A stretch of 64,000 nt of DNA. Source: Terriglobia bacterium. GTDB lineage: Bacteria; Acidobacteriota; Terriglobia; UBA7540. The notes under the pieces are model-generated. The model had not been told where the DNA came from. It worked only from the letters and a program-made list of their open reading frames with translations, and did no database searches. The translations under genes were made by a program, and so were the position numbers. How positions within the stretch are numbered: position 1 is the stretch's first letter; each line of letters begins with the position of its first letter. Below are positions 1 through 64,000 of this stretch, one piece after another. The stretch is from NCBI GenBank assembly GCA_020072925.1, contig JAIQGA010000001.1:1-64000 (forward strand). Direction: 5' to 3'.

Positions 1-115
1 TGGACGTCGGCGGTGGGGTGCTGCTACTACCGCAACTGATCAGGAATCCCAGGGCCACCAAGGCCCCCAGAAAAAAGCCGAGAGTAAAATAGGAACGGAA
101 TCGAGGTCTCATCAT
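1..115 (-). CDS. Lipoprotein, N-terminal fragment cut by window edge
   Basis: The frame opens at an ATG at 115 (a second ATG follows directly) and runs off the window after 38 codons. AAGGAGA lies about 9 bases upstream. The visible part is a lipoprotein signal: a basic start (MMRPRFR), about 18 hydrophobic residues, then the lipobox LISC with Cys28 as the expected lipidation site, followed by a Ser/Pro/Thr linker. Export and lipid anchoring are inferred from this signal. The mature domain is outside the window, so no function can be given. Confidence 0.75.
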   Translation of the reverse strand, partial: MMRPRFRSYFTLGFFLGALVALGFLISCGSSSTPPPTS

Positions 116-355
116 GGTCGCTGTCTCCTTATCGCTGCATCCTCAGAGCGAATCCCCGCTTCGCCCGGTATGTTCGAGCCTGCGGAGCTGCTCGATTGCG
201 ATCCGATAACTAAAAAGTCATTCTACTTTATAAGACACTCACCTCCATGGAAGATACCACTAGGCACTTCTAAGTAGACACAACTTGCTCATGACACAGG
301 AGATAAAATTTGGATGCGCACTCTTGCCCGGCGGGGTTGCTCGAACCTGCCGGGG

Positions 356-736
356 CTACTTGATCCAACGCCACAGTCTGTGGGCTCCGTACGCACCCCA
401 GCCTCCAACGATGGCACCAATCGCCAGGCCTTTGGGCCCTCCCGCCAGCGCGCCGATTCCCATGGAAGTTCCCACCACCGAGACGAGAAAGACCTTTTCG
501 CCTTTCGATATTCCGTGGTGCCTCTGCTGGGTCTCACGCGCGTACGACCTGCTGCGACGGGTTTGTCGTCTGTGCAAGGCGGGCGAGCGCGGCTCGGAAG
601 AAGTCGGCGGTGTCGAACTCGAACTGGCTGCCTGCGAACTTGACCCCGTCCCCTGCGCGGGCGGCAGCCCCTTAGCAAAAGAGAATTCGGGCACCAGCAG
701 GCATAACGCGAGAATAGCAATTACTGCTCTTTTCAT
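356..736 (-). CDS. Small secreted or inner-membrane protein, function unknown
   Basis: 126 residues. The start is the ATG at 736, which opens a clean signal peptide (MKRAVIAILALCLLVPEFSFA, cleaved after about residue 21). The longer upstream reading in this frame is Arg/His-rich and unlike protein. The middle is a Ser/Pro/Arg-rich linker. The C-terminus holds a glycine-rich hydrophobic hairpin of about 35 residues (VFLVSVVGTSMGIGALAGG and following) and ends in a basic, Trp-containing tail. Such Gly-rich hairpins are common in small envelope proteins. I do not recognise the family. It lies downstream of two coiled-coil membrane proteins on the same strand but is separated from them by about 125 bases. 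Confidence 0.6.
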   Translation of the reverse strand: MKRAVIAILALCLLVPEFSFAKGLPPAQGTGSSSQAASSSSTPPTSSEPRSPALHRRQTRRSRSYARETQQRHHGISKGEKVFLVSVVGTSMGIGALAGGPKGLAIGAIVGGWGAYGAHRLWRWIK

Positions 737-861
737 TTTACAAAACCCCATAGGAAGAAATCCCTGACCGGAATTCTTGTCCCGGCAGTATGCTTGCCTA
801 AGAATACCTATGCATTCCCCGGAGGTACGAAAGCGTATTCCCGCACGCCTCACTGGAAGCC

Positions 862-1824
862 TTATCGCCCCATGCGCTGGGCTGTGGGCAAATCGGCGAG
901 CGCCTCCGAGGTGATCAAGTTCCCGCCGCCTGGCAGCAACACGAAGCCCGTCACGGCATTCGGTGTCACGCGCGTGACCACCAATTCGCACGGCGCATCA
1001 CCCGCCTGACGATAGAAGATCACGGGCTGTTCCGCGCCCCAATTGCTGACCCAGAGCGTGCGCCCATCGGGAACCAAGCGGATCCATCCCTTGAAGCGCT
1101 GATGCCGCGTGTCGGTATGCGTCACGTGCAGCGCGATCCCCTCGGCCAGTTGATACGTGCGACGATCCGGCGCTTCGAACTCGACTCGCTGCCTTTTGAG
1201 GCGCTGCTGGATTGCGTGAACATCGCTGACATTCTGCGCCACCTGCTTTTCGAGCGAGGTGTAGTCCTGCCCGGAGTTTGGCGACGGTGTGGCAGCAACT
1301 TGCTGCCGGGCTGAAGCGACGTCATTTTGCAGCCGGGCCAGCGTTTCGTGCTCCGCTTGCTGGCTCGACTCCATTTTTTCCAGCCGGTGGTTGACGAGGT
1401 AGGCGTTGGCATCCATCTTGGCTTGCTGGTCGTCGATCCGCTTCGTCAGATTGGCCGCTACCTCATCGGTATGCTTCCGTGCCCGGCCCAGGGTTGAGCG
1501 GGACTCGCGCTCGATTTTCGCCACGCGCGCCGTCAAGCTGTCCCATTGTCCCGCCCAACCCTGCATTCGGCTCTGGAGCGCATCCACGCGCCCACTCAGC
1601 AGCGCGGCGGAATTGAGCGCCGCCGGCAATTGGTTGAGGCTGATGTGCTCCCGCCGCAACTCTCGGTAGCTATAAATCGAGACCGCCGCCAGCGCGACCA
1701 CCAGCAACCCGAACGCTACCCACAATGGCCCTGTCTCGCGGTGACGGGCGAGGAAGGGTGCCTCCAATGCAGGGCTCGCTGTTCCCTTACCTTTCGGTTG
1801 GTTGATTTCCGCGTCGAAAATCAT
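862..1824 (-). CDS. Membrane-anchored coiled-coil protein (window family member 1)
   Basis: 320 residues. A cytoplasmic N-terminus of about 32 residues is followed by one transmembrane segment (residues 33-53), a long heptad-like Gln/Glu/Arg-rich coiled coil (about 60-215) and a C-terminal globular domain (about 225-310). That domain has the signature PVIFYRQ...CELVVTRVTPNAVTG, shared with the genes ending at 1867 and 41619. GGAGG sits 7-8 bases before the ATG. It begins 43 bases after the stop of the neighbouring paralogue, so the two are probably co-transcribed. The architecture suggests a periplasm-facing sensor or scaffold. This member has the most diverged C-terminal domain of the three. 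No named family is recognised. Confidence 0.75.
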   Translation of the reverse strand: MIFDAEINQPKGKGTASPALEAPFLARHRETGPLWVAFGLLVVALAAVSIYSYRELRREHISLNQLPAALNSAALLSGRVDALQSRMQGWAGQWDSLTARVAKIERESRSTLGRARKHTDEVAANLTKRIDDQQAKMDANAYLVNHRLEKMESSQQAEHETLARLQNDVASARQQVAATPSPNSGQDYTSLEKQVAQNVSDVHAIQQRLKRQRVEFEAPDRRTYQLAEGIALHVTHTDTRHQRFKGWIRLVPDGRTLWVSNWGAEQPVIFYRQAGDAPCELVVTRVTPNAVTGFVLLPGGGNLITSEALADLPTAQRMGR

Positions 1825-1866
1825 TTGGCTTCCTCCTCGCCTATCATCTCGGAGCGCGCTTTCAGG

Positions 1867-2859
1867 TTACTGATTAGGGACCTCGCGGTGCTGCAGAGTC
1901 GCCTGCGCGGTACTGACGTTTGAGCTGCCGGAGTTGGGCGCCGGCTGCGCAGCCGCGGACGGCTGCGTTGTCGCCGGCGTGGTAGCAGGCTGCGTCGAGC
2001 CCGCACTCAGCTCTGACGGTTTATATTTCGGCTCGCTTACATAGCCGTGGACCCGGTTCTTCTGCACGTTGTTGATGACGATCTCCACCGGTGCGCTGTA
2101 GCCCTCCGGACGGAACATGATGGGTTCGTAAAGGTTGACGTGTTTGCGCGTCAGTTCCGCGTCGTTCACCAGCATGGTCAGGTCGGCAAAGCCGTGCTTG
2201 ACGTTCACCTTGCGCACGGAAATGCCCAGCGGCCCCTCACGACGGAATTGCTTCGACTTGATCAGGTCGAATTCGTAGTAGTTGCGTTCGCCTTTCCTCT
2301 GGAGCGCCACCAACTCATCGTGGTTCTTGGCAATCCCCCCGCTCAGCTCGTTGCGCGTCGAGTCCAGGTTGCTCTGGAGGTCCGTGCGAGTTTTGTCCAG
2401 GTTCGACTGAGTTTCCTGGAGTTGCTTCTGCTGCGCGCTGAGTTGTTGCTTTTGCTGGTCGAGTTGCGACTGAACTTGCTTCCAGCGCGGGTTCTCGGCG
2501 GCGTGGCGTCGCGCCACGTGCTTCTTGGCCGTCGTGCGGGCGTGCTTTGCGGCCGTGGGCGACGTCTCCGGCGCAGCCTGCTCCTGCTCAGGAGCCGTTT
2601 CCTGCGGCGCCTGCGCCGCGGCGGTGGCCGTGGTCATGGCGTTCAGCTTGGCCGTGAGCGCATCCACCTGACTGCGCGTCTGGCTCAAAGAGGCTTGCAG
2701 CTCGTCTCGGCTCGCCGCTAACTGCTCAGCGTTGTGGTGCGATGACATCGCCCAGCCGAAGCCAACAACCATGGCGATGATCAGCACCGCGATCGCGATC
2801 TTTAATCCCCGATTGCTCGGCGAAGAGTTGAACTCTTCGTGAATCCCTTCGTCACTCAT
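1867..2859 (-). CDS. Membrane-anchored coiled-coil protein (window family member 2)
   Basis: 330 residues. One transmembrane segment (about 20-38) is followed by a coiled coil with an Ala/Pro/Lys-rich interruption (about 75-115), a second coiled coil rich in Gln/Leu/Asp repeats (about 125-195), and a C-terminal domain (about 205-275) containing VRKVNVKHG, EPIMFRPEG and VEIVINNVQKNRVHGYV. A Pro/Thr/Ala-rich tail follows. GGGAGGATAAG precedes the ATG. It is the first gene of a pair with the paralogue starting at 1824. The matching domain in the gene at 41619-42506 (NVKRHRFDM, EPVIFYIGG, FELVVNSVQSNQVKGYV) shows common descent. A periplasmic position of the C-terminal domain is inferred from the single anchor. 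Function unknown. Confidence 0.8.
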   Translation of the reverse strand: MSDEGIHEEFNSSPSNRGLKIAIAVLIIAMVVGFGWAMSSHHNAEQLAASRDELQASLSQTRSQVDALTAKLNAMTTATAAAQAPQETAPEQEQAAPETSPTAAKHARTTAKKHVARRHAAENPRWKQVQSQLDQQKQQLSAQQKQLQETQSNLDKTRTDLQSNLDSTRNELSGGIAKNHDELVALQRKGERNYYEFDLIKSKQFRREGPLGISVRKVNVKHGFADLTMLVNDAELTRKHVNLYEPIMFRPEGYSAPVEIVINNVQKNRVHGYVSEPKYKPSELSAGSTQPATTPATTQPSAAAQPAPNSGSSNVSTAQATLQHREVPNQ

Positions 2860-3396
2860 CTTATCCTCCCCAATCCCTGCCCTTTTAGTGTCTCTTCTTC
2901 AGAGGCTCGCCGGATAATGAGCAAGAGGATTGCCAGCGGGAATTTTCAGCTAATACATTGATAGAAAGGGCCTTATCGCAGAGTGAGAATCATTATGCCG
3001 AACCCGTATCGCCAAAATTGCCGGTTCGGAGAAAAAATTGCAGGCTGGCGCGAGGGGGCTGATCAGCGGTTGAATTCTGATAGACGTCGAAAAGTCAAAG
3101 AGTCGAAAAGTCGATTGTCGAGGAAAAGGCCCTGAGTCGAGGGCAAGTAGCGCAACATTCGTCCTTCAATGTTGCGAGTTGGAGATGGGAGCGCGGGCGT
3201 CTCGCCCGCGGGCGCTCGGGACGAGCGCGCTCCTAGTCCTTCAAGGTTGCGGCTTTTCCATTTCCTCAGAAAACCATGAAGGGCCGCAAGTCCAGAGGAC
3301 AGGACTTGCGCTACAAACTTGAACTTCTTCAACTCTTCAACTTCTTCAACTCTTCAACCCTGGACTCTCAACCCTCGACTCTCAACGGGTTTCCCG
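2860..3396. repeat. Intergenic region with text-like and palindromic repeats
   Basis: A 537-base gap without a credible gene. The part next to the coiled-coil gene (2860-3060) presumably holds its promoter, but no convincing -35/-10 pair was found. From about 3075 to 3125 there are repeats of GTCGAAAAGTC type. From 3185 to 3235 there is a GC-rich inverted repeat (GCGGGCG-TCT-CGCCCGC core). From 3316 to 3390 there are direct repeats of CTTCAACTCTTCAA and CTCAACCCTCGACTCT type. The same word families recur in other gaps of this window. Confidence 0.7.
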
Positions 3397-5601
3397 TCAG
3401 AGCGCCGGGTTCGCGTCCATTTCCACCAGGCGTTTCCAGCGGCGGTCGACTTCCTTCTGAATCTCCGCGGCGACGTCGGCGAACTGCTCGCCGGCCAGAT
3501 GCGCAAACGCCGAACCCATGCTGGTGAACAATTCCTTCACGGGAATCTTCAGCCCGGCCCTCTCCGGGTTGTAGTTGAGCTTGGTCTTGCCGTGCTCGAC
3601 CTCGTACAACGGGAAGAGGCAGCTTTTGACGGCCTTGTCGACAATCCTGAATCCCACCTTGGGATCGGCGCCCCAATTGAGCGGGCAGGGAGAGAAGAAG
3701 CGCCCGAAAACAAAATTGCCTTCGCGCACCATCTTCTGCGCCTTGCGCGCCTTGGCGATCAGGTCGCGGTAGTTGGCGACGCCCGCCTGGAACAGGTAGG
3801 GCGCGTGCGTGCCGCGCAGGATTTCGACGATGTCCTTGTGATGTTGCGGCTTGCCGCGCTGGTGCGGCCCCACGTTGGCGTTGGTGAAGCGCTGCCCCAG
3901 CAGGCCGGTATAGCAAAGCTGCCCGCCGGTGTTCATGTAACCTTTGTTGTCGTACTCGAGCACGATGATGGGGTCGTTGCGCAGCGCCGCGCCGATCACC
4001 TGGTCCATGCCGATATCGTCGCCGCCGTCGCCCGTCACCACGATGAAGGTGATCTCGTCGTTGAGTTTGCCCTGGCGGCGGAAGCGCCGGTACATCTCCA
4101 TAACGCCCGTGGCCGTGGATGAAGCGTTGTGAAAGAGATTATGGAAATAGGGCACGCGGAAACTGGTGCTGGGATAGCCCGTGGTCACCACCATCCCGCA
4201 GCCCGTGTTGAAGAACAGCACCACGTGCCCATCAATCCCGCGCAGGAACATGTCCAGGTTCGCGAAAGTGGAGCAGCCGGGGCACGAGGCGTGCTTGGCG
4301 ATGCGGTGCGGCATCTCCGCCAGTTCCTTCAAATCGATCTTTTCCTTGCCGTCGTTGCGCGTGGTTTCTTCCTTGGTGAGGGCCGTGGCGACCGGCTGCG
4401 GCTGGTAATCCTTCTCTCCGGCCCACGCCTGGTAGTAACCCTTCCACCGCTTCTCGTGGTCGGGAACGTTGGGGAAATTCAACGCCAGGCGGAAGAGATA
4501 ATCCGCATCCTCGGGATAGAAGTTCAGCCCGCCAATGCCGTACGTCCGGCTCAGAATCAGGTTGTTGTTGCCGCTGCGCTGGAGCACCGCGCCAATTTCG
4601 TTGGCCAGGTAATTTCCCGCGCCGTACTGCGAGACGCGCTCGGCCACCATGATGCGGTCGGCGGTAAAGAGCGCCTGGAGCAGCGTGTCCGAAGGCCAGG
4701 GGCGCAGCACCGTGGGCGAAACCACTTTCACGCGCTTGCCCTCGCGGCGCAGGCGGTCCACGGCCACCTTGGCGGCTTCGGCGGCGGAGTTCAGCACCAG
4801 CAGCGCCGCTTCGGCGTCCGCGTCGCCGTAAACGTCCAGGAAACCATAGCGCCGCCCGCTCATCCGCGCATAGTCGTCGAAAATTTTGGGCAGCAGCCTC
4901 AACGCCTGGTCCATCTTCTGGTCGAGCAGCACCTTGGTGTTGATGAGGTCATCGTTCATGTACGGCCCGAACGTGTGCGGATGGCGGACGTCCAGGATGG
5001 AGAGCCGCGGGGGCGGCTCCGGGCCCACGAAGTTTCGCACCACCTGGCGGTCCTCGAAGACCTTGATGCGCCGGTTCGCGTGGCTGGTGTGGAACCCGTC
5101 GTAGGCGATCAGCGCGGGCAGGTTCACGGCTTCCGCGATCTTCAGAGCAATAATATTCAGGTCATAAACAGCCTGCACGGTCGGCGCGAGGAACGTCAGC
5201 CAGCCCCAGCCCAGCGTGGCCGCCAGGTCCGAGTGGCCGTTCTTGATGTTGAGCGGCGCGTTGATGTCGCGTGTGGCCAGATTCAGGACGACGGGGAGGC
5301 CCAGGCCGGCCAGCGCCGGCAGCTCTTCCGCCTTCAGCAACAGCCCTTGCGAGGAGGTGACGTCCACCGCGCGGCCGCCGGCGATGGCCATCCCGGCCAC
5401 TGTCGAGATCGCCGCCAGCTCCGAAGTGCCCACGACGAAGCTCAGATCGATTTCGCCCTGGGCATGAGCGCGGTTGACGTACTCACCCACCTCCGAGGAA
5501 GGCGTTATGGGGTAGTACCCCTCCCCGTCATAACCAATGTCGATAATCGCGTGCGCGGCCGCTTCGTTGCCGCTCGAAATGATCGTCCGCTGTTCTAGCA
5601 T
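3397..5601 (-). CDS. 2-oxoacid:ferredoxin oxidoreductase, fused alpha and beta subunits
   Basis: 734 residues joining two subunits that are normally separate. Residues about 1-400 are the alpha subunit (YPITPSSEVGEY near the start; the TSSQGLLLKAEELP substrate/TPP-facing loop). Residues about 440-720 are the beta subunit with the thiamine pyrophosphate motif GDGGDDIGMDQVIGAALRND and cysteines for one 4Fe-4S cluster (SCPGCS, NTGCGM, CPLNW). The family oxidatively decarboxylates pyruvate or another 2-oxoacid with CoA, passing electrons to ferredoxin. The substrate is not readable from sequence. GAGGTGA precedes the ATG. The gamma-delta partner lies just upstream on the same strand, across a 173-base repeat-filled gap. 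Together the two genes give a complete enzyme. Like all such enzymes it should be oxygen-sensitive and suits low-oxygen metabolism or reductive carboxylation. Confidence 0.9.
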   Translation of the reverse strand: MLEQRTIISSGNEAAAHAIIDIGYDGEGYYPITPSSEVGEYVNRAHAQGEIDLSFVVGTSELAAISTVAGMAIAGGRAVDVTSSQGLLLKAEELPALAGLGLPVVLNLATRDINAPLNIKNGHSDLAATLGWGWLTFLAPTVQAVYDLNIIALKIAEAVNLPALIAYDGFHTSHANRRIKVFEDRQVVRNFVGPEPPPRLSILDVRHPHTFGPYMNDDLINTKVLLDQKMDQALRLLPKIFDDYARMSGRRYGFLDVYGDADAEAALLVLNSAAEAAKVAVDRLRREGKRVKVVSPTVLRPWPSDTLLQALFTADRIMVAERVSQYGAGNYLANEIGAVLQRSGNNNLILSRTYGIGGLNFYPEDADYLFRLALNFPNVPDHEKRWKGYYQAWAGEKDYQPQPVATALTKEETTRNDGKEKIDLKELAEMPHRIAKHASCPGCSTFANLDMFLRGIDGHVVLFFNTGCGMVVTTGYPSTSFRVPYFHNLFHNASSTATGVMEMYRRFRRQGKLNDEITFIVVTGDGGDDIGMDQVIGAALRNDPIIVLEYDNKGYMNTGGQLCYTGLLGQRFTNANVGPHQRGKPQHHKDIVEILRGTHAPYLFQAGVANYRDLIAKARKAQKMVREGNFVFGRFFSPCPLNWGADPKVGFRIVDKAVKSCLFPLYEVEHGKTKLNYNPERAGLKIPVKELFTSMGSAFAHLAGEQFADVAAEIQKEVDRRWKRLVEMDANPAL

Positions 5602-5774
5602 CGCTCGTCACCTCGCGCTTGACTGCATACTGTTACTCACTTCGCTAATGAAACTGGAAATTCGAAAATCGAAACTCGAAACTCGTTTTCCCCATTCCCG
5701 ACACCCTACACCCGACCCCCGACACCCGCTCTTCCTGTATCCCGTATCCTGTCCCCTATAACCTGTAACCTCTC
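5602..5774. repeat. Text-like repeats between the two oxidoreductase genes
   Basis: Between the fused gamma-delta and alpha-beta genes lies a low-complexity run: GAAACTGGAAATTCGAAAATC followed by CGACACC/CGACCCCC and CCTGTATCCCGTATCCTGTC type words (about 5640-5772). It codes for nothing and interrupts what should be one operon. Confidence 0.6.
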
Positions 5775-6710
5775 TCACACCACCGCCAATTCCGGTTCGA
5801 CCAGCGCTTTTCCGCGCTTCGTGGTGGGGCAAATCTCCACGCATTGCATGCAGCCCTTGCAGTACACGGGGTTGATGGCCACCATCTTCTTGTCATTCCA
5901 CACAATCGCCCCCGGCTCCGGGCAGGGCACCAGGCAGAGGCCGCAATGCGAGCAGAGTTCGAGCGTGAAGACCGGCACGCGCCCGAGCGGCTCGGCGTCC
6001 GGCGCTGGAATGTTCAGGTGAGTAAGCGCATCAATCGCGCCGCCGTTCAGCATGTTGGCAAAGCCGATCGGCGAAGTGATCGTGGTGGGCTCGACGAGCG
6101 GGTAAGCCGCGTCGGGCTCGAAGGTGGCGCTCGTTGCCTGGCCCACAGCCTGATCAAATGCCGCCAGGTTCGCCGCCTGCGCGCGCGGCCATTGCGCCGC
6201 AATCGCCGCCTTCACCACCTCCGCGGGGAATCCCAACTGGGCGCAGAGAATCGCCAGCATGGGCATATTCATTCGCGACTTCGTCTCCAGGGCGATGCGC
6301 GTGGCGTCGAGCGTCAGGATCCTGCCGCTGTGCAGCTTCAGCAACTCGCGGATTTCCGCCGGCGAGCGCGAAGTGTTGACCATCACGGTGGTGCTCGCCT
6401 GGAGCCCGCGATTCAGCCCCTGGGATGCAATCAACTTGTCGCGGAAAACGCTGAGCATGTGCGGCCGACGCGTGGGCCCGCTCTCGCGCACCGGTGTGCC
6501 CAGCGGGCAGAGTCGGATGGATACATCCGTAGGCGTGCCCGTCTTTTCGCTCCCGTACTTCGCGTCGTAGCCTCCGTCGAGGTTCAGCTTCTCGACGGCA
6601 ATCTTGAACAGGAGCTTGGCCGCCATGTTGGCGCCGTCGCCGCCCAAACCGCTCATCAGAATGTTCGTAAAACCTAAATCGTCTTGATAAGGTAATGCGT
6701 AGTCGGGCAT
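5775..6710 (-). CDS. 2-oxoacid:ferredoxin oxidoreductase, fused gamma and delta subunits
   Basis: 311 residues. The start is the ATG at 6710 because AAGGAG lies 9 bases upstream; the frame continues further 5' but without protein-like sequence. Residues about 12-200 are the gamma subunit (GLGGDGANMAAKLL glycine loop). Residues about 245-305 are a two-cluster ferredoxin delta domain with CSHCGLCLVPCP and CKGCMQCVEICP, which binds two 4Fe-4S clusters. It receives electrons from the TPP site in the alpha-beta protein encoded immediately downstream and passes them to free ferredoxin. Gamma-delta fusions occur in this family; having all four subunits as only two polypeptides is compact. Confidence 0.88.
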   Translation of the reverse strand: MPDYALPYQDDLGFTNILMSGLGGDGANMAAKLLFKIAVEKLNLDGGYDAKYGSEKTGTPTDVSIRLCPLGTPVRESGPTRRPHMLSVFRDKLIASQGLNRGLQASTTVMVNTSRSPAEIRELLKLHSGRILTLDATRIALETKSRMNMPMLAILCAQLGFPAEVVKAAIAAQWPRAQAANLAAFDQAVGQATSATFEPDAAYPLVEPTTITSPIGFANMLNGGAIDALTHLNIPAPDAEPLGRVPVFTLELCSHCGLCLVPCPEPGAIVWNDKKMVAINPVYCKGCMQCVEICPTTKRGKALVEPELAVV

Positions 6711-7015
6711 ATGTCGGGCTCCTTGTCCGTGCACAAGTGATTCAGCGTCGGTGTGAAAGCACACCTTTAGCCAAAGGAGGAGACGATTAAGCGGGTGAAA
6801 ACGTTGAAAAATTAGGCGGAACGGGATAGCGATTGGGACGGCATGTCTTTGTGTCCTTACTGTGCTGGCAGAATGTCGATTTGTCTGGGCCTTTTTCCAC
6901 AGCTTGCCCTGACACAGTCCAACCACCCAGCCTTTGGTCCGATGCCACCCGCGGCTGCGAGTTCAGCGAGGCTGACGCGACCCGCCGGCGTTCGAAATCC
7001 GCCAGCGCTGGGAGG
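6711..7015. other. Intergenic gap, nothing recognised
   Basis: 305 bases between the oxidoreductase start and the next stop codon. Short plus-strand frames here are not protein-like. The promoter of the oxidoreductase genes should lie in the left part, but no clear promoter, hairpin or repeat was identified. Confidence 0.4.
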
Positions 7016-8044
7016 CTAGGGGTAGGTCACGGGCACGGAGCGGCCTTCCCGAGCGGCGCGATAGATGGCCTGCATGACACCCACATCCCGCAGGCCTGCG
7101 GTCCCGTTCGGCTCGGGTTCACGGTTGCGGCGAATGCACTGCGCCAGGGTGTCGAGTTCCAGCGCCACCTCATCGATGACTTTGAACCGCTGCTCGAACC
7201 CGCGGCCGCCAATCTTTCCGAACAGGCGGCGCTCCTCGTCGTACACAAATGCCGGATCGAGAGCCGCCCACCCCTTCTCCCCGTAGATATTCAGGAACGA
7301 GGCCTGCGCCGCGCCGAAGCTCGCGGTGGCTTGCATCAAGAGCCCGCGGGGAAAGGTCAGGCGGAAGGCCATGCTTTCTTCCACCTCGCGGAAGCGCTCC
7401 GGATCCGCGCTCCAGGCGTAACCCGCCGCTTCGACGGGCTCTTCCCCCAACACCCACCGCGCGGTATTCACGCAGTAAACGCCCACGTCAACCAGCGCCC
7501 CACCGCCCGCGAGCTTCCGGTCCAGGTGCCAGTTGCGCGCCCCCGCCTCCTTCGGGAGGAAGAACGTGAAGGCCGAGTGGAGAAATCTTAGGCGGCCCAG
7601 CCTGCCGCTCGCCACGAGCTTTTTGAGCGCCAGGCTCGCCGGATCGAAGTATTTGCGGTAGGCGATCATCAGACGAACCTGATGGACGCGGCAGGCCTCG
7701 ATCATTTGCTGGCACTCTTCCACCGTGTTGGCCATGGGTTTCTCGCAAAGCACGTGCCGGGAGGCCGCGGCGGCGCGCAAGGTAAAGTCCGTGTGCCCCG
7801 CGTTATGCGTGGCGATATACACGGCCTCCACCTCCGGATGCGCCAGGCAGAGCGAAGTGTCCTCATAGGTGTAATAGTCGCGCGCGCCGAACTTCGCCGC
7901 CAGGCGGCGCGCCTTGCGCTCGTCGCCGCTCACCACCGCCACAAGCTTGGCCTTCTTGCTGTGCTGGAAGGCCGGCAGAATGACCCGCTCTGCGAAGCCT
8001 CCCAGGCCGATCACTGCGTAGCCGACTCGACTGGCAACTGGCAT
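7016..8044 (-). CDS. Gfo/Idh/MocA family NAD(P)-dependent oxidoreductase
   Basis: 342 residues from the ATG at 8044, chosen because GAGGAG lies 9 bases upstream. The upstream ATG at 8089 would add 15 residues unlike the family. The N-terminal Rossmann fold begins at VGYAVIGLGGFAERV and carries the family CEKP motif (HVLCEKPMANTVEEC, catalytic Lys). The C-terminal alpha/beta domain has the usual GGGALVDVGVYCV stretch with the active-site Asp region. Members oxidise or reduce sugars, inositols or pseudo-sugars. Unlike the homologue at 18635-19984 it has no export signal, so it is cytoplasmic. Substrate unknown. Confidence 0.88.
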   Translation of the reverse strand: MPVASRVGYAVIGLGGFAERVILPAFQHSKKAKLVAVVSGDERKARRLAAKFGARDYYTYEDTSLCLAHPEVEAVYIATHNAGHTDFTLRAAAASRHVLCEKPMANTVEECQQMIEACRVHQVRLMIAYRKYFDPASLALKKLVASGRLGRLRFLHSAFTFFLPKEAGARNWHLDRKLAGGGALVDVGVYCVNTARWVLGEEPVEAAGYAWSADPERFREVEESMAFRLTFPRGLLMQATASFGAAQASFLNIYGEKGWAALDPAFVYDEERRLFGKIGGRGFEQRFKVIDEVALELDTLAQCIRRNREPEPNGTAGLRDVGVMQAIYRAAREGRSVPVTYP

Positions 8045-8170
8045 ATCCTCGCGCTCCTCGCACCAAGGCTGATTCGACCGCTTCTTCATGCATTATCGGT
8101 CCGCTGTCAAGCAAGTTGAAATCGGGGGAGCGGGGGGGGCTTCTGGGGGGCGTGTCGCCATAGCCCTTGA

Positions 8171-9331
8171 TCAGGCGGGAATGGCGGCTGCTTTGGGCTG
8201 ATAGACGCAGCGGGGCTCTCCAGCGAGGGGATCGCCCGTCAGGGCATAGGCGCGGGCGCGAGAGCCGCCGCAGACGTTGCGGAACTCGCACACGCCGCAC
8301 TTGCCCTTCAACTGCGAAGTGTCGCGCAGGGAAACAAAGAGGGGGGAATACCGGTAAATGTCGGCGAGCGACTGCCGCCGGACGTTGCCCGCCGAGACCG
8401 GCAGGAAGCCGCTCGGGAAGACCTCGCCGAAGTGCGAGACGAAGACGAAGCCCTTGGCATCGTTCAGGCCCCGTGGCGCGCGGCCGATGCCGTCGGACGC
8501 GTCTAGGCCGGGATAAGGTCGGCGGCGCGAGCTGTTGGAACCCGCATCGCCGCTGCCGGCGGCCGAGGCCCCTCGCCGCTCCGCAGTCCGTTGTTGGAGC
8601 AGATAGCGGCGATAGTGCTGCGCCTCCGTGGTTTTGATATCGAATTTCACGCGGCGCGAAACGTCATGAAGTCTCGCGAAGACCTCTTCGAATTCTTCCG
8701 CGCTGATCAGATCTGAAGTCTGGCCGCGCCCCGTCGGCACCAGAAAGAACACGCTCCAGAGCCTGATGTCGAGCGTCTCGAGCAGCCGCACGATGGCGTC
8801 GAAATCCGCGAGGTTCCGCCGGGTGATCGTGGTATTGATCTGCACGGGCAGGCCAAGCTCGCGCGCCCAGCGGATGGCGCGCAGCGTCCATTCATACGAC
8901 CCCGCCACGCGCCGGAACGCGTCGTGGATTTCCGCGCTCGATCCGTCCAGGCTGACGGCGAGGCGCGCCAGCCCGCGGCGCTGCAATTCCGCGATGGCCT
9001 CGCGCGTCAGGAGCGGCGTAGCGCTCGGCGTGAGCGAGGTCCGCACGCCGCGCGAGGTGGCGTACTCGATCAAATCGTAAATATCCGGCCGCTTCAGCGG
9101 ATCGCCGCCCGTCAGGACAAAGACCGGCACCTGCATCGCCGCGATCTCGTCGATCAGCCGCTTGCCTTCCTCGGTGGAGAGTTCCAGGGGATTGCGAAAC
9201 GGCTGCGCCATCGCCCGGCAGTGGACGCACGCCAGATCGCACGCCTGCGTCACCTCCCAGATCACAATGAACGGGCGCTCGTTGAAATCCAGCTTCGGCC
9301 GCTCTGCACGGGTTGTATCCCACTGCTCCAT
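8171..9331 (-). CDS. Radical SAM/SPASM protein, haem-d1/AhbD-like family
   Basis: 386 residues. The ATG at 9331 is preferred because GGGAG lies 7 bases before it. The radical SAM cluster motif is CDLACVHC (CX3CX2C) near residue 31, preceded by LDFNERPFIVIWEVTQ. The C-terminal SPASM region has CGVCEFRNVCGG and a last Cys at EPRCVY for auxiliary Fe-S clusters. The opening and overall length resemble the TIGR04053/NirJ/AhbD branch, whose characterised members act on haem-like tetrapyrroles. The actual substrate is unknown. It is transcribed away from a DUF542 gene and a DUF542-NnrS fusion, and a TGAC-N4-GTCA palindrome lies 60 bases upstream, so an NO-linked role is inferred. A Ser/Gly/Arg-rich linker near residues 255-300 is probably disordered. 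Confidence 0.85.
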   Translation of the reverse strand: MEQWDTTRAERPKLDFNERPFIVIWEVTQACDLACVHCRAMAQPFRNPLELSTEEGKRLIDEIAAMQVPVFVLTGGDPLKRPDIYDLIEYATSRGVRTSLTPSATPLLTREAIAELQRRGLARLAVSLDGSSAEIHDAFRRVAGSYEWTLRAIRWARELGLPVQINTTITRRNLADFDAIVRLLETLDIRLWSVFFLVPTGRGQTSDLISAEEFEEVFARLHDVSRRVKFDIKTTEAQHYRRYLLQQRTAERRGASAAGSGDAGSNSSRRRPYPGLDASDGIGRAPRGLNDAKGFVFVSHFGEVFPSGFLPVSAGNVRRQSLADIYRYSPLFVSLRDTSQLKGKCGVCEFRNVCGGSRARAYALTGDPLAGEPRCVYQPKAAAIPA

Positions 9332-9390
9332 CGATTGCTCCCTCATCTTGCTTCGCCGCCCATTGAACCATCCGGCATGGACCGCGCCAA

Positions 9391-9402
9391 TGACTCAAGT
9401 CA
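9391..9402. promoter_or_regulatory. TGAC-N4-GTCA palindrome upstream of the radical SAM gene
   Basis: Perfect inverted repeat TGACTCAAGTCA, ending 60 bases before the radical SAM ATG on the minus strand. A class II position (centre at -41.5) would place the -10 box near 9362-9367, where the minus strand reads TTCAAT (4 of 6 to TATAAT). The half-sites match the TTGAC/GTCAA core of CRP/FNR-type regulators such as DNR and NnrR. A twin site lies at 9588-9599. Confidence 0.55.
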
Positions 9403-9414
9403 CAGGGGAAGTCG

Positions 9415-9580
9415 ACAGTTGACAGTCGACAGTTGACAGTCACTGGCGGTCGAAAGTTGAAAGTCAAAAGTCGAAAGGCAATCGGCCATGGGACTTTGGG
9501 GTGGCCGACCTCTATCCTTGAATCAGCTGTTCCAGATTCTCGGCTGCCGACTTTTGACCTTCGACCTTCGACTTTCGACT
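9415..9580. repeat. Text-like repeats in the divergent promoter region
   Basis: Runs of GACAGTTGACAGTCGACAG (9411-9440) and GTCGAAAGTTGAAAGTC (9445-9478), then CTTTTGACCTTCGACCTTCG and CGACTTTCGACTCTG (9551-9584). They sit between the two palindromic operators of the divergent promoters and are the same word family found in other gaps of the window. Confidence 0.65.
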
Positions 9581-9587
9581 CTGCCTG

Positions 9588-9599
9588 TGACCGAAGTCA
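9588..9599. promoter_or_regulatory. TGAC-N4-GTCA palindrome upstream of the DUF542 gene
   Basis: Perfect inverted repeat TGACCGAAGTCA, ending 62 bases before the ATG at 9661. It has the same half-sites, the same central AA and nearly the same distance to its start codon as the site at 9391-9402 on the opposite flank. This symmetry argues for a true operator of a shared regulator. No strong -10 is visible (weak TAACCT near 9623). Confidence 0.55.
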
Positions 9600-9660
9600 T
9601 CGTGCCGGTTCCTACCCTCCATTAACCTCGAACCGTTCGAATTCGAAAGGAGAGAGTTCC

Positions 9661-9867
9661 ATGATTGAACCCACTATGAAGGTAGGAGATATCGCCAGGA
9701 TTTGGCCCGAAACGATGAAAGTCTTTGCGCGCTACGGGCTGGACCTTTGCTGCGGCGGGGTGCATCCGCTGAGTTATGCCGCGCAGAAGCACGGCTTTAA
9801 CCTGGAGAAAATGTTGCAGGAGCTGAACGCCGCCGTCGATGTCCCCAGCGTCGCTCCGCAGAGGTAA
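9661..9867 (+). CDS. Stand-alone DUF542 (ScdA N-terminal) protein
   Basis: 68 residues from the ATG at 9661, with AAAGGAGA 7-9 bases upstream. The frame is open further upstream but that part is repeat sequence. The whole protein is one ScdA_N/DUF542 domain: VGDIARIWPETMKVFARYGLDLCCGG with the diagnostic CCGG. In ScdA/YtfE/RIC proteins this domain precedes a di-iron hemerythrin domain that repairs Fe-S clusters damaged by NO or oxidants. No hemerythrin domain is present here. The next gene carries a second copy fused to a membrane protein, and the upstream palindrome suggests NO-type control. Confidence 0.85.
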   Translation: MIEPTMKVGDIARIWPETMKVFARYGLDLCCGGVHPLSYAAQKHGFNLEKMLQELNAAVDVPSVAPQR

Positions 9868-9924
9868 GGGCGGAGGATGCGCAGCCGGGCAATCGAAGCT
9901 CCGGTGTGCCTTTTGGTTTTGCGT

Positions 9925-10000
9925 TTTTGCTTTTCAACCTTCGACTTTTGACTTTCAACTCTAACTCTTGACTGTCAACTGTCGACTCTTAACTGTTTTC
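9925..10000. repeat. Text-like repeats before the DUF542-NnrS gene
   Basis: CAACCTTCGACTTTTGACTTTC, then CTCTTGACTGTCAACTGTCG type words. They separate the DUF542 gene from the fusion gene by 144 bases in total and belong to the repeat family seen in other gaps. Confidence 0.6.
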
Positions 10001-10011
10001 CCGAGGTCAAC

Positions 10012-11583
10012 ATGCCCAGCACCGAAAAACCTGCAATCCAGATCACGAAGATGACGAGCGTGGCGGAAATCGTGAAGCGCTGCCCCACCGCGCGCCGCAT
10101 CTTCGACAAATACGGCTTGAAAGGCTGTGGCGGCGAATACGGGCCGACGGAGCCGCTGGCGTTTTTCGCCGCGGTACACAAGGTCAACGTCGAAGCCCTC
10201 GTCGCTGAACTGAACGCCGAGATGGCGAATCCCACGCCCGACAAGTACGTTTACCAGGAATCGCTCGCCGACTACATCTACCGGCGATTCTTCAAGGCCG
10301 CGATTTTGATTATGCTCTCGATCGGCGGCCTGTGGGGGGCGGTGAATCTGCTGCAAATCGCGCTCGGCGCCAACTTCCTCCAGGTGCGCCTGATTCCCGC
10401 CATTCACGCGCACGCCCACGCCATGATCTTCGGCTGGGTAGGTTTGTTCGTGATGGGCTTCGCCTACCAATCGTTCCCACGCTTCAAGTACGTCACGCTC
10501 TGGCGGCCCGACCTCGCCAACCTGACGCTCGTCTTGATGCTCGTTGGCATTGTGAGCCGTGGCGCGGCGGAATTGTTGCAGCCCATGCCGGTGGGGATGG
10601 GCCTGGGGATTCTGGCCGCGGCCACGGAGTTCGCCGCCATCAGCCTGTTCGTCATCATCATCCTCAAGACGGCGCGGCAATCGATTGAGCCGCACAATCC
10701 CTACGAAAAGTTCATCTTCGGCGCGCTCTTCTGGTTCCTGGCGCAGGCGCTGCTGAGCGATTTCTTCTTCTTCGCCAAGGCGACCGCCGCGTCGCCGGAG
10801 GAATTCATCCGTCGCATGGCGCTGATCGACGGCCCGCTGCGCGACATGCAATTATTCGGCTTCGCCACGCTGATCATTGCGGGCGTCAGCCAGCGTTTTG
10901 TGCCCGCCGTCTACAGCCTCGGCAATCCCAAGCACGATCGCCAGACGCTGATTTTCTGGCTCATCAACGGCAGCCTGGTGCTTGCCGTCGCGAGCTACGT
11001 CCTGCTGCTCACCACCGGCAACATGCTGTTCGCCGCGGGCCTCGAGTTTGCTTACCTGCTGATGGTGCTCTGGGCGGTGCTGCTGGTGATGCAACTCCGC
11101 ATCTTCAGCAAGACCACCGAGCCCGACCGCAGTTGGAAATTCATCCGCGCGGCGTACGTGTGGCTGCTGTTTGCCATGGCCATGCTGCCGTTCTTCATGG
11201 TGTACGGCGTGCTGACGCATCAGGGCTTCGCGCACTCCTACATGGGCGCGCACCGGCACGCGTTCACGGTGGGCTTCATCAGCCTGATGATTCTGGGCGT
11301 CTCGGCGCGTGTGGTGCCGATCCTGGCGGGCGTCGACGCGAAGGACGTGAGCGCGCTGTGGGGGCCATTCATTCTCCTCAATGTCGGCTGCGCCGGCCGC
11401 GTGGGGCTGCAAATTCTCACGGATTTTCTCCCTCGCATCGCGTATCCGCTCGTCGGCCTCACGGGCTTCGTTGAGGTCACGGCGCTGGCGTGGTGGGGTC
11501 TGGAACTCTGGCACACCATGAATCTCTCCAAGACCCACCGCGCCAAGCTGCTCGGTGCGCCGCTGCCCGCTCCTGCCAAGTAG
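10012..11583 (+). CDS. DUF542 domain fused to NnrS-like multi-pass membrane protein
   Basis: 523 residues; GAGG lies 5 bases before the ATG. Residues about 13-71 are a DUF542-type domain (SVAEIVKRCPTARRIFDKYG, then GCGG in place of CCGG). From about residue 92 on there are roughly 12 transmembrane segments, with His-rich helices AIHAHAHAMIFGW (His132, 134, 136) and GAHRHAFTVGF that could bind haem or copper. This fits the NnrS family, haem/copper membrane proteins induced with nitrite and NO reductases and linked to NO tolerance; a more general haem-copper oxidase subunit-I-like fold is the alternative. Fusion to the same small domain encoded by the preceding gene ties the two together, probably in Fe-S or haem protection under nitrosative stress (inference). 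Confidence 0.72.
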   Translation: MPSTEKPAIQITKMTSVAEIVKRCPTARRIFDKYGLKGCGGEYGPTEPLAFFAAVHKVNVEALVAELNAEMANPTPDKYVYQESLADYIYRRFFKAAILIMLSIGGLWGAVNLLQIALGANFLQVRLIPAIHAHAHAMIFGWVGLFVMGFAYQSFPRFKYVTLWRPDLANLTLVLMLVGIVSRGAAELLQPMPVGMGLGILAAATEFAAISLFVIIILKTARQSIEPHNPYEKFIFGALFWFLAQALLSDFFFFAKATAASPEEFIRRMALIDGPLRDMQLFGFATLIIAGVSQRFVPAVYSLGNPKHDRQTLIFWLINGSLVLAVASYVLLLTTGNMLFAAGLEFAYLLMVLWAVLLVMQLRIFSKTTEPDRSWKFIRAAYVWLLFAMAMLPFFMVYGVLTHQGFAHSYMGAHRHAFTVGFISLMILGVSARVVPILAGVDAKDVSALWGPFILLNVGCAGRVGLQILTDFLPRIAYPLVGLTGFVEVTALAWWGLELWHTMNLSKTHRAKLLGAPLPAPAK

Positions 11584-11760
11584 GGTCTTGGGTCGGCCCG
11601 CGGTTTTACCCAAAGGAATCCACACACGCGAACCTGGACCCCCGCGGGGGTGACCCGCTGGCACACGTAGCACGGCCTGGGTTCGGCACGGTACCAACCA
11701 CGGCTTTCACCGGCACCCCAAACGATTACCAGTTGGGATACAATAAGTATCGAGGTAAAT

Positions 11761-11988
11761 ATGCCGGACTTGGCCGAAGTACTGAAAAATGCCCTGAGCC
11801 TGGATGTCGATGATCGTGCGGCTCTGGCGGAAAGGCTTTTGGCCAGCCTCGATGACCTGGGCGAACAAGAGGCGGAACGTCTCTGGGCGGAGGAAGCGCG
11901 AAGGCGCTTGGAGGAGTACCGCGCGGGGCGAGTCGGGACTGCGGACGCTCGAGACGTTGCGAGGAAGGCGCAAGAACTCTTCCGGTGA
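11761..11988 (+). CDS. Addiction-module antitoxin (TIGR02574/PF09720 type) without toxin
   Basis: 75 residues, acidic and helical. It starts MPDLAEVLKNALSLDVDDRAAL and contains LAERLLASLDD, the usual pattern of PF09720 addiction-module proteins. These are normally followed within a few bases by a RelE/ParE-type toxin. Here the next 30 bases lead instead into a hicB-like gene, so the antitoxin is orphaned. No strong ribosome-binding site precedes the ATG (GAGGTAAAT). Function as an antitoxin is family inference. Confidence 0.75.
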   Translation: MPDLAEVLKNALSLDVDDRAALAERLLASLDDLGEQEAERLWAEEARRRLEEYRAGRVGTADARDVARKAQELFR

Positions 11989-12018
11989 ATGCCCCACGAG
12001 CCCGCCGAGGATTGAACC

Positions 12019-12213
12019 ATGAAAACGATGAAGTTTACCGACTGGCGAGACGGGGACTATTACCTTGGCTTCCTCAATGACTACCCCGATTATCAGACCC
12101 AGGGGATGTCGAAGGAATAACTGGTGGGCAATCTCAAAAGTCTCCTGGTCGATCTCGAGTCAGGGGAGGTGCCGTACGTTCGCAAAGTGGAAGAGTTGAC
12201 TGTGGCAGAATGA
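12019..12213 (+). pseudogene. hicB: HicB-type antitoxin broken by an in-frame TAA
   Basis: Read from the ATG at 12019: a HicB-like peptide (MKFTDWRDGDYYLGFLNDYP then QGMSKE) stops at TAA 12118-12120. The frame continues in register as LVGNLKSLLVDLESGEVPYV to a TGA at 12211, which overlaps the hicA start. The family usually reads GxSxEEL at this point, so a single GAA to TAA change explains the stop. As written, the antitoxin is cut to 33 residues. Its C-terminal part could only be made by readthrough or reinitiation. A sequencing error is possible. Confidence 0.75.
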
Positions 12214-12389
12214 AGCGACAGGACCTCATCAGGAAGCTGGAAGAAATAGGCTGTGTGCTGGTCCGGCATGGCGGACGGCACGATTGCTACACCAACCCGG
12301 CCATCAAGAAGTCTCAGCCAGTGCCGCGCCACAATGAGATTCACGAGGGGCTCGCCAAGTCTATCATCAGAAAACCGAGCAAAGATTGA
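12210..12389 (+). CDS. hicA: HicA-type mRNA interferase toxin
   Basis: 59 residues, typical HicA length: MKRQDLIRKLEEIGCVLVRH, then GGRHDCYTNPAIKKSQPVPR and HNEIHEGLAKSIIRKPS. The catalytic His of the family is in GGRHDCY, and the PRHNEI stretch is diagnostic. The ATG overlaps the TGA of the hicB frame (ATGA), the usual translational coupling. Order is antitoxin then toxin, less common than hicA-hicB but known. Toxin integrity contrasts with the broken antitoxin, so it may be silent, inactive, or neutralised elsewhere. Confidence 0.85.
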   Translation: MKRQDLIRKLEEIGCVLVRHGGRHDCYTNPAIKKSQPVPRHNEIHEGLAKSIIRKPSKD

Positions 12390-12418
12390 CAAGTCTGAGC
12401 GGAAAAACCGCGCTCGCC

Positions 12419-12446
12419 GTAGGGGCACGCCATGGCGTGCCCCTAC
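12419..12446. repeat. 28-base perfect palindrome, copy 1
   Basis: GTAGGGGCACGCCA followed by its exact reverse complement. An identical 28-base copy lies at 57194-57221 inside a coding frame. Here it is intergenic, downstream of hicA. Confidence 0.9.
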
Positions 12447-12564
12447 GCTGGGACGCGCGGGTTCCCACGCGGGTTTTGGTGGCTCTTGGCGCGGGGCGGG
12501 GGTATGATTGCAGTGAGGGGCGAGTCCCTCGAATTCATGCCAAAAGCAGTTGAACAATGTCTTC

Positions 12565-12755
12565 GGCATGTCATGCTGAGCCCGTTCGCCGTCAGTCTGG
12601 GTCCTTTGCTTGTCATCCTGAGCGAAGCGAAGGATCCCGGCAGTTCGATCAGGGCAAACTGCGCGAAGCATCGCGGCATCTGCAATTTCCAGCAAATGCC
12701 GGGATCCTTCGTCGTCCCGATTCAATACGTCGGGACTCCTCAGGATGACAGAGTC
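12565..12755. repeat. Dispersed CCTGAGCGAAGCGAAGGATC-type repeat, copy 1
   Basis: Contains GTCATCCTGAGCGAAGCGAA (from 12613), an internal TGCCGGGATCCTTCGTCG and the tail CGGGACTCCTCAGGATGACA. The two ends are roughly inverted (GTCATCCTGAG at one end, CTCAGGATGAC at the other), so the unit can fold on itself. Related copies are at 17318-17430 and 18450-18625. It lies in the gap of about 430 bases between hicA and the NYN gene; no gene is seen there. Confidence 0.8.
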
Positions 12756-12819
12756 CGAGTGTCTTTATGAAACTGCTGGCAGTGCCCGCGGCGGGTTGCC
12801 GGGGGAGGAAGAAGGAACT

Positions 12820-14259
12820 GTGGCCGATGAAAGAATGAAGCTGGCCGTATTTATTGATTTCGACAACATTCAGATTGGTGTGAAGGACACGCTGGGCAAA
12901 GATTTTGACGTCTCCGTGGTCTTGGAAGCGCTCAAGGAGCGCGGCGAGGTGGTGAGCAAAACCGCCTACGGCGACTGGAGCCGCGCGGGCGAGACGAGCC
13001 GCCAGATGACCCAGCACGCCGTGCAGTTGGTGCAGCGCAACGTGACACCGCGCGGCGACAAGAACGGCGCGGACATCAACCTGGCGCTCGACGCGCTGGA
13101 GATGGCGTTCACGCGCGACCACATCAACACTTTCGTGATTGTGGGCGGCGACAGCGACTTCATCGCCCTGGTCGAGAAGCTGAAGCAGTACGACAAGCGC
13201 GTGTACGTGGTGGGCGGGCGGCAATTCACCAGCGGCATATTGCAGCGCAACTGCCACGAGTTCATCGCCTACGAAAACCTGCTGCGCAGCGGCGACGGCG
13301 GGCGGGCGACGCGCAGTTCGCGCGCCTCGGGCCGGGGCGCCACGGAGCGGAGTCCGCTTTCCGCGGCGCTGCCGAACATCCAGCGGGCGCTGAAAGTCCT
13401 GGCCGAGCGCGAGGTTGCTCCGCAACTGGGCCTGCTGAAAAGCACGCTGTTGCAACTCGACGCCACATTCAGCGAGCGCGACTATGGAGGCGGCTCATTC
13501 CTGGAGTTCATTCAAAAGCTCCAGAAGGCCGGCATGGTCAGCCTGAAGAAGACTGAGCGCGGGTATCTGGTGGAAGCGCCGGATTCGGAAGCGGGCAAGG
13601 AAGCGGAAACCCCCGAGGAACCCGCCGAGGCGACCGCGCCCGCCGCGGCCACGCCCGAAGCAGCCCCGAAACCGAAACCCGCGGCGGTGGAAAGCGCTCC
13701 CGCCGAGGGCTTGAGCGCGGCGGACTCACTCGCTTTACTGCAAAAGGTTTTGAGCGACTTTGCCGGGAAAACCCCCAGCCGTCCGCTTTACATGCGCCAG
13801 GTGCGCCAGGCGCTGCGCGCGCTCGACGGTCGCTACGACGAGCGGCAGTCCGGCTTTCGTGGCTTGCTGGATTTGCTCCACCAGGGGCAACGCGAAGGGT
13901 GGTTAAAACTGCACCGCGACCATAAAGGCGTTTGGCGGGTCTTCCCCGTAAGCGCGCCGAGCCCCGACGCTCCGGCCGGCACCGAATCGGTCCCGGAAGA
14001 GGCCGTCGCCGTGGGTGCGGAAGCACCACTGGCGCCGAGCGAGACCGCTCCCGAAGCCGTTCCAGCCTCCGAGTCGGGCGCGGTGGTCGCGGGAGCCGCC
14101 GCCTCAGCGGAAATTCTGCCGCCGGTGGCGGAGGAATCCGCTCCTGCCGAGGCTGCGCCCGCGCGCAAGGGGCGTCGCCCGCGCGCCGCCAAATCCGGCT
14201 CGAGGGCCGGACAGCGAAGAACGCCGCACCGCAAACCTCGCGGATCCACCGAGGCCTGA
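12820..14259 (+). CDS. NYN-domain protein with two OST-HTH/LOTUS-like domains
   Basis: 479 residues from a GTG at 12820 with GAAGGA 4-5 bases upstream; the frame is open further 5' but through repeat sequence. ATG at 12835 is the alternative. Residues about 5-150 form a NYN/LabA (PIN-like) nuclease domain with acidic sites in FIDFDNI, NGADINLALDALEM and VGGDSDFIALVEKL. Two winged-helix LOTUS-like modules follow (about 185-265 and 305-395), then an Ala/Pro/Glu-rich linker and a very basic tail (RKGRRPRAAK). In bacteria this domain set suggests an RNA-binding and possibly RNA-cleaving protein. No partner gene is adjacent on this strand. Confidence 0.85.
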   Translation: MADERMKLAVFIDFDNIQIGVKDTLGKDFDVSVVLEALKERGEVVSKTAYGDWSRAGETSRQMTQHAVQLVQRNVTPRGDKNGADINLALDALEMAFTRDHINTFVIVGGDSDFIALVEKLKQYDKRVYVVGGRQFTSGILQRNCHEFIAYENLLRSGDGGRATRSSRASGRGATERSPLSAALPNIQRALKVLAEREVAPQLGLLKSTLLQLDATFSERDYGGGSFLEFIQKLQKAGMVSLKKTERGYLVEAPDSEAGKEAETPEEPAEATAPAAATPEAAPKPKPAAVESAPAEGLSAADSLALLQKVLSDFAGKTPSRPLYMRQVRQALRALDGRYDERQSGFRGLLDLLHQGQREGWLKLHRDHKGVWRVFPVSAPSPDAPAGTESVPEEAVAVGAEAPLAPSETAPEAVPASESGAVVAGAAASAEILPPVAEESAPAEAAPARKGRRPRAAKSGSRAGQRRTPHRKPRGSTEA

Positions 14260-14455
14260 CCGGAAGGGCCGTGCATTCCCGCGCTTCAAGCTGCCACGCA
14301 ACAGCAGGTATTGCTGATTGCAGATTAGCCGCTGCCGATTTTGGATTTGGTCTGCAATCGTCAACCCCCGACTGGATCGGGGGCAATCGAAAATCGGCAA
14401 ATCAACCTGCGGTATGAAACCCCTCATTCTCGCCCGGCCGCTCCATGCAGCGGCC
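14260..14455. repeat. Short intergenic repeats between convergent genes
   Basis: Holds GATTGCAGATTAGCCG/TGCCGATTTTGG words and a palindrome ACCCCCGACTGGATCGGGGG (about 14361-14380) that could act as a shared terminator of the NYN gene and the fucosidase. No gene seen. Confidence 0.45.
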
Positions 14456-15772
14456 TTACAACTCAAGCACTACGATGGTGTCGTACGTATCGCGCGCGCT
14501 CGCGGGGATTCTGACGAGCACGCCGTCCTCGTTTTCGACGAACTCGGCCTTGCTACCGTCTTTCAGGAAGTGCGCGGATTTCACCGGCGTGGGCAGCTTG
14601 GGCAGAAGCAGCGACGCGTCCTGCCAGTCGAGAATATGCACGTAGACCTTGTTGTCCCGCTGCGTGGTCACCCCCCAGAGGCGCGGCTCGACGGGCCCGC
14701 CGCGCGTGCCATAGATGCTCTCGCCATAGCGTCCCATCCACGCGCCCATTTCTTTTAGCCGCGAGACGAATTCCGGCTGGATCTTGCCGTTGGGCATCGG
14801 CCCGACGTTCAGTAGGAAGTTGGCGTTATTGCCCGCGGCGCGCACCAGGTACTGAATGAGTTGCTGCGTGCTCTTGTAGTGCGAGTCGCCGATGTTAAAG
14901 CCCCAGGCATCGTTCATGGTTTCGCAGGTCTCGAGCGGCAGATCGCTGATGGAGGTCTGATTGAAACCCGCGGTGTTCCTGCCCGGAAGGTCCTTCTCGA
15001 ACATCTGGAAGTCCTCGCCCGGGAAGGGCGCGTGATGGTGGTTCGAGCCGATCAGCGCCTGCGGCTGAAGCTCGTGAATCAGGCGGTAGGTGCGCCCCAA
15101 CCGCCAGTCGGCGTCCGGCTTGTCCCACATGCCGTCGAACCAGATGCCGCCGATTTCGCCGTAGCCGGTCAGAAGCTCGCGCAGTTGGTTGTCCATGTAG
15201 TCGAGGTACCTGTTCCAGTCGCCGCGCTCGGGGCGGCCCGTGGTGTGGCCCGTCGCACCACGCGGGAAGTAGTCCGTGTTGTGCCAGTCGAGTTGCGAGT
15301 GATAGAAGAACAGCTTGATGCCCTGCTTGTGGCACTCCTCCGCCAACATTTTCAGAACGTCCTTGTGGTAGGGCGTGCGGTCGACGATGTTCCAATCCGA
15401 CTGGTGCGTGGCGAACATCGCAAACCCGTCGTGATGTTTGCTGGTAATGGTGATGTATTTCATGCCCGCGGCTTTGGCCAGCGCCACCCACTCGGCGGGA
15501 TCGTATTCCGTGGGATTAAAGAACGTCGGGAGCTTCTCGTACTCCGCGACCGTGAGTTTGCGGTTGTTCATCACCCACTCGCCGTCGCCCAGGACGCTGT
15601 ACACGCCCCAGTGAATAAACATCCCGAACTTCGCGTCCTGGAACCAGCGCCGCGCTTCGAGATTGGCCGGAGCCGGCTGGTAGGAAGTTTGAGCATTCGT
15701 AAACAGCGGAAAGAGCAGCGACCACAAACCCAGTATCAGTGCCAGCTTGAGAAATGCCCGCGACTTGTTCAT
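14456..15772 (-). CDS. Secreted alpha-L-fucosidase, GH29
   Basis: 438 residues with a signal peptide (about 1-28, ending TNAQ). AAGGAGG lies about 10 bases before the ATG. The GH29 barrel starts ARRWFQDAKFGMFIHWGVYS, carries the KHHDGFAMF motif and the nucleophile Asp in GGIWFDGMW, and NANFLLNVGP late in the barrel. It hydrolyses alpha-L-fucosyl ends of glycans in the periplasm or outside. A short C-terminal beta domain follows. It heads a same-strand run of sugar-handling genes (to about 20954), which suggests a scavenging pathway for fucosylated or plant/fungal glycans. Confidence 0.93.
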   Translation of the reverse strand: MNKSRAFLKLALILGLWSLLFPLFTNAQTSYQPAPANLEARRWFQDAKFGMFIHWGVYSVLGDGEWVMNNRKLTVAEYEKLPTFFNPTEYDPAEWVALAKAAGMKYITITSKHHDGFAMFATHQSDWNIVDRTPYHKDVLKMLAEECHKQGIKLFFYHSQLDWHNTDYFPRGATGHTTGRPERGDWNRYLDYMDNQLRELLTGYGEIGGIWFDGMWDKPDADWRLGRTYRLIHELQPQALIGSNHHHAPFPGEDFQMFEKDLPGRNTAGFNQTSISDLPLETCETMNDAWGFNIGDSHYKSTQQLIQYLVRAAGNNANFLLNVGPMPNGKIQPEFVSRLKEMGAWMGRYGESIYGTRGGPVEPRLWGVTTQRDNKVYVHILDWQDASLLLPKLPTPVKSAHFLKDGSKAEFVENEDGVLVRIPASARDTYDTIVVLEL

Positions 15773-15802
15773 GAGAAATCGACCTCCTTCGGTGATTGTT
15801 CC

Positions 15803-17275
15803 CTACGCCGCTTTCACCGCACCCAGGCCGGGCCCGGTGAGATAGCCGGTGCGCATCGTGCCGTCAGTGATGTGGAAGATGCCCGGGAACTTTTTCTCCC
15901 ACGGTTGATTCGCGGCAGGAACGTATTCGCGCGCATTCGCCTCGAGCGCGGTCACGCCCAGCACGTGCGCGGCGATTCCCGCCGACTGAATCAGCGAAGC
16001 GCCGGGGCACGTGAGGTCCTGGACGCAGCGGAACATCTGGTATTTCTGCGCCGCCGAGGCCATCAGGAGCGCCTGCGTCTGCCCCTTGCAGGCCTTGAGC
16101 GCCACGCCCGTATAACCCATCTCTCTCGCCAGAAGCAAGCTTTCCAGATCGGTCAGTGACTCGTCGATCACCACGGGCCGCAATTTGGCGGCTTCGTGCA
16201 TGGTGTTTTCGCGGTGCGCGGCGAGGTCGCGCGCGGTGGGTTGCTCGAGATACTGAATGCGCTCGAATCCGCGCGGAGTCTTTTCCTTGAGCCGATGGAG
16301 AAAATCCAGGACGTATCCGACGTTGGGACACTTTTCGTTGAAATCGAGCGAGTACCACCACGAATCCACGCCACGCGTCCTCTGCGTTTCGCTGACCACG
16401 CGGTCGATGCACACCACGCGCTCCAAATCCCACTCCAGGTCGTTGCCGTTCAGTTTGATTTTGAAATGCGCCAGGCCGTTGTAGCGGATCCACTCGGGCA
16501 GCGTCTCCGGCAGGCCGTCGTTGAGCCGGCGCGGAAGATCGGCTTCGACAATCGGGTCGAGCGCGCCGATGGAATGAAAGACCCCGAGACGCGCCTGCGG
16601 CTCCGCCAGGATGTATCGATTGATGAATTCGCCCCTGAAATCATTCCCGAGATCGACGGCGAGATCGTGGTCGACGAAGTCCGGGCCGTAGGTGTGGTTG
16701 CAGTTGAGCCCGTGCAGTTTCCCGAAGGCGTCGTGCAGGGCGGCATCGAACGGACTCGCAGTAACCAGCGTGCAGAGTTTCGGGATGGGCTCGGCCAGTT
16801 TGTGCTCCCGCGAAACTTCCGCGGCAGCCGCGAGATACGCGGGTTCGAGCGCACGATTCATATCGATCGGATGCCCGGGTTCCTGATATGCCGCGGTGAG
16901 CGTGGCGAGTCGCGCGGCCAGGGCCTTCATCGCGCCCAGTGTCGTCTCGTAGGACATGACCGCGGAGGGAAAGGACCACACGTTTCCAAGAGGCATCGAG
17001 CCGAAGCCCTTCACCGTGCGGCCATTCGAGGCGCGGGCCACGCACGTCACATCGAGCAGCGTAACGCGATCCACCACGCGGCCCCCGAACTTGTAAGGAG
17101 TGCGATAGAGGAAATCTTCGTAATTGCAGGTTACGCTTTCGATGCGCATGTCCGTCGATTTCGGCGCGGATAGAAGCGGCGTTCCGGCGGTGCGTGCGGT
17201 GCGGAGCAGCGGCGCCGCCAGGGCAGCGCGCAGAACCTCGCGCCGGGAGAAGTTCCTTCCCACCATAGTCCTCAT
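15803..17275 (-). CDS. Tat-exported enolase-superfamily (mandelate racemase-like) enzyme
   Basis: 490 residues from the ATG at 17275; a TTG at 17287 in frame is the longer choice and no strong ribosome-binding site settles it. The N-terminus has a twin-arginine signal ([17 protein letters not shown]). The enolase-superfamily barrel shows the expected catalytic and metal sites: AHFKIKLNG (Lys pair), SLDFNEKC (Asp), EQPT (Glu), VIDESL (Asp) and ALKACKG (Lys). Members dehydrate or epimerise acid sugars using Mg2+. Neighbouring fucosidase, epimerase and oxidoreductase genes suggest an acid-sugar step such as on fuconate, but substrate specificity cannot be read from sequence. Confidence 0.8.
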
Positions 17276-17317
17276 GAGCCTGCTCAATCCGCAAGGCTGC
17301 TACACAAGTCCAACGCC

Positions 17318-17430
17318 TATGTCATTCTGAGCGCAGCGAAGAATCCCTGCATTTCTAGGATCGAGTAACTGCGGTGATCCTTCGTCGTCCCGATTCAATT
17401 CATCGGGACTCCTCAGGATGACAGCCTGAG
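17318..17430. repeat. Dispersed CCTGAG-type repeat, copy 2
   Basis: Starts GTCATTCTGAGCGCAGCGAA and ends CGGGACTCCTCAGGATGACA. It shares GATCCTTCGTCGTCCCGATT with copy 1 (12565-12755). Its inverted ends could form a stem. It lies between two minus-strand genes. Confidence 0.8.
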
Positions 17431-17448
17431 GGGTTTTTCAGGAGGGCG

Positions 17449-18414
17449 TTACGCCACACCGTAGGCTTCGCGGACACGCGCCTTCAGGAATTCCAGGTCG
17501 CGCTGCGCCGTCGCCAGAATATTTTCCTCGTGGGCAGCGCGAGTTTTTCCCGGGACCTCATATTCGATGTGCAGTGAGATTGGGCCTTGAAAGCTCGCCT
17601 GGGCAACCGTCTTGAAAAGGTATTTCCAATCCACCATGCCCTGGCCCAGCGGGCAATTCACGTCCCTCCAACCCCGCGCGGTCTTCTCCCAATAAAAGTC
17701 CTTCACAGCGATCATCTTCAGTCGCGGAAGGACCAGGTTCGTCGCGATCTTCCACGCGCCCACGCCGCCCTCCGCCACCGCGTGGCGAGGGTCGAAATAG
17801 AAGCCCACCCATTTGGGATCGAGCGGTCCGATGACGCTCGCCATGTCCCATACCGGCGCGCCAATGTATTCCTCGTGATTGTGATAACCGAGCTGGATTC
17901 CGTATTCCCCGGCGAGCGCCGCGAGGCCGCGGAATTGCTCCCCGGCCTCCGCGAGTTCACGCCGCACGTCCTCCAGTTTATAGAGGTAGTAACCAGCCTT
18001 GAAATAGGGGATGCGGAGTTTGCTCGCCGTGGAAAGAATGGGCCGCGCCGTGCGATCATCCGCGGAGACGAGCGCGGTGGTGATCATCGGGACCTCCAGG
18101 CCCTCGGCGCGAATGGCCGCGACGGCCCTGGGCAGATCCGCCGCGGCCTTCTCGGGAAGCACGTGCCCTTCGGGGCGGACCGTCAGGTCGATGCCATCAA
18201 AACCCACGCGCTTGGCGCTTTGCGCCAGACGCCGCCAGTCCATTTCCGGCAGCGGCTTGGAGAAAAGGCAAAACGGCCCTCGATAGGAACCTTGCGCTGC
18301 CCGCGCTCGCGAAGCGCTCATGCGCAGGGTGACGGCGCCGGCACAGGCTCCAGAGGCCAGATTGATGAATTCGCGGCGGGAGAATCTCAGGTTGCTATGC
18401 GGCAGTGTTTTCAT
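17449..18414 (-). CDS. Tat-exported sugar phosphate isomerase/epimerase-like TIM barrel
   Basis: 321 residues. The ATG at 18414 has GGGAGG 5 bases upstream; the open frame upstream is repeat sequence. Twin-arginine signal RFSRREFINLASGACAGAV. The rest is a xylose-isomerase-like barrel (AP endonuclease 2 family): GFDGIDLTVRPEGHVLPE, IQLGYHNHEEY, VGFYFDPRHAVAEGG, IAVKDFYWEK and LHIEYEVPG carry the usual His, Glu and Asp metal ligands. Such proteins isomerise or epimerise sugars or keto-inositols. It sits between the enolase-type and Gfo/Idh/MocA genes, all Tat-exported, which supports a periplasmic sugar pathway. Confidence 0.87.
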   Translation of the reverse strand: MKTLPHSNLRFSRREFINLASGACAGAVTLRMSASRARAAQGSYRGPFCLFSKPLPEMDWRRLAQSAKRVGFDGIDLTVRPEGHVLPEKAAADLPRAVAAIRAEGLEVPMITTALVSADDRTARPILSTASKLRIPYFKAGYYLYKLEDVRRELAEAGEQFRGLAALAGEYGIQLGYHNHEEYIGAPVWDMASVIGPLDPKWVGFYFDPRHAVAEGGVGAWKIATNLVLPRLKMIAVKDFYWEKTARGWRDVNCPLGQGMVDWKYLFKTVAQASFQGPISLHIEYEVPGKTRAAHEENILATAQRDLEFLKARVREAYGVA

Positions 18415-18449
18415 AACGGCCTCCCACCTTGGCGTTTCGTTGAAAAATC

Positions 18450-18625
18450 CCGAGCTTGTCATCCTGAGGAGCCGAAGGCGGTCCTGAGTGAAACGAAGGA
18501 AGTATCCCGGCATTTCCTCGAGTTCGCAAATGCCGGGATGCTTTGCGGAGTTCACCCTGAGCGAAATACCGGGATCCTTCGCTGCGCTCAGGATAACAAG
18601 CGAAGGGCTCAGGATGACATCGGCG
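18450..18625. repeat. Dispersed CCTGAG-type repeat, copy 3
   Basis: Begins GTCATCCTGAGGAGCCGAAG, has ATTTCCTCGAGTTCGCAAATG and ATCCTTCGCTGCGCTCAGGA inside, and ends CTCAGGATGACATCG. It is related to copies 1 and 2 but with different internal words. Its right end touches the stop region of the gene ending at 18635. Confidence 0.75.
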
Positions 18626-18634
18626 CGATCACTC

Positions 18635-19984
18635 TCAGACCTCGGGCAGCTCATACGGCGCGCGATAGGTGTAGCTCAGCAATTTGTTTGCTTCATCGTT
18701 GTTCGTGAAACGTTCGCTCGCGGCGTCCCACTCCAGATAAGAGCGCGTCTTGTGCGCGATGTTGGCGATCAACGTCGTGGCGGTGCTGCGATGTCCGGTT
18801 TCGATATCGCAATGGCATTTTTCGCGGCTGCGAACGCAGTCGAGGAAATTGCGTTCGTGCAGAGCCGTGCTGTCGGCGCCCTCGGCCTTGTGCGGCTCAA
18901 TCCAGACTTTGCGGCTCGTTTCCCATCTCCGGCCCAACGACCGATCGAGCGGCGTGAGCGCCGGGAAGTCCATCGTCGCGGTCTCCTCCGGCGTCACTTC
19001 ATAGCCATTCCAGGTGAGGTACAGCGTGCCCTTTGTGCCGCGGACTTCCATGATGTCGCCGTGCAGGTCGGCGGGAGCGCCGTTGGCATTGAACTGCGAA
19101 AAGATCACCAGCGTGCCGCCCGGGTAAGTCCACAAGACTTCGAGCGTGTCGGGGATTTCGCGATTGTCGTCGAGAGCGATTTTGCCCCCCATGGCGGTGA
19201 CCGCTTGCGGCGCGTCGTGGCCCAGCATCCAGTGCGTCAGATCGAGGTAGTGCGCGCCGAAGTTCGTGACTTGCCCGCCGGAATAGTCGTAAAACCAGCG
19301 GAAGCGATAGAACGTACGATTGCGATTGTAGGGAACTTTGGGTGCGGGGCCCAACCAGGCGTCCCAATCGAATCCCGCCGGCGGGTCTTCGTCCGGAGGC
19401 TTGCCAATCCCGTTGGGCCACTCGTTCTGAATGTGAAATGAACGCACCGTGGTGATCTTGCCGATTCTTCCCGCGCGCACCAGGTCGACCGCCTCTTTGC
19501 AGAGGGGCGCCGAGCGCCGCATCAGCCCGACTTGCGTCACGCGATTGTATCGGCGCGCTGCCGCCACCATGCGTCGCCCTTCGGAAACGCAGAGCGCCAG
19601 AGGTTTTTCGACGTAAACGTCCTTCCCGGCTTGGCAGGCGTGAATCATCTGCAGCGCGTGCCAGTGGTCCGGGGTGCAGATGACCACGGCATCGAGGTCC
19701 TTCAAGTCCAGGACTTGCCGGTAATCCTTGAACTGCTTCGGATTGGCTCCGATTTTTTTCGCGGCGAAATCCAGGTACGGTTGATGCAGGTCGCAGATGG
19801 CGACGACCTCCGCATCGCGGTGAGCGAGGAAGCCGTCGAGCACTTGGTCTCCGCGATTGCCGAGGCCAATGAAGCCCAGCCGGATGCGATCGCTGGCGCC
19901 GAAGACTCGCGTTTGGCTGAGCGCGGTCGCGAGCCCCGCGGCCGCCGCGCGGCGAGTAAATTCCCTTCGTGATAGTCTCCTCAT
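18635..19984 (-). CDS. Tat-exported Gfo/Idh/MocA oxidoreductase
   Basis: 449 residues. Twin-arginine signal [20 protein letters not shown], then a Rossmann fold ([17 protein letters not shown]), the VEKPL motif with the catalytic Lys, and the large C-terminal domain with [14 protein letters not shown] and [14 protein letters not shown] typical of exported family members in Acidobacteriota, Planctomycetota and Verrucomicrobiota. These act on sugar derivatives in the periplasm, often with a tightly bound cofactor. It probably belongs to the same catabolic set as the epimerase and fucosidase downstream. The stop lies next to a dispersed repeat. Confidence 0.9.
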
Positions 19985-20092
19985 GAGTCCATCCTTTCCT
20001 TCGCCGGCCCGGTGCGGCGGCGCGCTCCTGTTATTCGACTGTCGAAACCCATCGCGTATTGTACTTCCGCCCGCGCCGCGCCGATGTGCGGA

Positions 20093-20509
20093 CTAAGTTG
20101 AGAGGAGCACGACCGCGATCAACGCGCAGGCGACGCCGAGGCCCTGGAGCAGCGTGATAGACTCGTGCAGGAGCACCGGCGCCACCAGCGCCACAATCAA
20201 AGGGTAAAGCGCGGTGAGCGGCGAAACAATCGAAGCCTTGCCTCCGCGATACATGGCGGCCAGGAGCGCCCAGGCGCCCAGGGCGTTGAAGATTCCGCTC
20301 AGAACGGCCCAAGTCAGGCTCCGGAGCGAATAGTGGAACAGCGCCTTCCCGGGATACATCAAGGGCTCGAGAAGCAAGAAACCCACCACGAGCCAGATGA
20401 GGGCGGAGTCCGCGGGTAGATGGTTTGTGGATAGTTTCTGGAGCAATCCCACAATTCCCCAGGAAATGATCACGACCGCGGCCATCCAGAACCAGGGAGG
20501 AAGGTGCAT
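20093..20509 (-). CDS. Half-size EamA/DMT transporter, subunit 2
   Basis: 138 residues with about five hydrophobic segments and one EamA repeat, half of a normal ten-helix drug/metabolite transporter. Diagnostic ends: GKASIVSPLTALYPLIVALV and LLQGLGVACALIAVVLL. It begins 10 bases after the stop of a similar 144-residue gene, so the two are translated together and probably dimerise. In family terms it moves small metabolites, possibly sugars or amino acids, across the inner membrane. The neighbouring sugar genes suggest a carbohydrate product (inference). Confidence 0.8.
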   Translation of the reverse strand: MHLPPWFWMAAVVIISWGIVGLLQKLSTNHLPADSALIWLVVGFLLLEPLMYPGKALFHYSLRSLTWAVLSGIFNALGAWALLAAMYRGGKASIVSPLTALYPLIVALVAPVLLHESITLLQGLGVACALIAVVLLST

Positions 20510-20519
20510 GTGCGAATAC

Positions 20520-20954
20520 TCACAACGAGAAGATGACGATCGCCGCCCCGGCGAAGATCAAGCCGACAACCTGCAACCCGGTCAGCCGCTCGCGCAGGAC
20601 CAGAACCGCCAGCACCACCGTGAACATGGGATAGAGCGCGGTGGCAGCGGTAATCACCGAGGTGCTACCTCCGCTACGGTACGCTGCAAACAGCGCCAAG
20701 CCTCCGATTCCGGCAAGAACACCATTGGCGACTGAATAGAAGATTCCGAGCGGACTCTTTTCCAACCGAAAGCCTTTCCCCGCCAGCAGGGCGAGAGCCA
20801 CGGGGATGGTGCCCAGGGTGAAGATGAACTGCATGGCCATCGAGGGGATTTCCATGGACCCCAGTTTCGAGCAGAGGGCCCATCCCCCCCAGCAGAAAAT
20901 GCAGAGCAAGGAATACCAGAACCAGCGGGCTTTCAGCGTGTCGCGTATCGGCAT
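20520..20954 (-). CDS. Half-size EamA/DMT transporter, subunit 1
   Basis: 144 residues, about five transmembrane segments, single EamA unit (FCWGGWALCSKLGSMEIPSM at the start; GGSTSVITAATALYPMFTVV and LRERLTGLQVVGLIFAGAAI at the end). It aligns with the next gene in the same positions (SxSxIxxxTALYP, then L-G-L-x-G) but is clearly diverged, so the pair is an old duplication that stayed as two genes instead of fusing. No good ribosome-binding site is seen before the ATG. Confidence 0.8.
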   Translation of the reverse strand: MPIRDTLKARWFWYSLLCIFCWGGWALCSKLGSMEIPSMAMQFIFTLGTIPVALALLAGKGFRLEKSPLGIFYSVANGVLAGIGGLALFAAYRSGGSTSVITAATALYPMFTVVLAVLVLRERLTGLQVVGLIFAGAAIVIFSL

Positions 20955-21162
20955 AACGGCTCGCGTTTGACGGGACCAGGAAGCGGAGGGGGATTATAGC
21001 GCGTGCGTCGCCGGAATGATTTTGGGATTTGCGTTTTACTTCAACGTCACCGGGTCTGTAATCCCCTGCGGATCACATTGAGCGGCGGGGGATTTCATGA
21101 GTAGTCTATGATTAAGTCAGACAAACCTTCTCGGCACCCTGGGGGCCGCCACGGCAGGGCGC

Positions 21163-22158
21163 TCAGATCTTCAGGACCGCGGCGCCGCCGATTTTGCTCT
21201 GTTTCATGTTTTGCAGGGCTTGATTGGCTTCGGCGAGGGGGTAGATTTCGATTTCCGTGCGGACGGGAACCTGTTCGGCGTCGTGCAGCAGGCCGCGCGC
21301 ATCTGCGCGGGTGCAATTGGCGACGCTGCGCACGATGCGCTCGTGGTAAAGGAGCCGGTAGTCGATTTCCGGGATCGTGCTCATGGTGATGCCGGCGAGC
21401 GCGACAGTACCGCCCTTGCGAAGGTGGCGCAGGGCGTCAAGCACGAGCTTGCCCGCGGGTGCGAAGACGATTGCGGCATCGAGCTGTTCGGGGGGCGAAT
21501 CCTCCGCAGTGCCAACCCACGTGGCGCCCAACTGACTGGCTAATTGCCGGTGCGACACCGTTCGCGAGAACGCATAGACCTCGCAACCTTCGTGCCGGGC
21601 AAGCTGGATCACCACGTGCGCGGAGGCGCCAAATCCAAAAAGGCCAAGGCGTTCGCCGGGACGCACGTTGCTCAAGCGCAAGGCGCGAAAGCCAATGATT
21701 CCGGCACAGAGCAGCGGCGCCGCCTGAAGGTCGGAGAAGATCGCGGGAATCGGATAAGCAAAGGCTTCGGGCACCAGCACCGCCTCTGCGTAACCTCCGT
21801 TCACGTGGTACCCGGTAAATTGCGCCTTCTCGCAGAGATTCTCGAGACCCTTCCGGCAATATGCGCACTCGCCGCACGTCGAGTAAAGCCACGGAATGCC
21901 CACGCGCTCGCCTTCACGAAACTGCTGGGCGCCCGCGCCCAGCGCGTCCACGACACCCACGATCTGATGGCCGGGAATAATGGGAAGTCGGGGAAGAGGT
22001 ATATCACTTTCCACGATGTGGAGGTCGGTGTGGCACACGGCGCAGGCGCTGACGCGGACCCGAATCTGGCCCGCGCCGGGAGTCGGCAACGGCACGTCCG
22101 CCAGGCGCAGAGGATTCTCCTCCGCCGGTTTTGGTTTCTCGAGCAGCATGGCGCGCAT
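21163..22158 (-). CDS. Zinc-dependent alcohol dehydrogenase family protein
   Basis: 331 residues from the ATG at 22158 (MRAMLLEKPKP, a usual family opening). Catalytic zinc region CAVCHTDLH and PGHQIVG; the family's GHE is GHQ here, a variant met in one sub-branch. The structural zinc loop CGECAYCRKGLENLC is complete. The NAD(P) domain has LGLFGFGASAHVVIQLA. It should oxidise alcohols or reduce aldehydes in the cytoplasm; substrate unknown. It stands alone: divergent from the SYLF gene, and downstream of nothing on its strand. Confidence 0.88.
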   Translation of the reverse strand: MRAMLLEKPKPAEENPLRLADVPLPTPGAGQIRVRVSACAVCHTDLHIVESDIPLPRLPIIPGHQIVGVVDALGAGAQQFREGERVGIPWLYSTCGECAYCRKGLENLCEKAQFTGYHVNGGYAEAVLVPEAFAYPIPAIFSDLQAAPLLCAGIIGFRALRLSNVRPGERLGLFGFGASAHVVIQLARHEGCEVYAFSRTVSHRQLASQLGATWVGTAEDSPPEQLDAAIVFAPAGKLVLDALRHLRKGGTVALAGITMSTIPEIDYRLLYHERIVRSVANCTRADARGLLHDAEQVPVRTEIEIYPLAEANQALQNMKQSKIGGAAVLKI

Positions 22159-22340
22159 GGTCGACCCCCAGTCTAGCGGCGCGGGTGAGCATGTCATAAG
22201 GTGGGTCTTGGCCGCAATCTTTTTCGGACCGCGCGGCGAGATTGTGGCAGAATATCTCCATTCAATTGAAATCGAATTGGCACGAAGGGGCAACTCGCTC
22301 TAGCTACATTGAGGTATCTATCGAAGGGAGGGGGACAACC

Positions 22341-23042
22341 ATGAGATATCTGCTCGCAGCAGCCTTAGTTCTGACATTATACGGCGCGGCCCTGGCGAAG
22401 GATGAGAGTAAGGGCGCAGAGCGCCTGCAGAAGGCCGCCGAGGTCATCAATGAGGTGATGAAGACCCCGGAGCAATCCATTCCTAAAGATCTTCTCAATC
22501 ATTCCGTCTGCGTGGGGGTTATTCCCTCGCAGAAGAAGGCAGCCCTGGGGATCGGGGGCAGCTATGGCGCCGGATGCCTGGTCTGCCGGCGCGGGGGCAC
22601 GGGGGCGTGGGGCGCGCCCTGGATGTTCAGAATTGGCGGGCCCAGCATCGGCTTGCAGATCGGAGGACAGGCGACGGATTTCGTCCTGCTGGTGATGAAC
22701 GCCAAGGGCGCTGAAACGCTGGTGAAGGGCAAAACCAAGCTCGGCGCGGACGCCTCGGTCGCCGGCGGCCCGGTCGGACGAACCGCCGAGGGCGCGACCG
22801 GAGCGTTGATGCAGACGGAGATCCTTACTTACTCGCGCTCGCGCGGGGCTTTTGCGGGGCTGTCACTGGAAGGCCAGGTGATCAAGGATGACGGCGGCAG
22901 CAATGAGGACCTTTACGGCAAGAAGCTCACCGCCAAGGAAATTCTGTTCGGAAATATCGCCGCGCCCGGCGCGGCAGGGGGCTTGAATTCCGCGCTGACG
23001 AAGTATTCGCCACACGGCGGGGAAAAGTTCAGCACGAAGTAG
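22341..23042 (+). CDS. Secreted SYLF (Ysc84/DUF500) lipid-binding domain protein
   Basis: 233 residues. GGGAGGGGGA precedes the ATG at 22341. The signal peptide ends near ALAKDE. The remainder is one SYLF domain: AAEVINEVMKTPEQSIPKDL, CVGVIPSQKKAALGIGGSYG, then ATDFVLLVMN and a C-terminal SRSRGAFAGLSLEGQVIKDD. Eukaryotic SYLF proteins bind phosphoinositides; bacterial ones are envelope proteins of unclear role. The stop codon overlaps a GC-rich 23-base palindrome, and a decayed copy of the last 35 codons plus the same palindrome follows at once. Confidence 0.9.
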   Translation: MRYLLAAALVLTLYGAALAKDESKGAERLQKAAEVINEVMKTPEQSIPKDLLNHSVCVGVIPSQKKAALGIGGSYGAGCLVCRRGGTGAWGAPWMFRIGGPSIGLQIGGQATDFVLLVMNAKGAETLVKGKTKLGADASVAGGPVGRTAEGATGALMQTEILTYSRSRGAFAGLSLEGQVIKDDGGSNEDLYGKKLTAKEILFGNIAAPGAAGGLNSALTKYSPHGGEKFSTK

Positions 23043-23064
23043 AGACGGCCCGGCGGGCCGTCTC
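23042..23064. repeat. 23-base palindrome at the SYLF stop, copy 1
   Basis: GAGACGGCCCG, a central G, then the exact reverse complement of the arm. It could fold into a terminator-type stem but has no T-run. An identical copy is at 23164-23186. Confidence 0.85.
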
Positions 23065-23069
23065 GGATG

Positions 23070-23164
23070 ACCGCCAAAGGAATTACCTTCGGAAAAGTCG
23101 CCGCCCCGTCGCGGCAGGAGGTTTCAATCCCGCGTTAACGGATTTATCGCCGCACGAAAGGTAG
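23070..23164 (+). pseudogene. Decayed duplicate of the SYLF gene 3' end
   Basis: The DNA reads TAKGITFGKVAAP, then after a one-base frameshift AAGGFNPALTDLSPHER and a stop, against TAKEILFGNIAAP and AAGGLNSALTKYSPHGG in the intact gene. The second copy also lacks about 18 bases near its end. It is followed by the same 23-base palindrome as the intact gene. A tandem duplication followed by loss of the 5' part explains this best. Confidence 0.8.
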
Positions 23165-23186
23165 AGACGGCCCGGCGGGCCGTCTC
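23164..23186. repeat. 23-base palindrome, copy 2
   Basis: Identical to the palindrome at 23042-23064, with the first base again the last base of a TAG. It lies 12 bases before the stop of the convergent aldolase, so it may terminate that gene from the other strand. Confidence 0.85.
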
Positions 23187-23198
23187 TACCTGGCGCGG

Positions 23199-24173
23199 TT
23201 ACTGGATTTCCCCAGCGTAGATCTTCATAATCGTCTCCAGGAATTTCAGGGCGTGTTCCCGGGGACGCTGGAACGAGTTGCGGCCGATAATCGAGCCGAA
23301 CCCTCCGCCGTCGCGGATGGCGCGCGCCTCATCGAACACGGCTTCATCGTTCTCCTTCTTGGCGCCGCCGGAGAAGATCACGATGCGATGGCCGTCAAAG
23401 GCTCCCTGGAGGACGTGTTTCACGCGCTCGGAGAGCGTCGCAATGGGCACCGCAGCCTTCTCGTAGGCTTTCTTGGCCTCGGGCTGCTCGATGTGCGCGC
23501 TGGGGAGTTTCACCTTGATGATGTGCGCGCCCAGTTGCGCGGCGATCTGCGCCGCATAGGCGGCGACGTCGATGGCGGTTTCGCCTTCCTTGCTCAGGCT
23601 TGTCCCGCGCGGGTAGGACCACACAACCACGGCCAGGCCGTGCGCCTTCGCTTCTGCCGCCAGTTCGCGCAGTTGCTGGTACATCGTCTGCGCGTGCGCC
23701 GAACCGGGATAAATCGTGAAGCCAATCGCCGTGCAGCCCAGGCGCAGCGCATCACGCACGCCGGCGGTCACGGCGGGGAGGGGATCCTTCTCATCGTGCA
23801 GCACGTCGTGATTGTTCGCCTTCAGGATGAGGGGGATTTCGCCCGCGTGACGGTCAGCCGCGGCTTCGATGAAGCCAAGGGGCGCGGCGTAGGCATTGCA
23901 GCCCGCGGCGAGCGCCAGCTCGAAGTGGTAGTTGGGATCATATCCGGAAGGATTCACCGCGAAGCTGCGCGCGGGACCGTGCTCGAAGCCCTGGTCCACG
24001 GGCAGAATCACGAACTTGCCGGTGCCCGCCAGCCGCCCGGTATTCATCAAACGCGCCAGGTTGGTCTTGGAGCCGGGATTGTCACTTTCATACCAACTCA
24101 GAATTTCACGCACCCGGTCGGTGTTGCGCCCGACGTGCGGACTTGCCGTGGGAACCGTTTTTGCCACTGCCAT
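23199..24173 (-). CDS. Class I fructose-bisphosphate aldolase (DhnA/FbaB family)
   Basis: 324 residues from the ATG at 24173, with GGAGG 7 bases upstream. Family marks: FVILPVDQGFEHGP near the start, AAPLGFIEAAADRH, HIIKVKLPS with the likely Schiff-base Lys, and the phosphate-binding FSGGAKKEN and GGFGSIIGRNSFQRP. It cleaves or forms fructose 1,6-bisphosphate without metal, in glycolysis or gluconeogenesis. Archaeal-type aldolases of this family often serve gluconeogenesis. Monocistronic here. Confidence 0.92.
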   Translation of the reverse strand: MAVAKTVPTASPHVGRNTDRVREILSWYESDNPGSKTNLARLMNTGRLAGTGKFVILPVDQGFEHGPARSFAVNPSGYDPNYHFELALAAGCNAYAAPLGFIEAAADRHAGEIPLILKANNHDVLHDEKDPLPAVTAGVRDALRLGCTAIGFTIYPGSAHAQTMYQQLRELAAEAKAHGLAVVVWSYPRGTSLSKEGETAIDVAAYAAQIAAQLGAHIIKVKLPSAHIEQPEAKKAYEKAAVPIATLSERVKHVLQGAFDGHRIVIFSGGAKKENDEAVFDEARAIRDGGGFGSIIGRNSFQRPREHALKFLETIMKIYAGEIQ

Positions 24174-24335
24174 AGTATTGCCTCCGGCTAAATAGCCAAT
24201 GAATTGGGCCAACCCGTAATTATCCTGTCCCGAGAATCATCACGCAAGGAGAAACTCGCCCCGCGACCATATGTCGGAATGCGTTGGCGCGCTCGTGCGT
24301 CGACCGCGCATGCCACAGCGTGCTTCGGGCGGAAC

Positions 24336-25655
24336 TTACCTCAGCAGCCCCACCTGGTATTGCAGGACGGCGTTTTGATTTTCGAAGTCGTAGCGAGCGT
24401 TGACCTCCTGGATCTCCGCTTCCGTCTCATTGAGTTGGGCCTGGGAGAGCTCGACGATCGAGCTGAGGCCAAGGTTGTAGCGCCCCTGGGCGAGGGCCAG
24501 CGCAAGCTTGGCTTGATTCAACAACTTGGTGGCAACATCGATCTGTTGATAGTTGGTGACCGCGTTGGCCCAGGCGGTCCGGACGTCGCGAGCCACGCGC
24601 CCCTGCGTGTCGCGCAGACCCTCGTCGGCGGCGCGGGCGCGCATCAACGCGGCCTGGCGGCGCGCGGCGAAAAGGTGGCCGTTGAAGATCGGCACCTGGA
24701 TGTTCACCGCCGCCGCTTCGTAGTGGTCGGGAATGAGGCGAGGGAGGGTTAATTGCGCGACCAGAGGGATGACGCCCGCGTCGCCCTCCGCCACCACGGT
24801 CGGAAGCGACAAATCCCTTTCCGCACGCTGGAACTTGTAGGCCGAGTCGCGGCTCGCCTGCGCGCTGAGGATTTCCGGGCGGTTCTGCATCGCCTGCGCC
24901 ACCAGCGGGTCGGCAGTTTCGGGCGGTGGCGAAGGCAGGGGCTGCTCCGCCAACGTGTATGCCTCGGGATTCTGCTGTCCCATCGCCCGCGCCAGCTCGG
25001 CCTGGGCAATCTTGATGTTGTTCTGCGCGCGGATTTGGAAGAGGTTGGCCTGGGCCAGGTTGACCTGAGCGAAACTGAGATCGAGCTCGGATTTCAACTT
25101 GTTTTGCACCATGGCGGAGACCTGGTCCAGCACCACCTGGCGCTCCGAGACGGTGGTCTGGGCCACCTTCAGTAACGCCTGGGAGCGCAACACCTCGAAA
25201 TACGATTGGTTCACCGCCAGCAGAACATCGTAACGAGTGGCCTGAGCGTCATCCGAAGCGGCCTGGGCCTGGAACCGGGAACTCGCCACCAAATTGGAGG
25301 TTCGGCCGAAGTCCGTGATCAACTGGTCGAGCGAGATGCCTTGGCCAAATCGGTTGAAAAGCTGCGAGGACGACAAGTAACCTGCCCCGAGTCGCGTATT
25401 GTGGTCGGCGACGGAACCGGTAACGTCGGCCTGAAGGGTTGGAAAGTAGGACGAGCGGGCTTCGCGGACAACTTGTGTTGCCGCCAGGGCGTTGTATTGC
25501 GCGGCGAAGACGCGCGGATGGTTCTTCATCGCGATCTGTTCCGCCTGCTGCAGGGTGAGCGGAGTCGCGGTTTGAGCGCCGCTTTGAGCATTCAAATCGG
25601 AAAGGGCGGAGGAAAGTGTGAGAACCGCCACCAGTGCAATGAATTTCTGAGTCAT
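24336..25655 (-). CDS. TolC-family outer-membrane efflux channel
   Basis: 439 residues. The ATG at 25655 has GGAGA 8-9 bases upstream. The signal peptide ends near LNAQ. Two tandem OEP repeats with long helical stretches (LTLQQAEQIAMKNHPRVFAA; the second half has VRTAWANAVTNYQQIDVATK). TolC trimers form the outer-membrane exit duct. It is the last gene of the RraA-MFP-RND-TolC set, 94 bases after the RND stop. Confidence 0.92.
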   Translation of the reverse strand: MTQKFIALVAVLTLSSALSDLNAQSGAQTATPLTLQQAEQIAMKNHPRVFAAQYNALAATQVVREARSSYFPTLQADVTGSVADHNTRLGAGYLSSSQLFNRFGQGISLDQLITDFGRTSNLVASSRFQAQAASDDAQATRYDVLLAVNQSYFEVLRSQALLKVAQTTVSERQVVLDQVSAMVQNKLKSELDLSFAQVNLAQANLFQIRAQNNIKIAQAELARAMGQQNPEAYTLAEQPLPSPPPETADPLVAQAMQNRPEILSAQASRDSAYKFQRAERDLSLPTVVAEGDAGVIPLVAQLTLPRLIPDHYEAAAVNIQVPIFNGHLFAARRQAALMRARAADEGLRDTQGRVARDVRTAWANAVTNYQQIDVATKLLNQAKLALALAQGRYNLGLSSIVELSQAQLNETEAEIQEVNARYDFENQNAVLQYQVGLLR

Positions 25656-25749
25656 CCGTTTTTCTCCAGAGCGATTTGATCGAAGCAACGGTTACCGCAA
25701 GGGTTAGCCCCAGGGTTGCGGCCAGTCCTTTGATCTGCGACTCTCGGCC

Positions 25750-28700
25750 TCATTGGGCCTGGGGACGGACACCTTCCTCTGCGCCGGTCTCACGGTTCCG
25801 GTAAGCCAGCAAGTAGGCCGCCGGGATAAGGAAAATGCTCAGCACCACGGAGACCGATAGGCCGCCGATGATGGCCCGCGCCAGTGGGGAATAGGCGGCG
25901 CTTCCGGCCTCGAGCTGGAAGGCCATGGGGAGCAAGCCGACGATGGTGGCAAGCGAAGTCATCAATATGGGTCTTAACCGGATCCGACAGGAAATCACCA
26001 CCGCCTCGCGGACGGACTTTCCCTCCTGCTGGAGGCGCTTGGCAAAATCCACGATCAAAATGGTGTTCGACACCACCATGCCGACCATCATCAGAACGCC
26101 GGTCAGCGACTGAATATTCACCGTCGTCCCGGTGAGAACCAGGATCAGCAACACGCCTGTGAGGCCGGTGGGAATGGCCAGCAGGATCAGGAAGGGGTCC
26201 ATGAAGGACCGGGTCTGCGCCACCAGGATCAGGAAGACCAGCAACACGGCCAGAGTGAGGCCTATTGCGAAGCTCTTAAACGACGCTTCCATGGTGAGAA
26301 TCAATCCCCGGATGTCTACCCGGAGATTGCTGCTGGGGAGCGGCGTTGAGGCGATGATATCCTGAATGGCGCGATAGGGCCGCGAGAGGTCTTCACCCTG
26401 GGGCTTAACGTAGATGTCAATGGTCCGTTCCAACTGATAGTGATCGACTTCGGTGGGAGTGAGGATCTGGCGGATCGTGCACAACTGGTTCAGATAGGTG
26501 GGGACCTTCAGCCTGGGATCGTGCAGCGGCATGGTTTCGAGGTCCGCCAGCGAGTGGACGGCATTGTCGGGGTACTTGACGGAAACAAGGTATTGATTGC
26601 CTGACTTCGGGTCGATCCAGTAGTCAGGAGCGATCATCTGGTTGGAGGTGAGGGCGGTGATGACGTTGTCGATAACGTCGCGCGGCGTGAGGCCTAGTTC
26701 GCTGACGCGGGTCCGATTGACGTCGATCATCAAGGCCGGGTAATCCATGTCCTGCGGGATGTAGACGTCGCTGATATTGGGAAGGCTCCGAATCTTGCCC
26801 GCCAGTTCGTGCGCGAGGCCCATGTCTTCGCGCATGTCCATGCCGCTGACCTGGACATCGATGGGCGCCGACGCTCCCTGGTTCAAGACCGACTCCACCA
26901 GCGAGCCAGAGTGGAAGTAGGTCCGCAGTTCGGGGATCTGGTCGGAGATTTCCCGCCGCACTCGGTCCATGTATCGGAAGCTGCTGGTCTTATGATCGGC
27001 CTTCAGTCCGACCTCGACGAACGCAGTATGCATGGCGGCGTTCGGCGTGAACAACGACTCAAACCCCGAGGTGACACCGACGTTGGATACGATGGTTTTG
27101 AGGTCCTGTGATCCGACCGTGTCACGAACGATGTGCTCTACTTTCTTGACGTAATCTTCGGTGAGCTCCAGCCGGGTTCCCGTCGGCGCCTGGAGGTTGA
27201 CCAAAAACTGCCCGGCGTCGGTGCGGGGAAAGAACGAGAATCCCAGAAACGGATAAAGCAGCAGGCTCAGCGCAAAGATCCCCACGAAGCCCGCCACGGT
27301 GGCGCGAGGGTAGTCCAGGATTTTCTCTACCCAACGCTCGTAGGCGTTCAGCATGCTTTCAAAGCGCGCGTTGAAGCCCGCGTGAAAGCGTTTGCCGAAG
27401 GACCTCTTCGAGGTCTCGGGGGTTTCCTCAGATCCCTCGGCGTGAAGGGGCTTGAGCACGTAAGCGCAGAACAACGGAACCACGCCCATGGCGACGAAAT
27501 ACGAGGCAATCAGAGAGAGCACGACGCCGGAAGCGAGCGCCATGAAGAGGTATTTGCTGACTCCGTAGAGCAGCGTCACCGGAAAGAACACCACGATCGT
27601 GGCCAGCGTGATGGCGAGGACGGCCAGGTTGACTTCGGCACCACCCAACTCCGAGGCGCCCTCCGGTGTGTCGCCCAGTTCCATGTGCCGGTAAATGTTT
27701 TCCAGTACGATGACAGAATTGTCGATAAGGCGTGAAAAGGCCAGGGCCAGCCCACTGAGCAGCATGGCGTCGATCGTGGACCCGCCTATATTGAGCATCA
27801 GTATGGCCGCCAGCACAGAGAGGGGAATAGAAAGAAACACGGCACTCGTGGCGCGCAGGCTCCCCAGGAAAAGCAGAATCATGAGCCCGGTGAGCAGCAG
27901 GCCGATCCCTCCTTCGGTCATGACCGTGTGGATGGCCTGGCGGACGAACTGTGACTGGTCAAACACCACCATGGCCTTCATCTGGCTGGGGATATCGCGC
28001 AGGTGCCGGATGGCTTTTCGTATGCCATCCACGACTTGAATCGTGTTGGTGTTTCCCCCCTGCTTCATCACCCCGACGTAGACGGAGCGCTGGCCATCGA
28101 TGCGCACCACGTTGTATTGCAGGAAGGAAGCGTCTTTCGCCTGGCCGACATCGGAAACATAGACGTTCTTCTCACCCGATGTCTTGAGCACGATGTTGTT
28201 GAGTTCTTTAGCGCTGGGGACCTGGGCATTGGTGTAGATGTTGTAGTCCTGGGGGCCGATGCGAACGTCCCCGGCTGGCAGGATCAAATTGGACTGGTTC
28301 ACCGCGTTCACAACGTCCATGGGGCTCATGCCCAGCGCCTGGAGCTTGAGGGGGTTTACGTAGACCATTTCCATGCGGTACTTACCGCCAAAGGGAGGAG
28401 GCACGGTTGCCCCAGGCACGCCCGCAATCTGGTCGCGAATCTCGTATTGCAAATTATCCCGAAGCTGGGTTTCCGTGAGGCCCTTGCCTTTGACCGCCAG
28501 CAGGCAGACGGGCAGGAACGAGGCGGAAGTCTGCAATACCACCGGTGGAAGCGTCCCGTGCGGAAGCCGGCGCAGGTCCGCCATGGCCAAGCCGGAGATC
28601 TGCGTCACGTCGGCGTTGGGATCGCTCCCGGGCGTGAAGTAAACCTTGATGAGGCTGACGCCGGGCAGCGAGCGCGACTCGATGTGGTCGATGTTGCTTC

Positions 28701-28914
28701 CCAAAGTGAAGAAGCGCTCGAAGGTGTTGGTGATCTGCGCTTCGACCTGTCCGGGAGGCATGCCGCTGTAGAACGTGGCGCAGGTCACCACGGGAATGTT
28801 GATGGGAGGGAACAGGTCCACGGGCATGCGCACCAGACTGGTCAGCCCCAGCACGGTGATGATCAGACAAAGGACGATGACGAGGTGTGGGTGACGAATG
28901 GCGAACCCGGACAT
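25750..28914 (-). CDS. RND-family inner-membrane efflux pump (HAE1/AcrB-like)
   Basis: 1054 residues, the usual RND length with two sets of six transmembrane helices and two large periplasmic loops. Starts MSGFAIRHPHLVIVLCLIIT. In the fourth helix the proton-relay Asp pair of AcrB (VDDAIV) reads LIDNSVIV: the first Asp is kept and the second is Asn, a variant seen in several divergent branches. GGGAGGGGAA precedes the ATG, which overlaps the adaptor stop (TAATG). It exports drugs, solvents or lipids with the proton gradient. Substrate unknown. Confidence 0.93.
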   Translation of the reverse strand: MSGFAIRHPHLVIVLCLIITVLGLTSLVRMPVDLFPPINIPVVTCATFYSGMPPGQVEAQITNTFERFFTLGSNIDHIESRSLPGVSLIKVYFTPGSDPNADVTQISGLAMADLRRLPHGTLPPVVLQTSASFLPVCLLAVKGKGLTETQLRDNLQYEIRDQIAGVPGATVPPPFGGKYRMEMVYVNPLKLQALGMSPMDVVNAVNQSNLILPAGDVRIGPQDYNIYTNAQVPSAKELNNIVLKTSGEKNVYVSDVGQAKDASFLQYNVVRIDGQRSVYVGVMKQGGNTNTIQVVDGIRKAIRHLRDIPSQMKAMVVFDQSQFVRQAIHTVMTEGGIGLLLTGLMILLFLGSLRATSAVFLSIPLSVLAAILMLNIGGSTIDAMLLSGLALAFSRLIDNSVIVLENIYRHMELGDTPEGASELGGAEVNLAVLAITLATIVVFFPVTLLYGVSKYLFMALASGVVLSLIASYFVAMGVVPLFCAYVLKPLHAEGSEETPETSKRSFGKRFHAGFNARFESMLNAYERWVEKILDYPRATVAGFVGIFALSLLLYPFLGFSFFPRTDAGQFLVNLQAPTGTRLELTEDYVKKVEHIVRDTVGSQDLKTIVSNVGVTSGFESLFTPNAAMHTAFVEVGLKADHKTSSFRYMDRVRREISDQIPELRTYFHSGSLVESVLNQGASAPIDVQVSGMDMREDMGLAHELAGKIRSLPNISDVYIPQDMDYPALMIDVNRTRVSELGLTPRDVIDNVITALTSNQMIAPDYWIDPKSGNQYLVSVKYPDNAVHSLADLETMPLHDPRLKVPTYLNQLCTIRQILTPTEVDHYQLERTIDIYVKPQGEDLSRPYRAIQDIIASTPLPSSNLRVDIRGLILTMEASFKSFAIGLTLAVLLVFLILVAQTRSFMDPFLILLAIPTGLTGVLLILVLTGTTVNIQSLTGVLMMVGMVVSNTILIVDFAKRLQQEGKSVREAVVISCRIRLRPILMTSLATIVGLLPMAFQLEAGSAAYSPLARAIIGGLSVSVVLSIFLIPAAYLLAYRNRETGAEEGVRPQAQ

Positions 28915-30173
28915 TATTGTTCCCCTCCCAACAATTGCGTTTCTTTAACCAGCACCGGCTTCACTCTTTCACCGGGCTGAAAGCGGCCCGAACCGCCGAA
29001 GACAACCAATTCGCCCTCTTCCACGCCGGAGAGCACTTGCACCTCGCTCGCGGTCTCAACTCCCAACGGCACGGTACGCTGCTGGATTTCGTGGTTGGGG
29101 TTGACCACCAGGACGCTTCCCTGATTGGGTCCGGTGCGGGTCAACGCCTGAATGGGAATGGTGAGCGCCTGATTGACGCTCTGCACCGGAAGGTCCACAT
29201 ACGCGTACATACCGGGCACAATCTCGTAACTCGGGTTGGCAACTTCGACTTCCGTGTGCATCGTCCGGGTATCCGTATTGATCTGGCCGGAAAGGCGGGT
29301 GACCTTTCCCTGAAAGGTCTTGTTCAGGTCGGGAACCTTCACATTAACGGTCTCACCCATGTGAACATTCGAAACCACGCGCCCCGGCACCGGAATGACC
29401 AGGCGCAGCAGGTCATTCTGCGAGAGGTGGCAGAGCGGCAACGACGTCCGCGTGGAGGAGGTTCCGGCAGGCAGCAGGGCGCCCGTGTAGGCGTAAATCT
29501 GCGTAACCACACCATCGAACGGCGCAGTAATCCGCGCATAATTGAACATGACCTTGTCCCGCTGCGAGGAAGAGCGGTCAGCAGAGAGTTGCTGCTGCGC
29601 GGCGGCGAGCGCGGCCTCGGAGGCGGAGACGGCAGCGGAGGTCTCGGCATCCTTCCCGCGCGCCACGTCCACCTCCTCCTGAGCCACCAGGCCGGGTTGA
29701 GTATTCTGAACCCCATGCAGGCGGGTGTAAGTCAGGTGCGCGACCTCGTAGGCCGACTGGGCCCGCAGCAGTTCCTGCTTGGCTCGCGATGCGTCCTGGA
29801 CGTCCCGCTGGACTGCCGCTTCGTCGCGAGCCACCTCAGCCTCGAGTTCCGGGACCTCCACCACGGCCATCAGTTGTCCCTGCCGGACATGAGTGCCCCA
29901 ATCGATATAGAGCTTCTGCAGGTAGCCGGAGACCTTCGCGTCCACGTCGATTTCCTGGTAGGGAACAAACTCGGAGGCAATTTCCAGGTCATGAGAAAGG
30001 TCGCGTCGGCTCACGCGCACCACGCTGGCCGCGACGGCCTCGCGGCCCGGGTCCTTCGCCGCCTGGTCCGCACGCGTCCGGGAGCAGGCGGATAACATCA
30101 TGGTTAATCCAGCCAGCGCGGCCACCTCCAGGATTGGTCTGAGCCGGCTGGCGCGTGTTTCATGAATTCTCAT
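28914..30173 (-). CDS. RND periplasmic adaptor (MFP/HlyD family), lipoprotein
   Basis: 419 residues. Signal with lipobox MLSAC, so anchored to the inner membrane by lipid. The alpha-hairpin (about 105-200) is flanked by lipoyl half-motifs (VSGYLQKLYIDWGTHVRQGQ and MFNYARITAPFDGVVTQIYA), followed by beta-barrel and membrane-proximal domains. It links the RND pump to TolC. Its start overlaps the preceding RraA-like gene (ATGA) and its stop overlaps the RND start. Confidence 0.92.
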   Translation of the reverse strand: MRIHETRASRLRPILEVAALAGLTMMLSACSRTRADQAAKDPGREAVAASVVRVSRRDLSHDLEIASEFVPYQEIDVDAKVSGYLQKLYIDWGTHVRQGQLMAVVEVPELEAEVARDEAAVQRDVQDASRAKQELLRAQSAYEVAHLTYTRLHGVQNTQPGLVAQEEVDVARGKDAETSAAVSASEAALAAAQQQLSADRSSSQRDKVMFNYARITAPFDGVVTQIYAYTGALLPAGTSSTRTSLPLCHLSQNDLLRLVIPVPGRVVSNVHMGETVNVKVPDLNKTFQGKVTRLSGQINTDTRTMHTEVEVANPSYEIVPGMYAYVDLPVQSVNQALTIPIQALTRTGPNQGSVLVVNPNHEIQQRTVPLGVETASEVQVLSGVEEGELVVFGGSGRFQPGERVKPVLVKETQLLGGEQ

Positions 30174-31027
30174 CGGCGTTTCTGATCCTTTCCACTTTGG
30201 TTTACAGTGACTGGCTCAAGGACGGGCGGCTCCCCGACTTGCCGGAGGAGGGCCTGCAGTTTGGGCAACGAAAAATCGGGGGACTGGCAGTATTCAATGA
30301 CCGCCCGCTCCTTTTCCATGAGCAGCGCCGCCATGGCGGGAATCTGCGCGGCGACGCTGCGGGGAATGGTCTGGATTCCATGCTGGTCACCGTGCACGAG
30401 GTCGCCCGGAGCGATCCTCAGACCGCCGATCTCCACCGGCTCGCCGAAATCGACGACGTGCGCGTAAGCGCGCGAGATGGAGACATGACCGGCGAAGAAA
30501 TGAAAACCAATGCGTTCGGCAGCCTCAAGATCCCGCACCGCCCCGTTCGTAACATAGCCCACGCACCCCAGCGCCTTGCCAATCGGGGTGTGGACTCGGC
30601 CGAAAAGAGACGCAAAGCCGGGGCTGCGGTCAATATCCTGCATCACCAGCACGCGCGGGGCGGGCATCGACAGAATATGATTCCACCAGTCCCGCCGGTC
30701 GACAAAAACCAACTGCCGAGGCGGCGGGACGGTGGATGCGAGGGGCGGCGACTCGGTGCGAATCCTCCCGGTCACCGCGTAGCCCACCATGGGCGGTAAA
30801 TTCTTGAAGAGGCAGTGGACGCTGTTGTCCGAAGCAAAACCTTCGTGGCGGAGGCGCACTTGAAACATTTCGATCGCGTCCGCTACTCGACACCCATTGA
30901 CTTGTCGTAGAGCTTCCAGAAGTTCCGGCGGCAACCAGCCTTCCGATTTGATCCTCCCATCTGGGAATAGCCCTGAGTCTGATGCGTCAGGAGCAATCCC
31001 GCCCTTCAGACCCGGATCTTCATTCAA
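30170..31027 (-). CDS. RraA-like (HMG/CHA aldolase fold) protein heading the efflux operon
   Basis: 285 residues if read from a TTG at 31027; no clear ribosome-binding site is seen, so the start is uncertain. The RraA fold is clear: CRVADAIEMFQ, GYAVTGRIRT, GCVGYVTNGAVRDLEAAERI (the G-x-V-T-x-G-x-x-R-D core) and GDLVHGDQHGIQTIP. Relatives are aldolases for 4-hydroxy-4-methyl-2-oxoglutarate, RNase E inhibitors, or uncharacterised. The R-D pair and Asp near the end of the core fit an aldolase/decarboxylase site. It is translationally coupled to the adaptor gene (4-base overlap), an unusual first gene for an efflux operon. Confidence 0.8.
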   Translation of the reverse strand: MNEDPGLKGGIAPDASDSGLFPDGRIKSEGWLPPELLEALRQVNGCRVADAIEMFQVRLRHEGFASDNSVHCLFKNLPPMVGYAVTGRIRTESPPLASTVPPPRQLVFVDRRDWWNHILSMPAPRVLVMQDIDRSPGFASLFGRVHTPIGKALGCVGYVTNGAVRDLEAAERIGFHFFAGHVSISRAYAHVVDFGEPVEIGGLRIAPGDLVHGDQHGIQTIPRSVAAQIPAMAALLMEKERAVIEYCQSPDFSLPKLQALLRQVGEPPVLEPVTVNQSGKDQKRR

Positions 31028-31057
31028 GACTACTTTGAGAAAGGGAAACGATGGGAA

Positions 31058-31426
31058 CTAGACCAAAGAGGCTGGAGGAGAACGAAGCTGCTCCGCATTC
31101 GAGAAAGCGGAGAGTCGGAGGCGCAGAACTTCGACCCAGGCTAGCGGAAGCGCCGGCTTCTCGGCAACCCGCTGATGCGTGCCGGGCGGGATTCTGCCGC
31201 ACCGTACGAACGCGGCGCGCACGCCCTCGTGCTGGGTCGAGGTTTCCTCCATCCTGCCAAGCTTCGAAACATGTCGGGCAGGGTTGGAAGCGGGAAGGTA
31301 GCGGCTATCCTTCGCCTGGATGGAGAGAGCAATGACGGCAAGAAAAAGGAACGCCACGCCCGCCTGGTAGCAGGCCCGCGCGCACCATCTGGCGAAGCCA
31401 GAGCTAGTCAAGACAAGTTCCCCCAT
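31058..31426 (-). CDS. Possible small membrane protein
   Basis: 122 codons starting MGELVLTSSGFARWCARACY. There is one hydrophobic stretch (AGVAFLFLAVIALSI) and otherwise basic, low-similarity sequence. No strong ribosome-binding site. It would run 31 bases upstream of the RraA-like gene. It may be a chance frame. Confidence 0.3.
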   Translation of the reverse strand: MGELVLTSSGFARWCARACYQAGVAFLFLAVIALSIQAKDSRYLPASNPARHVSKLGRMEETSTQHEGVRAAFVRCGRIPPGTHQRVAEKPALPLAWVEVLRLRLSAFSNAEQLRSPPASLV

Positions 31427-31617
31427 TGGGCATCGTTAGGCTTAGATGCAAAAAGAAACTCAGGGGTAGACCCCACACGAGTAAATTTACCTCGAATCCA
31501 CTGCGCGACGCAACCCCTCTTTCCCCTCGATCTTGATTTGGCGGCCCGGCTGGGGTAGAGTTACGTGGAAGCTCCCGAGGGTTCTGCACCTTATCAGCAA
31601 GGAGAAGTGAAGCTCCC

Positions 31618-31953
31618 TTGACGATTACTGTCCGCAAGGTCGGAGATTTCAACGTCCTGGATTTGAAAGGACCTCTCAAGATCGGCGATGCCGAAAAAGC
31701 CTTTCGCACCCAGATCGACCAGCTCGTCCAAAGCGGGGCGCGGAACATTGCGGTGAACCTGTCGCAAGTACCCATGATGGATAGTTCCGGCATCGGTGCC
31801 ATCACCCGCACTCACAAGGCGATCACCGAACAGGGCGGGAAGATGACCTTCTTTGGCGCGCCCAAAATGGTCCGCATGACGCTGAAGATGGTGGGGCTCG
31901 ATCGCTACCTGGGAATGTACGAGGACGAGTCGAGCGCCGTTGCGGCGTCCTGA
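31618..31953 (+). CDS. STAS-domain anti-sigma factor antagonist
   Basis: 111 residues from a TTG at 31618; AAGGAG lies 12 bases upstream, rather far. One STAS domain with the phosphorylatable Ser in VPMMDSSGIGAIT and KMTFFGAPKMVRMTLKMVG after it. In partner-switching systems such a protein is phosphorylated by an RsbW/SpoIIAB-type kinase and, when unphosphorylated, frees a sigma factor or other target. A kinase gene of that type lies convergent, 17 bases from its stop. The same domain type is fused to GlmU at 42793-44568. Confidence 0.9.
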   Translation: MTITVRKVGDFNVLDLKGPLKIGDAEKAFRTQIDQLVQSGARNIAVNLSQVPMMDSSGIGAITRTHKAITEQGGKMTFFGAPKMVRMTLKMVGLDRYLGMYEDESSAVAAS

Positions 31954-31970
31954 TCCTTGGCCACGCCGCT

Positions 31971-32393
31971 TCAGGCGGCGCCTACCCGCTTCTTCATGAT
32001 CAATGAATTTCTCCCGGTTTCCCGCCGGTAATCCAGGCTGTCCATGATCTGCCGGACCATGTAAATGCCCAGCCCGCCCACGGGTCGCTCGTTGATGGGT
32101 TTGGTAATATCGGGAGGAGTGACCTGCAGCGGGCTGAAGTGCACGCCGTCGTCTTCCACCTGGATAGTAAGCTCGCCGTCCTGGAAATCCAGGTCCACCC
32201 GGATCTCATGTTGGCGCTTGTCGCGGTAGCCGTGCCGGATCACGTTGCTCACCACTTCGTCGAGAACCAAATTCAACTGATAGTCCACCTCTTCGGAAAG
32301 CGCCTGCCGGCTGCACCAGGCGGTTACTTCCGCGGCCAGCCTCTCCAGTTCCGCCAGGTTGTTCTTGAGCACTAGCGATATCCGCTCGTTCAT
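31971..32393 (-). CDS. Anti-sigma regulatory kinase (RsbW/SpoIIAB-like HATPase)
   Basis: 140 residues, one GHKL ATPase domain: N box LVLDEVVSNVIRHGY, G1 box VEDDGVHFSP and G2 box GGLGIYMVRQIMD. It lacks the histidine-kinase dimerisation domain. It should phosphorylate the Ser of a STAS partner, most simply the convergent neighbour. No sigma factor gene is nearby, so its output target is unknown. Confidence 0.9.
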   Translation of the reverse strand: MNERISLVLKNNLAELERLAAEVTAWCSRQALSEEVDYQLNLVLDEVVSNVIRHGYRDKRQHEIRVDLDFQDGELTIQVEDDGVHFSPLQVTPPDITKPINERPVGGLGIYMVRQIMDSLDYRRETGRNSLIMKKRVGAA

Positions 32394-32756
32394 CCTCGCT
32401 CCTGAAATGATGGAGCTCCGCCGGCTCGCGGCCGTCGCAGCTTACGGCTGATGTTTGACTTGGAGTCCCGCTCCAGGCTCTTCCCGCACGCTCCGGCAGG
32501 ATCGGTATACATGTTGACCGCCTGCGCTTGAGGGTCCGCGCACGCTCCAGGTGTTGATCCCCTGCACTGTAATTTCTACCGGTGCGTCGATTCTAACCCA
32601 ACCGGGGAAAAGAATCCGTATGTTTTTTCTCGACCTGCCGGCGCGCCACACTCCCTCGACCCCGACCGAGAAATCGTTGTTTTTCGGGCGTGCCTTTTTC
32701 CGCCTGCTTATGGTAAAAAGGAAGCAGGGGCAGTTGAGGGCGGTTCGGCGGTTTAG
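32394..32756. other. Intergenic gap, nothing recognised
   Basis: 363 bases between divergent genes. It should hold the promoters of the HATPase gene (minus) and the M16 peptidase gene (plus). An AT-richer patch (GTATGTTTTTTCTCG, about 32619) is visible, but no convincing promoter pair, repeat or gene. A 69-codon minus frame here is discussed among the rejected items. Confidence 0.35.
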
Positions 32757-34061
32757 ATGACGAAACGGGGTTCTACGACCATTTCCGACCAGGTCATGAC
32801 CGATGTCCGGAAAGAAGTCCTACCTAACGGCCTCACTGTGCTCACCGAGGCGATGCCCCACGTGCGCTCGATTTCGATGGGCATCTGGCTGCGCACCGGC
32901 TCGCGCCAGGAGCGTCCCGAAGAGAACGGCATCACCCATTTCCTCGAGCACATGCTCTTCAAGGGAACCAAGAAGCGCAGCGCCGAAGAAATCGCCCACG
33001 CCGCGGATTCCATCGGCGGCCATCTCGATGCCTACACCGCCAAGGAATGCACGAGCTTCTCCATGAAGGTCCTGGACGAGCACCTGCCCCGGGCGGTGGA
33101 AATCGTCTCCGATCTCATCAAAAACCCGTTGCTGAAAGCCGGAGATATCGTCAAAGAACAGCAAGTGGTCCAGGAAGAAATCAAGATGGTGGAGGACCAA
33201 CCGGACGACCTGGTGCACGAGATCTTCACCCAAACCTATTGGCGCGGGCACGCGCTCGGCCGGCCGATTCTAGGAACGCGCCACACCGTGGGGAGTTTCA
33301 ACCGCCCTCGCCTGGGCGGCTACTTCCGGCGGCACTACACTTCGAGCAACATGATTCTGGCCGCCGCTGGGCACCTCGAGCACGGGCGCGTGGTGGAGAT
33401 CGTCGCCCGGGAATTCGCCGACATGCCGGCCGGCAAGCCCGCCCGCAAAGGCCCGCCGCCCGTGGCCCATCCTCACATTACGCATCGACACAAAAAGACC
33501 CTGGAGCAAGTCCACATCTGTCTCGGCATGCCGGCGTATCCGCAGACCCACGAACGGCGCTTTGCCTGCCACATCCTGAATACCGTGCTCGGCGGAGGCA
33601 TGAGCTCCCGGCTCTTCCAGAATATCCGCGAGAAACGCGGCTTGGCGTACGCGGTCTTCTCCGGCTTGAATAGCTTCCGCGATGCCGGCTACATGGGCGT
33701 GTACGCGGGCACTGCGCCCTCGAATGCCCGGAAGGTTGTGGACCTGATCCTGGCCGAGCTCTGCGAACTGAAAGCGAACCCCATCGGCGAGGAGGAAATG
33801 CGGCGCGCCAAGGATTATCTGAAGGGCAGCCTGCTCCTCGGCCTCGAGTCCACGCCCAGCCGCATGGCCCATCTGGCGCGGCAACAGATGTACTTTGGCC
33901 GCTGGTATTCTCTCGATGAAATCGCTCACAACGTCGAGGTGGTGACGGTGGAAGAAGTTCGCGAGGTGGCGCGCGAGTTCTTTTCCACTGACCGCCTGGC
34001 ACTCACCATCCTCGGCCCGCTCAATGGCTTGAAAATTCGCCGCGCCGACCTGGCCTGCTGA
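32757..34061 (+). CDS. M16 family zinc metallopeptidase
   Basis: 434 residues; no strong ribosome-binding site before the ATG at 32757, and the ATG at 32796 is an alternative. Inverted zinc motif HFLEH (His61, Glu64, His65) with the distal Glu in VVQEEIKMVED. The C-terminal half has REKRGLAYAVFSGLNSF. Bacterial relatives resemble the beta subunit of mitochondrial processing peptidase and degrade peptides. Monocistronic, no signal peptide. Convergent with the ETF-quinone oxidoreductase gene. Confidence 0.92.
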   Translation: MTKRGSTTISDQVMTDVRKEVLPNGLTVLTEAMPHVRSISMGIWLRTGSRQERPEENGITHFLEHMLFKGTKKRSAEEIAHAADSIGGHLDAYTAKECTSFSMKVLDEHLPRAVEIVSDLIKNPLLKAGDIVKEQQVVQEEIKMVEDQPDDLVHEIFTQTYWRGHALGRPILGTRHTVGSFNRPRLGGYFRRHYTSSNMILAAAGHLEHGRVVEIVAREFADMPAGKPARKGPPPVAHPHITHRHKKTLEQVHICLGMPAYPQTHERRFACHILNTVLGGGMSSRLFQNIREKRGLAYAVFSGLNSFRDAGYMGVYAGTAPSNARKVVDLILAELCELKANPIGEEEMRRAKDYLKGSLLLGLESTPSRMAHLARQQMYFGRWYSLDEIAHNVEVVTVEEVREVAREFFSTDRLALTILGPLNGLKIRRADLAC

Positions 34062-34099
34062 CCCCCCGTGCCGGCGACGTACCACGAGCGTCTCGCCCT

Positions 34100-34123
34100 G
34101 GCGACGTAAAGTCGCCGCTACAG
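34100..34123. repeat. GCCGCTACAG-tailed palindrome overlapping a stop codon
   Basis: GGCGACGTAAAGTCGCCGCT and the tail ACAG. The stem GGCGAC/GTCGCC is followed by GCTACAG. The TAG stop of the gene ending at 34118 lies in this tail. Related units at 35928-35953 and 55846-55869 have GGCGCTC-A-GAGCGCC stems and the same GCTACAG tail. Confidence 0.7.
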
Positions 34124-35794
34124 GCCATCATAATGCGGTCCGCCGCCGCCCTCGGGGCAGACCCACGTAATGATCTGGTACGGGTCGGCGATGTCGCAAG
34201 TCTTGCAGTGCACGCAATTGGAGGCGTTGATCTTCAGGTGTTTCCCCGAGCGGTCGGGGTTCTCTTCCATCTCATACACTGCGGCGGGGCAGAAGTACTG
34301 GCACGGGTTGCCATACTCCACAGTGCAGCGATGGTTGCAGATGTCAAAGTCTGTCACGCGCAGATGGCAGGGTTGGTCTTCTTCATGATGAGTTCCGGAA
34401 TGGTAAACGTCCGAGAGCTTATCGAAGGTGAGGTGGCCGTCGGACTTGGCGCGCGCGTATTCGGCGCCCGCAACTTCCGCCAGATGTTTCATGCGCTCGT
34501 GACCCGCGCGCACGGGATAACGCGCGTGGAGTCCGCGGCCGCCGGTGATGAATTGCAGTCCGCCGTTCAGCGCGCCGCGCCAGAAGCCGCGCTCGAAGCC
34601 CTGATGGTAGTTCCGCACCTTCCAAAGCTCTTCGTTGACCCAACTGTTCCGCCAGCGCGTTTCAAATCCCGCGAGCGTTGTGGCGGAGAAGTCGTTCTTC
34701 AGGAGCGCTTCGAAAATCGTTTCCGCGGCCTGCATGCCGGTCTTCATTGCCAGGTGAATGCCCTTCAGTCGCTGCGAGTTCAGAAATCCCGCGGAGTCGC
34801 CCACAATCAGCGCGCCGTCCGTGGCGGCGGAGGGAATGGAGAAGTATCCGCCCTCCGGTATGGCTTTCGCACCGTAGCGCACCATCTGCCCGCCGTCGAG
34901 CAGTTTCCTCACCCAGGGATGAGTCTTGAATTGCTGGAAAGCGTTGTGTGCATCGAAGCGCGGGTCTTCATAATCGAGCCCTGCCACTAGACCCACCGAC
35001 AGGAGCGTCTGCGAGAGGGCATAGATGAATCCCCCGCCAAACTGCCGCGAGGTCAGTGGCCAGCCGGCGGTGTGAATGACCTGGCCTTTCGACAAGCGTC
35101 CCGCAGGGATTTCCCACAGTTCTTTCACTCCCACGGCGTAGACCTGGGGATTGCGCCCTTTGTCGAGACCTAGTCGTGCAACCAACTGCTTAGTCAACGA
35201 GCCGCGCGGGCCTTCGGCGAAGACCGTCACCTTAGCGTGGAGGTCGTACCCGGGCTGGAAATTCGCCTTGGGCTTGCCGTCGCGGTCCACGCCCTTGTCG
35301 TCGGTTCGCACGCCGGCGACGCGCGCGCCGTCGTAAAGCACTTCCATGCCCGCGAACCCTGCGAACACACTCACGCCAGCGCGCTCGACCCACTCACCCA
35401 ACCACTTCGCCAGTTTGTTGACGGAAACCACGTAATGGCCGTGGTTGCGCAGGAAGGGAGGGTTGACCGGGAATTTCCACTGGCCGCGCTCGGTGAAAAA
35501 ATAGACAGCGTCGCCGGTAACTGGCGATTCGAGTGGCGCGTCTTGCGTCTCGAAGTCGGGGACAAGCTCGCGCAACGCGCGCGGATCGAGCACGGCGCCG
35601 GAAAGGCAATGCGCGCCAATCTCGCTGGCCTTCTCGAGCAGGTAGATGTTCTCGCTACTGAGCTGCGGCGTGGCGGATTTTTCGTTGTGCGCCTTAATGA
35701 GTTGCGCAAGACGCAGGGCGCAACTGAGGCCGGCCGGCCCCGCGCCCACGATCAGCACATCGGTCTCAAGCGTTTCGCGCGCGATATCCGCCAT
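34118..35794 (-). CDS. Electron-transfer flavoprotein:quinone oxidoreductase
   Basis: 558 residues. N-terminal FAD site VLIVGAGPAGLSCALRLAQ (about 13-31), GG-doublet and ubiquinone region in the middle, and a C-terminal 4Fe-4S motif set: NHRCTVEYGNPCQYFCPAAV and NCVHCKTCDIADP. It takes electrons from reduced ETF (fatty-acid and amino-acid oxidation) into the quinone pool at the membrane surface. ETF genes are not in the window. Its last codon and stop lie in a dispersed palindrome. Confidence 0.95.
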   Translation of the reverse strand: MADIARETLETDVLIVGAGPAGLSCALRLAQLIKAHNEKSATPQLSSENIYLLEKASEIGAHCLSGAVLDPRALRELVPDFETQDAPLESPVTGDAVYFFTERGQWKFPVNPPFLRNHGHYVVSVNKLAKWLGEWVERAGVSVFAGFAGMEVLYDGARVAGVRTDDKGVDRDGKPKANFQPGYDLHAKVTVFAEGPRGSLTKQLVARLGLDKGRNPQVYAVGVKELWEIPAGRLSKGQVIHTAGWPLTSRQFGGGFIYALSQTLLSVGLVAGLDYEDPRFDAHNAFQQFKTHPWVRKLLDGGQMVRYGAKAIPEGGYFSIPSAATDGALIVGDSAGFLNSQRLKGIHLAMKTGMQAAETIFEALLKNDFSATTLAGFETRWRNSWVNEELWKVRNYHQGFERGFWRGALNGGLQFITGGRGLHARYPVRAGHERMKHLAEVAGAEYARAKSDGHLTFDKLSDVYHSGTHHEEDQPCHLRVTDFDICNHRCTVEYGNPCQYFCPAAVYEMEENPDRSGKHLKINASNCVHCKTCDIADPYQIITWVCPEGGGGPHYDGL

Positions 35795-35854
35795 CGGCAG
35801 ACAATCCTCGAGGAGTTCTGGAGGGAGGAAAACTGTTCAGGGCGACTAAGGTCC

Positions 35855-35955
35855 GACCGCGAACTCTGTAGCGGCGGCCCCCGATCTAGTCGGGGGTGAC
35901 CGCCGGTCTTTCTGCGCTCACGCTACTTCGGCGCTCATAGAGCGCCGCTACAGCT
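35855..35955. repeat. Two adjacent GC-rich palindromes
   Basis: GTAGCGGCGGCCCCCGATCT-AGTCGGGGGTGACCGCC, then TTCGGCGCTCATAGAGCGCC and the tail GCTACAG. They lie in the gap between the ETF-quinone oxidoreductase start and the TPR gene stop. The second unit matches that at 55846-55869 (24 bases, identical as read). Confidence 0.75.
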
Positions 35956-35959
35956 CAGG

Positions 35960-36688
35960 TTACTGCGGAAGGCTTGCGATCTGGTCTTTTAAAGCGTTCG
36001 CAATCGTCTGATCCGAGCCGAACTCTTTTTGCACTTGCTCGTAAATCTGCCGCGCGCGGGCGGGCTGCGTGGTACGGAACGTGTCCGCCATAGCCATCAG
36101 CGTCGTGGCGCGCGGGACGGTCAAAGTCGGATGATCGGCCAGCGCCTGGTAGAGCTTGACGGCCTCGGCGGTCTTGCCGGTCTTCACGTACTCATCCGCC
36201 AGCGCCAATTGCGCCAGCGCCGCAATTTCGCGGTCGCGATCGTGGCCGGCCTCATCGAGCGTCTTGATGGCACCGGTGTGGTCGCCCAGCAGCGCCTGGC
36301 AGATGCCCGCGTGGTAGCGCGCGATGGCCACGGCCTTGGGTTGCGGATACATCCGGTAATTCGCGATGATGGCGAGAAATTGCCCTAACGCCTTCTTGTA
36401 TTTTTCCTGGGCGGTTGGGAACGATTGCATATCGGGGCTCGTCGTGCCCGGCGGCGGCGTCCCCACATAAGCGCGGAAAGTCTTGAGCGCCTCGCCCAAC
36501 TCCACGTTCGAGGACGACTCTTGCTTGTCCAGATAATATCGCAGGCCCGCGGCTGCCCCCACCACTACAACCACAATGATCGCAATGCTGACGACTTCCT
36601 TCGCGTGCTGCTTGAAATAATCTTCCAAATGCTCGAGGGAATCTTTGAACTCGTCGTGCTTCAGTTCTCGGCGCGTGCGTGGGTCCAC
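35960..36688 (-). CDS. Membrane-anchored TPR protein, YfgM-like
   Basis: 242 residues. Cytoplasmic N-terminus (KHDEFKDSLEHLEDYFKQHA), one transmembrane segment (about 33-52) and TPR-like helices to the end (AVAIARYHAGICQALLGDHT, IAALAQLALADEYVKTGKTA). E. coli YfgM has this layout and works with the periplasmic chaperone network and the SecYEG translocon. Domain match is by layout and helix pattern, not by a unique motif. Confidence 0.8.
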   Translation of the reverse strand: MDPRTRRELKHDEFKDSLEHLEDYFKQHAKEVVSIAIIVVVVVGAAAGLRYYLDKQESSSNVELGEALKTFRAYVGTPPPGTTSPDMQSFPTAQEKYKKALGQFLAIIANYRMYPQPKAVAIARYHAGICQALLGDHTGAIKTLDEAGHDRDREIAALAQLALADEYVKTGKTAEAVKLYQALADHPTLTVPRATTLMAMADTFRTTQPARARQIYEQVQKEFGSDQTIANALKDQIASLPQ

Positions 36689-36896
36689 AGTCTTGGCTCC
36701 TTGCGTTGGCTTGAGATACTCATCTTAACAACCGCCCGCGAGGGCGTCAATCCGCGCGTTGATCTCGTGTCAGCCTGTCGGCAATCAGGAGGGCCGGATC
36801 TTCGCCAACACTCTTGCCGTCGGCGGCGATTCCATGTCCCCCACGTCTGGCGTACAATGCTTGCCGGTCCACGAGCCTGGGAGAAGGGAGGGGCGC

Positions 36897-37646
36897 ATGG
36901 TTTCCGAATCGCACGCCAGCTTGCCGTTGCCGGCAGTGGCCATCGGCTTCCGGCCGGAATTTCTGGATTTCCGGCGGGGCATCCGAGTAGGAAATCTCGA
37001 GGACCACGAGCGCATTACGCGCATCCTGAAACTGGCGTTGGAAGCGCGCTACCGGCAGGCCTTCGTCACAGAGCGCTGGGGACGCGGCGTTTTCTGGCAA
37101 TGGATCGGCTACCTGCCCCGCGCCAATCGCGCCGCCAAGCCGCTCTCCTCGCACGTCAGTTTCGGCTGCGCGAAGTTCTTCCTCTCCGTGGATACGGACG
37201 AGCGTGTCTTTAAGTGCGGCTTACAAGTTGAGCGCGGCTACGTGCGCGCCCCACGCGCCTCCGGCCAAGGCCGGCTGCAGTCTGACTGGGACTGGCATCG
37301 GCTGCTGAAGTCGCTCAAGCCCCAGAGCGCTATCGAGCGCGAGCTCAAGCGCCTGGTGCAGCGCGAGGGTTTTCAGATTTGGGCAGGAAGCTATGAAGAC
37401 GAGTCGGAGACTTACACCCAGGAAAATTTCCCCAGCATGCAGCGACTGCGCATAACGCTGCTCGAGGCGCCGGGAAATCACTGGGCGGGTTTTCAGCTCT
37501 ATTATCCCATGACGGAAGAGGAAGTGCGCGGCAGCACGGGCGTCGACTTGGTCGAGTCGATGGTTGCGGTATTCGACGAAGTCACCCCCACCATGAACCG
37601 GTGCATGCAGGTCCGGTTGTCGCGAGAGTCGAAAGTTGAGAGTTGA
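36897..37646 (+). CDS. Hypothetical protein, repeat-derived C-terminus
   Basis: 249 residues from the ATG at 36897 (GGGAGGGG 4-5 bases upstream). Soluble and mixed alpha/beta, with several Trp (FWQWIGYL, SDWDWHRLL, NHWAGFQLYYP). No known family recognised. The last residues, SRESKVES, are encoded by the text-like repeat GAGAGTCGAAAGTTGAGAG, which seems to have replaced or extended the original end. Confidence 0.75.
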   Translation: MVSESHASLPLPAVAIGFRPEFLDFRRGIRVGNLEDHERITRILKLALEARYRQAFVTERWGRGVFWQWIGYLPRANRAAKPLSSHVSFGCAKFFLSVDTDERVFKCGLQVERGYVRAPRASGQGRLQSDWDWHRLLKSLKPQSAIERELKRLVQREGFQIWAGSYEDESETYTQENFPSMQRLRITLLEAPGNHWAGFQLYYPMTEEEVRGSTGVDLVESMVAVFDEVTPTMNRCMQVRLSRESKVES

Positions 37647-37662
37647 GAGTCGAAAGTTGAAA
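37618..37662. repeat. Text-like repeat at the end of a coding frame
   Basis: GAGAGTCGAAAGTTGAGAGT repeated with small changes (GAGAGTCGAAAGTTGAAAGG). It overlaps the last seven codons of the gene ending at 37646. Confidence 0.7.
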
Positions 37663-37736
37663 GGCGCAGGACTTTGCTTCTTAACTAAACCTTTCCACCA
37701 CCGGAAGCCGGTCGTCAATCGAAACCGGGCGACTTT

Positions 37737-38003
37737 GTGGCCAACCAAATTCCGATTCCTGCGCGCGGACGCCCTCAGGGGGGCGCAGCGCGGGCACGGC
37801 TGGAATCCAAGCTGCGCGAATACGTTTACCCGGCACTCCGTAACAATCCCCACTGGGGACAGAATATCAAGCGCCTCAAGAACTGGGATCCTCACACGTG
37901 GCGCTACCGCGCGGGGGACTGGCGATTCTTCTATGAAATCGACGATCGCCAAAGACTGGTTTTCATTACCATTGCCGATCACCGCAGACAAGCCTACCGG
38001 TAA
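37737..38003 (+). CDS. RelE/ParE-family toxin, no antitoxin beside it
   Basis: 88 residues from a GTG at 37737; the start is uncertain. The conserved core is LRNNPHWGQNIKRLKNW, WRYRAGDWRFFYEIDD and FITIADHRRQAYR, which matches the RelE/ParE fold (basic, YR-x-GDWR-x-xYEI, HRR-x-xY). These toxins cut mRNA on the ribosome or poison gyrase. Usually an antitoxin gene overlaps or directly precedes it; the 90 bases upstream are repeat and short noncoding sequence. It is probably a solitary relic. Confidence 0.72.
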   Translation: MANQIPIPARGRPQGGAARARLESKLREYVYPALRNNPHWGQNIKRLKNWDPHTWRYRAGDWRFFYEIDDRQRLVFITIADHRRQAYR

Positions 38004-38146
38004 TCACTTCTTTGCCTTGCTCCGGCAAATGTGAACTTCAGCGAAATTGCACGGGGAGGGTGGCACGTTCGGGAGTAAGATAGGCGCGCCAAGGGCGCGG
38101 GTCGCGAAAAGGCCCGCGGAATCCACCACGCACAGGGAGCCGAGCC

Positions 38147-39070
<924 letters not shown>

Positions 39071-39164
39071 CTCGGGTCGCGGCATGTGCGCCACAAGACA
39101 ACTCATCCTCGCCCGAGGATGCGGGGTCTGATTGTACCTCGAAGCACTTCCGCAATCGGAGGAA

Positions 39165-39275
39165 AAGATGCCAACACAGAGGTCGCGGAGGACTGATGGA
39201 GTTCACGGAGATGGCATACGGTATCTTGCTCTGCGGCCTCATATCCTCTGCTCCGTGTACTCTGTGTTGGGTCTT
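39165..39275. repeat. Inverted repeat of CAACACAGAGG type
   Basis: Left arm AACACAGAGGTCGCGGAGGA, right arm TCCTCTGCTCCGTGTACTCT followed by GTGTTGG. The arms are imperfect reverse complements about 50 bases apart, so a long stem-loop is possible. It lies in the gap of about 350 bases before arsR; no gene is seen there. Confidence 0.6.
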
Positions 39276-39371
39276 CTCTTCGTCTGCCGGTGAGGTTCTC
39301 TGTTACGCCAAATTGCCTGCGGACGCCTTGGCCTGATCTTCTTGGTCGGAGACGCATGCGGCATTTTTCCC

Positions 39372-39400
39372 TTGACATGTCCCCATTTCATATGCATAAT
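39372..39400 (+). promoter_or_regulatory. arsR promoter
   Basis: TTGACA (39372-39377), 17 bases, then CATAAT (39395-39400): a perfect -35, optimal spacing and a five-of-six -10. Transcription should begin near 39406-39408, about 10 bases before the arsR ATG at 39418, so the message has almost no leader. Confidence 0.8.
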
Positions 39401-39410
39401 AGCGCATATG
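39389..39410. promoter_or_regulatory. Probable ArsR operator
   Basis: CATATGC, 8 bases, GCATATG: a perfect 7-base inverted repeat that covers the -10 box and the expected transcription start of arsR. An ArsR dimer bound here would block RNA polymerase, and arsenite binding would release it (family knowledge). Confidence 0.7.
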
Positions 39411-39417
39411 AGTGATT

Positions 39418-39846
39418 ATGGATCGTGATGCGGAAGTCTTTCAAAGCCTGGCGGAGCCGACGCGCCTGCGTCTTCTGAACATCCTGCGGCAGGCGGGAGA
39501 GGTTTGCGTGTGCGAACTGGTGGACGCCCTCCAATTGCCGCAATACAACGTTTCGCGCCACCTCCATGTTCTGGCGCAAGCCGGATTGCTCGAAGACCGG
39601 CGCTGCGGCAAGTGGATTTACTACCGCATCGCAAAAGATCTGAAGCCTTACCAGCGGGCGGTGCTCCGCGCGCTCGATGAGCTTCGGGAGGAGCGCGAGG
39701 ACTTCCAGCAGGACGAGGCGCGCGCCAGCCGAAGGCTCAAGCTCCGCCGGGATGGCGCGTGCTGCTTGGGGCTGGGTGGGCTTCGCAGGCTGCTGAAGAT
39801 AAGGGAAGACGGGAAGGCGGAAGAAGTTCAAAAGTCGAAGAGTTAG
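39418..39846 (+). CDS. arsR: ArsR-family arsenic-responsive repressor
   Basis: 142 residues from the ATG at 39418; a GTG at 39412 is in frame. Winged helix with the As(III)-binding Cys pair in GEVCVCELVDAL, equal to the ELCVCDL site of classical ArsR, then LPQYNVSRHLHVLAQAGLLE as the recognition helix. The promoter overlaps a palindromic operator, and arsM follows, so arsenite induction is likely. The C-terminal residues EEVQKSKS are encoded by a text-like repeat (GTTCAAAAGTCGAAGAG) that runs into the gene. Confidence 0.9.
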   Translation: MDRDAEVFQSLAEPTRLRLLNILRQAGEVCVCELVDALQLPQYNVSRHLHVLAQAGLLEDRRCGKWIYYRIAKDLKPYQRAVLRALDELREEREDFQQDEARASRRLKLRRDGACCLGLGGLRRLLKIREDGKAEEVQKSKS

Positions 39847-39912
39847 AAGAGTTGAAGGAGTCGAGAGCACCGAACTCCACGCTTTAACTTCTTCAACTCT
39901 TCAACAGTTCAA
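39820..39912. repeat. Text-like repeats between arsR and arsM
   Basis: GAAGTTCAAAAGTCGAAGAG, AGAAGAGTTGAAGGAGTCGA, then the inverted form AACTTCTTCAACTCTTCAAC. The arms are reverse complements and could form a stem between arsR and arsM. It supplies the last codons of arsR. Confidence 0.65.
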
Positions 39913-39953
39913 TACGAGCCATCGTCCACAAAACTCATGAGGAGAGGAATCAT

Positions 39954-40730
39954 ATGACAAGCGACGAATCGGAAGCCAATGCCACCACCATCAAGAAGGC
40001 CGTGGAAGAACACTACGCGGCGATTGCGCAGGGGAAGGTGAAAAGCTGCTGCAATACGGCGGAACCAACGCCCGAACAACTCTACAACATTGCCACGGCC
40101 GTCCAAGGGTACAAAGCCGACGACCTCGCCGCGATTCCCGAGGGGGCCAATCTGGGCCTGGGCTGCGGTGACCCAACCGCCCAGGCGGATCTCGAAGCCG
40201 GCCAGACCGTACTCGATTTGGGCAGCGGAGCGGGAATCGATTGCTTTCTCGCGGCGCGGAGGGTAGGGCCTTCGGGACGGGTAATTGGCGTGGACATGAC
40301 AGATGCGATGCTCGCCAAGGCCCGCGAGAACGCCGCGCTCGGCGGGTTCACGAACGTGGAGTTCCGCAAGGGTGAAATCGAAGATCTGCCTGTGGCATCT
40401 GGCACAGTGGACCGGATCATTTCGAATTGCGTGATTAATCTTGCTCCGGACAAAGCGAAGGTTTTTGCCGAGGCTTATCGCGTCTTGAAGCCGGGCGGAG
40501 CCGTCACGGTTTCCGACATTGTTTCTTTCGGCGATGTCCCGCCGACCGTGCGCGCGGACATGGAAGCCTGGGCCGGCTGCACGGCCGGGGCGCTGGACAA
40601 GCAGGTTTATCTCGATACGATTCGCCGCGCGGGCTTCCGCGAGGTGAACGTCCTGAAGGATGTGACTTACGAATACCAGCGCGGCGCGGACTACGGGTTC
40701 GCGAGCGTCACAGTCCGAGCCGTGAAGTGA
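39954..40730 (+). CDS. arsM: Arsenite S-adenosylmethionine methyltransferase
   Basis: 258 residues; GAGGAGAGGAA before the ATG. SAM-binding motif VLDLGSGAGIDCFLAAR. The arsenic-binding cysteines of the family are present: CC near 32-33, Cys71 in LGLGCGDP, Cys159 in SNCVINL and Cys209 in GCTAGAL. It methylates As(III) stepwise to methylated, partly volatile forms. It is preceded by arsR in the same direction (107-base gap filled by a repeat), so the pair is an ars operon without an efflux pump in view. Confidence 0.95.
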   Translation: MTSDESEANATTIKKAVEEHYAAIAQGKVKSCCNTAEPTPEQLYNIATAVQGYKADDLAAIPEGANLGLGCGDPTAQADLEAGQTVLDLGSGAGIDCFLAARRVGPSGRVIGVDMTDAMLAKARENAALGGFTNVEFRKGEIEDLPVASGTVDRIISNCVINLAPDKAKVFAEAYRVLKPGGAVTVSDIVSFGDVPPTVRADMEAWAGCTAGALDKQVYLDTIRRAGFREVNVLKDVTYEYQRGADYGFASVTVRAVK

Positions 40731-40734
40731 GACA

Positions 40735-40758
40735 CCCCTCCACCGGGTGGTGAAGGGG
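40735..40758. terminator. Hairpin between arsM and a convergent gene
   Basis: Stem CCCCT-C-CACC paired with GGTG-A-AGGGG, directly after the arsM stop and 38 bases before the stop of the opposing gene. No T-run follows, so it may be a weak or Rho-assisted end. Confidence 0.5.
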
Positions 40759-40796
40759 CGACAAGTTCGAGGCGCCCGCGGCGCGCCCGGACGAGC

Positions 40797-41483
40797 TCAG
40801 TGCCCCGCGCCGAGACTCTGCTCGCTGACATGAATGCCGGTCGGCGTGCTGTGACCCTCGAGCTCGAGCGCGCGCATCAACTGATAATTGAGCTGCGTGC
40901 CCGCGGGCAGGTTCAGGTCTTTACCACGCCGGCGCATTCGGTCCACCAGTCCCGCCGTGCCGCCCACCGCGGCCCCGACGATGGGATGGTGGAAGATCAA
41001 TCCCAGAAGAGTCCCGACGCCTGTGCCGCCTCCAATCTCTTCAATACTCTCGATCCGGGAGGTCGGACCCTTGATGGTGCCTTCCGCCCCATCCACCTTG
41101 GCGCCTTCCGCGCCATAGGTGGTGAGCAGCACGGCGGTCAACGAGAAGGTGCGTCCGCCGGGCAGGGCGAGCGTTTCTGGCAGCAGGCGCATTTCGCCCA
41201 CGCCCTTGATGCGGCCCGGGCGTTGCAGATTGGCGATGCGGCCCTGGATCGTCGAACCTACGGGGATCGCCTCCCGACCGTCAATCATCACGGGTTCTGA
41301 GACGGTGGCCTGGAAGGCCTGACCCGCAGTATTCAATTTGGTGGTGAGAGTCTCCGCGATGCGGCAGTGAATTACGGTGCCGGCGGGAATGGAAACCTTG
41401 GCGCCGGTCGTTACAGTCGCAGCGGAGAGAAACGAAACAGTGGCGAGGCTTGCTAAAACGGCCAGCAAAGCGCGCTTGACCAT
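40797..41483 (-). CDS. Secreted protein of unknown function, TrbI/VirB10-like beta repeats
   Basis: 228 residues. Signal peptide (MVKRALLAVLASLATVSFLS, then AA). The middle has VSIPAGTVIHCRIAETLTTK, PVMIDGREAIPVGSTIQGRI and a C-terminal NLPAGTQLNYQL, short beta modules with IPAGT and VGSxxxG turns like those in TrbI/VirB10 and FlgA-like SAF folds. A Gly-rich hydrophobic hairpin (GTGVGTLLGLIFHHPIVGAA) may insert in a membrane. Exported; role unknown. It follows the third coiled-coil paralogue on the same strand, across a strong hairpin. Confidence 0.7.
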   Translation of the reverse strand: MVKRALLAVLASLATVSFLSAATVTTGAKVSIPAGTVIHCRIAETLTTKLNTAGQAFQATVSEPVMIDGREAIPVGSTIQGRIANLQRPGRIKGVGEMRLLPETLALPGGRTFSLTAVLLTTYGAEGAKVDGAEGTIKGPTSRIESIEEIGGGTGVGTLLGLIFHHPIVGAAVGGTAGLVDRMRRRGKDLNLPAGTQLNYQLMRALELEGHSTPTGIHVSEQSLGAGH

Positions 41484-41575
41484 GGTCTAACCTCCAAAGG
41501 TTTTTTCATGGCCGGACCCTGGCGCTTTGTCCAGCGAATTTCCCGATGTGGCAAAAACCCAAGCAGCAAAGCGTG

Positions 41576-41606
41576 GGGAAGTCCGGCAACAGGTGCCGGA
41601 CTTCCC
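41576..41606 (-). terminator. Strong hairpin after the coiled-coil gene
   Basis: Perfect 13-base stem: GGGAAGTCCGGCA, loop ACAGG, TGCCGGACTTCCC. It starts 12 bases past the stop of the gene ending at 41619 (minus strand). A T-run (GGGTTTTTGCC) appears only about 22 bases further on. Most likely a transcription end or mRNA 3' protection structure. Confidence 0.6.
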
Positions 41607-41618
41607 GCGTAATCCGTC

Positions 41619-42506
41619 TTAACGCGATCCCTCCGACCGCGTCGCGACTTCCACAGCACCCTTCGGAGTACTCACGTACCCCTTAACCTGGTTGGATTGT
41701 ACACTATTCACTACGAGTTCGAAAGGCCTTTTTGAGCCGCCGATGTAGAAAATGACGGGTTCATTGACGGTCCGCCCTTTCTTGTCGATCTGCATTTCGT
41801 CGGCGACCAGGGCCATGTCAAAGCGATGACGCTTGACGTTGGTTTTCTTCAGGATCAGCTCGACGTTCGCGACCTTCGAGGGACGGTTGCGGGTCAGGGT
41901 AAACTCGAAGTAGTCGCGCTCGCCCAGCTTACGCAGGTACTCGACATCCTGATGATTCCGGGCGATCAGATTCCCCAACTCGCTCCGGGCCATGCCCAGG
42001 TCGTTGGAGATTGTACTGACGGTCTTCTTGGTGGTGTCCAGGTCGGTCCGCTGCGAGTTCAAGTCCTGGGACAGTGCCCCCACCTGCTGCTGGTCGGCCT
42101 TCTGGGCGATCTGCTGCTTCAGTTCATCAGCCTGTTGCTGCTGCGTGGTCTGAAGTTGCTCGACCATGGCGCGGGCGCGGCGGAGTTCCACGCCATTCCG
42201 CCCCAGTCGCTTCGCGGCGTTATCCAGGTCTTCCTTGACGGCCTGCAACTGTTGGGCGTTGGAAGCCTCGAGTGCCGAAATCCTGGTGGAGATCTGTTGT
42301 TCAACCTGGGAGCTCAGGGCGCGCTGCATGGCGGCCTGCTGTGCCTCCAAGGAAGTACGCATAGCACTCATTTGCGTCAACGTGTAGACCTCGCCGATCA
42401 CCATCAAGGCGAGGATTACGAACACAGCGATGAACTTCGTCGTGTGTGACGACCCATCGGAGGGGTGCACCACGACTTCTTTGCTCGACATGTCATCAAT
42501 TGGCAT
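41619..42506 (-). CDS. Membrane-anchored coiled-coil protein (window family member 3)
   Basis: 295 residues. AAGGAG lies 9 bases before the ATG. A short cytoplasmic N-terminus, a transmembrane segment (about 24-43), a coiled coil (about 45-195, rich in Gln and Leu) and a C-terminal domain (about 205-285) with LILKKTNVKRHRFDM, NEPVIFYIGGSKRPFELVVN and SVQSNQVKGYVSTPK. The C-terminal domain is the same type as in the genes at 862-1824 and 1867-2859. Neighbour on the minus strand is a secreted protein. Function unknown. Confidence 0.8.
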   Translation of the reverse strand: MPIDDMSSKEVVVHPSDGSSHTTKFIAVFVILALMVIGEVYTLTQMSAMRTSLEAQQAAMQRALSSQVEQQISTRISALEASNAQQLQAVKEDLDNAAKRLGRNGVELRRARAMVEQLQTTQQQQADELKQQIAQKADQQQVGALSQDLNSQRTDLDTTKKTVSTISNDLGMARSELGNLIARNHQDVEYLRKLGERDYFEFTLTRNRPSKVANVELILKKTNVKRHRFDMALVADEMQIDKKGRTVNEPVIFYIGGSKRPFELVVNSVQSNQVKGYVSTPKGAVEVATRSEGSR

Positions 42507-42792
42507 TTTAGGTTCTCCTTCTTCAGGGTCGCGTCGCGCGGGAGGCGCAAGGAATGATCGTCAGAGCGACCACGCCTGTCTTGTCGCACGGCTCATGCCA
42601 ACCGCTGGCCAGGCCAACTCCCTTGGAATCTTGAAGATACAGTATGTGTGTGAGGGCCTTCGTAGACTCTGTTCCGCAAATCTTACCACTGGGGTGTAAA
42701 AAGTGCGGTTGACGCACGACTGAAATCGCTGCGGTCTCTGACCAAACCAACCGACCGTCTGGTACCGAACCTCAGGTGATACAGAGGGGGAA

Positions 42793-44568
42793 TCACTGGG
42801 CATTTTCGGGCGCTGAGTCCAAGGACACACCTCGGCCCTCAAAGCTTGCGAGCGCGGCGGATTCGTCCGAAAAGATTTCAAGAACACGATCCAGCTTGGC
42901 GGCTCGAATCTGAGGCAACACGCGGTCGTTGACGCCGCAGAACTTCACTCTACCGCCGGCTTTTTGGGCGGCCATCTGGGCTTTGGCCAACTCGCCCAGT
43001 CCCGCGCTGTCAATATACATCAGCTTGGCCAGATTCACCAGGATCAGAGCGCGGCCAGAGTCCATCTGCGCGTGGATGGTGTTGCGGAAGAGTTCCACGG
43101 GTTCGCCCATAGTCAATCGGCCGCCCACTTCGCAAACCGTGACTGCTCCCACCTCGCGCACGGTGAACGTGGCTCGAGGAGGCGCCACGGCCTTTGACTG
43201 GCTTGCCCAGCCTACCTTAGTGACCTGCTTGCCGCGGGCGATGGCCAGCGACTCGGGCGGCACATCTTCGGTAATCGTCGAGCCGGCGGCGGTGTACGAG
43301 CCTTTCCCGATTCGCACGGGCGCCACCAGCATATTGCCGCTGCCGATGAAAACCTCGTCCTCGACGACGGTGGGATTCTTGGTCTTGCCGTCGTAGTTGC
43401 AGGTCACGGTTCCCGCGCCGATGTTTGTCCGCTCGCCCAGCGTGGCGTCGCCTAGGTAAGTCAGGTGCAGCGCCTTAGTGCCGCGGCCGACGCGAGACTT
43501 CTTCACTTCCACGAAGTTGCCAATGCGCGCGGTGGGCTCGATCACGGCGCCGTCGCGCAGGTGAGCGAAGGGGCCAATCACCACGTCGGACCCGGCCTGA
43601 GAGTTGACGATCAGCGAATGCGTCCGCACCGTCACGCGGTCGCCCAACACGGCATCCTGGAGGGTGGAGTATTGCTGGATCCAGCAGGCGCTCCCCACGC
43701 GCGTCCGTCCGCGCAGGCTTACGCCCGGCTCGAGCACCGTGTCGCGCCCCACCTCCACGTCCTCGTCGAGGTAGGTCACCTCAGGGTCCACGATGGTGAC
43801 TCCCTCGCGCATCAAGGCTTCGGCCTTGCGTAGGCGCAGCAGCTTCTCAATCTGGGCTAGCTCCGCGCGGTCGTTGATGCCCAGAACTTCGTGCGCATCC
43901 GCCACCGGAAACGCCATCACCTTCAGCCGGTGGCGGTTGAAAATATCGACGAGGTCGGTGAGCAAGAATTCTTTTTGTGCGTTTCGGTCGGTGATTTCGT
44001 CGAGGTGGGCGAGCAGCTTTTCCCGGGAAAAACACAGAATGCCTGAGTTGATTTCCCGGATCTTCCGTTGGGCGGGCGTGGCCACTTTTTCTTCCACGAT
44101 GGCGCGCACGCGCCCGCCCCGGGCGCGCACGATGCGGCCATAACCGTGGGGATTGTCCAGGTGCGTCGTCAGGACGGTCAACACGGCCCGCGTCTTCGCG
44201 TGCGTTGCCACCAGCTTCCGCAGGGATTCGGCCGGGTGCAGCGGAGCGTCGCCCACCAGCACCACCACCGTGGGACTGGGGCAGCGCGCGAGTTCCACCC
44301 TGGCAGCCTTCACCGCATGGCCGGTCCCCAACTGCTCCTTCTGCTCGATGAAGGTGAGCCCCGGCCGCGCGAAGGCCTTGCGCACCTCCGCCCCTTCGTG
44401 TCCGATCACCATATACACGCGCTCGGCCTTCGCGCCAAAAGCGGTGCGCAGCAGGTATTCTCCCAGGGGACGACCCGCGAGCTGGTGCAGCATCTTCGAA
44501 TGCTCAGACTTGAACCGGGTGGCTTTGCCCGCCGCCAAAATCACCACCGAAAAACCCTGTTCGGCCAT
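42793..44568 (-). CDS. glmU: GlmU (bifunctional UDP-GlcNAc synthesis enzyme) fused to a STAS domain
   Basis: 591 residues from the ATG at 44568 (GGGAG 6 bases upstream); E. coli GlmU has 456. Residues about 1-230 are the uridylyltransferase (VVILAAGKATRFKSEHSK, LVGDAPLHP, REINSGILCF). About 250-455 is the left-handed beta-helix acetyltransferase (HLTYLGDATLGE, NIGAGTVTCNYDGK with the family's active-site region). It makes UDP-GlcNAc for peptidoglycan and lipopolysaccharide. From about 466 to 575 follows a STAS domain (FTVREVGAVTVCEVGGRLTM, KLMYIDSAGLGELAKAQ with Ser521 at the phosphorylation site, GRVKFCGVNDRVL). There is no stop or plausible internal start at the joint. The fusion suggests partner-switch control of UDP-GlcNAc synthesis (inference). 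Confidence 0.9.
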   Translation of the reverse strand: MAEQGFSVVILAAGKATRFKSEHSKMLHQLAGRPLGEYLLRTAFGAKAERVYMVIGHEGAEVRKAFARPGLTFIEQKEQLGTGHAVKAARVELARCPSPTVVVLVGDAPLHPAESLRKLVATHAKTRAVLTVLTTHLDNPHGYGRIVRARGGRVRAIVEEKVATPAQRKIREINSGILCFSREKLLAHLDEITDRNAQKEFLLTDLVDIFNRHRLKVMAFPVADAHEVLGINDRAELAQIEKLLRLRKAEALMREGVTIVDPEVTYLDEDVEVGRDTVLEPGVSLRGRTRVGSACWIQQYSTLQDAVLGDRVTVRTHSLIVNSQAGSDVVIGPFAHLRDGAVIEPTARIGNFVEVKKSRVGRGTKALHLTYLGDATLGERTNIGAGTVTCNYDGKTKNPTVVEDEVFIGSGNMLVAPVRIGKGSYTAAGSTITEDVPPESLAIARGKQVTKVGWASQSKAVAPPRATFTVREVGAVTVCEVGGRLTMGEPVELFRNTIHAQMDSGRALILVNLAKLMYIDSAGLGELAKAQMAAQKAGGRVKFCGVNDRVLPQIRAAKLDRVLEIFSDESAALASFEGRGVSLDSAPENAQ

Positions 44569-44584
44569 GCCCATCTCCCGGAAA

Positions 44585-44645
44585 ATATCGAAATTCGAAA
44601 CAGGAAATTGGAAACTGGAAACTCGAAAATCGAAACTCGCTACCG
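44585..44645. repeat. Text-like repeat upstream of glmU
   Basis: GAAATTCGAAACAGGAAATT, then GGAAACTGGAAACTCGAAAA and TCGAAACTCG. It is the same word type as at 5640-5690 and lies in the 275-base gap between glmU and the reverse transcriptase gene. No structured RNA typical of retrons was recognised in the remaining gap. Confidence 0.6.
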
Positions 44646-44843
44646 CCAGCGGGGAATTTGGTGGTCTGCCCCTAGGCGTGGGAATCAACCTTTACGGAGG
44701 GGACAGAGCTGCCACCTCCCTCTCAATGATTGCTCCAATACGGCATTGTAAGGTTGAACGCGGCGGAAAAGCAAAACTCAAACTCGTCCGGGGCTTGCGC
44801 TCCCCCGCGCTTTGGTAGTAAAAGGTGGTTCCCAGCGTTCATT

Positions 44844-46397
44844 ATGGAGAGTATGCCTCGATTCCGCCTGGAGCGTCCGCTGCGGTGGCAGGACCTTTAC
44901 CGCGAGGCGGAATTGTACAAGGCCGCCGTGCGTGTGTACACCAAGCCGCTGTTTCAATGGCGCAAGGCCTTATCCACGTCCACGGACGGCAAGACGCTCT
45001 ACGATTTGGCGGGGCACGGACTTCGCAGCTTGGACGCGCTGCACCGCGCGCTCGCGCACGAGCGATTCGCGTTCCGGCCGGCGGTGGCGCTACACTACAA
45101 CTTCAACGGCAAGCATCGGACGCTCTACATTTCGCCGTGGGAAGAGCGCATCGTGGATTTGCTGCTTTACCGCCTGGTGAATCAGAAGTTGCATGGCTGG
45201 TTCTCGCCGAATTCCTACGCCTACCGCGACCGCACGCACGGACTTGACCGCTGCCAGGCGCGCATTGCGCAGGTTTTGCGCGCGGCCGGCGGGCCGATCT
45301 ACCTGGTGAAGCGAGATATTGCCGATTACTTCGCCTCGGTGAACCACGAGATTCTGCTCCACCAACTCGCCGGGCTGGTGGAGCGCGACGACTATCTCTT
45401 CGGGTTGCTCGCCCAGCGCGTGCGCTTCCGCTTCCGGGACGCGAGCGAGGAACATTGCGCCGAGATGGGAATTCCCTTCGGCGCGGCGATTGCCTGCCTG
45501 CTGGCGAACATCTACCTCACGGGTCTCGATCGGCAGATCGAGGAAATTCCTGGCCTCGACTATTTCCGCTATGCCGACGATTTGCTCGTGCTCTCTGCGC
45601 AGCGCGATGTTGCGCTCGCAGCGCGCGTCCGGCTGGAACAGGCGCTGGCGGACCTTCGCCTGCGAATGAAGCCCAGCCACTCCGCGGACCTGGTCGTAAC
45701 GGCCAGCGATTCTGTCTCCACAGCCGTGAGAACCACCTCCGATCAACCCTCTCCCTTGGGGAGAGGGTGTCCCGATCTATCGGGACGGGTGAGGGGTGAC
45801 GTTCCCCCCGACGCCAACCCGCCCAGCGATCCCGAATTCATTCCCACCCACGACTTCCGCCACCTCGGGTTGCTCTTTCGCGCCGGCGGTGGGGTGGCGC
45901 TCTCGCGCGACAAGCGCCGGAAAATTCAGAACCTGTTCCGGTTCGCCTTCCGTCGCGGCCGGCGACGTTGGAGGAAGGTCACAGACCCTGAGGCTCGGGC
46001 GCAAGCGGTGGTGGCCATCGCCCTCGAAACGCTTGAAAAGGGTGTACGCAACGTCGCCATCCTTGACTATTACCTGAAGCATGTGGACGACGAGGCGCAA
46101 CTGCGTCTGCTCGACCGCTGGCTGGCCGAGGAAGTTTTGAGCTTGGTTTTTGGCGGGCACAAGAAAGGTCATTTCCGGCGGATCAGTTTCGCGCAACTGC
46201 GCGCGATGGGTCTGCCATCGCTCGTGCACCGGCGGCGGCTGATCCGCCGGCGGAAAATCGAAAGCCCGTTTTTCATCTGGCAGAAGCAGCAGGCGATCCG
46301 AGCCTTCCGGGGGACGGTTGCCAGGCGGTCGCGCGCCCGAGGCGCCGCGGCCGCTTTCTCTCCGCGCCCAGAAGCAGCAGCCCGCGAATGCCCGTGA
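44844..46397 (+). CDS. Reverse transcriptase (class not assigned)
   Basis: 517 residues from the ATG at 44844; ATG 44853 with GGAG close before it is the alternative. RT motifs are in order: RTLYISPWEERIVDLLLYRL, SPNSYAYRDR, motif A VKRDIADYFASV (Asp158), motif B GIPFGAAIACLLANIYL, catalytic YADD (243-246), and FRHLGLLF near 338-345. A basic C-terminal region (about 370-490) could be the thumb. There is no visible maturase, HNH or protease domain, and no group II intron domain V nearby. Residues about 300-320 come from a palindromic repeat inserted in frame between the catalytic motif and the thumb. A zinc-ribbon and a PIN gene follow on the same strand. It may be a domesticated or defence RT. 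Confidence 0.9.
   Translation: MESMPRFRLERPLRWQDLYREAELYKAAVRVYTKPLFQWRKALSTSTDGKTLYDLAGHGLRSLDALHRALAHERFAFRPAVALHYNFNGKHRTLYISPWEERIVDLLLYRLVNQKLHGWFSPNSYAYRDRTHGLDRCQARIAQVLRAAGGPIYLVKRDIADYFASVNHEILLHQLAGLVERDDYLFGLLAQRVRFRFRDASEEHCAEMGIPFGAAIACLLANIYLTGLDRQIEEIPGLDYFRYADDLLVLSAQRDVALAARVRLEQALADLRLRMKPSHSADLVVTASDSVSTAVRTTSDQPSPLGRGCPDLSGRVRGDVPPDANPPSDPEFIPTHDFRHLGLLFRAGGGVALSRDKRRKIQNLFRFAFRRGRRRWRKVTDPEARAQAVVAIALETLEKGVRNVAILDYYLKHVDDEAQLRLLDRWLAEEVLSLVFGGHKKGHFRRISFAQLRAMGLPSLVHRRRLIRRRKIESPFFIWQKQQAIRAFRGTVARRSRARGAAAAFSPRPEAAARECP
45747..45797. repeat. Double palindrome inserted in frame in the reverse transcriptase gene
   Basis: CCCTCTCCC-TTG-GGGAGAGGG, then TCCCGAT-CT-ATCGGGA, then CGGGTGAGGGG. 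It encodes residues about 302-318 (PSPLGRGCPDLSGRVRG) in a loop-like region. The frame is not broken. Confidence 0.85.
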
Positions 46398-46432
46398 GAG
46401 AGGGCGGCTGCCTGTCGATGGGTGTTATGGAA

Positions 46433-46464
46433 GAACCGTCCGCTAAAGCGGCGGTTCGTTTTCT
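46433..46464 (+). terminator. Terminator after the reverse transcriptase
   Basis: Stem GAACCG-T-CCGC, loop TAAA, GCGG-CGGTTC, then GTTTTCT. It begins 36 bases after the RT stop. It argues that the RT and the downstream zinc-ribbon gene are separate transcripts, or at least partly uncoupled. Confidence 0.7.
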
Positions 46465-46497
46465 CCAACCGTCCCCCGGAGGGCTTGGGAATGCAAG

Positions 46498-46587
46498 GCA
46501 GGTCCAGAGTTGAGAGTTAACGGTTCAGAGTCTTGAGGACGCGCGCCTTTTTCCTTTCGACCTTCGACTTTTTACTTTCGACTGTCT
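46498..46587. repeat. Text-like repeat before the zinc-ribbon gene
   Basis: CCAGAGTTGAGAGTTAACGG, then TTTCGACCTTCGACTTTTTA and CTTTCGACTGTC. Same word family as in other gaps. Confidence 0.65.
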
Positions 46588-46605
46588 TTCCGACGGAGGC
46601 TCACC

Positions 46606-47097
46606 ATGGGATTTCTTGATTCGCTATTCGGCAAAGCGTGCCCGCGCTGCGGCACGAAAGGCGCGAAGGAATCCGGCGGCCGGATCCTTTGCCCCAACCC
46701 CACGTGCGCGTACTATGACGCGAGCCGTGGCGGCGGAACCAGCGCCGCCAGGTTCGCCTCGCCCTCTTCTGGCGGCGGCTTTACCTCCGCCAGCGGCCTG
46801 GCAATTCGTTACCAGACGGCCTCTGGTGAGGAGAAGACCTTCGATGCTGATGCCTCCTCAGGGGTGTGGCACAAGAATCACCTCAGCGTGAAGGTCGCCC
46901 CCAGGGGCGTGCACCTGACTCTCTCCCGTGACCGGATCCTGAATCTGAGTGAAATCGAGAGCGCCTTTCCGGCGCGCGTCGCCCCCGAACAGGAAAGGCC
47001 CTCGCGGGTCGAGCGCCAGATCCTCAACTTCCATAAGAAGCGCGGCTCGACCTCGCCGCGCTACGAAGCCCTGCGCGCCAAGTACCCCGACTGGTAG
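46606..47097 (+). CDS. Zinc-ribbon protein of unknown function
   Basis: 163 residues; GGAGG lies 7 bases before the ATG. An N-terminal zinc ribbon (CPRCGTKG, then CPNPTCAYYD) is followed by a Gly/Ser linker and a small beta domain (GLAIRYQTASGEEKTFDADA, SVKVAPRGVHLTLSRDRILN) that may bind nucleic acid or a ligand. The C-terminus is basic. It is 12 bases ahead of a PIN-domain gene, so the two are probably one transcript. Confidence 0.75.
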   Translation: MGFLDSLFGKACPRCGTKGAKESGGRILCPNPTCAYYDASRGGGTSAARFASPSSGGGFTSASGLAIRYQTASGEEKTFDADASSGVWHKNHLSVKVAPRGVHLTLSRDRILNLSEIESAFPARVAPEQERPSRVERQILNFHKKRGSTSPRYEALRAKYPDW

Positions 47098-47109
47098 AGG
47101 CGGACTCAT

Positions 47110-47898
47110 TTGTACGATCTCGAAGATAAGCTCGCGAAGAAGTACAAGGGGGTCCTTCCCGGCTTTTCCCCGGAGTTCCTCGATTGTATTCATGAACTCA
47201 ATGCGGTGCGGCGAGCCCAGCGCGAACTTCAACCCTTTACACGCAACTTCCAGCCTCTGGGCAAGAAGCAGGAAGAAGAACGCCTCTACTACATCCTCGA
47301 TGCCAGCGCGATCCTGCACTTATATGTAATCGACGAGGACCTGACTCCCAAACTCGACCATTTCGTAGAACAGAAGGGTCTGGGCCGGGCGTTCCTCTTC
47401 GTTCCCAATTTCTGTGTGGCGGAAACCTTCAACACCTTTGCGAAATTCTATTATCGGTGGAAATCCCTGACGCCCGAGCAGTACTCACGCTGCACCGAAG
47501 CCTTCAAGCATGATATTCACAACGGCCACCTGCTGTATCACTACGAGCTGAACCGCTACCACGTGCTCAACGTGGATTACATCATTCCTTTCGAGCACCT
47601 GTTTGAGCCCAAGAGGCCGAAAGGCGTGAAGAAGGGCGAGGAATGGACGCTGAGCACGTTCGATATCCTCATCATCGCGCTGGGGATGGAACTGGCGCGG
47701 ATCACCGGAGGCCGGACCTACATCGTCACCTGTGACCGGCGCCTGCACAAAATCACTCAAGTCCTGCTCGGCCTCTCGACGCAACAGCGCGCCCAACAGG
47801 GAATTCCCGGCTTCGCCCAGTTCCCCCATTCCGTGTTTCTGCGTGAAAAGAAGCTCGTTGAGTTGCCTTACGTCGAAGGACAGAAGGTGGATGTGTGA
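47110..47898 (+). CDS. PIN-domain nuclease
   Basis: 262 residues from a TTG at 47110 (GAGGCGG 7 bases upstream). The four acidic residues of PIN nucleases are visible: YYILDASAILHLYV (Asp), FCVAETFNTF (Glu), STFDILIIALGMEL (Asp) and YIVTCDRRLHK (Asp). An N-terminal helical region of about 60 residues precedes the domain. PIN proteins cut RNA, often as VapC toxins or in RNA processing, but this one is twice VapC length. It is coupled to the zinc-ribbon gene and lies downstream of the reverse transcriptase. No VapB-like antitoxin is seen. Confidence 0.85.
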   Translation: MYDLEDKLAKKYKGVLPGFSPEFLDCIHELNAVRRAQRELQPFTRNFQPLGKKQEEERLYYILDASAILHLYVIDEDLTPKLDHFVEQKGLGRAFLFVPNFCVAETFNTFAKFYYRWKSLTPEQYSRCTEAFKHDIHNGHLLYHYELNRYHVLNVDYIIPFEHLFEPKRPKGVKKGEEWTLSTFDILIIALGMELARITGGRTYIVTCDRRLHKITQVLLGLSTQQRAQQGIPGFAQFPHSVFLREKKLVELPYVEGQKVDV

Positions 47899-47928
47899 GG
47901 CGGTTGGCGGTCACCACCCAGTGCCGCA

Positions 47929-48351
47929 CTACCGGGGACTTGGCTGTGGCGTCTTCGCGCCCAGCAACCGAAGCCAGAACTGCTCATGCGGGCTCAGACG
48001 AGCGGACCCGGCGGGAAACACGAGCAGCCCACGGCCAAAGCACGTCCCCATTCGAAACAGTGTTGCCGGATGCGAGCGGCCATCGGAAGTCTCGAATTCG
48101 ACGGAGGCACCGTCGTTCGCCCGGAGCAATTCGCCGAGGCGCGGGCCGTCGGCCTTGCTGGCCTGATGGAAGAGCACCAAGGTCACGCCCATCTTTTCGG
48201 CGGTCTTGACTTCCAGCGCCCGACATGCAATCGCAGCCCTCGCCGCTTCGGGTGGTTGAAGCTGCTCCTGGGGTGACGTGGTCGGAGAAGCCGCGACGAG
48301 ACCCAAGAGGATTGCTGGGGTCATCATTAAGGTTGGGTGAATTCTTGCCAT
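47929..48351 (-). CDS. Secreted protein, function unknown
   Basis: 140 residues from the ATG at 48351, chosen for its strong AAGGAGGTG six bases upstream. Signal peptide MARIHPTLMMTPAILLGLVA. The mature part has two conserved-looking cysteines (IACRALEVKTAEKMGVTLVL; FRMGTCFGRGLLVFPAG) and an alpha/beta pattern. No family recognised. It follows yvcK on the same strand by 57 bases and may share its transcript. Confidence 0.7.
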   Translation of the reverse strand: MARIHPTLMMTPAILLGLVAASPTTSPQEQLQPPEAARAAIACRALEVKTAEKMGVTLVLFHQASKADGPRLGELLRANDGASVEFETSDGRSHPATLFRMGTCFGRGLLVFPAGSARLSPHEQFWLRLLGAKTPQPSPR

Positions 48352-48408
48352 CCACGCACCTCCTTGCCGCGCCAGGCGGCGCCCATGGTGCAGAGAAACC
48401 CACATCTT

Positions 48409-49389
48409 CTATCGCTTCACGGAAAGGTTCAAGAGGAGTTGGGCCAGCCAGCGCGGGTCGTGGCGGACCACGCGGTCTTCGAGGAGCAGGTCGGCGCAGA
48501 CCGGCTTTACACGCAGCGCGCGGAGGGCGTCAAGATCCATCACCACCGGCTCGGCGCGGTCTGCCGCGTAGCGGCGCACCAGGCGCGGGGAGAGCGGCCG
48601 AGTGTTGAGGACGATGTGATCGAAGAGGTTGCGACCAGCGTGCTCGTGGATGGCGCGCAAATGCTCGGCGGCAGAGTATCCGCGGGATTCGCCCGGCTGG
48701 GTCATCAAGTTACACACGAACACCTTCAGCGCCTGCGAGCGCGCGATGGCTTGCGCGATTCCATGCACCAAGAGGTTGGGAATCAGTGAAGTATAAAGCG
48801 ATCCGGGCCCGAGCGTGATGAGGTCGGCCTGGCGAAGCGCCGCGAGGGCTTCCGGGAGCGCTCGGCAGCGGCTGGGCACGAGCTGTAAACGGCGAATGGG
48901 CACTCGAGTCTTGGTGATGTGCCTTTCGCCCAGCAGGACCCGCCCGTCGACCCTTTCCGCCTTCAGGCGGATGTCCGAGAGGGTAGCGGGAAATATCTCA
49001 CCACGAATCGCCAGGACTTCTCCCGAAACGCGGACAGCCTTCGCGAAGTCGCGGGTTAGATGCGTAAGGGCGGTGAGGAAAAGATTGCCAAAGCTGTGCC
49101 CGCGCAGCCCATGTCCGGTTGCAAAGCGATAACTGAAGAGATGGGTTAGAAGTTTTTCGTCCTCGGCGAGGGCGACCAGGCAGTTGCGGATGTCTCCAGG
49201 TGGCAAGACACGGAAATCGCGGCGTAAGCGGCCGGAACTGCCGCCCTCGTCGGTAACGGTGACAATCGCGGTTAAACGGGAAATGGCTGGTGAGAACTGC
49301 GCAGGCCGACCAGGCTCGGGAAGATGGCGCTTCAGACCCCTCAGGAGGGTAGACAGCCCCGTGCCCCCGCCAATTGCCACCACCTTCAT
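48409..49389 (-). CDS. yvcK: YvcK/CofD-like UDP-GlcNAc-binding regulatory protein
   Basis: 326 residues. Starts MKVVAIGGGTGLSTLLRGLK. Also VTVTDEGGSSGRLRRDF, LPPGDIRNCLVALAEDE, DLITLGPGSLYTSLIPNLLV and VFVCNLMTQPGES, all family hallmarks. B. subtilis YvcK binds UDP-GlcNAc and adjusts cell-wall and gluconeogenic metabolism. It lies about 4 kb from the GlmU-STAS gene that makes this ligand. Confidence 0.93.
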   Translation of the reverse strand: MKVVAIGGGTGLSTLLRGLKRHLPEPGRPAQFSPAISRLTAIVTVTDEGGSSGRLRRDFRVLPPGDIRNCLVALAEDEKLLTHLFSYRFATGHGLRGHSFGNLFLTALTHLTRDFAKAVRVSGEVLAIRGEIFPATLSDIRLKAERVDGRVLLGERHITKTRVPIRRLQLVPSRCRALPEALAALRQADLITLGPGSLYTSLIPNLLVHGIAQAIARSQALKVFVCNLMTQPGESRGYSAAEHLRAIHEHAGRNLFDHIVLNTRPLSPRLVRRYAADRAEPVVMDLDALRALRVKPVCADLLLEDRVVRHDPRWLAQLLLNLSVKR

Positions 49390-49405
49390 CGTGAGCCTTG
49401 AAGCT

Positions 49406-50134
49406 TCAGGCAGGGTTGGGCGGCGTTACGCGAGGGTCGGAAGTCGCCTGGGGAGAAACCAGGCTGCGGAAACGTGGGTCATGGGCCAGCCCTCGGAAGT
49501 CATCGTCATGACGCGCGTGGATGCGGTTTTCCGGCCGTAACTCAATGGACGCGCGCAGATGTTCGAGGGCCACCTCGGCGTTCCCCCGCAATGCGTGCGC
49601 GGCAGCCAGGGCATACCGGATGTGATCCTGTTTGCCGTCCAACCTCTGAGCCTTGGTCAGGTGCTCGACCGCAGCATCCAACTGGCGGGCGTTCAACTCG
49701 CCCACGCCCAAGGCGTAGAAATCCTCGCTCGTCTTGGGCCCTTGGGCCGGGCGCCCCAGCCTTTGCTCGCAAAGGCGTAAATGGACGCGAGCCCTTTCCG
49801 CCACCTCAAAGACCTCACCGCTCGCCAGCTTCTCGAAAACCTCTTTCGCCTTTTCATAGTTCTGCCTCTGAAAAGCGCGTGCCGCGATTTCGAAGTTCTT
49901 GATCGCCGACTGGTAACGAGGGTCGCTTCGTTGTTTCTCGATTGCCATTCCGCCTGTGCGCTCATGATTTGCACGCACTACGCGGCGGCGTGGGGGTTTT
50001 GCGAGCCCCCGCAGACGCGACTGGCGTCGGCGGCGCGCGCCATTTTGAGATGAGAGACTTGCGCCGAAGCTGCGCGCCCTCTGTTTGCGCGCACCCGCCA
50101 AAACGTTCCTTCGAGTTTTCTTAACGGTTTTCAT
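49406..50134 (-). CDS. TPR protein with a basic N-terminal extension
   Basis: 242 residues from the ATG at 50134; the ATG at residue 63 (MAIEKQRSD) is an alternative start. The first 60 residues are Arg/Lys-rich (RRRRQSRLRG) and could bind nucleic acid. Then come two or three TPR units (AARAFQRQNYEKAKEVFEKL, FYALGVGELNARQLDAAVEH, IRYALAAAHALRGNAEVALE). It lies 16 bases upstream of yvcK on the same strand, so it is likely the first gene of that transcript. Confidence 0.78.
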   Translation of the reverse strand: MKTVKKTRRNVLAGARKQRARSFGASLSSQNGARRRRQSRLRGLAKPPRRRVVRANHERTGGMAIEKQRSDPRYQSAIKNFEIAARAFQRQNYEKAKEVFEKLASGEVFEVAERARVHLRLCEQRLGRPAQGPKTSEDFYALGVGELNARQLDAAVEHLTKAQRLDGKQDHIRYALAAAHALRGNAEVALEHLRASIELRPENRIHARHDDDFRGLAHDPRFRSLVSPQATSDPRVTPPNPA

Positions 50135-50402
50135 TTCAAATACTTGTATGCTCGAGCGCGGTCGAGACCGCCGCGCCCCCCATCCCTAAGATCGATGTAT
50201 AACAAACTTCGGGGGTTGGAGTCAATCGGGTTCTGCCCTTGGGATCCACCCGGCGGAAGTAAGGAGGTTGCTGTAGTAAGACATTGTCAAAATGTCCGAA
50301 TCATGATAATAATGTTGCGATCATGTTAAGGCTAATCCTGCCCGAATCCACTCATCTCGCACTCGGCAAACCGCATGTTTGCTGTAGCTCCTACTGTTGC
50401 TG

Positions 50403-50432
50403 TTGAAACCAACCAGTTTGTTTTCTTACATA
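50403..50432 (+). promoter_or_regulatory. Possible promoter of the sulfurtransferase gene
   Basis: TTGAAA (50403-50408), 18 bases, TACATA (50427-50432). The rest of the 342-base gap (50135-50476) is AT-richer than its surroundings and has no gene. Confidence 0.45.
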
Positions 50433-50435
50433 TAC

Positions 50436-50449
50436 ATCGCGCTAGCGAT
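50436..50449. promoter_or_regulatory. Inverted repeat just downstream of the -10 box
   Basis: ATCGC-GCTA-GCGAT, perfect, at the expected transcription start of the sulfurtransferase gene. It could be an operator or form a short 5' hairpin. Confidence 0.35.
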
Positions 50450-50476
50450 TCAGATCTTAAGAGGAGGTAGCGAAAG

Positions 50477-51340
50477 ATGACAGACTACAAACATCCGGAG
50501 GTTCTGGTCAGTACGGATTGGGTCAACCAGCATACGGACGACCCAAAGGTTCGGCTGGTGGAAGTGGACGTCGACACTAGCGCCTACCAGAAAGGCCACA
50601 TTAAGAACGCCGTCGGCTGGAATTGGACGACTCAGCTTAACGACAATGTTCGGCGCGATATTCCGAACGCCAGGCAATTTGAGGAGTTGTGCAGCAGCGC
50701 TGGCGTATCGAATGACACCACCGTGGTCCTGTATGGCGACAACAACAACTGGTTTGCCGCCTTCGCGTTCTGGCAATTCAAAGTCTACGGCCATAAGGAT
50801 GTGCGACTGATGAACGGCGGGCGCAAGAAATGGGAACTAGAGGGACGCCCGTTGACCACCGAAGTTCCCCAATTTGCGCCTGGCCATTTCAAAGCCGCCA
50901 CACCAGACAAGAGCGTTCGGGCGCGTCGTGAGGACATCTTGAAAGCCTTAGAGGAGAAGAATGCTTCCTTGGTGGATGTTCGCTCCCCCGACGAATTCAC
51001 GGGCAAGGTGATCGCGCCTCCCGGCATGACCGAGACCGCCCAGCGGGGTGGGCATATTCCCGGAGCCGCGAACATTCCGTGGTCCAAGGCGGTCAATGAC
51101 GATGGGACATTCAAGTCCTACGATGAACTCCTCAAGCTCTATGAATCCCAAGGAGTTCGCCCGGACCGCGAGGCGGTGGCCTATTGCCGCATCGGGGAGC
51201 GGAGTTCACACAGTTGGTTTGTGCTCAAGTATTTGTTGGGTTTCCCGAAAGTGCGGAACTACGACGGCAGTTGGACGGAATGGGGCAACTTAATTGACGC
51301 TCCCATCGAGAAGGGGGAAGCGAAGTCGGCTCATGCGTAG
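50477..51340 (+). CDS. Thiosulfate/3-mercaptopyruvate sulfurtransferase (tandem rhodanese)
   Basis: 287 residues; AGAGGAGG 8 bases before the ATG. Two rhodanese domains: the N-terminal one (about 8-130, inactive, without Cys) and the C-terminal one (about 155-275) with the active-site loop CRIGERSSH. It moves sulfur from thiosulfate or mercaptopyruvate to cyanide or a protein thiol. The CRIGERS loop is nearer the thiosulfate-type. Single gene; no sulfur-oxidation genes nearby. Confidence 0.92.
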   Translation: MTDYKHPEVLVSTDWVNQHTDDPKVRLVEVDVDTSAYQKGHIKNAVGWNWTTQLNDNVRRDIPNARQFEELCSSAGVSNDTTVVLYGDNNNWFAAFAFWQFKVYGHKDVRLMNGGRKKWELEGRPLTTEVPQFAPGHFKAATPDKSVRARREDILKALEEKNASLVDVRSPDEFTGKVIAPPGMTETAQRGGHIPGAANIPWSKAVNDDGTFKSYDELLKLYESQGVRPDREAVAYCRIGERSSHSWFVLKYLLGFPKVRNYDGSWTEWGNLIDAPIEKGEAKSAHA

Positions 51341-51389
51341 GCGGGCACCCAAGTTCGGCGGGGGCGATCTGGGTCGCACCTTTCCTTTT

Positions 51390-51902
51390 CTACAGGGGTT
51401 TGTGTGCCGTCCTCACACCCGCGATGGGCCTGGCGGCCGGAAGGTTCGGGCTACCGGGGGGCAACCCGCTTGGAAATAGTTGTCGTTGCGCCGCGTGTTC
51501 CGTCCGGACTCGAGCTTCGCGTCTCTCCAAGACATTTTGCAGGGCGCACCGCAGGACATGGTGCAAGTCGGAGGACCGGAAGGGCGGGGCGATAAAATCA
51601 TACGCCCCAGCTTCGATAACCTCGACGTAGAACCGCGTATCCACCAAGCGCGCCACAATGATGACGTTGACCGGCACCGAGGCATTCTTGGACAACGCAA
51701 TGACGTCCGCCCAAGAGCCATCCGGGAGTGCCGCATCCACGAAAACCAGATGCGGTGGCTCGGGGCCGGCAAGGATTTTGGCGGCCTCAAGGCAGGTTTG
51801 CGCTCGCAGAATCACCACCGGTTGGTCTTCCAGACTTGCTTCCAGCGGCGCCATGTGCGGCCCGTCGAGATGGACGAGTAGTACGGAAATCCGCTCGGTC
51901 AT
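51390..51902 (-). CDS. Atypical receiver-domain protein, copy 1
   Basis: 170 residues from the ATG at 51902; an upstream start is open, and no strong ribosome-binding site decides. One CheY-like domain (about 4-125): ISVLLVHLDGPH, HLVFVDAALPDGS with Asp56 at the phosphorylation site, VNVIIVAR. The switch Lys (usually KP) is missing: FIAPPF. The acidic pair at the start is reduced to one Asp. About 45 Pro/Arg-rich residues follow. It is the second gene after a winged-helix gene and is a clear paralogue of the gene at 59760-60182. Confidence 0.82.
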   Translation of the reverse strand: MTERISVLLVHLDGPHMAPLEASLEDQPVVILRAQTCLEAAKILAGPEPPHLVFVDAALPDGSWADVIALSKNASVPVNVIIVARLVDTRFYVEVIEAGAYDFIAPPFRSSDLHHVLRCALQNVLERREARVRTEHAAQRQLFPSGLPPGSPNLPAARPIAGVRTAHKPL

Positions 51903-52052
51903 AGGGACTGCTTCGATCCGCCTTCCATGCCCCTCATGCAACACTCCCCTCCCGCTTTCTGACGTCAAGTTCGCTCGGCGCACAAATGAGTGAGGACAAA
52001 CACGACCCCGGCGACAGATTCGCCAGCTTTCATTGCATGCAGGGCTGCATGG

Positions 52053-52256
52053 CTAATTCAGTTCGACCTTGTACCCTTTCTTCTCAGGAGTAATGCGAAC
52101 TTTGTCTTCCCTGGCCAGCCACCCCAGCGCGAAGTTCACCAAGTCGTTCGAGTTCCCAACCTTCTTCTTGAGTTGACTTAGAGTCTGCGGCCCGTCGTTA
52201 TTCAATATCTGCCAGATTTCTCCAGCCTTTTCGCCGATTTCAGGTTCAATGGTCAC
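52053..52256 (-). CDS. Winged-helix protein (DUF2582 type), copy 1
   Basis: 67 residues from a GTG at 52256 with GGAGG 9 bases upstream. GEKAGEIWQILNNDGPQTLS, LKKKVGNSNDLVNFALGWLA and REDKVRITPEKKG match the small winged-helix family PF10771. Probably DNA-binding. It is followed by a receiver-like gene in the same direction; the same order recurs at 59.5-60.2 kb. Confidence 0.88.
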   Translation of the reverse strand: MTIEPEIGEKAGEIWQILNNDGPQTLSQLKKKVGNSNDLVNFALGWLAREDKVRITPEKKGYKVELN

Positions 52257-52617
52257 TTTGGATATTCCTCCCTTCAGGTATCGACAGCATGAGCATGGGG
52301 CTTAAGGCGTTCCCGCCTTGTGGCACGCGTAGAGAGGGTTCCCCACACAACCCCAATGTCTGGCCGTGCGTGATTCTAAGATGTCGTTAACCCCTGCGGG
52401 GGCTTACTTCGTTCCTGCGAGGGCCTCTTCGGATTCCATTCGGTGAGTGCATGAGCGAGAAGCCGTGCAGCAAGTATTCCGAATCGATCCTGGAAAAGCA
52501 TTCTATGCGTATTCTGAGAGACAGTAAAGGAAAAAAATATTATGGAGGGGATAAATGACGGGAATAGAATACCCTTGCAGCCGCGTCCTGGGGCGCAAGC
52601 GCCTGTATTATGTGCAG
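52257..52617. other. Intergenic gap, nothing recognised
   Basis: 361 bases. It should contain the promoter of the winged-helix gene. One short stem, CCCCTGCGGGGG near 52394, is visible. No gene, repeat family or clear promoter. Confidence 0.35.
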
Positions 52618-52845
52618 TTAGTCGTGGTCCTGGGGTCGACGGCGCGATTGCAGGAAACGTCCTAACTCCAGAAGGCCATAGACGAGGAGACAGAACCAGA
52701 AGTCAACCACGGTGCCCAAGCTTATGAATTGCGACGCGTTGTATCGAGCGGGAGGGGGCAGGTGCGGATTGAGGGCGAAATACAACCCGTTACCCAAGAC
52801 GATGGCCAGAAGATATTTGACCCACTTTGCAGCCATGCGAGACAT
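52618..52845 (-). CDS. Small inner-membrane protein
   Basis: 75 residues; GAGAGGAAGA directly before the ATG at 52845. Two transmembrane segments (KYLLAIVLGNGLYFALNP; GTVVDFWFCLLVYGLLELG) and a charged tail (SRRRPQDHD). It is divergent from recG, 72 bases apart. No family name known. Confidence 0.7.
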   Translation of the reverse strand: MSRMAAKWVKYLLAIVLGNGLYFALNPHLPPPARYNASQFISLGTVVDFWFCLLVYGLLELGRFLQSRRRPQDHD

Positions 52846-52917
52846 TCTTCCTCTCAGGGCACACGGTCAAGGCGCAGCCGACGGACATTCGCCCTATAAT
52901 AGGGAAATTCGAGGTCC

Positions 52918-55041
52918 ATGACGACACCAAAATTGACGCTATCCTCGGAAGTCAAGTACCTGAAGGGCGTCGGCCCGGCACGCGCCGCGCTGCTGGCCTC
53001 GCGGGGCATCCATACCGTTGAGGATCTCCTTTACTATGCGCCTTTTCGCTACGAGGACCGCACTCGCATCACGCGCATCCGCGATCTGGTCCCGGGACAA
53101 ACCACCACTGTCCTTGCCACCGTCCTCACCTGCGGGTTGATGCGGACGCGGAAAGGCCTTTACATTTTCGATCTCGCCGCCAGAGACCCAAGCGGCATGC
53201 TCCGATGCAAGTGGTTCAACGCGGTTTATCTCGAGAAGCACAAGGTTTTCCACTCAGGTCAGCGCGTCTTCTTTTACGGCAAGGTCGAGCAAGACCCTTA
53301 CGGCACTGGGAATTTGCAGATGGTCCAGCCGCAGTTCGAGATTCTGCCGGAGGAGGAGGCTGCTGAAGGCGACTCGCTGGAAGTTGGACGCGCCGTTCCC
53401 ATCTATGAGTCGGTGGGGACGCTCGGGCCGCGCGTTCTCCGGCGGTTGATGTGGACGGCGCTGAATTCCCTGAACGGCGCCATTCCGGATCGCCTGCCGC
53501 TTTCGATTCGGCAGCGGAACAAACTCCCAGAGCGTTCCACGGCTTTGCTCCAGGCGCATTTTCCGGCGCCCGACCAGCCCATTGAGGATGTTTCGCGATT
53601 TCGGACTCCCGCGCAGGTGCGGCTGATATTTGAAGAGTTTTTCAATGTCGGCGCCGGACTTGCCCTGCGTCGCCGTAAGGCCAAGGCCGCGCAGGGAATC
53701 GAGTTCCAAAAGAAGGACTCGGCACGCGAAGCGATTCGCAGGATTCTGCCCTTTCATCCCACTGGAGCGCAGAAGCGTGTGCTGAAGGAGATTGTGGACG
53801 ACATGTGTTCGCCGCGCCCCATGAACCGGCTGCTCCAGGGCGACGTGGGTTCCGGCAAGACCATCGTGGCGGTGCAGGCGGCGATTCTGGCCATGGAAAA
53901 CGGGTACCAGGTAGCCTTGATGGCGCCCACGGAAATCCTGGCGACGCAGCACTTCCTTTATACCCGGCAATTGCTTCAACCTCTGCGCTACCGGATCGAT
54001 TTGCTGATTAGCGCGCGCAAGGCTGCGGAGAAATCCGAGCTGAAGCAGCGCATCGCCGCAGGCACGCTCGATCTCATTATCGGCACGCACGCGCTGATTG
54101 AGGAAGATGTGGACTTCAGCCGGCTGGGCCTGGTGATTGTGGACGAGCAGCACCGCTTTGGCGTCATGCAGCGCTATAAGCTGATGCGCAAGGGAATCAA
54201 TACTGACGTGCTGGTGATGACGGCGACTCCGATCCCACGCACCCTGGCCCTGACTTTATACGGTGACCTGGATTTCTCCGTGCTGGACGAGTTGCCGCCC
54301 AATCGCACGCCCATCGAAACCCGCCTGGTCGAGGAGCAGGACCGCGCGCGTGCCTTTGAGTTTGTCCGCGAAAAGGTCCGACGCGGCGAACAAGCCTACG
54401 TGGTGTATCCTGTGATCGAGGAGGGCGGCAAGCTCGACCTGAAGCCCGCCGTGCGCATGCACGAGCATCTCTCGCAAAACGTTTTTCCGGAATTCCGCGT
54501 CGGCCTGCTGCACGGACGCTTACCCAGTGACGAGAAAGAAGGTGTGATGCAGCGGTTCAAGCAGGGCGAAATTCAGGTCCTGGTTTCAACCACGGTGGTC
54601 GAAGTCGGTGTGGACGTTTCCAATGCTACACTGATGCTGATCGAGCACGCGGAGCGCTTCGGGCTATCGCAACTGCATCAGCTTCGCGGGCGCATCGGGC
54701 GAGGCAGCAAGAAATCATTTTGCCTCCTGCTCGCCGAGGAAAAACGCAATGAAGTCGCCGATGAGCGGCTTCGCACCATGACGGAAACCAACGACGGTTT
54801 CAAGATCGCGGAGATTGATTTGCGCTTGCGCGGTCCCGGAGAATTTTTTGGCACGCGCCAGTGGGGGATTCCGGCGTTCCGCATCGCCAACCTCCTCCGT
54901 GACCAGGAAATTCTGGAGTGGGCCAAGAAAGAAGCGATGAGCTTCGTCGAGCATCCCGCTTCGCGCGAGGAGTTTGAGGCCTACGTCGCGTATCTGCGCG
55001 CCGAATGGCCGCGCCGCTACGGCCTCGCGGCGGTGGCCTGA
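52918..55041 (+). CDS. recG: ATP-dependent DNA helicase RecG
   Basis: 707 residues. Wedge/OB domain at about 55-180. Helicase motifs: LLQGDVGSGKTIVAVQAAIL (I), MAPTEILATQHF (Ia), VIVDEQHRFG (II), MTATPIPRTLALTLYG (III), VSTTVVEVGVDV and ERFGLSQLHQLRGRIGRG (V-VI). The RecG end has RLRGPGEFFGTRQWG. It remodels stalled replication forks and Holliday junctions. GAGG before the ATG. Followed by rsmD across a 100-base repeat, as in many genomes where recG and rsmD are near. Confidence 0.97.
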   Translation: MTTPKLTLSSEVKYLKGVGPARAALLASRGIHTVEDLLYYAPFRYEDRTRITRIRDLVPGQTTTVLATVLTCGLMRTRKGLYIFDLAARDPSGMLRCKWFNAVYLEKHKVFHSGQRVFFYGKVEQDPYGTGNLQMVQPQFEILPEEEAAEGDSLEVGRAVPIYESVGTLGPRVLRRLMWTALNSLNGAIPDRLPLSIRQRNKLPERSTALLQAHFPAPDQPIEDVSRFRTPAQVRLIFEEFFNVGAGLALRRRKAKAAQGIEFQKKDSAREAIRRILPFHPTGAQKRVLKEIVDDMCSPRPMNRLLQGDVGSGKTIVAVQAAILAMENGYQVALMAPTEILATQHFLYTRQLLQPLRYRIDLLISARKAAEKSELKQRIAAGTLDLIIGTHALIEEDVDFSRLGLVIVDEQHRFGVMQRYKLMRKGINTDVLVMTATPIPRTLALTLYGDLDFSVLDELPPNRTPIETRLVEEQDRARAFEFVREKVRRGEQAYVVYPVIEEGGKLDLKPAVRMHEHLSQNVFPEFRVGLLHGRLPSDEKEGVMQRFKQGEIQVLVSTTVVEVGVDVSNATLMLIEHAERFGLSQLHQLRGRIGRGSKKSFCLLLAEEKRNEVADERLRTMTETNDGFKIAEIDLRLRGPGEFFGTRQWGIPAFRIANLLRDQEILEWAKKEAMSFVEHPASREEFEAYVAYLRAEWPRRYGLAAVA

Positions 55042-55042
55042 A

Positions 55043-55142
55043 ATTCCGATTGAGCGATTTGGTGATTGGGTGATTTTGCGATTGACCCTTCGGTGTGGGT
55101 CTTGTGCGCAATCACTCAATCGCTAAATCAGAAAATCACCCA
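55043..55142. repeat. GATTGAGCGATT-type inverted repeat between recG and rsmD
   Basis: Left: GATTGAGCGATTTGGTGATT and GGGTGATTTTGCGATTG. Right: CAATCACTCAATCGCTAAAT and AAAATCACCCAATG. The halves are reverse complements with a GC-rich loop (about 55085-55110). The rsmD ATG lies at the very end of the right half, with no visible ribosome-binding site, so the repeat may have displaced the original leader. Confidence 0.75.
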
Positions 55143-55703
55143 ATGCGTATAATCGCCGGCACATATCGCGGCCTTTCCATCAAGACCTTGAAGGGCAGCA
55201 ATCTCCGCCCAACTTCGGAGCAACTGCGCGAAACCCTTTTCGACGTGCTGGGTCCGGGCGTGGCGGGCGCGTCGTTTCTCGACGCCTACGCGGGCTCGGG
55301 CGCGGTGGGTATGGAGGCACTGAGCCGTGGCTTGAGCAGCGTGGTGTTCATCGAGCATCATCGTCCCGCCGCGGAACTCATCCGGACCAATCTCGCAACC
55401 CTGAAGATCACCTCCGGCTTCCAGCTCATGACCTGCGCGGTGCTGACCGGGCTGGAGCGACTGGAGCAGTCCGGCGCGCACTTCGATTACGTATTCCTCG
55501 ATCCTCCTTACGAGGAGGTCCGCGAGTATCATCACGTGCTCCGCCAACTCGGGCGCTCGACACTCATCTCGCCGAGTTCGCTCGTGGTCGCCGAACACTC
55601 CCGGCATTGCCGGCTGGAGGATGTTTACGCCAGCCTGCACCAGACGCGCCTGCTCCGCCACGGCGACGCGCAGTTGGCGTTCTACCGTCTGGCGCCTCCA
55701 TAG
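55143..55703 (+). CDS. rsmD: 16S rRNA guanine-N2 methyltransferase RsmD
   Basis: 186 residues. MRIIAGTYRGLSIKTLKGSN (usual start), LRPTSEQLRETLFDVL, motif I FLDAYAGSGAVGMEALSRG, and DYVFLDPPYEEV with the catalytic DPPY. It methylates G966 of 16S rRNA. A coaD gene often follows in other bacteria; it is not here. Confidence 0.94.
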   Translation: MRIIAGTYRGLSIKTLKGSNLRPTSEQLRETLFDVLGPGVAGASFLDAYAGSGAVGMEALSRGLSSVVFIEHHRPAAELIRTNLATLKITSGFQLMTCAVLTGLERLEQSGAHFDYVFLDPPYEEVREYHHVLRQLGRSTLISPSSLVVAEHSRHCRLEDVYASLHQTRLLRHGDAQLAFYRLAPP

Positions 55704-55845
55704 TGGCAGCAAGTATTCGCGCCATCTTCTGCAACACATTCGAAGGAAGAAATCCCTTGACACAACCATCCACCGGCAGCCAGGACGGTATGAAGGCAAA
55801 ACATCGCGCGACTCGAAGGAGGTTCGCAAGGGCCAGCCCGCGCCG

Positions 55846-55869
55846 GCGCTCATAGAGCGCCGCTACAGC
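55846..55869. repeat. GGCGCTC palindrome with GCTACAG tail
   Basis: GGCGCTCATAGAGCGCCGCT followed by ACAG. The same 24 bases occur near 35930-35953. Intergenic. Confidence 0.8.
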
Positions 55870-55907
55870 GAGCGCGGCCGAGGCGGCCGTGGTACAACCT
55901 GAGTCCG

Positions 55908-56315
55908 CTAGTGAAGTCCCCGGCGGATGTCTCGCCGACCTTCCGCCTTCTGACGCGCACCCTGACGGATGTCCCGCCGACCCTCGCGAATATCGTGGCG
56001 ACCTTCCGCTTTGCGCACCGCGCCCCGCCGCTCAAGTCTCTGGCCCGCCACGGGGTGGCCGCTCTGCTCGAGCCGCTCGCCGCGATTCTGCATCCACTGG
56101 CCTTGCCGGAGGTCCTGCCTTCCTTCCCGGATATCGCTCCGTCCTTCCGCCTGTTGCCGACGACCCTGCCGGATATCTCGGCGTCCTTCACGGATGCTGC
56201 GCCGCTCGGAATTGGGGGGTTGCAGGCCCGGATCCAGCGCGAACGCCGGGACTGCAACGAAATAAACCAGGGCCATGGTTGCGACCAAGGTGAGGTGTTT
56301 CATCATTCGATACAT
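55908..56315 (-). CDS. Secreted Arg/Gly-rich heptapeptide-repeat protein
   Basis: 135 residues from the ATG at 56315, with AGGAGGG about 10 bases upstream. Signal peptide (MMKHLTLVATMALVYFVAVP, then AFA). The mature part is built from DIREGRR/DIRQGRR-like units of seven residues, about twelve in total, some changed to NRGERLE or VAGQRLE. The regular charge pattern suggests a long amphipathic or rod-like helix. Very basic. Similar low-complexity repeats are seen in a few envelope proteins; role unknown. Long open frames on the other strand here are by-products of the repeats. Confidence 0.7.
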   Translation of the reverse strand: MYRMMKHLTLVATMALVYFVAVPAFALDPGLQPPNSERRSIREGRRDIRQGRRQQAEGRSDIREGRQDLRQGQWMQNRGERLEQSGHPVAGQRLERRGAVRKAEGRHDIREGRRDIRQGARQKAEGRRDIRRGLH

Positions 56316-56415
56316 ACGGGTACGACCCTCCTGTTGAAGTTTGGATGCCCGGGGCCGCTTACAATTTCTATTAACCCAACAATCGTGGAAATGTTTCGGC
56401 ATGGAGCGGGATTCT

Positions 56416-57396
56416 TCAAACCCACGAGTGGTCAGGGGGGACGCGCAGGCTCGGGAGCCGGCGAGCGAGGTCGAGGGCGCCTTCCACCGGCTCGCGGCGG
56501 AGCAGGCGGACGCTCGTGCCGGGCGCGTAGGCGCGTAGCTGACGCGCGAAGACGCGCCGAATCGTTGCGCTGGCCTTGAAGACGCCGCCCGCACAGACGA
56601 CGGGGAACTTCCTGCGCCGCCAGCCGAGGCGCCGCACCAGGGTGACGGCCAGCCGCGCCAAGTCTTCGCCCGCCGCGTGGCAGAGCTGCCGGGCAACGGG
56701 GTCTCCCTGGCGCGCCGCTTCGAGCACCAGCGGAAATAACGCCGCGACTTCGTGTTGCGCCGGAGCGCGCACCACAATACGCGGGATGGACTTCAGGCGG
56801 AAGTGGCGGCGCAGGCGCTCGGTGAGGACAGTGTGCGGGCCGCGCTGGTCGTAATCCTGGAGCGCGGCGATGATGGCGCGCCGGCCGAGGTCATAGCCCG
56901 ACCCAAAATCGTCGTAGGGAATGCCCCAGCCGCCCGCGCGCAATACGTGGCCACGCAGGTCGCGCCCGAAAGCGATGGAGCCCGTGCCGGAGATGACGAT
57001 TATCCCCGGCGCCTCGCCCAGCGCGGCTTCCAGCACCAGCGCCGCGTCGGTGGTGAGCAGGTGACGCCGCGCGGGGATGGCGCGTCGCAGCCAACCAAGA
57101 ATATCGCGGTGGACAGTAGGATGGTCGGCGCCCGACAACCCCGCGACAACAGCTTCAAGGCGGTTGCCGATTGTGGGTTGCCGATTGACGATTGTAGGGG
57201 CACGCCATGGCGTGCCCCTACGAGGGCGGATTGCGGCTTGCGCGGCACGCAAAATCTCGCGCTGAACGGCGGCGTAACCCGCTTTGACCGGATTCGACGG
57301 GCCCGCGCGGCCACGGCCCACAACGCGCCCGCGCGCGTCGGCAACCCAAGCCGTGGTGCGCGTGGCGCCGCCATCAATTCCCAGGAAATAGCCCAT
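56416..57396 (-). CDS. BadF/BadG-type ATPase, likely N-acetylglucosamine kinase
   Basis: 326 residues. The ATG at 57396 opens FLGIDGGATRTTAWVAD (phosphate 1 loop of the ASKHA fold). Also VVAGLSGADHPT, LTTDAALVLEAALGEAPG, IVISGTGSIAFG (phosphate 2), GGWGIPYDDFGSGYDLGRRA and VVCAGGVFKAS (adenosine). Eukaryotic and bacterial relatives phosphorylate GlcNAc or glucosamine. Residues about 59-68 (RRGTPWRAPT) and neighbours are encoded by a 28-base palindrome and flanking repeat words inserted in frame. Confidence 0.85.
   Translation of the reverse strand: MGYFLGIDGGATRTTAWVADARGRVVGRGRAGPSNPVKAGYAAVQREILRAAQAAIRPRRGTPWRAPTIVNRQPTIGNRLEAVVAGLSGADHPTVHRDILGWLRRAIPARRHLLTTDAALVLEAALGEAPGIIVISGTGSIAFGRDLRGHVLRAGGWGIPYDDFGSGYDLGRRAIIAALQDYDQRGPHTVLTERLRRHFRLKSIPRIVVRAPAQHEVAALFPLVLEAARQGDPVARQLCHAAGEDLARLAVTLVRRLGWRRRKFPVVCAGGVFKASATIRRVFARQLRAYAPGTSVRLLRREPVEGALDLARRLPSLRVPPDHSWV
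57194..57221. repeat. 28-base perfect palindrome, copy 2, inside a coding frame
   Basis: Identical to the copy at 12419-12446. In the kinase gene it lies between TGCCGATTG-type words and keeps the frame open, adding about 20 residues with its flanks in a surface position before VVAGLSGAD. Confidence 0.92.
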
Positions 57397-57434
57397 ATAA
57401 GGAAACGGTCCGGCGGAGATTGCAGATTGCCGAT

Positions 57435-57605
57435 CTATTCCTGCACGGCGACGACTTGCAGAACCTCGTCCATAGTAGTCCAGCCGTTTTCGAGCAGCCA
57501 CACGGAATAGTCTTTCAGCGTCTTCATGCCGAAACCGATGGCAGACTCGTTGATGGCCTCGGCGGTCCCGCCGGTGCCCACCAAGCGCCGCAGTGCTTGC
57601 AGTAG
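57435..57605 (-). pseudogene. C-terminal remnant of a PilB/GspE-type secretion ATPase
   Basis: In the minus frame ending at TAG 57435: LLQALRRLVGTGGTAEAINE, then SAIGFGMKTLKDYSVWLLEN and GWTTMDEVLQVVAVQE. The spacing of I..AI..GM.TL and the G-x-TT-x-EVL-x-V end match the last 50 residues of type IV pilus/type II secretion ATPases. No Walker motifs or upstream part were found in any frame. It is a short piece left by deletion or rearrangement. Confidence 0.55.
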
Positions 57606-57724
57606 ATGACCATACCACCCTCCCCCGAACGCTTGCTTGAATCCCGCCTGGCGCAGGCGGCGACAAGACTGGTGGGTGAAACTCCACGAGCGACGCTTTT
57701 CCCCTGTTGTTCGCTTGGCTTCAT

Positions 57725-58053
57725 TATACGCTTCGCGTCAAGCGGAACAAGCCATTACGAATCAGCGGAATCGACAGTGCGGAAGGCGTCTTGCAGAAAT
57801 CCCATCAGCTTGGGGCTTCTGCGAGCAGTCCCGCTGACTGTCGGCATAGCGCGTTGGACCTGGGAAGGGACATCTTGTCGTGTCGTGACTTGGGAAGGTC
57901 AACACCAGTTCCGGCACGACTTTCGACGTATTCGGCTAAGACCATGGTCCAATTCAGGGGAGACTGCGCGACTCAATGTCCGCATACGCTCCTAAGCACG
58001 TGCAACTTTTTACACATTGACCGCAATACGGCGGTTCGACTTGTAAGGAATGC
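57725..58053. other. Noncoding gap, nothing recognised
   Basis: Lies between the ATPase remnant and the galT promoter. Plus-strand frames of 66-129 codons occur, but they lack ribosome-binding sites and protein-like sequence. Possibly more decayed coding DNA. Confidence 0.35.
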
Positions 58054-58083
58054 TTGACAGAATGTACTCTATTTGGATATATA
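58054..58083 (+). promoter_or_regulatory. Promoter upstream of galT
   Basis: TTGACA (58054-58059), 18 bases, TATATA (58078-58083) in a locally AT-rich stretch. It would give a leader of about 265 bases before the galT ATG at 58357. No riboswitch fold was recognised in the leader. Confidence 0.65.
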
Positions 58084-58356
58084 GATGCTGTACCGCCGGG
58101 CCAAAACCCTCAAGATCGCCGAACGACTGCGGACGGGAGTGATTGGGTTACCCGAGCGAGGCTTATCGAGCATTTCTAGCCCTCTTACCAACTTATCCTC
58201 CCCTCCCCTCAACGCCGCGGTGCAGTCGTCGAGTGTCCGAAGAAGGTTTTGGCGCGCATGGCCCCGAACTTGCTACAGGGGCTTTAGTCGCGCTGCGTAT
58301 AGCCTTGCGGGCGTGCCTGCGCAGGCTGGTTGGACAAGTTCCTGGAGGAAGAAGGA

Positions 58357-59376
58357 ATGGAGCTACGTAAGGATCCTATCACCCAGAACTGGGTCATTCT
58401 AGAAGAGGGGCAAGTCGCTTGGCCGGCCGCCGAAAAGTGTCCCCTTTGTCCGGGCCATGAGTCGTTGTCCCCCCAGACAATTTATGTTCAATGGAATGGC
58501 CACGACAGTTGGCAAGTGCGGGTAACGCCGCATATGCGCCCTCTGTACCGTATCGAAGGTGAGGCGCAGCGCCGCGCCGACGGCCTCTATGACAAGATGC
58601 GGAATCTGGGTGCGCACGAAGTGGTCGTGGAAAACCCCGATCACCATCTGCTGCTCTCGCAGTTGTCCGACGAGAACCTGGCGCACGTCTTGCGTGCTTT
58701 CGTGGCGCGGACGAGCGACCTGAAGAAGGACCGCCGCTTCCGCTACGTGACCATCTTCCGGAATCAAGGCGCGCTTGCGGGGCAGGACCTGGAGCACCCA
58801 CACTCGCAGATCACCGCGACGCCTTTCATTCCGCGCCGGGTGGTCTACGAACTGCGTTCCTTCCAACGTTATTATGAATTGAAAGAGCGCTGCCTGCTGT
58901 GCGACATCATCAAACAGGAAATCGAAGAGCAGGTCCGCACCGTGGAGTGGGACGACCAATTTGTGGCCTTCTGCCCCTTCGCCTCCCGCCAGCCGTACGA
59001 AACCTGGATCCTCCCTGTGAACCACAACTATGCTTTTGAGGAAGACCTCACCACCTGGGATCGCCAGGTCCATTTCGCGCGCTTTATGAAGTCCATCCTG
59101 CGCCGCGTGGAAGCGCTGGCCCCCGCGTATCACCTGGTGCTCCACACCTCGCCCAACCTGAACGCCAAGTACGACCGCAGCGGCCACTGGCGGACGGTCG
59201 TGGACGACTCGCACTGGCACCTCGAGATTCTCCCGGTGATCCAGGCGAAGTCGAAATCGTACAGCATTAAAGAGGTTGCCTACAACTCGCTGCCGCCCGA
59301 GAAAGCCGCGGAAGAGTTGCGCCAAGCGGGCACCGGGCCCCGTGTCACGACTGCGGAATCCTCCCGCACCGCCTGA
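58357..59376 (+). CDS. galT: Galactose-1-phosphate uridylyltransferase family protein
   Basis: 339 residues from the ATG at 58357 (GGAGGAAGAAGGA upstream). ELRKDPITQNWVILEE, zinc Cys in KCPLCPGHE, substrate loop RPLYRIEG, and the nucleophile His in DLEHPHSQITATP (HPH triad). A second Cys pair, CLLCDI, lies later. It swaps UMP between UDP-glucose and galactose-1-phosphate (Leloir pathway). Other sugar-1-phosphates are possible in this family. Monocistronic or followed by the winged-helix pair. Confidence 0.9.
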   Translation: MELRKDPITQNWVILEEGQVAWPAAEKCPLCPGHESLSPQTIYVQWNGHDSWQVRVTPHMRPLYRIEGEAQRRADGLYDKMRNLGAHEVVVENPDHHLLLSQLSDENLAHVLRAFVARTSDLKKDRRFRYVTIFRNQGALAGQDLEHPHSQITATPFIPRRVVYELRSFQRYYELKERCLLCDIIKQEIEEQVRTVEWDDQFVAFCPFASRQPYETWILPVNHNYAFEEDLTTWDRQVHFARFMKSILRRVEALAPAYHLVLHTSPNLNAKYDRSGHWRTVVDDSHWHLEILPVIQAKSKSYSIKEVAYNSLPPEKAAEELRQAGTGPRVTTAESSRTA

Positions 59377-59541
59377 GCCATCCGCCGGGTGCGGCATGAC
59401 CTACGAGCGCTTCGAGCAGCGCTTCCTTCCGGATCCCCTCGAGGAAGACGAATCCCTGCGCCGTTAACACAATCTTAAAACCTCGTTCAAGCTGGCGTAA
59501 CACGCAGGCCTCAGACTATGTCGCAAATGGAGGTTGCCCCA

Positions 59542-59748
59542 ATGGCCATCAATCATCAGGTTGGAGAAACAGCCGGAGCTATCTGGAATCTGCTCGAACG
59601 GAATGGGCCGCAGACCCTCGCCCAACTGAAAAAGAAATTGGACGGTAACGGCGAATTGATGAACTTTGCTGTAGGGTGGTTGGCGCGGGAGGAGAAGGTG
59701 GAAATCATCGAAGACCGCAAGACGTTTCAAATCCGCCTTCGAAGCTGA
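59542..59748 (+). CDS. Winged-helix protein (DUF2582 type), copy 2
   Basis: 68 residues from the ATG at 59542 with GGAGGT 7 bases upstream; the ATG at 59518 would add eight residues. GETAGAIWNLLERNGPQTLA, KKKLDGNGELMNFAVGWLA and REEKVEIIEDRKTF align without gaps to copy 1 at 52053-52256. Eleven bases separate its stop from the receiver-like gene, so the pair is one unit. Confidence 0.88.
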   Translation: MAINHQVGETAGAIWNLLERNGPQTLAQLKKKLDGNGELMNFAVGWLAREEKVEIIEDRKTFQIRLRS

Positions 59749-59759
59749 GGGAGTCGCAC

Positions 59760-60182
59760 ATGCAGGAAAAGCTTACGGCGCTTATGCTCCATGAGGATTT
59801 CCGCCCTCCTCACACCTTGAGGGTTGCCCTAGCGAATCGCTCGATGCGGATTCTTAAGGCCCGGAGCTGCGCCGAGGCGGCAGGTCTGCTTTGGGACGAG
59901 GCCCCGCCGCACCTGGTATTCACCGAAGTCGAGCTTCGCGACGGCAATTGGGCGGACGTCTTGAGATTGGCGGCTATGGCTTCAGTGCCCGTCAACGTGA
60001 TTGTGATTACTCCGACGGTGGATACGGAGTTTCGCCTTGAAGCCATGGAGTGTGGAGCGTTTGACTGCCTGGGCCCTCCCTTCGCGCTCGCATACTTGAC
60101 GCAGATTGTGGAGGCTGCGGCGATCAACGTTCTCTGGCGCCGCGGAGCCTATGCCCAGGTCGGCTCGGAGGCCCTAAGGTAG
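59760..60182 (+). CDS. Atypical receiver-domain protein, copy 2, Glu at the phosphosite
   Basis: 140 residues; GAGGGAG before the ATG. It aligns with copy 1 residue for residue through position 70: ILKARSCAEAAGLLWDEAPP, then HLVFTEVELRDGN. The phosphorylation Asp56 of copy 1 is Glu56 here, and the switch Lys is again missing (CLGPPF). Asp to Glu at this site often mimics the phosphorylated state, so this copy could be locked on; that is inference. It follows the winged-helix gene by 11 bases. Confidence 0.82.
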   Translation: MQEKLTALMLHEDFRPPHTLRVALANRSMRILKARSCAEAAGLLWDEAPPHLVFTEVELRDGNWADVLRLAAMASVPVNVIVITPTVDTEFRLEAMECGAFDCLGPPFALAYLTQIVEAAAINVLWRRGAYAQVGSEALR

Positions 60183-60411
60183 CGGCGTGGCCGAAAGGCA
60201 GAGACGAGACGTGCGATCAATCGGAAAGACCTGCCGCTACGGGGGGACCGGAAGACTCGCACGCCGCGAGCCAGCGGGCTCCGCAACGGGTCGGCGCGAG
60301 TTCAAGGACAAAGGAGAACCTGCGGCTTTGAGTAAACTGGTTTGCATATCCATGCCGCTAACACGCGGCGCCCACACGAAGATTTCTAGGTCGAGGTCAC
60401 GGGTTCGCCCG

Positions 60412-60909
60412 ATGACGGAAATCTTTGAGGAAACCTCCCCCGTAAGAGTGATCTTCAGCCGAACGGAATCCCTCGCGGAGGAGATCGAAGACCGCATTCG
60501 CGCGGCCTCGGTTTCGATTGATGCGGCCCTCTACCGCTTTGGCAACGCCCGCCTTTCCCATGCGCTCTGCGACGCGCAGCGGAGAGGGGTCAGCATTCGC
60601 CTGATTGCCGATCGAGGCAAGTTTGAGGACAGTGAGGACACGCGGAACCTCTTGTCGAAATCCCCCTTTCCGTTCTGCCTCACGCACGGTAGGGACGGCG
60701 CCAGGTCCAAGATGCATCACAAATTCGTCATCCTGGACGAAGGGACTGTCCTTACGGGTAGCTACAACTGGACTTTTGCCTCGGAAGAACAGAATTACGA
60801 GAACCTGCTGATTCTGCAGGATCCCCTGCTGGTGGATCTACATCGCCAGGAGTTCGATTCGCTATGGGCGAGTGTGGCGAAAGCCCCGGACTCCGGCTCC
60901 CCCGGGTAG
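60412..60909 (+). CDS. Phospholipase-D-type (single HKD) nuclease or hydrolase
   Basis: 165 residues from the ATG at 60412; the frame is open to 60187 and the start is uncertain. One HKD unit: KMHHKFVILDEGTVLTGSYN, followed by WTFASEEQNYENLLIL (GSxNWT). Upstream part: SLAEEIEDRIRAASVSIDAA. Single-HKD proteins act as dimers; relatives are Nuc endonuclease and mitochondrial cardiolipin hydrolase. No signal peptide, so DNA/RNA or inner-leaflet lipid are possible substrates. Confidence 0.85.
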   Translation: MTEIFEETSPVRVIFSRTESLAEEIEDRIRAASVSIDAALYRFGNARLSHALCDAQRRGVSIRLIADRGKFEDSEDTRNLLSKSPFPFCLTHGRDGARSKMHHKFVILDEGTVLTGSYNWTFASEEQNYENLLILQDPLLVDLHRQEFDSLWASVAKAPDSGSPG

Positions 60910-60946
60910 CGCTGCTGTCTGGCAAAAACCCCGCTGGCTCGACCGC

Positions 60947-61495
60947 ATGGCACGCGAAACGATCGCGGTGAGCACGCCGAGTGTACCCATCGCGTATGAG
61001 CTCTTCCTCATGCGCCACGGTGCCGCCGTCCCACGGGGTCGTGGGCGCTTCGCCGAGGACTTCAATCGTCCGCTGACCAGAAAAGGGGCGCAGGAGTTGC
61101 CGCAAATAGGCGGCGGGCTCAAGAACGCGGGAGTGCGACTCGACTGGATTGTCTCGGGCCCGCTGGTTCGTGCCTGGCAGACCGGGGAAATCCTGCGTTC
61201 CGTGCTGGGGGCCAACGTCCCTCTCAGTTCTTGCGATCACCTGCGTCCGGGCGGAACACTCGAAGGCCTGCTCGCCTTCCTGGTCAAGCATTCCGGCAAG
61301 CGGCGGATCTTAATCGTTGGGCATGAACCTCCCCTAAGCAGGTGGGCGGCGCAACTCCTGGGTGCAAGCTCGGCCGCAAACCTGCGCTTCAAGAAGGGCG
61401 GATGCTGTCTAATCACCTTGAAGGAATTGCCACCAAAGATCCCTGGTCGCCTCATCTGGTGGGTCACTCCGCGCCTTCTCCGCAAGCTGGCGTGA
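60947..61495 (+). CDS. SixA-type histidine phosphatase
   Basis: 182 residues from the ATG at 60947; weak ribosome-binding site. YELFLMRHGAAVPRG has the catalytic RHG. NRPLTRKGAQELPQIGGGLK, DWIVSGPLVRAWQTGEIL and ILIVGHEPPLSRWAAQLLG hold the second Arg and His. SixA removes phosphate from His on phosphorelay proteins; other members act on small phosphates. Its start is 38 bases after the HKD gene stop. Confidence 0.88.
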   Translation: MARETIAVSTPSVPIAYELFLMRHGAAVPRGRGRFAEDFNRPLTRKGAQELPQIGGGLKNAGVRLDWIVSGPLVRAWQTGEILRSVLGANVPLSSCDHLRPGGTLEGLLAFLVKHSGKRRILIVGHEPPLSRWAAQLLGASSAANLRFKKGGCCLITLKELPPKIPGRLIWWVTPRLLRKLA

Positions 61496-61761
61496 AGTCG
61501 GCGACGAGGCGCTGGATCGGTTCGACGCGGCACGGCGCTTTCCAGGATGGCGGTTTGCCATCGATTGAATCATTCCATCCCGCATTCTATTCTAGATTAC
61601 AGGCGATTTTCCGCCTGATCATCGGTCTGGCGTCCCTGTTTCGGGGCAAAGGGTAGTGGGCGGGTTCACTCAAATCCATGCTAAGCGCGGGTTCCTCGCC
61701 GGTGCGCGCGGAAAAAGCGGCGAATCACCCCGTAGAGGTTCTCTCCCGGCGGGCCGTCACG

Positions 61762-62340
61762 TCACTTCTTCCGGCGACGTGCCGCGGCGCGCGGGGCGGG
61801 AAAGCGAGCGGCGACGCGCAAATCTTTCCCTTCTTCGACCACCGACTTTAGATTCTGAAGGTAGAAGACCCAGCTCTTGACCGCCTTGTCCATGGCTTCG
61901 CTGGAAGTGAAGCCGCTGTGGACGAGAACGATGGCCGTCTGCCCGCCCTGGGGCGAAAATTTGAAGCGCACTTGCGTCTCGACGGGTTCGCCCGGCGGCT
62001 GCCAGGTGAAGCCGATAGTATTGCCGCGGAGGAAATCCGTCACCAGCCCGCTCCAGACGCCCTCCGTCCCATTCCAGCGGAAATGGTATTTGCCCCCGAG
62101 TTGCGGCTCGATGATTGCCTGGTCGGGGAACCACAACGCGAGCTTGTGGGAGTCGGCAAAGTAGTCGAAGACGCTGGCCACGTCCCCGGCAATCGCCACC
62201 TGGAACGTGGCCGAACGCGTCACACTGACCGGCCCAGTGTCCGGCTCCTTCGAGGCGCGCCGCGAACGCTGTGCAAACGCTGGCCCTCCCATAAGCAGCA
62301 CCAGAATCAAAGCCGTTGCCTTTGTGAATCGCATGGGCAT
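61762..62340 (-). CDS. Exported SRPBCC/AHSA1-like protein
   Basis: 192 residues. Signal peptide MPMRFTKATALILVLLMGGP, then AFAQ. SRPBCC (Bet v 1-like) domain: VAGDVASVFDYFADSHKLAL-type start, LGGKYHFRWNG, GNTIGFTWQPPGEPVETQVR, LVHSGFTSSEAMD. The C-terminus is very basic (APRAAARRRKK). The fold binds hydrophobic ligands. Export of this domain is less usual. Function unknown. Confidence 0.82.
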   Translation of the reverse strand: MPMRFTKATALILVLLMGGPAFAQRSRRASKEPDTGPVSVTRSATFQVAIAGDVASVFDYFADSHKLALWFPDQAIIEPQLGGKYHFRWNGTEGVWSGLVTDFLRGNTIGFTWQPPGEPVETQVRFKFSPQGGQTAIVLVHSGFTSSEAMDKAVKSWVFYLQNLKSVVEEGKDLRVAARFPAPRAAARRRKK

Positions 62341-62442
62341 GATTAAAACCTTGGTCGAAATCCGAGCCTAATGCGCCGAAGGACGGGTGCGCCTTTGATC
62401 GGGATTCTATGGCAGTCCGCGCGAGTACGCAATGCGTAGCCC

Positions 62443-62820
62443 ATGGCGGACCGGGTCAAGAAGAAAGCAACCGCCCGGCAATCCACCGACGCGAAGCGCG
62501 CATCCAAAACCTGGCTTAAAATGATTGTGATGACGCTGCGCCTCAAGGTCGAGTGCTACGCGGGGTACAAGGCCGACGAGCGCCCGTTGCGTTTCATACC
62601 ATTGACCCCGCTCGCACGCACGTTCGAAGTCAGGCAAGTCCTCGACCAGTGGTACGGCGCCGGGTACACGTGTTTCAAGGTTCTCGCCGACGACGGCAAC
62701 CTCTACATCCTGCGCCACGACAACGCGGAGGATATCTGGACGCTCGACTCCTTTCGACGCGCGCATCAAGAGTCCGGCGACGTGAAGCAGCCGCTTCATG
62801 ACAAACCCCGGAGGACGTGA
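62443..62820 (+). CDS. Small conserved protein of unknown function
   Basis: 125 residues from the ATG at 62443; ATG 62521 or 62533 may be the real start, since the first 26 residues are Lys/Arg-rich and unlike the rest. Core: LRLKVECYAGYKADERPLRF, VRQVLDQWYGAGYTCFKVLA and DDGNLYILRHDN. The pattern (VECYAGYxADERP, then VLDxWY, FKVxADDGxxYILRHD) resembles a short family I have met in soil bacteria, without a known role. Confidence 0.65.
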   Translation: MADRVKKKATARQSTDAKRASKTWLKMIVMTLRLKVECYAGYKADERPLRFIPLTPLARTFEVRQVLDQWYGAGYTCFKVLADDGNLYILRHDNAEDIWTLDSFRRAHQESGDVKQPLHDKPRRT

Positions 62821-62860
62821 TTAAATAGGGGTCTGGCCTCGCGGCGGGACGGCTGTTGGG

Positions 62861-63847
62861 ATGGGTCATCGGGGAGATATGCAGAAGGGTGAGAGCGCAA
62901 TATCCTTAGCGCTGGCCGTCGTCGTGATGCTCGCAATTCTGGCCATCCAGCGCCGATGGAATCCCGCCAGTTTGAAGGATGTTGCTTCGTCTGCTGAGAA
63001 TTTCATTTTGACGACAACGGGCATCGGAGGCGGGATCCCGGACCTGACCGGATTTGAGAAGATCAAGACCTATCGCCTGGGCAACTATAACGCCGGCCTG
63101 TATCGCGCCAGCCCCGCGCCGCTGATTTTCGCTCCGGGTCGCTTCGTCATCTACGACCTCGCGCACAAACCCGTCTTCCAGATGGAAACCCTGGAGGGTT
63201 CCAAGGATCCCTGGACCGAGATCTATGATTTCGCGGGGCGGCGCGGGCTTCCGGTCCCGGGAGGCAAGAAGCGGCCCGATTATTTGCGCGACCTCACCGG
63301 TGATGGCGCGCCGGAGGTCGTGCTCGGTCGGTACTCGGGCGGCGACCACTGCTGCACAATGGCGACAGTCGTGGAACTGGGAAAGAGTGCTGTGAAGGTC
63401 TTGGGTCGCATTGACGGTCTGGACGGCATGCCCTTCGAGGGCCTGGAGATTCGCCGCCTGAATCAGGACCCCACCTGGGAATTCATTGCGCACCGCCCCT
63501 ACCTGACGGGTTGCGGGACTCACGACGACGCCGCGGATGTGCTTTCGGTATTTGCGTATAAGGCCGGGGCATTTACCGATCAGACTTCCCGATTCGGCGG
63601 CTTCATGGATACCGTTTTGCGCCAGAACCTGGCGAAGTGGCGGCAGGAAAAATCCCGGACGCTGGAACTCTTGCAGACTCTGGCTGCAGACTACGCGCTT
63701 CTGGGCCAGAGGGACGAAGGACAGCGCTTCTTTGCCATGAACTTGAACCCCTTCGTCCCCCGACTTAAAACGCAGGGCGTGGATCCCAACGCCTGCCTCG
63801 ATGACATGGCCAACCTGCTTGCACGCTTAGCCCCACCGATACCGTAA
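62861..63847 (+). CDS. Membrane-anchored protein with an FG-GAP-like domain, unknown
   Basis: 328 residues from the ATG at 62861; ATG 62879 is possible. One N-terminal transmembrane segment (AISLALAVVVMLAILAIQ), then an extracytoplasmic domain. PDYLRDLTGDGAPEVVLGRY resembles a calcium-binding FG-GAP/integrin repeat loop, followed by GGDHCCTMATVVEL with adjacent cysteines. A further Cys is in YLTGCGTHDDAAD. The helical C-terminal third ends LLARLAPPIP. No known family assigned. Confidence 0.72.
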   Translation: MGHRGDMQKGESAISLALAVVVMLAILAIQRRWNPASLKDVASSAENFILTTTGIGGGIPDLTGFEKIKTYRLGNYNAGLYRASPAPLIFAPGRFVIYDLAHKPVFQMETLEGSKDPWTEIYDFAGRRGLPVPGGKKRPDYLRDLTGDGAPEVVLGRYSGGDHCCTMATVVELGKSAVKVLGRIDGLDGMPFEGLEIRRLNQDPTWEFIAHRPYLTGCGTHDDAADVLSVFAYKAGAFTDQTSRFGGFMDTVLRQNLAKWRQEKSRTLELLQTLAADYALLGQRDEGQRFFAMNLNPFVPRLKTQGVDPNACLDDMANLLARLAPPIP

Positions 63848-64000
63848 GGACCAATTCTCTCAGTGAGGTTTGGAAGTGGAGTGCCGCCCGGGCGCGCACA
63901 GTGGGGATCTTCTCGCAGTGAGCCGACGCAATTCTGCGAACATACCCATCCATTGCGCTCAGTCACTGACCACTGACAACTGACCACTGACGACTTTCTT
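63848..64000. repeat. Window end, text-like repeat
   Basis: From about 63955: CAGTCACTGACCACTGACAA and CTGACCACTGACGACTTTC, related to the GTTGACAGTC words near 9420. No gene is seen before the window ends. Confidence 0.55.

Follow-up and report, generated by a model that had tools for sequence, protein, structure and literature searches.

Mirrored TGAC-N4-GTCA palindromes between a radical SAM gene and a DUF542-NnrS gene pair of a Terriglobia genome: probable class II activator sites of a putative nitric oxide response

The two TGAC-N4-GTCA palindromes located between a radical SAM gene and the divergent DUF542 and NnrS genes are real and, by comparative evidence, functional, and each probably serves one direction of transcription as a class II activator site of a CRP/FNR-type protein, CRP_A, that would control a response to nitric oxide (NO) and iron-sulphur (Fe-S) damage. 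CRP_A is proposed to read GTGAC half-sites through its helix GTVRELVSR; in its active state it would bind with its centre near -41.5 at both promoters, recruit RNA polymerase, and turn on transcription leftward into the radical SAM gene and rightward into the DUF542-NnrS unit. This regulon may constitute a NO and Fe-S damage response including NnrS, RIC-type parts, and hemerythrins, with a quinol NO reductase in other families of the class. Comparison of genomes provides the sites, their orientation, the promoter geometry, the target genes, and the linkage to CRP_A, from which we infer the binding and activation by CRP_A and NO, or the damage it causes, as the signal. Judged from sequence, the same switch occurs across the class Terriglobia. 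The parts are of known kinds, while the operator type, the regulator clade, and the acidobacterial regulon are apparently new, as no earlier description of them was found in the full-text literature searched, which mostly does not cover subscription papers. Acidobacteria are abundant in soils. The operator together with its promoter spacing may render the acidobacterial NO response predictable from MAGs and inform reporter design, and genes without an assigned role (TIGR04053 radical SAM, DUF438-hemerythrin, fused DUF1858-NnrS) become tied to NO or Fe-S stress. PMC5900883 describes genomes of acidobacterial subdivisions 1 and 3 with NO reductase genes and without dissimilatory nitrate or nitrite reductases.

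Within the window, which is the whole stretch of 64,000 nucleotides analysed, the left palindrome, TGACTCAAGTCA (9391–9402), belongs to an operator reading toward the radical SAM gene, GTGACTTGAGTCAT (9390–9403, minus strand), and the right palindrome, TGACCGAAGTCA (9588–9599), to one reading toward the DUF542 gene, GTGACCGAAGTCAT (9587–9600, plus strand). The distances of 60 and 62 bases to the start codons given by the first-pass annotation are correct, with the radical SAM start at 9331 (minus strand) and the DUF542 start at 9661 (plus strand); the protein starting at 9331 begins with MEQW and is preceded by AGGGAG, and the first ATG of its ORF is at 9346. The same annotation regarded both sites as perfect palindromes, which holds for the arms TGAC/GTCA but not for the N4 centres (TCAA and CGAA). 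The flanking bases are also asymmetric, and the left site (ATGAC..GTCAC) is the mirror image of the right one (GTGAC..GTCAT), so that each operator reads GTGAC..GTCAT toward its own gene. The operator pair by itself is statistically unremarkable, with two TGAC-N4-GTCA motifs found in the window versus 0.74 expected (15 of 100 shuffles reach two), and its significance comes from conservation in relatives. Genome-wide, the bare motif occurs 72 times in the 6.5-Mb assembly versus 50 times for the reversed control (1.4 times), and it was rejected as a predictor at this scale; a composite with a -10 element is needed.

The radical SAM/SPASM protein (8171–9331, minus strand) is assigned to TIGR04053 with 498 bits (cut-off 395) and contains a radical-SAM domain in Pfam; no paper using the term TIGR04053 was among the literature matches listed. 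On the plus strand, a stand-alone ScdA_N/DUF542 protein of 68 aa (9661–9867), equivalent to the N-terminal domain of RIC/YtfE, is followed by NnrS with an N-terminal DUF1858/ScdA_N-like domain (10012–11583), and the two genes probably share one transcription unit. The divergent partner gene varies among genomes, being either radical SAM or hemerythrin, and the layout of one operator per direction is constant.

Of 33 acidobacterial NnrS loci, 32 have TGAC-N4-GTCA in the 700 bp preceding the gene, compared with 0 of 33 for the reversed control. General loss of the sites from related genomes that keep the gene, which the first-pass annotation had named as a refuting outcome, was therefore not seen. 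Among non-acidobacterial NnrS homologues, only one of 37 (L264) has the motif upstream, indicating that the switch does not travel with the NnrS gene. This comparison used 70 of 77 loci; excluded were L226 and L251, whose contigs lack the upstream region, and five loci from Chloroflexi (L267–L270, L272). The named relatives are acidobacterial genomes from metagenomes, mostly Terriglobia, and largely overlap the family genomes, so the two sets are not independent. Of the 39 family genomes, 26 encode the fused NnrS protein (E ≤ 0.001) and fewer the full-length type; all 20 full-length-type family loci examined (L001–L019, L027) carry at least one TGAC-N4-GTCA, and 12 of these 20 keep a mirrored operator pair within 300 bp. 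Fused DUF1858-NnrS proteins of about 40% identity also occur without the operator in Planctomycetes and others (L228–L263).

The consensus and promoter geometry rest on a set of 105 non-redundant oriented sites that face regulon-type genes, from which the repeat loci L031–L060 were left out. Read toward the gene, the consensus is (C/T)GTGAC-N-N-A-A-GTCAT-N-G, also given as CTGTGAC-N-AAA-GTCATCG, with A at the last two centre positions in 71% and 86% and G two bases past GTCAT in 80%. The DNR/NnrR-type site TTGAC-N4-GTCAA proposed by the first-pass annotation does not describe these operators, as the outer T appears in only one of 105 oriented sites and the arms are GTGAC/GTCAY; both window sites have two mismatches to it, and a search of the window with this motif gave no signal (20 matches versus 20.2 expected). 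Flanks of the G..T type were present in 56 of the 105 oriented sites, and among these a TANNNT element follows the palindrome at 23 nt in 30 and at 24 nt in nine (39 of 56), versus five occurrences in all at 19 offsets outside 22–24. After thinning the set at 60% identity, TANNNT remained at 23 nt in 24 of 46 and at 24 nt in seven of 46, whereas none of the 30 A..C-oriented sites has it at that spacing. Counting from a -10 element that begins at -12 places the palindrome centre at -41.5 or -42.5. A position near -41.5 is the classic one for a class II activator, and the spacing of 23–24 nt in 39 of 56 sites, with predicted -10 positions, is that of a class II activator promoter. In the window, the proposed -10 element TAACCT (9623–9628, plus strand) lies 23 nt past the right palindrome and fits exactly, with the start site expected near 9635; on the left, TTCAAT (9362–9367, minus strand) is proposed from the spacing rule at 23 nt past the palindrome and is weak, not matching TANNNT.

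In the genome carrying the window, composite sites include the right site itself (contig C41) and those of a hemerythrin gene (C35), a cupin gene (C339), and a FeoB-like gene (C285, 349 bp away), and a second NnrS gene (C355) is preceded by the site GTGACATTTGTCAC. The composite motif yielded 98 sites versus 12 in the control across the 39 family genomes, and its strict form yielded 56 sites, spread over 47 of the 200 Terriglobia class genomes, versus one in the control. Outside the family there are 33 strict sites, and 22 of them face genes for NO reductase, NnrS (fused or plain), RIC, TIGR04053 radical SAM proteins, or DUF438-hemerythrins. NO reductase is found under a strict site at L315, L324, L328, and L329, behind NnrS at L331, and behind a RIC-like fragment at L343; for the L315 protein, a PF22085 match and a score of 799 bits against solved quinol NO reductases confirmed the identity, and these NO reductases were named by Pfam and solved structures, not by NCBIfam. 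The motif scan around NO genes suggested by the first-pass annotation thus recovered nor and RIC among the targets, and NO reductase, NnrS, and RIC occur under one operator in the class as a whole; no hcp (by eye) or nir gene was recognised among the target genes. It is solely from these target genes that we infer NO as the signal. In the family itself, only two of 16 NO reductase homologue loci (L347, L357) have a nearby site, and most of the homologues are only about 40% identical to the regulated kind; the upstream DNA of the homologue in the window's own genome is off the contig. The other 11 of the 33 sites face different or unrecognised genes, namely L316 and L318 (ferredoxin and HemN-like by eye), L319 (SUF-associated Fe-S assembly), L320, L325, L332, L335, L345 (NapH-like ferredoxin), and L337–L339. 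The last three (in G161, G125, and G061) lie 450–1350 bp before cytochrome/molybdopterin-type genes that resemble alternative complex III, both by eye.

Six HTH_Crp_2 proteins above the cut-off are encoded in the window's own genome. The search for a CRP/FNR-type regulator yielded CRP_A as a candidate, as its gene (C35) is physically linked to operator sites, with 702 bp separating it from a composite site that precedes a hemerythrin gene. In the family, 14 of 26 CRP_A loci have a site and lie beside RIC, NnrS, radical SAM, or hemerythrin genes (15 had the motif, and one was dropped because the motif is inside another gene), and 13 of the 56 strict sites in the class are within 2 kb of a CRP_A match, compared with about 0.06 expected. 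A CRP_A homologue (E ≤ 1e-50) is present in 37 of 47 genomes with the strict composite versus 52 of 153 without it (p 6e-8), and outside the family in 20 of 30 versus 43 of 144 (p 2e-4), in Fisher tests that ignore kinship; at E ≤ 1e-50, a CRP_A match is lacking altogether from 10 of the 47 class genomes with the strict composite. CRP_A falls in the CRP/FNR superfamily (PF13545, 62.4 bits, cut-off 27) and reaches no NCBIfam named-family cut-off. The best fold matches of its predicted structure (pLDDT 84.8) include full-length CRP/FNR chains such as 4byy (Z 19.6, rmsd 15.2 over 226), HcpR 9day (Z 18.2), and DNR 3dkw (Z 17.0). In the recognition helix GTVRELVSR, R184, E185, S188, and R189 are identical in 29 of 29 CRP_A proteins, and the code of Rodionov (2005, PMC1274295), R180-G and E181-A, predicts the GTGA half-site observed. 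CRP_A is thus likely the regulator of these operators. The original proposal that one regulator switches both units gains partial support in that each unit has an oriented, conserved CRP/FNR-type operator and a CRP/FNR gene is linked to such sites.

Alternatively, the paralogue CRP_B (helix GTVRDLVSR) may bind the sites, alone or in addition to CRP_A, and the switch would then answer to low oxygen or redox state rather than NO, which we consider unlikely. The CRP_B helix is that of CRP_A save E to D, its gene in the window's own genome adjoins ferredoxin-like and hemerythrin genes, and G029 and G035 (95% complete) possess the sites with no CRP_A, only CRP_B appearing above E 1e-50. However, TGAC-N4-GTCA is near none of the four CRP_B-only loci (L192–L195), in contrast to the CRP_A loci, and in G013, G014, and G015, which have CRP_B but neither CRP_A nor fused NnrS, the sites are GC-centred GTGAC-N4-GTCAC and face other genes. 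A hemerythrin gene also follows the CRP_B gene at L064 (contig C310 of the same genome as the window), without a TGAC-N4-GTCA site. The GC-centred sites (GTGAC, a GC-rich centre, GTCAC) form a second class II set in G013–G015 and other family genomes (e.g. L273–L300, L310), where they precede universal-stress, pyruvate:ferredoxin oxidoreductase-like, cytochrome c-like, and phosphoketolase-like genes (by eye). They occur also in genomes without CRP_A and are perhaps the regulon of CRP_B.

In CRP_A, the likely regulator, Cys40 is conserved in 29 of 29, Cys109 in 27 of 29, and His112 in 26 of 29 proteins, and the 29 contain no conserved Met or invariant His, leaving heme sensing by analogy unsupported. 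A speculative reading, to which we give rather little credence, is that CRP_A forms a sensor class of its own for NO or Fe-S damage, with Cys40 and Cys109/His112 replacing the heme ligands of DNR and HcpR, the FNR cluster, or cAMP, and that it has its GTGAC arms in common with the paralogous regulator, so that an AA centre with GTCAT would mark the NO regulon and a GC centre with GTCAC a fermentation/respiration regulon, the two kinds of site differing solely in the N4 and one outer base.

FNR belongs to the same superfamily and resembles the present system in its N4-spaced arms and class II geometry, but CRP_A lacks the N-terminal cysteine cluster and scores 58.6 against 228 bits for the NCBIfam FNR model. 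DNR/NnrR are likewise CRP/FNR proteins with NnrS, NO reductase, and RIC (DnrN) as targets; their half-site is TTGAC rather than GTGAC, and no His is invariant in the 29 CRP_A. HcpR is also a CRP/FNR protein with predicted NO-response targets, and Rodionov et al. (2005, PMC1274295) describe the Desulfovibrio form as reading wTGTGAnnnnnnTCACAw with R180/E181. Its base code agrees with that of CRP_A, Arg/Glu recognition residues and a GTGA half-site being shared by both. In contrast, hcp and frdX, core targets of the HcpR regulons in that account, were not recognised here among the targets by eye, and Met68, given as the heme ligand of P. gingivalis HcpR in PMC12750200, has no conserved Met counterpart in CRP_A. 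The closest solved sequences to CRP_A are mycobacterial and corynebacterial CRP/GlxR. GlxR and Rv3676 recognise a TGTGA-type half-site, and CTGTGAC-N4-GTCAC includes the CRP half-site and spacing, so that one could suppose a carbon regulator to use the sites as conventional cAMP-CRP boxes (TGTGA-N6-TCACA). This is very improbable, because the Arg in the phosphate-binding stretch of Rv3676, which presumably takes part in binding the cAMP phosphate, is Tyr in 29 of 29 CRP_A, the CRP equivalog score is 78.5 bits against a cut-off of 266, and the target genes are NO- and Fe-S-related, unlike those of a carbon regulator or of actinobacterial CRP.

The approximately 170 bases separating the operators consist of degenerate GTCGAAAGT-type repeats in inverted arrangement (9409–9580), which lie outside the operators, are dispersed in the genome, and have 68 matching stretches there, the query itself included. 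That the palindromes are part or a by-product of this repeat is barely credible: although the two arms of the entire 9380–9612 region align in inverted orientation with a score of 57 versus a largest shuffled score of 42, the other genomic copies end at query positions 30–212, none extending into either palindrome (query 17–28 and 214–225), and in relatives the operators are 20–200 bp apart. Chance, compatible with a bare motif close to its chance level in window and genome, is a negligible explanation given the conservation at NnrS loci, the -10 spacing, and the class-wide composite counts. Degenerate GTCGAAAGT/GTTGACAGT repeats, often inverted, are dispersed through intergenic regions genome-wide, and the window holds, besides 9409–9580, a further stretch at 9940–9996 between the DUF542 and NnrS genes.

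Follow-up and report, generated by a model that had tools for sequence, protein, structure and literature searches.

A GlmU enzyme with a C-terminal STAS domain in a family of Acidobacteriota and its possible place in partner-switch signalling

The synthesis of both peptidoglycan and lipopolysaccharide starts from UDP-GlcNAc, the sugar nucleotide made by the essential enzyme GlmU. In the window that we analysed, a stretch of 64,000 nucleotides from the genome of a Terriglobia bacterium, the reading frame of GlmU runs on into a STAS domain carrying a potentially phosphorylatable serine. This locus raises the question of whether the STAS domain is a genuine part of the enzyme and, if so, whether it could place the synthesis of a wall precursor under the control of a serine kinase. 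The features of the locus are compiled in Table 1.

Table 1. Features of the glmU-STAS locus and of the nearby partner-switch genes (positions in the window)
Feature	Position	Strand	Basis or remark
Stand-alone STAS (RsbV-like) protein	31618..31953	+	ORF and Pfam match; not a conserved partner
RsbW-type HATPase	31971..32393	-	Pfam match; orthologue in 2/11 assessable fused genomes
Third gene of the glmU cluster, conserved	40797..41483	-	Weak TrbI-like match below cut-off
Next gene of glmU, protein with N-terminal hydrophobic stretch and coiled-coil-like part	41619..42506	-	Conserved beside fused and unfused glmU alike
glmU-STAS fusion gene	42793..44568	-	591 codons from ATG 44568; 593 from ATG 44574
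STAS domain (Pfam PF01740), residues 473-574	42853..43158	-	Pfam match, AlphaFold2
Codon of Ser523 (593-aa numbering), Ser521 from the second ATG; start of helix 523-538	43006..43008	-	Alignment with SpoIIAA Ser58, AlphaFold2
Low-confidence stretch: end of beta-helix (433-461) and linker to STAS (up to 466)	43177..43278	-	AlphaFold2 pLDDT <50
GlmU core, uridyltransferase and left-handed beta-helix acetyltransferase	43192..44550	-	TIGR01173, residue check, PDB GlmU matches

The fused gene and its distribution

The minus-strand frame of glmU-STAS is free of stop codons from 44574 to 42793, encodes 593 amino acids when counted from the first ATG and remains open upstream of 44574. The second ATG is more probably the start codon because the sequence GGGAG lies 6 nt upstream of it and because relatives searched with the full protein gave matches starting at residue 2-3 of the 593-aa form. 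The initial annotation had described an uninterrupted frame of 591 codons in which a STAS domain comes after a GlmU with complete motifs. This description was borne out by a full-length match to TIGR01173 (residues 9-461, E 4.4e-163, 543.3 bits with an equivalog cut-off of 366.85) and by a match to PF01740 (residues 473-574, E 5.5e-9, 36.2 bits with a gathering cut-off of 22.6). The residues G16, R20, D109, N234, R340, K358, H370, Y373, N384, S412, A430 and R447, whose catalytic roles we take to be those of E. coli GlmU, are present and conserved, and the residue check found them intact in the fused forms. Judged by its sequence, the protein looks like a full-length, catalytically intact bifunctional GlmU. 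The best 50 matches listed by Foldseek for the model of the whole protein are GlmU and other nucleotidyltransferases only. A genome-wide search revealed no second GlmU in the host; this rules out that the fused form is a spare beside a conventional enzyme.

The order comprises 40 genomes, 39 of which, including the host, belong to a single family. GlmU carries the STAS domain in 12 genomes from eight genera of this family, the host included (G000, G003, G019, G017, G016, G020, G032, G006, G028, G011, G004 and G008). Some of these copies are imperfect: that of G008 is a piece at a contig end, that of G004 lacks a piece of GlmU, and in G020 (L061/L089, G020:C345) a TAA stop codon lies late in the GlmU part, within the acetyltransferase portion, after which the frame resumes into the STAS domain. 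Plain GlmU was found in 21 genomes of the family, the copy of G022 is cut by a contig end, and the family survey revealed no genus in which fused and plain GlmU are mixed. Counts of absence are soft because the genomes are, for the most part, incomplete and fragmented. Since the same fusion recurs in relatives, GlmU-STAS is not an accident of assembly, and the identical architecture likewise rules out a frameshift artefact. A lack of the STAS part in all close relatives, which the initial annotation had regarded as decisive against its reading, was thus not observed. In G015 (L066/L090, G015:C450), a STAS coding region with the motif SIDSAALGEL is located 3' of glmU in another frame, which may mean either that the domain is in the course of being lost or that the assembly is wrong here.

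The initial annotation had also proposed a search for the architecture across Acidobacteriota. Such proteins turned up in the host family, and there was no STAS part on GlmU in genomes of the same class or among the roughly 150 matches listed of a sample of 297 genomes from the phylum. A scan of further contigs yielded distant plain GlmU only, with named Acidobacteria among them, which served, alongside the initial annotation, to place the family in Acidobacteriota. Moreover, apparent C-terminal extensions of GlmU in eight further genomes of the phylum (L207-L214) were dismissed, as the long frames are due to open upstream sequence; beyond the GlmU core they continue for no more than a few dozen residues and encode no extra C-terminal domain.

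At least four gains or losses are needed to explain how the fused state is distributed over the GlmU tree. A single gain that was never lost is disfavoured, yet not rejected (p-AU 0.069), and a single origin of the STAS domain is not rejected either (p-AU 0.34, with a poorly resolved STAS tree). The simplest and most likely account is that the fusion arose once, early in the family and close to its base, and was then lost repeatedly in several lineages. As the STAS domain has probably been lost repeatedly, it is not essential to GlmU.

The surroundings of the gene are partly conserved, the pair at 40797-42506 (minus strand) adjoining glmU in much of the family. Diverging from glmU, a gene at 44730-46397 (plus strand) encodes a reverse transcriptase of 555 amino acids (RVT_1, E 4.4e-18; best PADLOC matches RT and RT_UG26), which was not seen beside glmU in relatives and is possibly part of a DRT-type or DGR-type element. 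It is followed by ORFs at 46606-47097, with a zinc-ribbon-like start, and 47110-47898, neither of which has a Pfam or PADLOC match. On the other side, genes for a beta-lactamase-like enzyme, an ArsR-type regulator and a methyltransferase, which is possibly ArsM-like, stand in a row at 38147-40730 (plus strand).

The STAS domain and its serine

The STAS region was modelled by AlphaFold2 with fair confidence (pLDDT about 83) and shows the alternation of strands and helices that is typical of STAS domains. The serine begins helix 523-538, directly after the loop. A single-sequence model of the STAS domain alone was poor. The serine highlighted in the initial annotation, Ser521 in the motif MYIDSAGLGEL, corresponds to S523 of the 593-aa form and aligns with the phosphorylated Ser58 of SpoIIAA. 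In the alignment partner PDB 1tid, which we take to be the S58A mutant of SpoIIAA, this position is occupied by Ala. None of the 12 fusions has lost the serine, which is still there in the out-of-frame copy of G015 as well. Moreover, Y-x-D-S-x-G-x-G is invariant in 12/12 fusions and is the longest invariant motif among these diverged STAS domains, whose pairwise identity is as low as 37% among the measured pairs; besides this motif, a small number of Gly, Leu and Ala residues are invariant. In SpoIIAA, Ser58 sits in a conserved loop (PMC8256260). Next to Ser58, SpoIIAA has another Ser; the fusions have Ala, Ser or Thr at the matching position, and a different residue stands in place of the Asp of the SpoIIAA 'GELD' loop. 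The score for the anti-sigma-factor antagonist model TIGR00377 is 43.1, which is below the cut-off of 53.45. In close pairs, dN/dS amounts to 0.17-0.26 for the STAS part as compared with 0.11-0.16 for the GlmU part, which shows that purifying selection acts on the STAS part.

Candidate kinases and possible roles of the STAS domain

The host genome encodes three stand-alone RsbW-type proteins (on contigs C41, C77 and C221), each with a STAS gene close by, and gives nine strong matches to SpoIIE (SpoIIE/PP2C) phosphatases. No kinase gene adjoins glmU at the fused loci examined. The kinase tree delineates a core RsbW (host copy G000:C77:1067-1441) that is encoded beside its own RsbV, a stand-alone STAS protein with the motif YIDSSGIG. 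Core RsbW and its STAS protein are present in all of the 11 assessable fused genomes, from which G032 (57% complete) was left out, and in most unfused relatives. In G006, which is 98% complete, there is no stand-alone RsbW besides the core protein, as the two other HATPase matches belong to frames of 515 and 1023 amino acids. If one RsbW serves GlmU-STAS throughout the family, it should be the core RsbW, and we infer that this protein, rather than the kinase encoded 11 kb from glmU, is the most likely kinase. However, since core RsbW also occurs in unfused relatives, co-occurrence provides no positive evidence for it as the partner. Genus g3, whose glmU is plain, has the core RsbW-RsbV pair 2.6-6.4 kb from this gene (L173, G031:C106; L174, G027:C189).

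The reading that we tentatively favour, at somewhat less than an even chance, is that GlmU acquired the STAS domain early and that an RsbW-type kinase binds this domain and phosphorylates its serine, thereby tuning the enzyme; we infer docking, phosphorylation, the identity of the kinase and the effect on GlmU. The STAS domain would act like a substrate of the RsbV/SpoIIAA type, which the kinase would bind and phosphorylate on the conserved serine, and a SpoIIE/PP2C phosphatase would reverse the modification. The GlmU trimer would bear three STAS heads at its tail, and their occupancy or phosphorylation could then tune the enzyme. The acetyltransferase end would be affected first because it is nearest to the STAS heads and because its active site depends on the C-terminal domains being arranged as a trimer (PMC2675579). 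This partner-switch model is favoured because the same architecture occurs in 12 genomes from eight genera, the catalytic residues are kept, the STAS part shows low dN/dS with an invariant Y.DS.G.G motif, the serine aligns with Ser58 of SpoIIAA, a single STAS origin is not rejected, core RsbW is found in 11/11 assessable fused genomes and SpoIIE phosphatases are at hand. There are also precedents, as the acetyltransferase of Mycobacterium tuberculosis GlmU is modulated by PknB phosphorylation (PMC2675579), and the phosphorylatable STAS protein HsbA of Pseudomonas aeruginosa binds the enzyme HsbD depending on its phosphorylation state (PMC5085249). Several points count against the model: the fused glmU loci examined have no kinase gene next to them, unfused relatives possess core RsbW just as the fused genomes do, the TIGR00377 score is below the cut-off, the GELD loop has another residue in place of its Asp, although core RsbV also lacks this Asp, a serine in the same loop is common in STAS domains generally, and the STAS domain was probably lost repeatedly.

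Taken together, the architecture suggests a possible wiring of wall-precursor synthesis to a serine-kinase switch. With more reserve still, we consider it possible that an RsbW-type partner switch acts directly on a peptidoglycan-precursor enzyme via a built-in STAS domain, coupling UDP-GlcNAc supply to a general stress switch in this family or reporting it to that switch, which would be the first known case. If true, there would be a direct link between partner-switch signalling and the supply of wall precursors in a little-studied lineage, for which the fused and unfused relatives are natural, ready-made controls.

A less probable explanation, to which we would give about a quarter of our belief, is that the STAS domain serves as a phosphorylation-independent scaffold, which binds another protein and places GlmU near enzymes of lipid A, capsule or cell-wall synthesis. 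STAS domains outside sigma control have diverse partners: that of DauA binds the acyl carrier protein, and MlaB binds its ATPase. A score below the anti-sigma-antagonist cut-off would suit such a role, as would the conserved gene of the glmU cluster whose product has an N-terminal hydrophobic stretch. However, unfused genomes have the same conserved genes next to glmU, and while most of the domain is variable, neither the serine nor the phosphorylation loop varies.

Somewhat unlikelier again is the idea that GlmU-STAS is an input to the switch. Here the fusion would compete with RsbV for core RsbW, so that the abundance or substrate state of GlmU would feed into a stress or sigma pathway while catalysis remains untouched. 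The position of the STAS protein upstream of the kinase in canonical systems (PMC10120452) fits this idea, as do the core RsbW with its own RsbV in all assessable fused genomes and the lack of any compensating change at the catalytic residues of GlmU. On the other hand, nothing in the sequence ties the state of GlmU to the exposure of the STAS domain, and no sigma factor was identified beside the core RsbW/RsbV pair.

The initial annotation had paired GlmU-STAS with the kinase and the stand-alone STAS protein encoded 11 kb away. Both genes are real, as judged from their ORFs and domain matches, and the kinase belongs to the right family and shares a contig with glmU-STAS. However, the proposal that they are the specific partner of GlmU-STAS is improbable. 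An orthologue of this kinase occurs in 2/11 assessable fused genomes and in 7/19 unfused genomes (Fisher p 0.42, a comparison of little power with one independent pair on the starred branches), and it was not found in the fused genomes G003, G004, G006, G011 and G016, which are 91-98% complete. Because of this sparse occurrence in fused genomes, it is not a family-wide partner. Moreover, the two genes are convergent and form no operon, and the 'DES-A' ending that had been taken as a link is common to STAS proteins of the family generally. The STAS domain of the host GlmU shares 36% identity with core RsbV (contig C77) as compared with 32% with the nearby STAS protein. Least probable of all, and by our estimate hardly to be expected, is that an ancestral fusion tolerated by GlmU is eroding as a near-neutral appendage: the repeated changes on the GlmU tree, the out-of-frame copy of G015 and the faster evolution of the STAS part would agree with this, but dN/dS is well below 1 in every computable pair, the loop is invariant and the fusion has been retained in eight genera.

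Comparison with known systems

The GlmU-STAS fusion appears to be undescribed in the literature searched, and the initial annotation had likewise pointed to no described enzyme of this kind; enzyme-STAS fusions as such are already known. Known GlmU (TIGR01173) is the same full-length enzyme with every checked catalytic residue, and the full-length chains found in the PDB have 456-503 amino acids; GlmU-STAS differs by about 130 extra C-terminal residues that form the STAS domain. With SpoIIAA and RsbV it shares a STAS domain with a D-S-x-G-x-G phosphorylation loop. Unlike these proteins, it is fused to an enzyme, scores below the TIGR00377 cut-off, and lacks both the Asp of the GELD loop and an adjacent cognate kinase. 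The GlmU of M. tuberculosis also has an extended C-terminus and an acetyltransferase modulated by Ser/Thr phosphorylation, but this extension is a short tail unresolved in the crystal, and PknB is a eukaryotic-like kinase, whereas an RsbW-type kinase is proposed for GlmU-STAS (PMC2675579; ref. 38 of PMC4619583). The glycosyltransferase-STAS protein all4160 of Anabaena is likewise an enzyme-STAS fusion; compared by architecture alone, it differs in its N-terminal STAS domain and in its enzyme class (cited in PMC8256260). Finally, in the HsbA-HsbD system the phosphorylation state of a STAS protein governs its binding to an enzyme, although STAS domain and enzyme are separate proteins in this case and the enzyme is a diguanylate cyclase (PMC5085249).

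Follow-up and report, generated by a model that had tools for sequence, protein, structure and literature searches.

Most characterised bacterial systems of the retron and DRT type are defence systems, and bacterial reverse transcriptases (RTs) that work with an RNA of their own make unexpected DNA products, including poly-dA, tandem repeats and new genes. DRT9 combines an RT with a non-coding RNA (ncRNA) located upstream of it and synthesizes poly-dA, and short-template products, whether homopolymer or tandem repeat, are known from DRT9, DRT10 and telomerase. Retron RTs carry the motifs NAxxH and VTG, and the retron msr-msd RNA has the inverted repeats a1/a2 and a branching G. R2-type elements reverse transcribe their own mRNA from its 3' end, and the reRNA or omegaRNA of TnpB is a guide RNA that originates near the 3' end of the TnpB gene.

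In the portions of the published accounts used here, the conserved uridine tract of the DRT9 ncRNA serves as the template (PMC12483538), while DRT10/UG17 comprises an ncRNA, a SLATT partner protein and an RT, the ncRNA having a large central stem with smaller stem-loops (PMC12632851). The portions used likewise describe conserved RNAs that accompany IS607 TnpBs, the TnpBs lying upstream (PMC11061315), and give YIDD as the motif of the G2L4 RTs (PMC4244168).

Here we describe a cassette in the window, by which we mean the whole 64-kb stretch of DNA that was analysed. Read from its sequence, the cassette has three conserved parts (an RT, a structured RNA and a zinc-ribbon protein), a fold for the RNA, an overlap between RNA and RT gene, and selection on both proteins. 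We see an even chance that these parts form a three-part system in which the RT would copy the nested RNA, its scaffold as well as its template, into a dedicated cDNA and the zinc-ribbon protein would handle that cDNA. The features to which we refer throughout are as follows.

44844–46397, + strand: RT gene, 517 aa, with an RVT_1 core, catalytic YADD, a thumb and about 130 aa of extra C-terminal helices
45708–45812, + strand: in-frame insert in the RT (about residues 289–323, variable loop), with a palindromic sequence inside
46301–46485, + strand: structured RNA, 185 nt, straddling the RT stop codon, its first 97 nt inside the RT coding sequence
46301–46320, + strand: 5' arm of the 20-bp closing stem, within the RT gene, where it codes for AFRGTVA
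46323–46356, + strand: arm A, a G+C-rich hairpin of variable length, from covariation and folding
46357–46362, + strand: conserved UCUCUC tract, with a possible pseudoknot to the GAGAGA loop at 46396–46401
46361–46431, + strand: arm B, a long interrupted stem whose apical GUGAGAGA loop holds the RT stop codon
46433–46457, + strand: arm C, a hairpin with a UAAA loop, noted earlier as a terminator-like hairpin
46458–46465, + strand: U-rich unpaired linker, candidate template, CGUUU invariant in 10/10 sequences
46466–46485, + strand: 3' arm of the closing stem, from the inverted repeat and covariation
46606–47097, + strand: zinc-ribbon protein, 163 aa, C4 ribbon at C12, C15, C29 and C34
47110–47898, + strand: PIN-like protein, 12 bases past the zinc-ribbon gene, outside the conserved unit

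Conservation of the cassette and its surroundings

The RT has an intact catalytic motif (YADD, residues 243–246) and RVT_1 as its sole Pfam match (E 3.8e-18); no maturase or endonuclease domain was found by Pfam, just as the first-pass annotation had read this gene from its open reading frame. Pfam also detected no Cas1 part, and the PADLOC match to Cas1_IIIb is confined to the RT segment of this fusion profile. Relatives share 64–75% identity with the window RT, and the gene is under purifying selection (dN/dS 0.11–0.20, 3 pairs). The in-frame insert, modelled with pLDDT < 50, is missing from the other aligned relatives with the exception of L013, which has a different insert there. The zinc-ribbon gene previously placed after the RT on the same strand is indeed present, with dN/dS of 0.12–0.23 (2 pairs). 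Its protein is laid out as a C4 ribbon, a linker, a small SH3/Sm/WYL-like beta barrel and two C-terminal helices; it has no Pfam family, and its fold matches are weak (no Foldseek match with E < 0.001, best Z 5.1). As modelled, it is a zinc-ribbon/beta-barrel protein with features of nucleic-acid binders.

The RT, the RNA and the zinc-ribbon gene are all present in 11/11 Acidobacteriota genomes with sequence past the RT; in two of these, the zinc-ribbon gene is separated from the rest by a contig break. G034/L017, where an RT piece with a broken reading frame sits at the end of its contig, was left out of the counts both ways. The RNA is present in 2 of 396 genomes of the phylum, the same two that carry the RT family, and the zinc-ribbon gene in 5 of 151 relatives and 2 of 116 genomes of the class, all of which carry the RT. 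The three-gene locus proposed in the first-pass annotation thus holds in its RT and zinc-ribbon members, which stay together in other genomes, but not in its third. The predicted PIN nuclease does start 12 bases on, but the domain match in the window protein is weak (PF01850, 13.8 bits, cut-off 23.6); a homologue clears the cut-off with 27.9 bits. We reject this gene as a part of the system because it occurs in only 3 of 151 related genomes, two of which, besides the window's own, are without the family's zinc-ribbon gene or RT, and because it adjoins the cassette in the window genome only, being missing beside all other loci examined.

The cassette occupies about eight different chromosomal sites with differing flanks, and the window copy lies between glmU- and cofD-like genes. 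Most of the flanking genes examined are of ordinary chromosomal kinds: PADLOC gave no match for 8 of 10 flanking proteins and matched two via common domains (a serine/threonine kinase and a CHASE2 cyclase), and there were no cas genes among 18 flanking proteins scanned. An upstream neighbour of the cassette was located in 9 of 13 genomes, a set with no clean empty site, since the contigs stop there or, in the case of G037, the downstream neighbours are missing from the sequence examined. Within the genomes and records searched, the family is found only in Acidobacteriota; the viral contigs and the phage and plasmid records searched contained no members, giving distant RTs only or nothing, and the one viral RT included in the comparison, L033, belongs to UG17. 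In genus g3 the cassette has been inherited in place, a pattern that suits a housekeeping role too.

A structured RNA across the RT stop codon

Sequence comparison provides strong evidence for the RNA itself. Its folding energy has a z of -7.5, with 0/200 shuffles as low, and its pairing is kept in 95.3% of 614 pair cells across 10 copies. In the model-fitted alignment of 10 sequences, both sides have changed at 34 of 63 pairs, each of the five covariation measures beats all 500 shuffles, and sliding the alignment by 1–3 columns lowers pairing to 35–53%; RNAalifold, run on a free MAFFT alignment, gave 57 pairs, 27 of them with double changes. A model built from 7 copies recovered three unseen full copies at the expected places (168, 163 and 89 bits) and also matched, again at the expected places, both halves of a copy split across two contig ends. 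Codon diversity is 0.21 in 8 codons overlapped by the RNA vs 0.54 in 267 other RT codons (p 0.0007), such that synonymous sites are nearly frozen where RNA and RT gene overlap. A pseudoknot between the UCUCUC tract and the GAGAGA loop is possible: all 60 cells are paired in all 10 sequences, with one double change, 57/500 shuffles are as good, and helix 3 of the alifold structure (3 pairs) competes with it. No Rfam family matched at the gathering cut-off in the 64-kb window. Two weak matches, GlsR13 (E 1.9) and P17 (E 2.1), belong to unrelated families and are dismissed as chance.

Like DRT2, DRT9 and DRT10, the locus has a dedicated ncRNA, here a covarying RNA nested in the RT gene at 11/11 loci. 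The first-pass annotation had recognised no retron-like stem-loop pair, a view overturned by a 185-nt RNA closed by a 20-bp inverted repeat. The terminator-like hairpin that it reported after the RT is real, but does not weaken a single unit as had been supposed, because arm C belongs to the conserved RNA that joins the RT and zinc-ribbon genes.

The RNA could instead be a cis-acting attenuator or processing site of one operon mRNA, which would set the dose of the zinc-ribbon protein rather than act as a template and to which the RT or the zinc-ribbon protein itself would perhaps bind. We regard this as rather unlikely. Its position between both genes, 20–120 nt ahead of the zinc-ribbon start, would suit such an element, and arm C with the UUUU after it looks like a weak intrinsic terminator (4 such sites found vs 4.2 expected from shuffles). 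However, the two arms of the closing stem covary and the 3' arm comes after the U run, which requires transcription of the entire RNA; moreover, the unpaired stretches are conserved letter by letter as well, and the RT family is never without the RNA where the contig continues (11/11).

Placement of the RT

In the tree, the RT family forms a clade of its own with support 100/100. It falls outside all 15 group II RTs, so the refuting placement named in the first-pass annotation does not apply, and outside the three retron RTs, themselves a separate 100/100 clade. Its loosely joined neighbours (85/92) include the DGR RTs, which group together in a separate clade (100/99); branches are long for the DRT9 and UG17 rows, whose joining is unsure, and the tree is without any G2L4 row. 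The best PADLOC RT class was UG26 (116 bits, E 3e-34), an assignment we reject because group II and CRISPR-type RTs score alike (111–137 bits). The RT scores far below members of named defence RT families, with 78 bits on Drt9, over residues 87–287 only, and 76 bits on UG17, where controls on their own class reach 525 bits (UG17, L033) and 513 and 612 bits (AbiP2). The retron_St85 model gives 42.7 bits (cut-off 235), and the retron motifs NAxxH and VTG are missing in 11/11 family RTs, as they are in 2 of 3 retron controls.

The best Foldseek match of the RT model is to DRT9 RT complexes (E 1.7e-16, about 490–530 alignment columns). Across the RT families that VIA-align lists, Z is 26.1 for a DGR RT, 25.8 for GsI-IIC, 23.9 for DRT9, 23.7 for G2L4 and 21.8 for R2 proteins, and the match to the DRT9, DGR and group II RTs extends over almost the whole length of the model. 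The closeness to GsI-IIC and G2L4, along with chromosomal sites among ordinary genes, would fit an RT of group II-like kind, but this reading seems improbable given the missing maturase domain, the TIGR04416 score of 100 bits (cut-off 300; controls L057, L099 and L101 score 370–436, and L085 240 bits, matched in two pieces), the position outside the group II rows, the lack of any upstream sequence conserved across lineages and the lack of an Rfam intron match in the 64 kb. It is quite improbable, too, that the cassette is a mobile retroelement that moves as a whole, its RT copying its own mRNA from the 3' RNA structure as in R2. The RNA does lie where the RT gene ends, and the number of chromosomal sites and the R2 fold match point the same way, but carriers have one copy per genome, the RT has no endonuclease domain, the zinc-ribbon gene beyond the RNA travels along, and genus g3 keeps the cassette in place. 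A diversity-generating retroelement with its target elsewhere is highly improbable, since the top VIA-align match and the DGR rows among the tree neighbours are offset by the separate DGR clade, by a search of 8 loci, covering the RNA region with its flanks, that gave no template/variable repeat pair (the first-pass annotation had recognised no template repeat either, and a very diverged target would be missed), and by a window genome that shows only short intergenic repeats outside the RNA.

Discussion

We favour the three-part system of RT, nested RNA and zinc-ribbon protein, and hypothesize that the RT transcript would itself supply the structured RNA, which would be cut or read from its 3' end. 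The RT may bind this RNA via the long closing stem and the arms, like the RTs of DRT2, DRT9 and DRT10, and would then make a particular DNA from a short unpaired stretch, for which the U-rich linker that joins arm C to the closing stem is the most likely choice; that the linker is the template is our guess. The zinc-ribbon/beta-barrel protein could bind the complex or the DNA product, acting as partner or effector. By analogy, phage defence is plausible as the most likely role, because most characterised systems of this build, retrons and DRTs, are defence systems. Defence had been suggested from the start, which is reasonable for a system of this kind, but the flanking genes examined are mostly ordinary.

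More tentatively, we suggest that the cassette may represent an undescribed class of RT–RNA system for immunity or genome maintenance, with a template or scaffold RNA built into the 3' coding end of the RT and a homopolymer or tandem-repeat product made from the U-rich linker. If true, one transcript would yield the RT, its RNA and a nucleic-acid-binding zinc-ribbon partner. The cassette combines an RT lineage of its own with an RNA that Rfam does not contain and a partner that no Pfam family covers. The layout with the RNA inside the gene is absent from the portions compared of the DRT texts (PMC12483538, PMC12632851). We found no description of the RT family in the parts consulted of the literature on RTs with RNA, zinc ribbons, UG classes, Acidobacteria and TnpB, and neither 'zinc' nor 'acidobacteri' occurs in the main text of two RT surveys (PMC8934634, PMC4244168). 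Where the RT sits in the tree, close to the loosely joined DGR/DRT portion, is relevant to the origin of RNA-templated defence RTs, and the cassette, from a soil bacterium, is compact enough for direct tests.

Each of the closest described systems resembles this cassette in part. Like G2L4 and other group II-like RTs, the RT has a group II fold with no intron RNA around it; unlike G2L4, it has YADD, no maturase match, a conserved RNA and a partner gene, and it belongs to a clade apart from the group II rows. TnpB offers the parallel of an RNA that arises near the 3' end of the gene for the protein itself, with an RT here in place of the nuclease. Retrons likewise have, besides the RT, an accessory protein and a dedicated RNA, and the long inverted repeat that closes the RNA is comparable to a1/a2; here, in contrast, the RNA follows the RT instead of preceding it and the RT lies outside the retron clade. 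DRT10/UG17 shares the three-part composition of RT, ncRNA of stem and stem-loops, and partner protein, but the partner here is a zinc-ribbon and not a SLATT protein, and the RT scores far from the UG17 control. DRT9 (PDB 9nlv, 9vma, 9ioa) shares the near full-length RT fold, with 393–396 residues aligned by VIA-align, and a dedicated structured RNA with a U-rich unpaired tract; in contrast to DRT9, to which identity in the aligned fold is 14–17%, the RT described here has a zinc-ribbon partner and an RNA placed at, and overlapping, the 3' end of its own gene.

Results

Using a combination of phylogenetics, covariation analysis and structure prediction, our work here examines a reverse transcriptase (RT) gene whose 3′ end encloses part of a structured RNA, on contig C41 of a 6.5-Mb Acidobacteriota genome (G000). 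The features considered are:

44844-46397, RT gene
46301-46485, structured RNA
46606-47097, zinc-ribbon gene
47110-47898, PIN-like gene

RVT_1 is the sole Pfam domain in the window RT, the YADD motif is intact in all 11 RT family members read, and both the RT and zinc-ribbon genes are under purifying selection (dN/dS 0.11-0.23, five pairs). The window RT carries an in-frame insert of ~35 residues in a variable loop, which contains palindromic sequence and has no confident structure in the predicted model. This palindrome (45739-45800, CCCTCTCCCTTGGGGAGAGGG...TCCCGATCTATCGGGA) is in frame with the RT, and its translation gives an additional loop; as a similar copy precedes the zinc-ribbon gene of genome G002 (L051, about 195-245), it is apparently an interspersed repeat. 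At 42793-44688, Pfam identifies a GlmU-like nucleotidyltransferase/hexapeptide protein with a C-terminal STAS domain.

A maximum-likelihood tree built from 45 RT cores recovers the family as a single clade (100/100) on a long stem, outside retrons, AbiP2, three of four RT-Cas1 rows and all 15 group II rows, in keeping with the first-pass annotation, which had read the RT as lacking intron parts. The family's grouping with DGR, UG17/DRT9, one RT-Cas1 and one unlabelled RT is modestly supported (85/92); bootstrap values are not fully settled, and the UG17 and DRT9 rows sit on long branches. Family models agree with this placement: the RT scores 100 bits for TIGR04416 (cut-off 300), 45 for Drt2 (390), 56 for Drt3a (200) and 43 for retron St85 (235), and 116, 78 and 76 bits for UG26, Drt9 and UG17, respectively; true members of named families score 370-741 bits. 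Most of the length of an AlphaFold2 model of the RT (six sequences, pLDDT 73, pTM 0.69; one model per protein) is matched by RTs of DRT9, group II, G2L4 and DGR type. Another RT, at L043 1102-2430 (genome G078), has the motif FRYADDILIV, scores 175 bits against the maturase cut-off of 300 and lies near the family on a long branch; it could be a distant relative. Separately, a viral contig encodes a UG17 (DRT10) RT (L033 1478-2848, 525 bits against the UG17 model).

Aligning the DNA after the RT from seven loci revealed much stronger conservation in the ~100 bases around its stop codon than in the DNA further downstream. Here GGGGGACGGTTG, within the last RT codons, and CAACCGTCCCCC, ~155 bases on, form part of a 20-bp closing stem surrounding three arms. 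RNA and RT gene overlap by 97 nt in the window and by 31 nt in the L013, L015 and L018 lineages, where the RT stops early and the same bases continue, untranslated yet conserved. The energy z-score is -7.5; in a model-fitted alignment of 10 sequences, which leans to structure, 95.3% of 614 cells are paired and 34 of 63 pairs show double changes, a result that not one of 500 shuffles equals on any of five measures. RNAalifold run on the plain MAFFT alignment predicts 57 pairs, of which 27 carry double changes. The linker CGUUU is invariant (10/10), and Rfam holds no family for the RNA. Among RT codons with a conserved residue, codon diversity is 0.21 inside the RNA (a small set of 8 codons) versus 0.54 outside (267 codons; Mann-Whitney p 0.0007), with GGG (10/10), ACG (11/11), GCC (9/9) and AGG (9/9) fixed inside.

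Members of the RT family were found in 12 genomes, namely the window's own, G002, G031, G034, G036, G038, G601, G691, G734, G736 (probably record L013), G207 (probably L018) and the named record L015; the relatives that carry a name are Terriglobia and other Acidobacteriota. The G034 sequence stops inside the gene, leaving 11 genomes for the RNA count; this copy (L138 4270-4985) lies at a contig end and its frame is broken near residue 90, so that it is either a pseudogene or an assembly error. In the other 11 the RNA lies 3′ of the RT (split across two contig ends in G036) and the zinc-ribbon gene comes next (11/11). Most relatives are draft genomes, and the zinc-ribbon gene is complete on the RT contig in six (window, G038, G736, G734, G207, G601), cut by a contig end in three (G031, L015, G691) and opens another contig in two (G002, G036). 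By eye, the G002 RT contig terminates in an apparent inserted transposase gene.

The family is uncommon, carried by 10 of 399 genomes of the class (plus three distant matches) and by 2 of 396 genomes of the phylum (plus one distant match); the RNA model alone, under strict filters, matches the same two. The zinc-ribbon protein occurs in 5/151 and 2/116 genomes, all RT carriers (these samples overlap, so that counts are not additive).

Gene neighbours are shared within genus g3 and differ among the window, L013, L015, L018, G734, G691 and G601, apart from one 28%-identical protein common to L015 and G734; RT, RNA and zinc-ribbon gene have therefore remained linked at about eight places. The first-pass annotation had tentatively grouped RT, zinc ribbon and PIN nuclease; the first two do stay together, and the PIN gene, present in 3/151 genomes, adjoins the cassette only in the window's and so falls away as part of the conserved unit.

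The RNA lies 120 nt from the zinc-ribbon gene in the window versus 20-72 nt in six others, and a repeat of type TCGACCTTCGACTTTTTACTTTCGAC at 46545-46590, with many genome copies (in the window also near 9450-9960 and 37620-37670), explains part of the difference.

Discussion

Relatives in other phyla may exist, since the contig collection was scanned once, with close-relative patterns. A PADLOC scan left eight of ten flanking proteins without a match; the other two match through common kinase or cyclase domains.

The zinc-ribbon protein has four invariant cysteines, joined through a linker to a small beta barrel that two helices follow (predicted model: pLDDT 73, pTM 0.41). Its best Pfam hint is the DNA ligase C4 zinc finger (4/7 members, best E 4.6e-4), and the modelled barrel weakly resembles lipoprotein, SH3, Sm/Hfq, Sac7d and WYL types, several of them nucleic-acid binders. 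We suggest that this protein is a partner or effector, which would bind the RT-RNA complex or its DNA.

A conserved uridine tract in the DRT9 ncRNA serves as template for poly-dA (PMC12483538), and DRT10 defence needs both ncRNA and partner protein (PMC12632851). Because of the analogy with these two systems, we propose as a probable mechanism that the RT would bind its nested RNA and copy a short unpaired stretch of it, with the linker CGUUU as first candidate.
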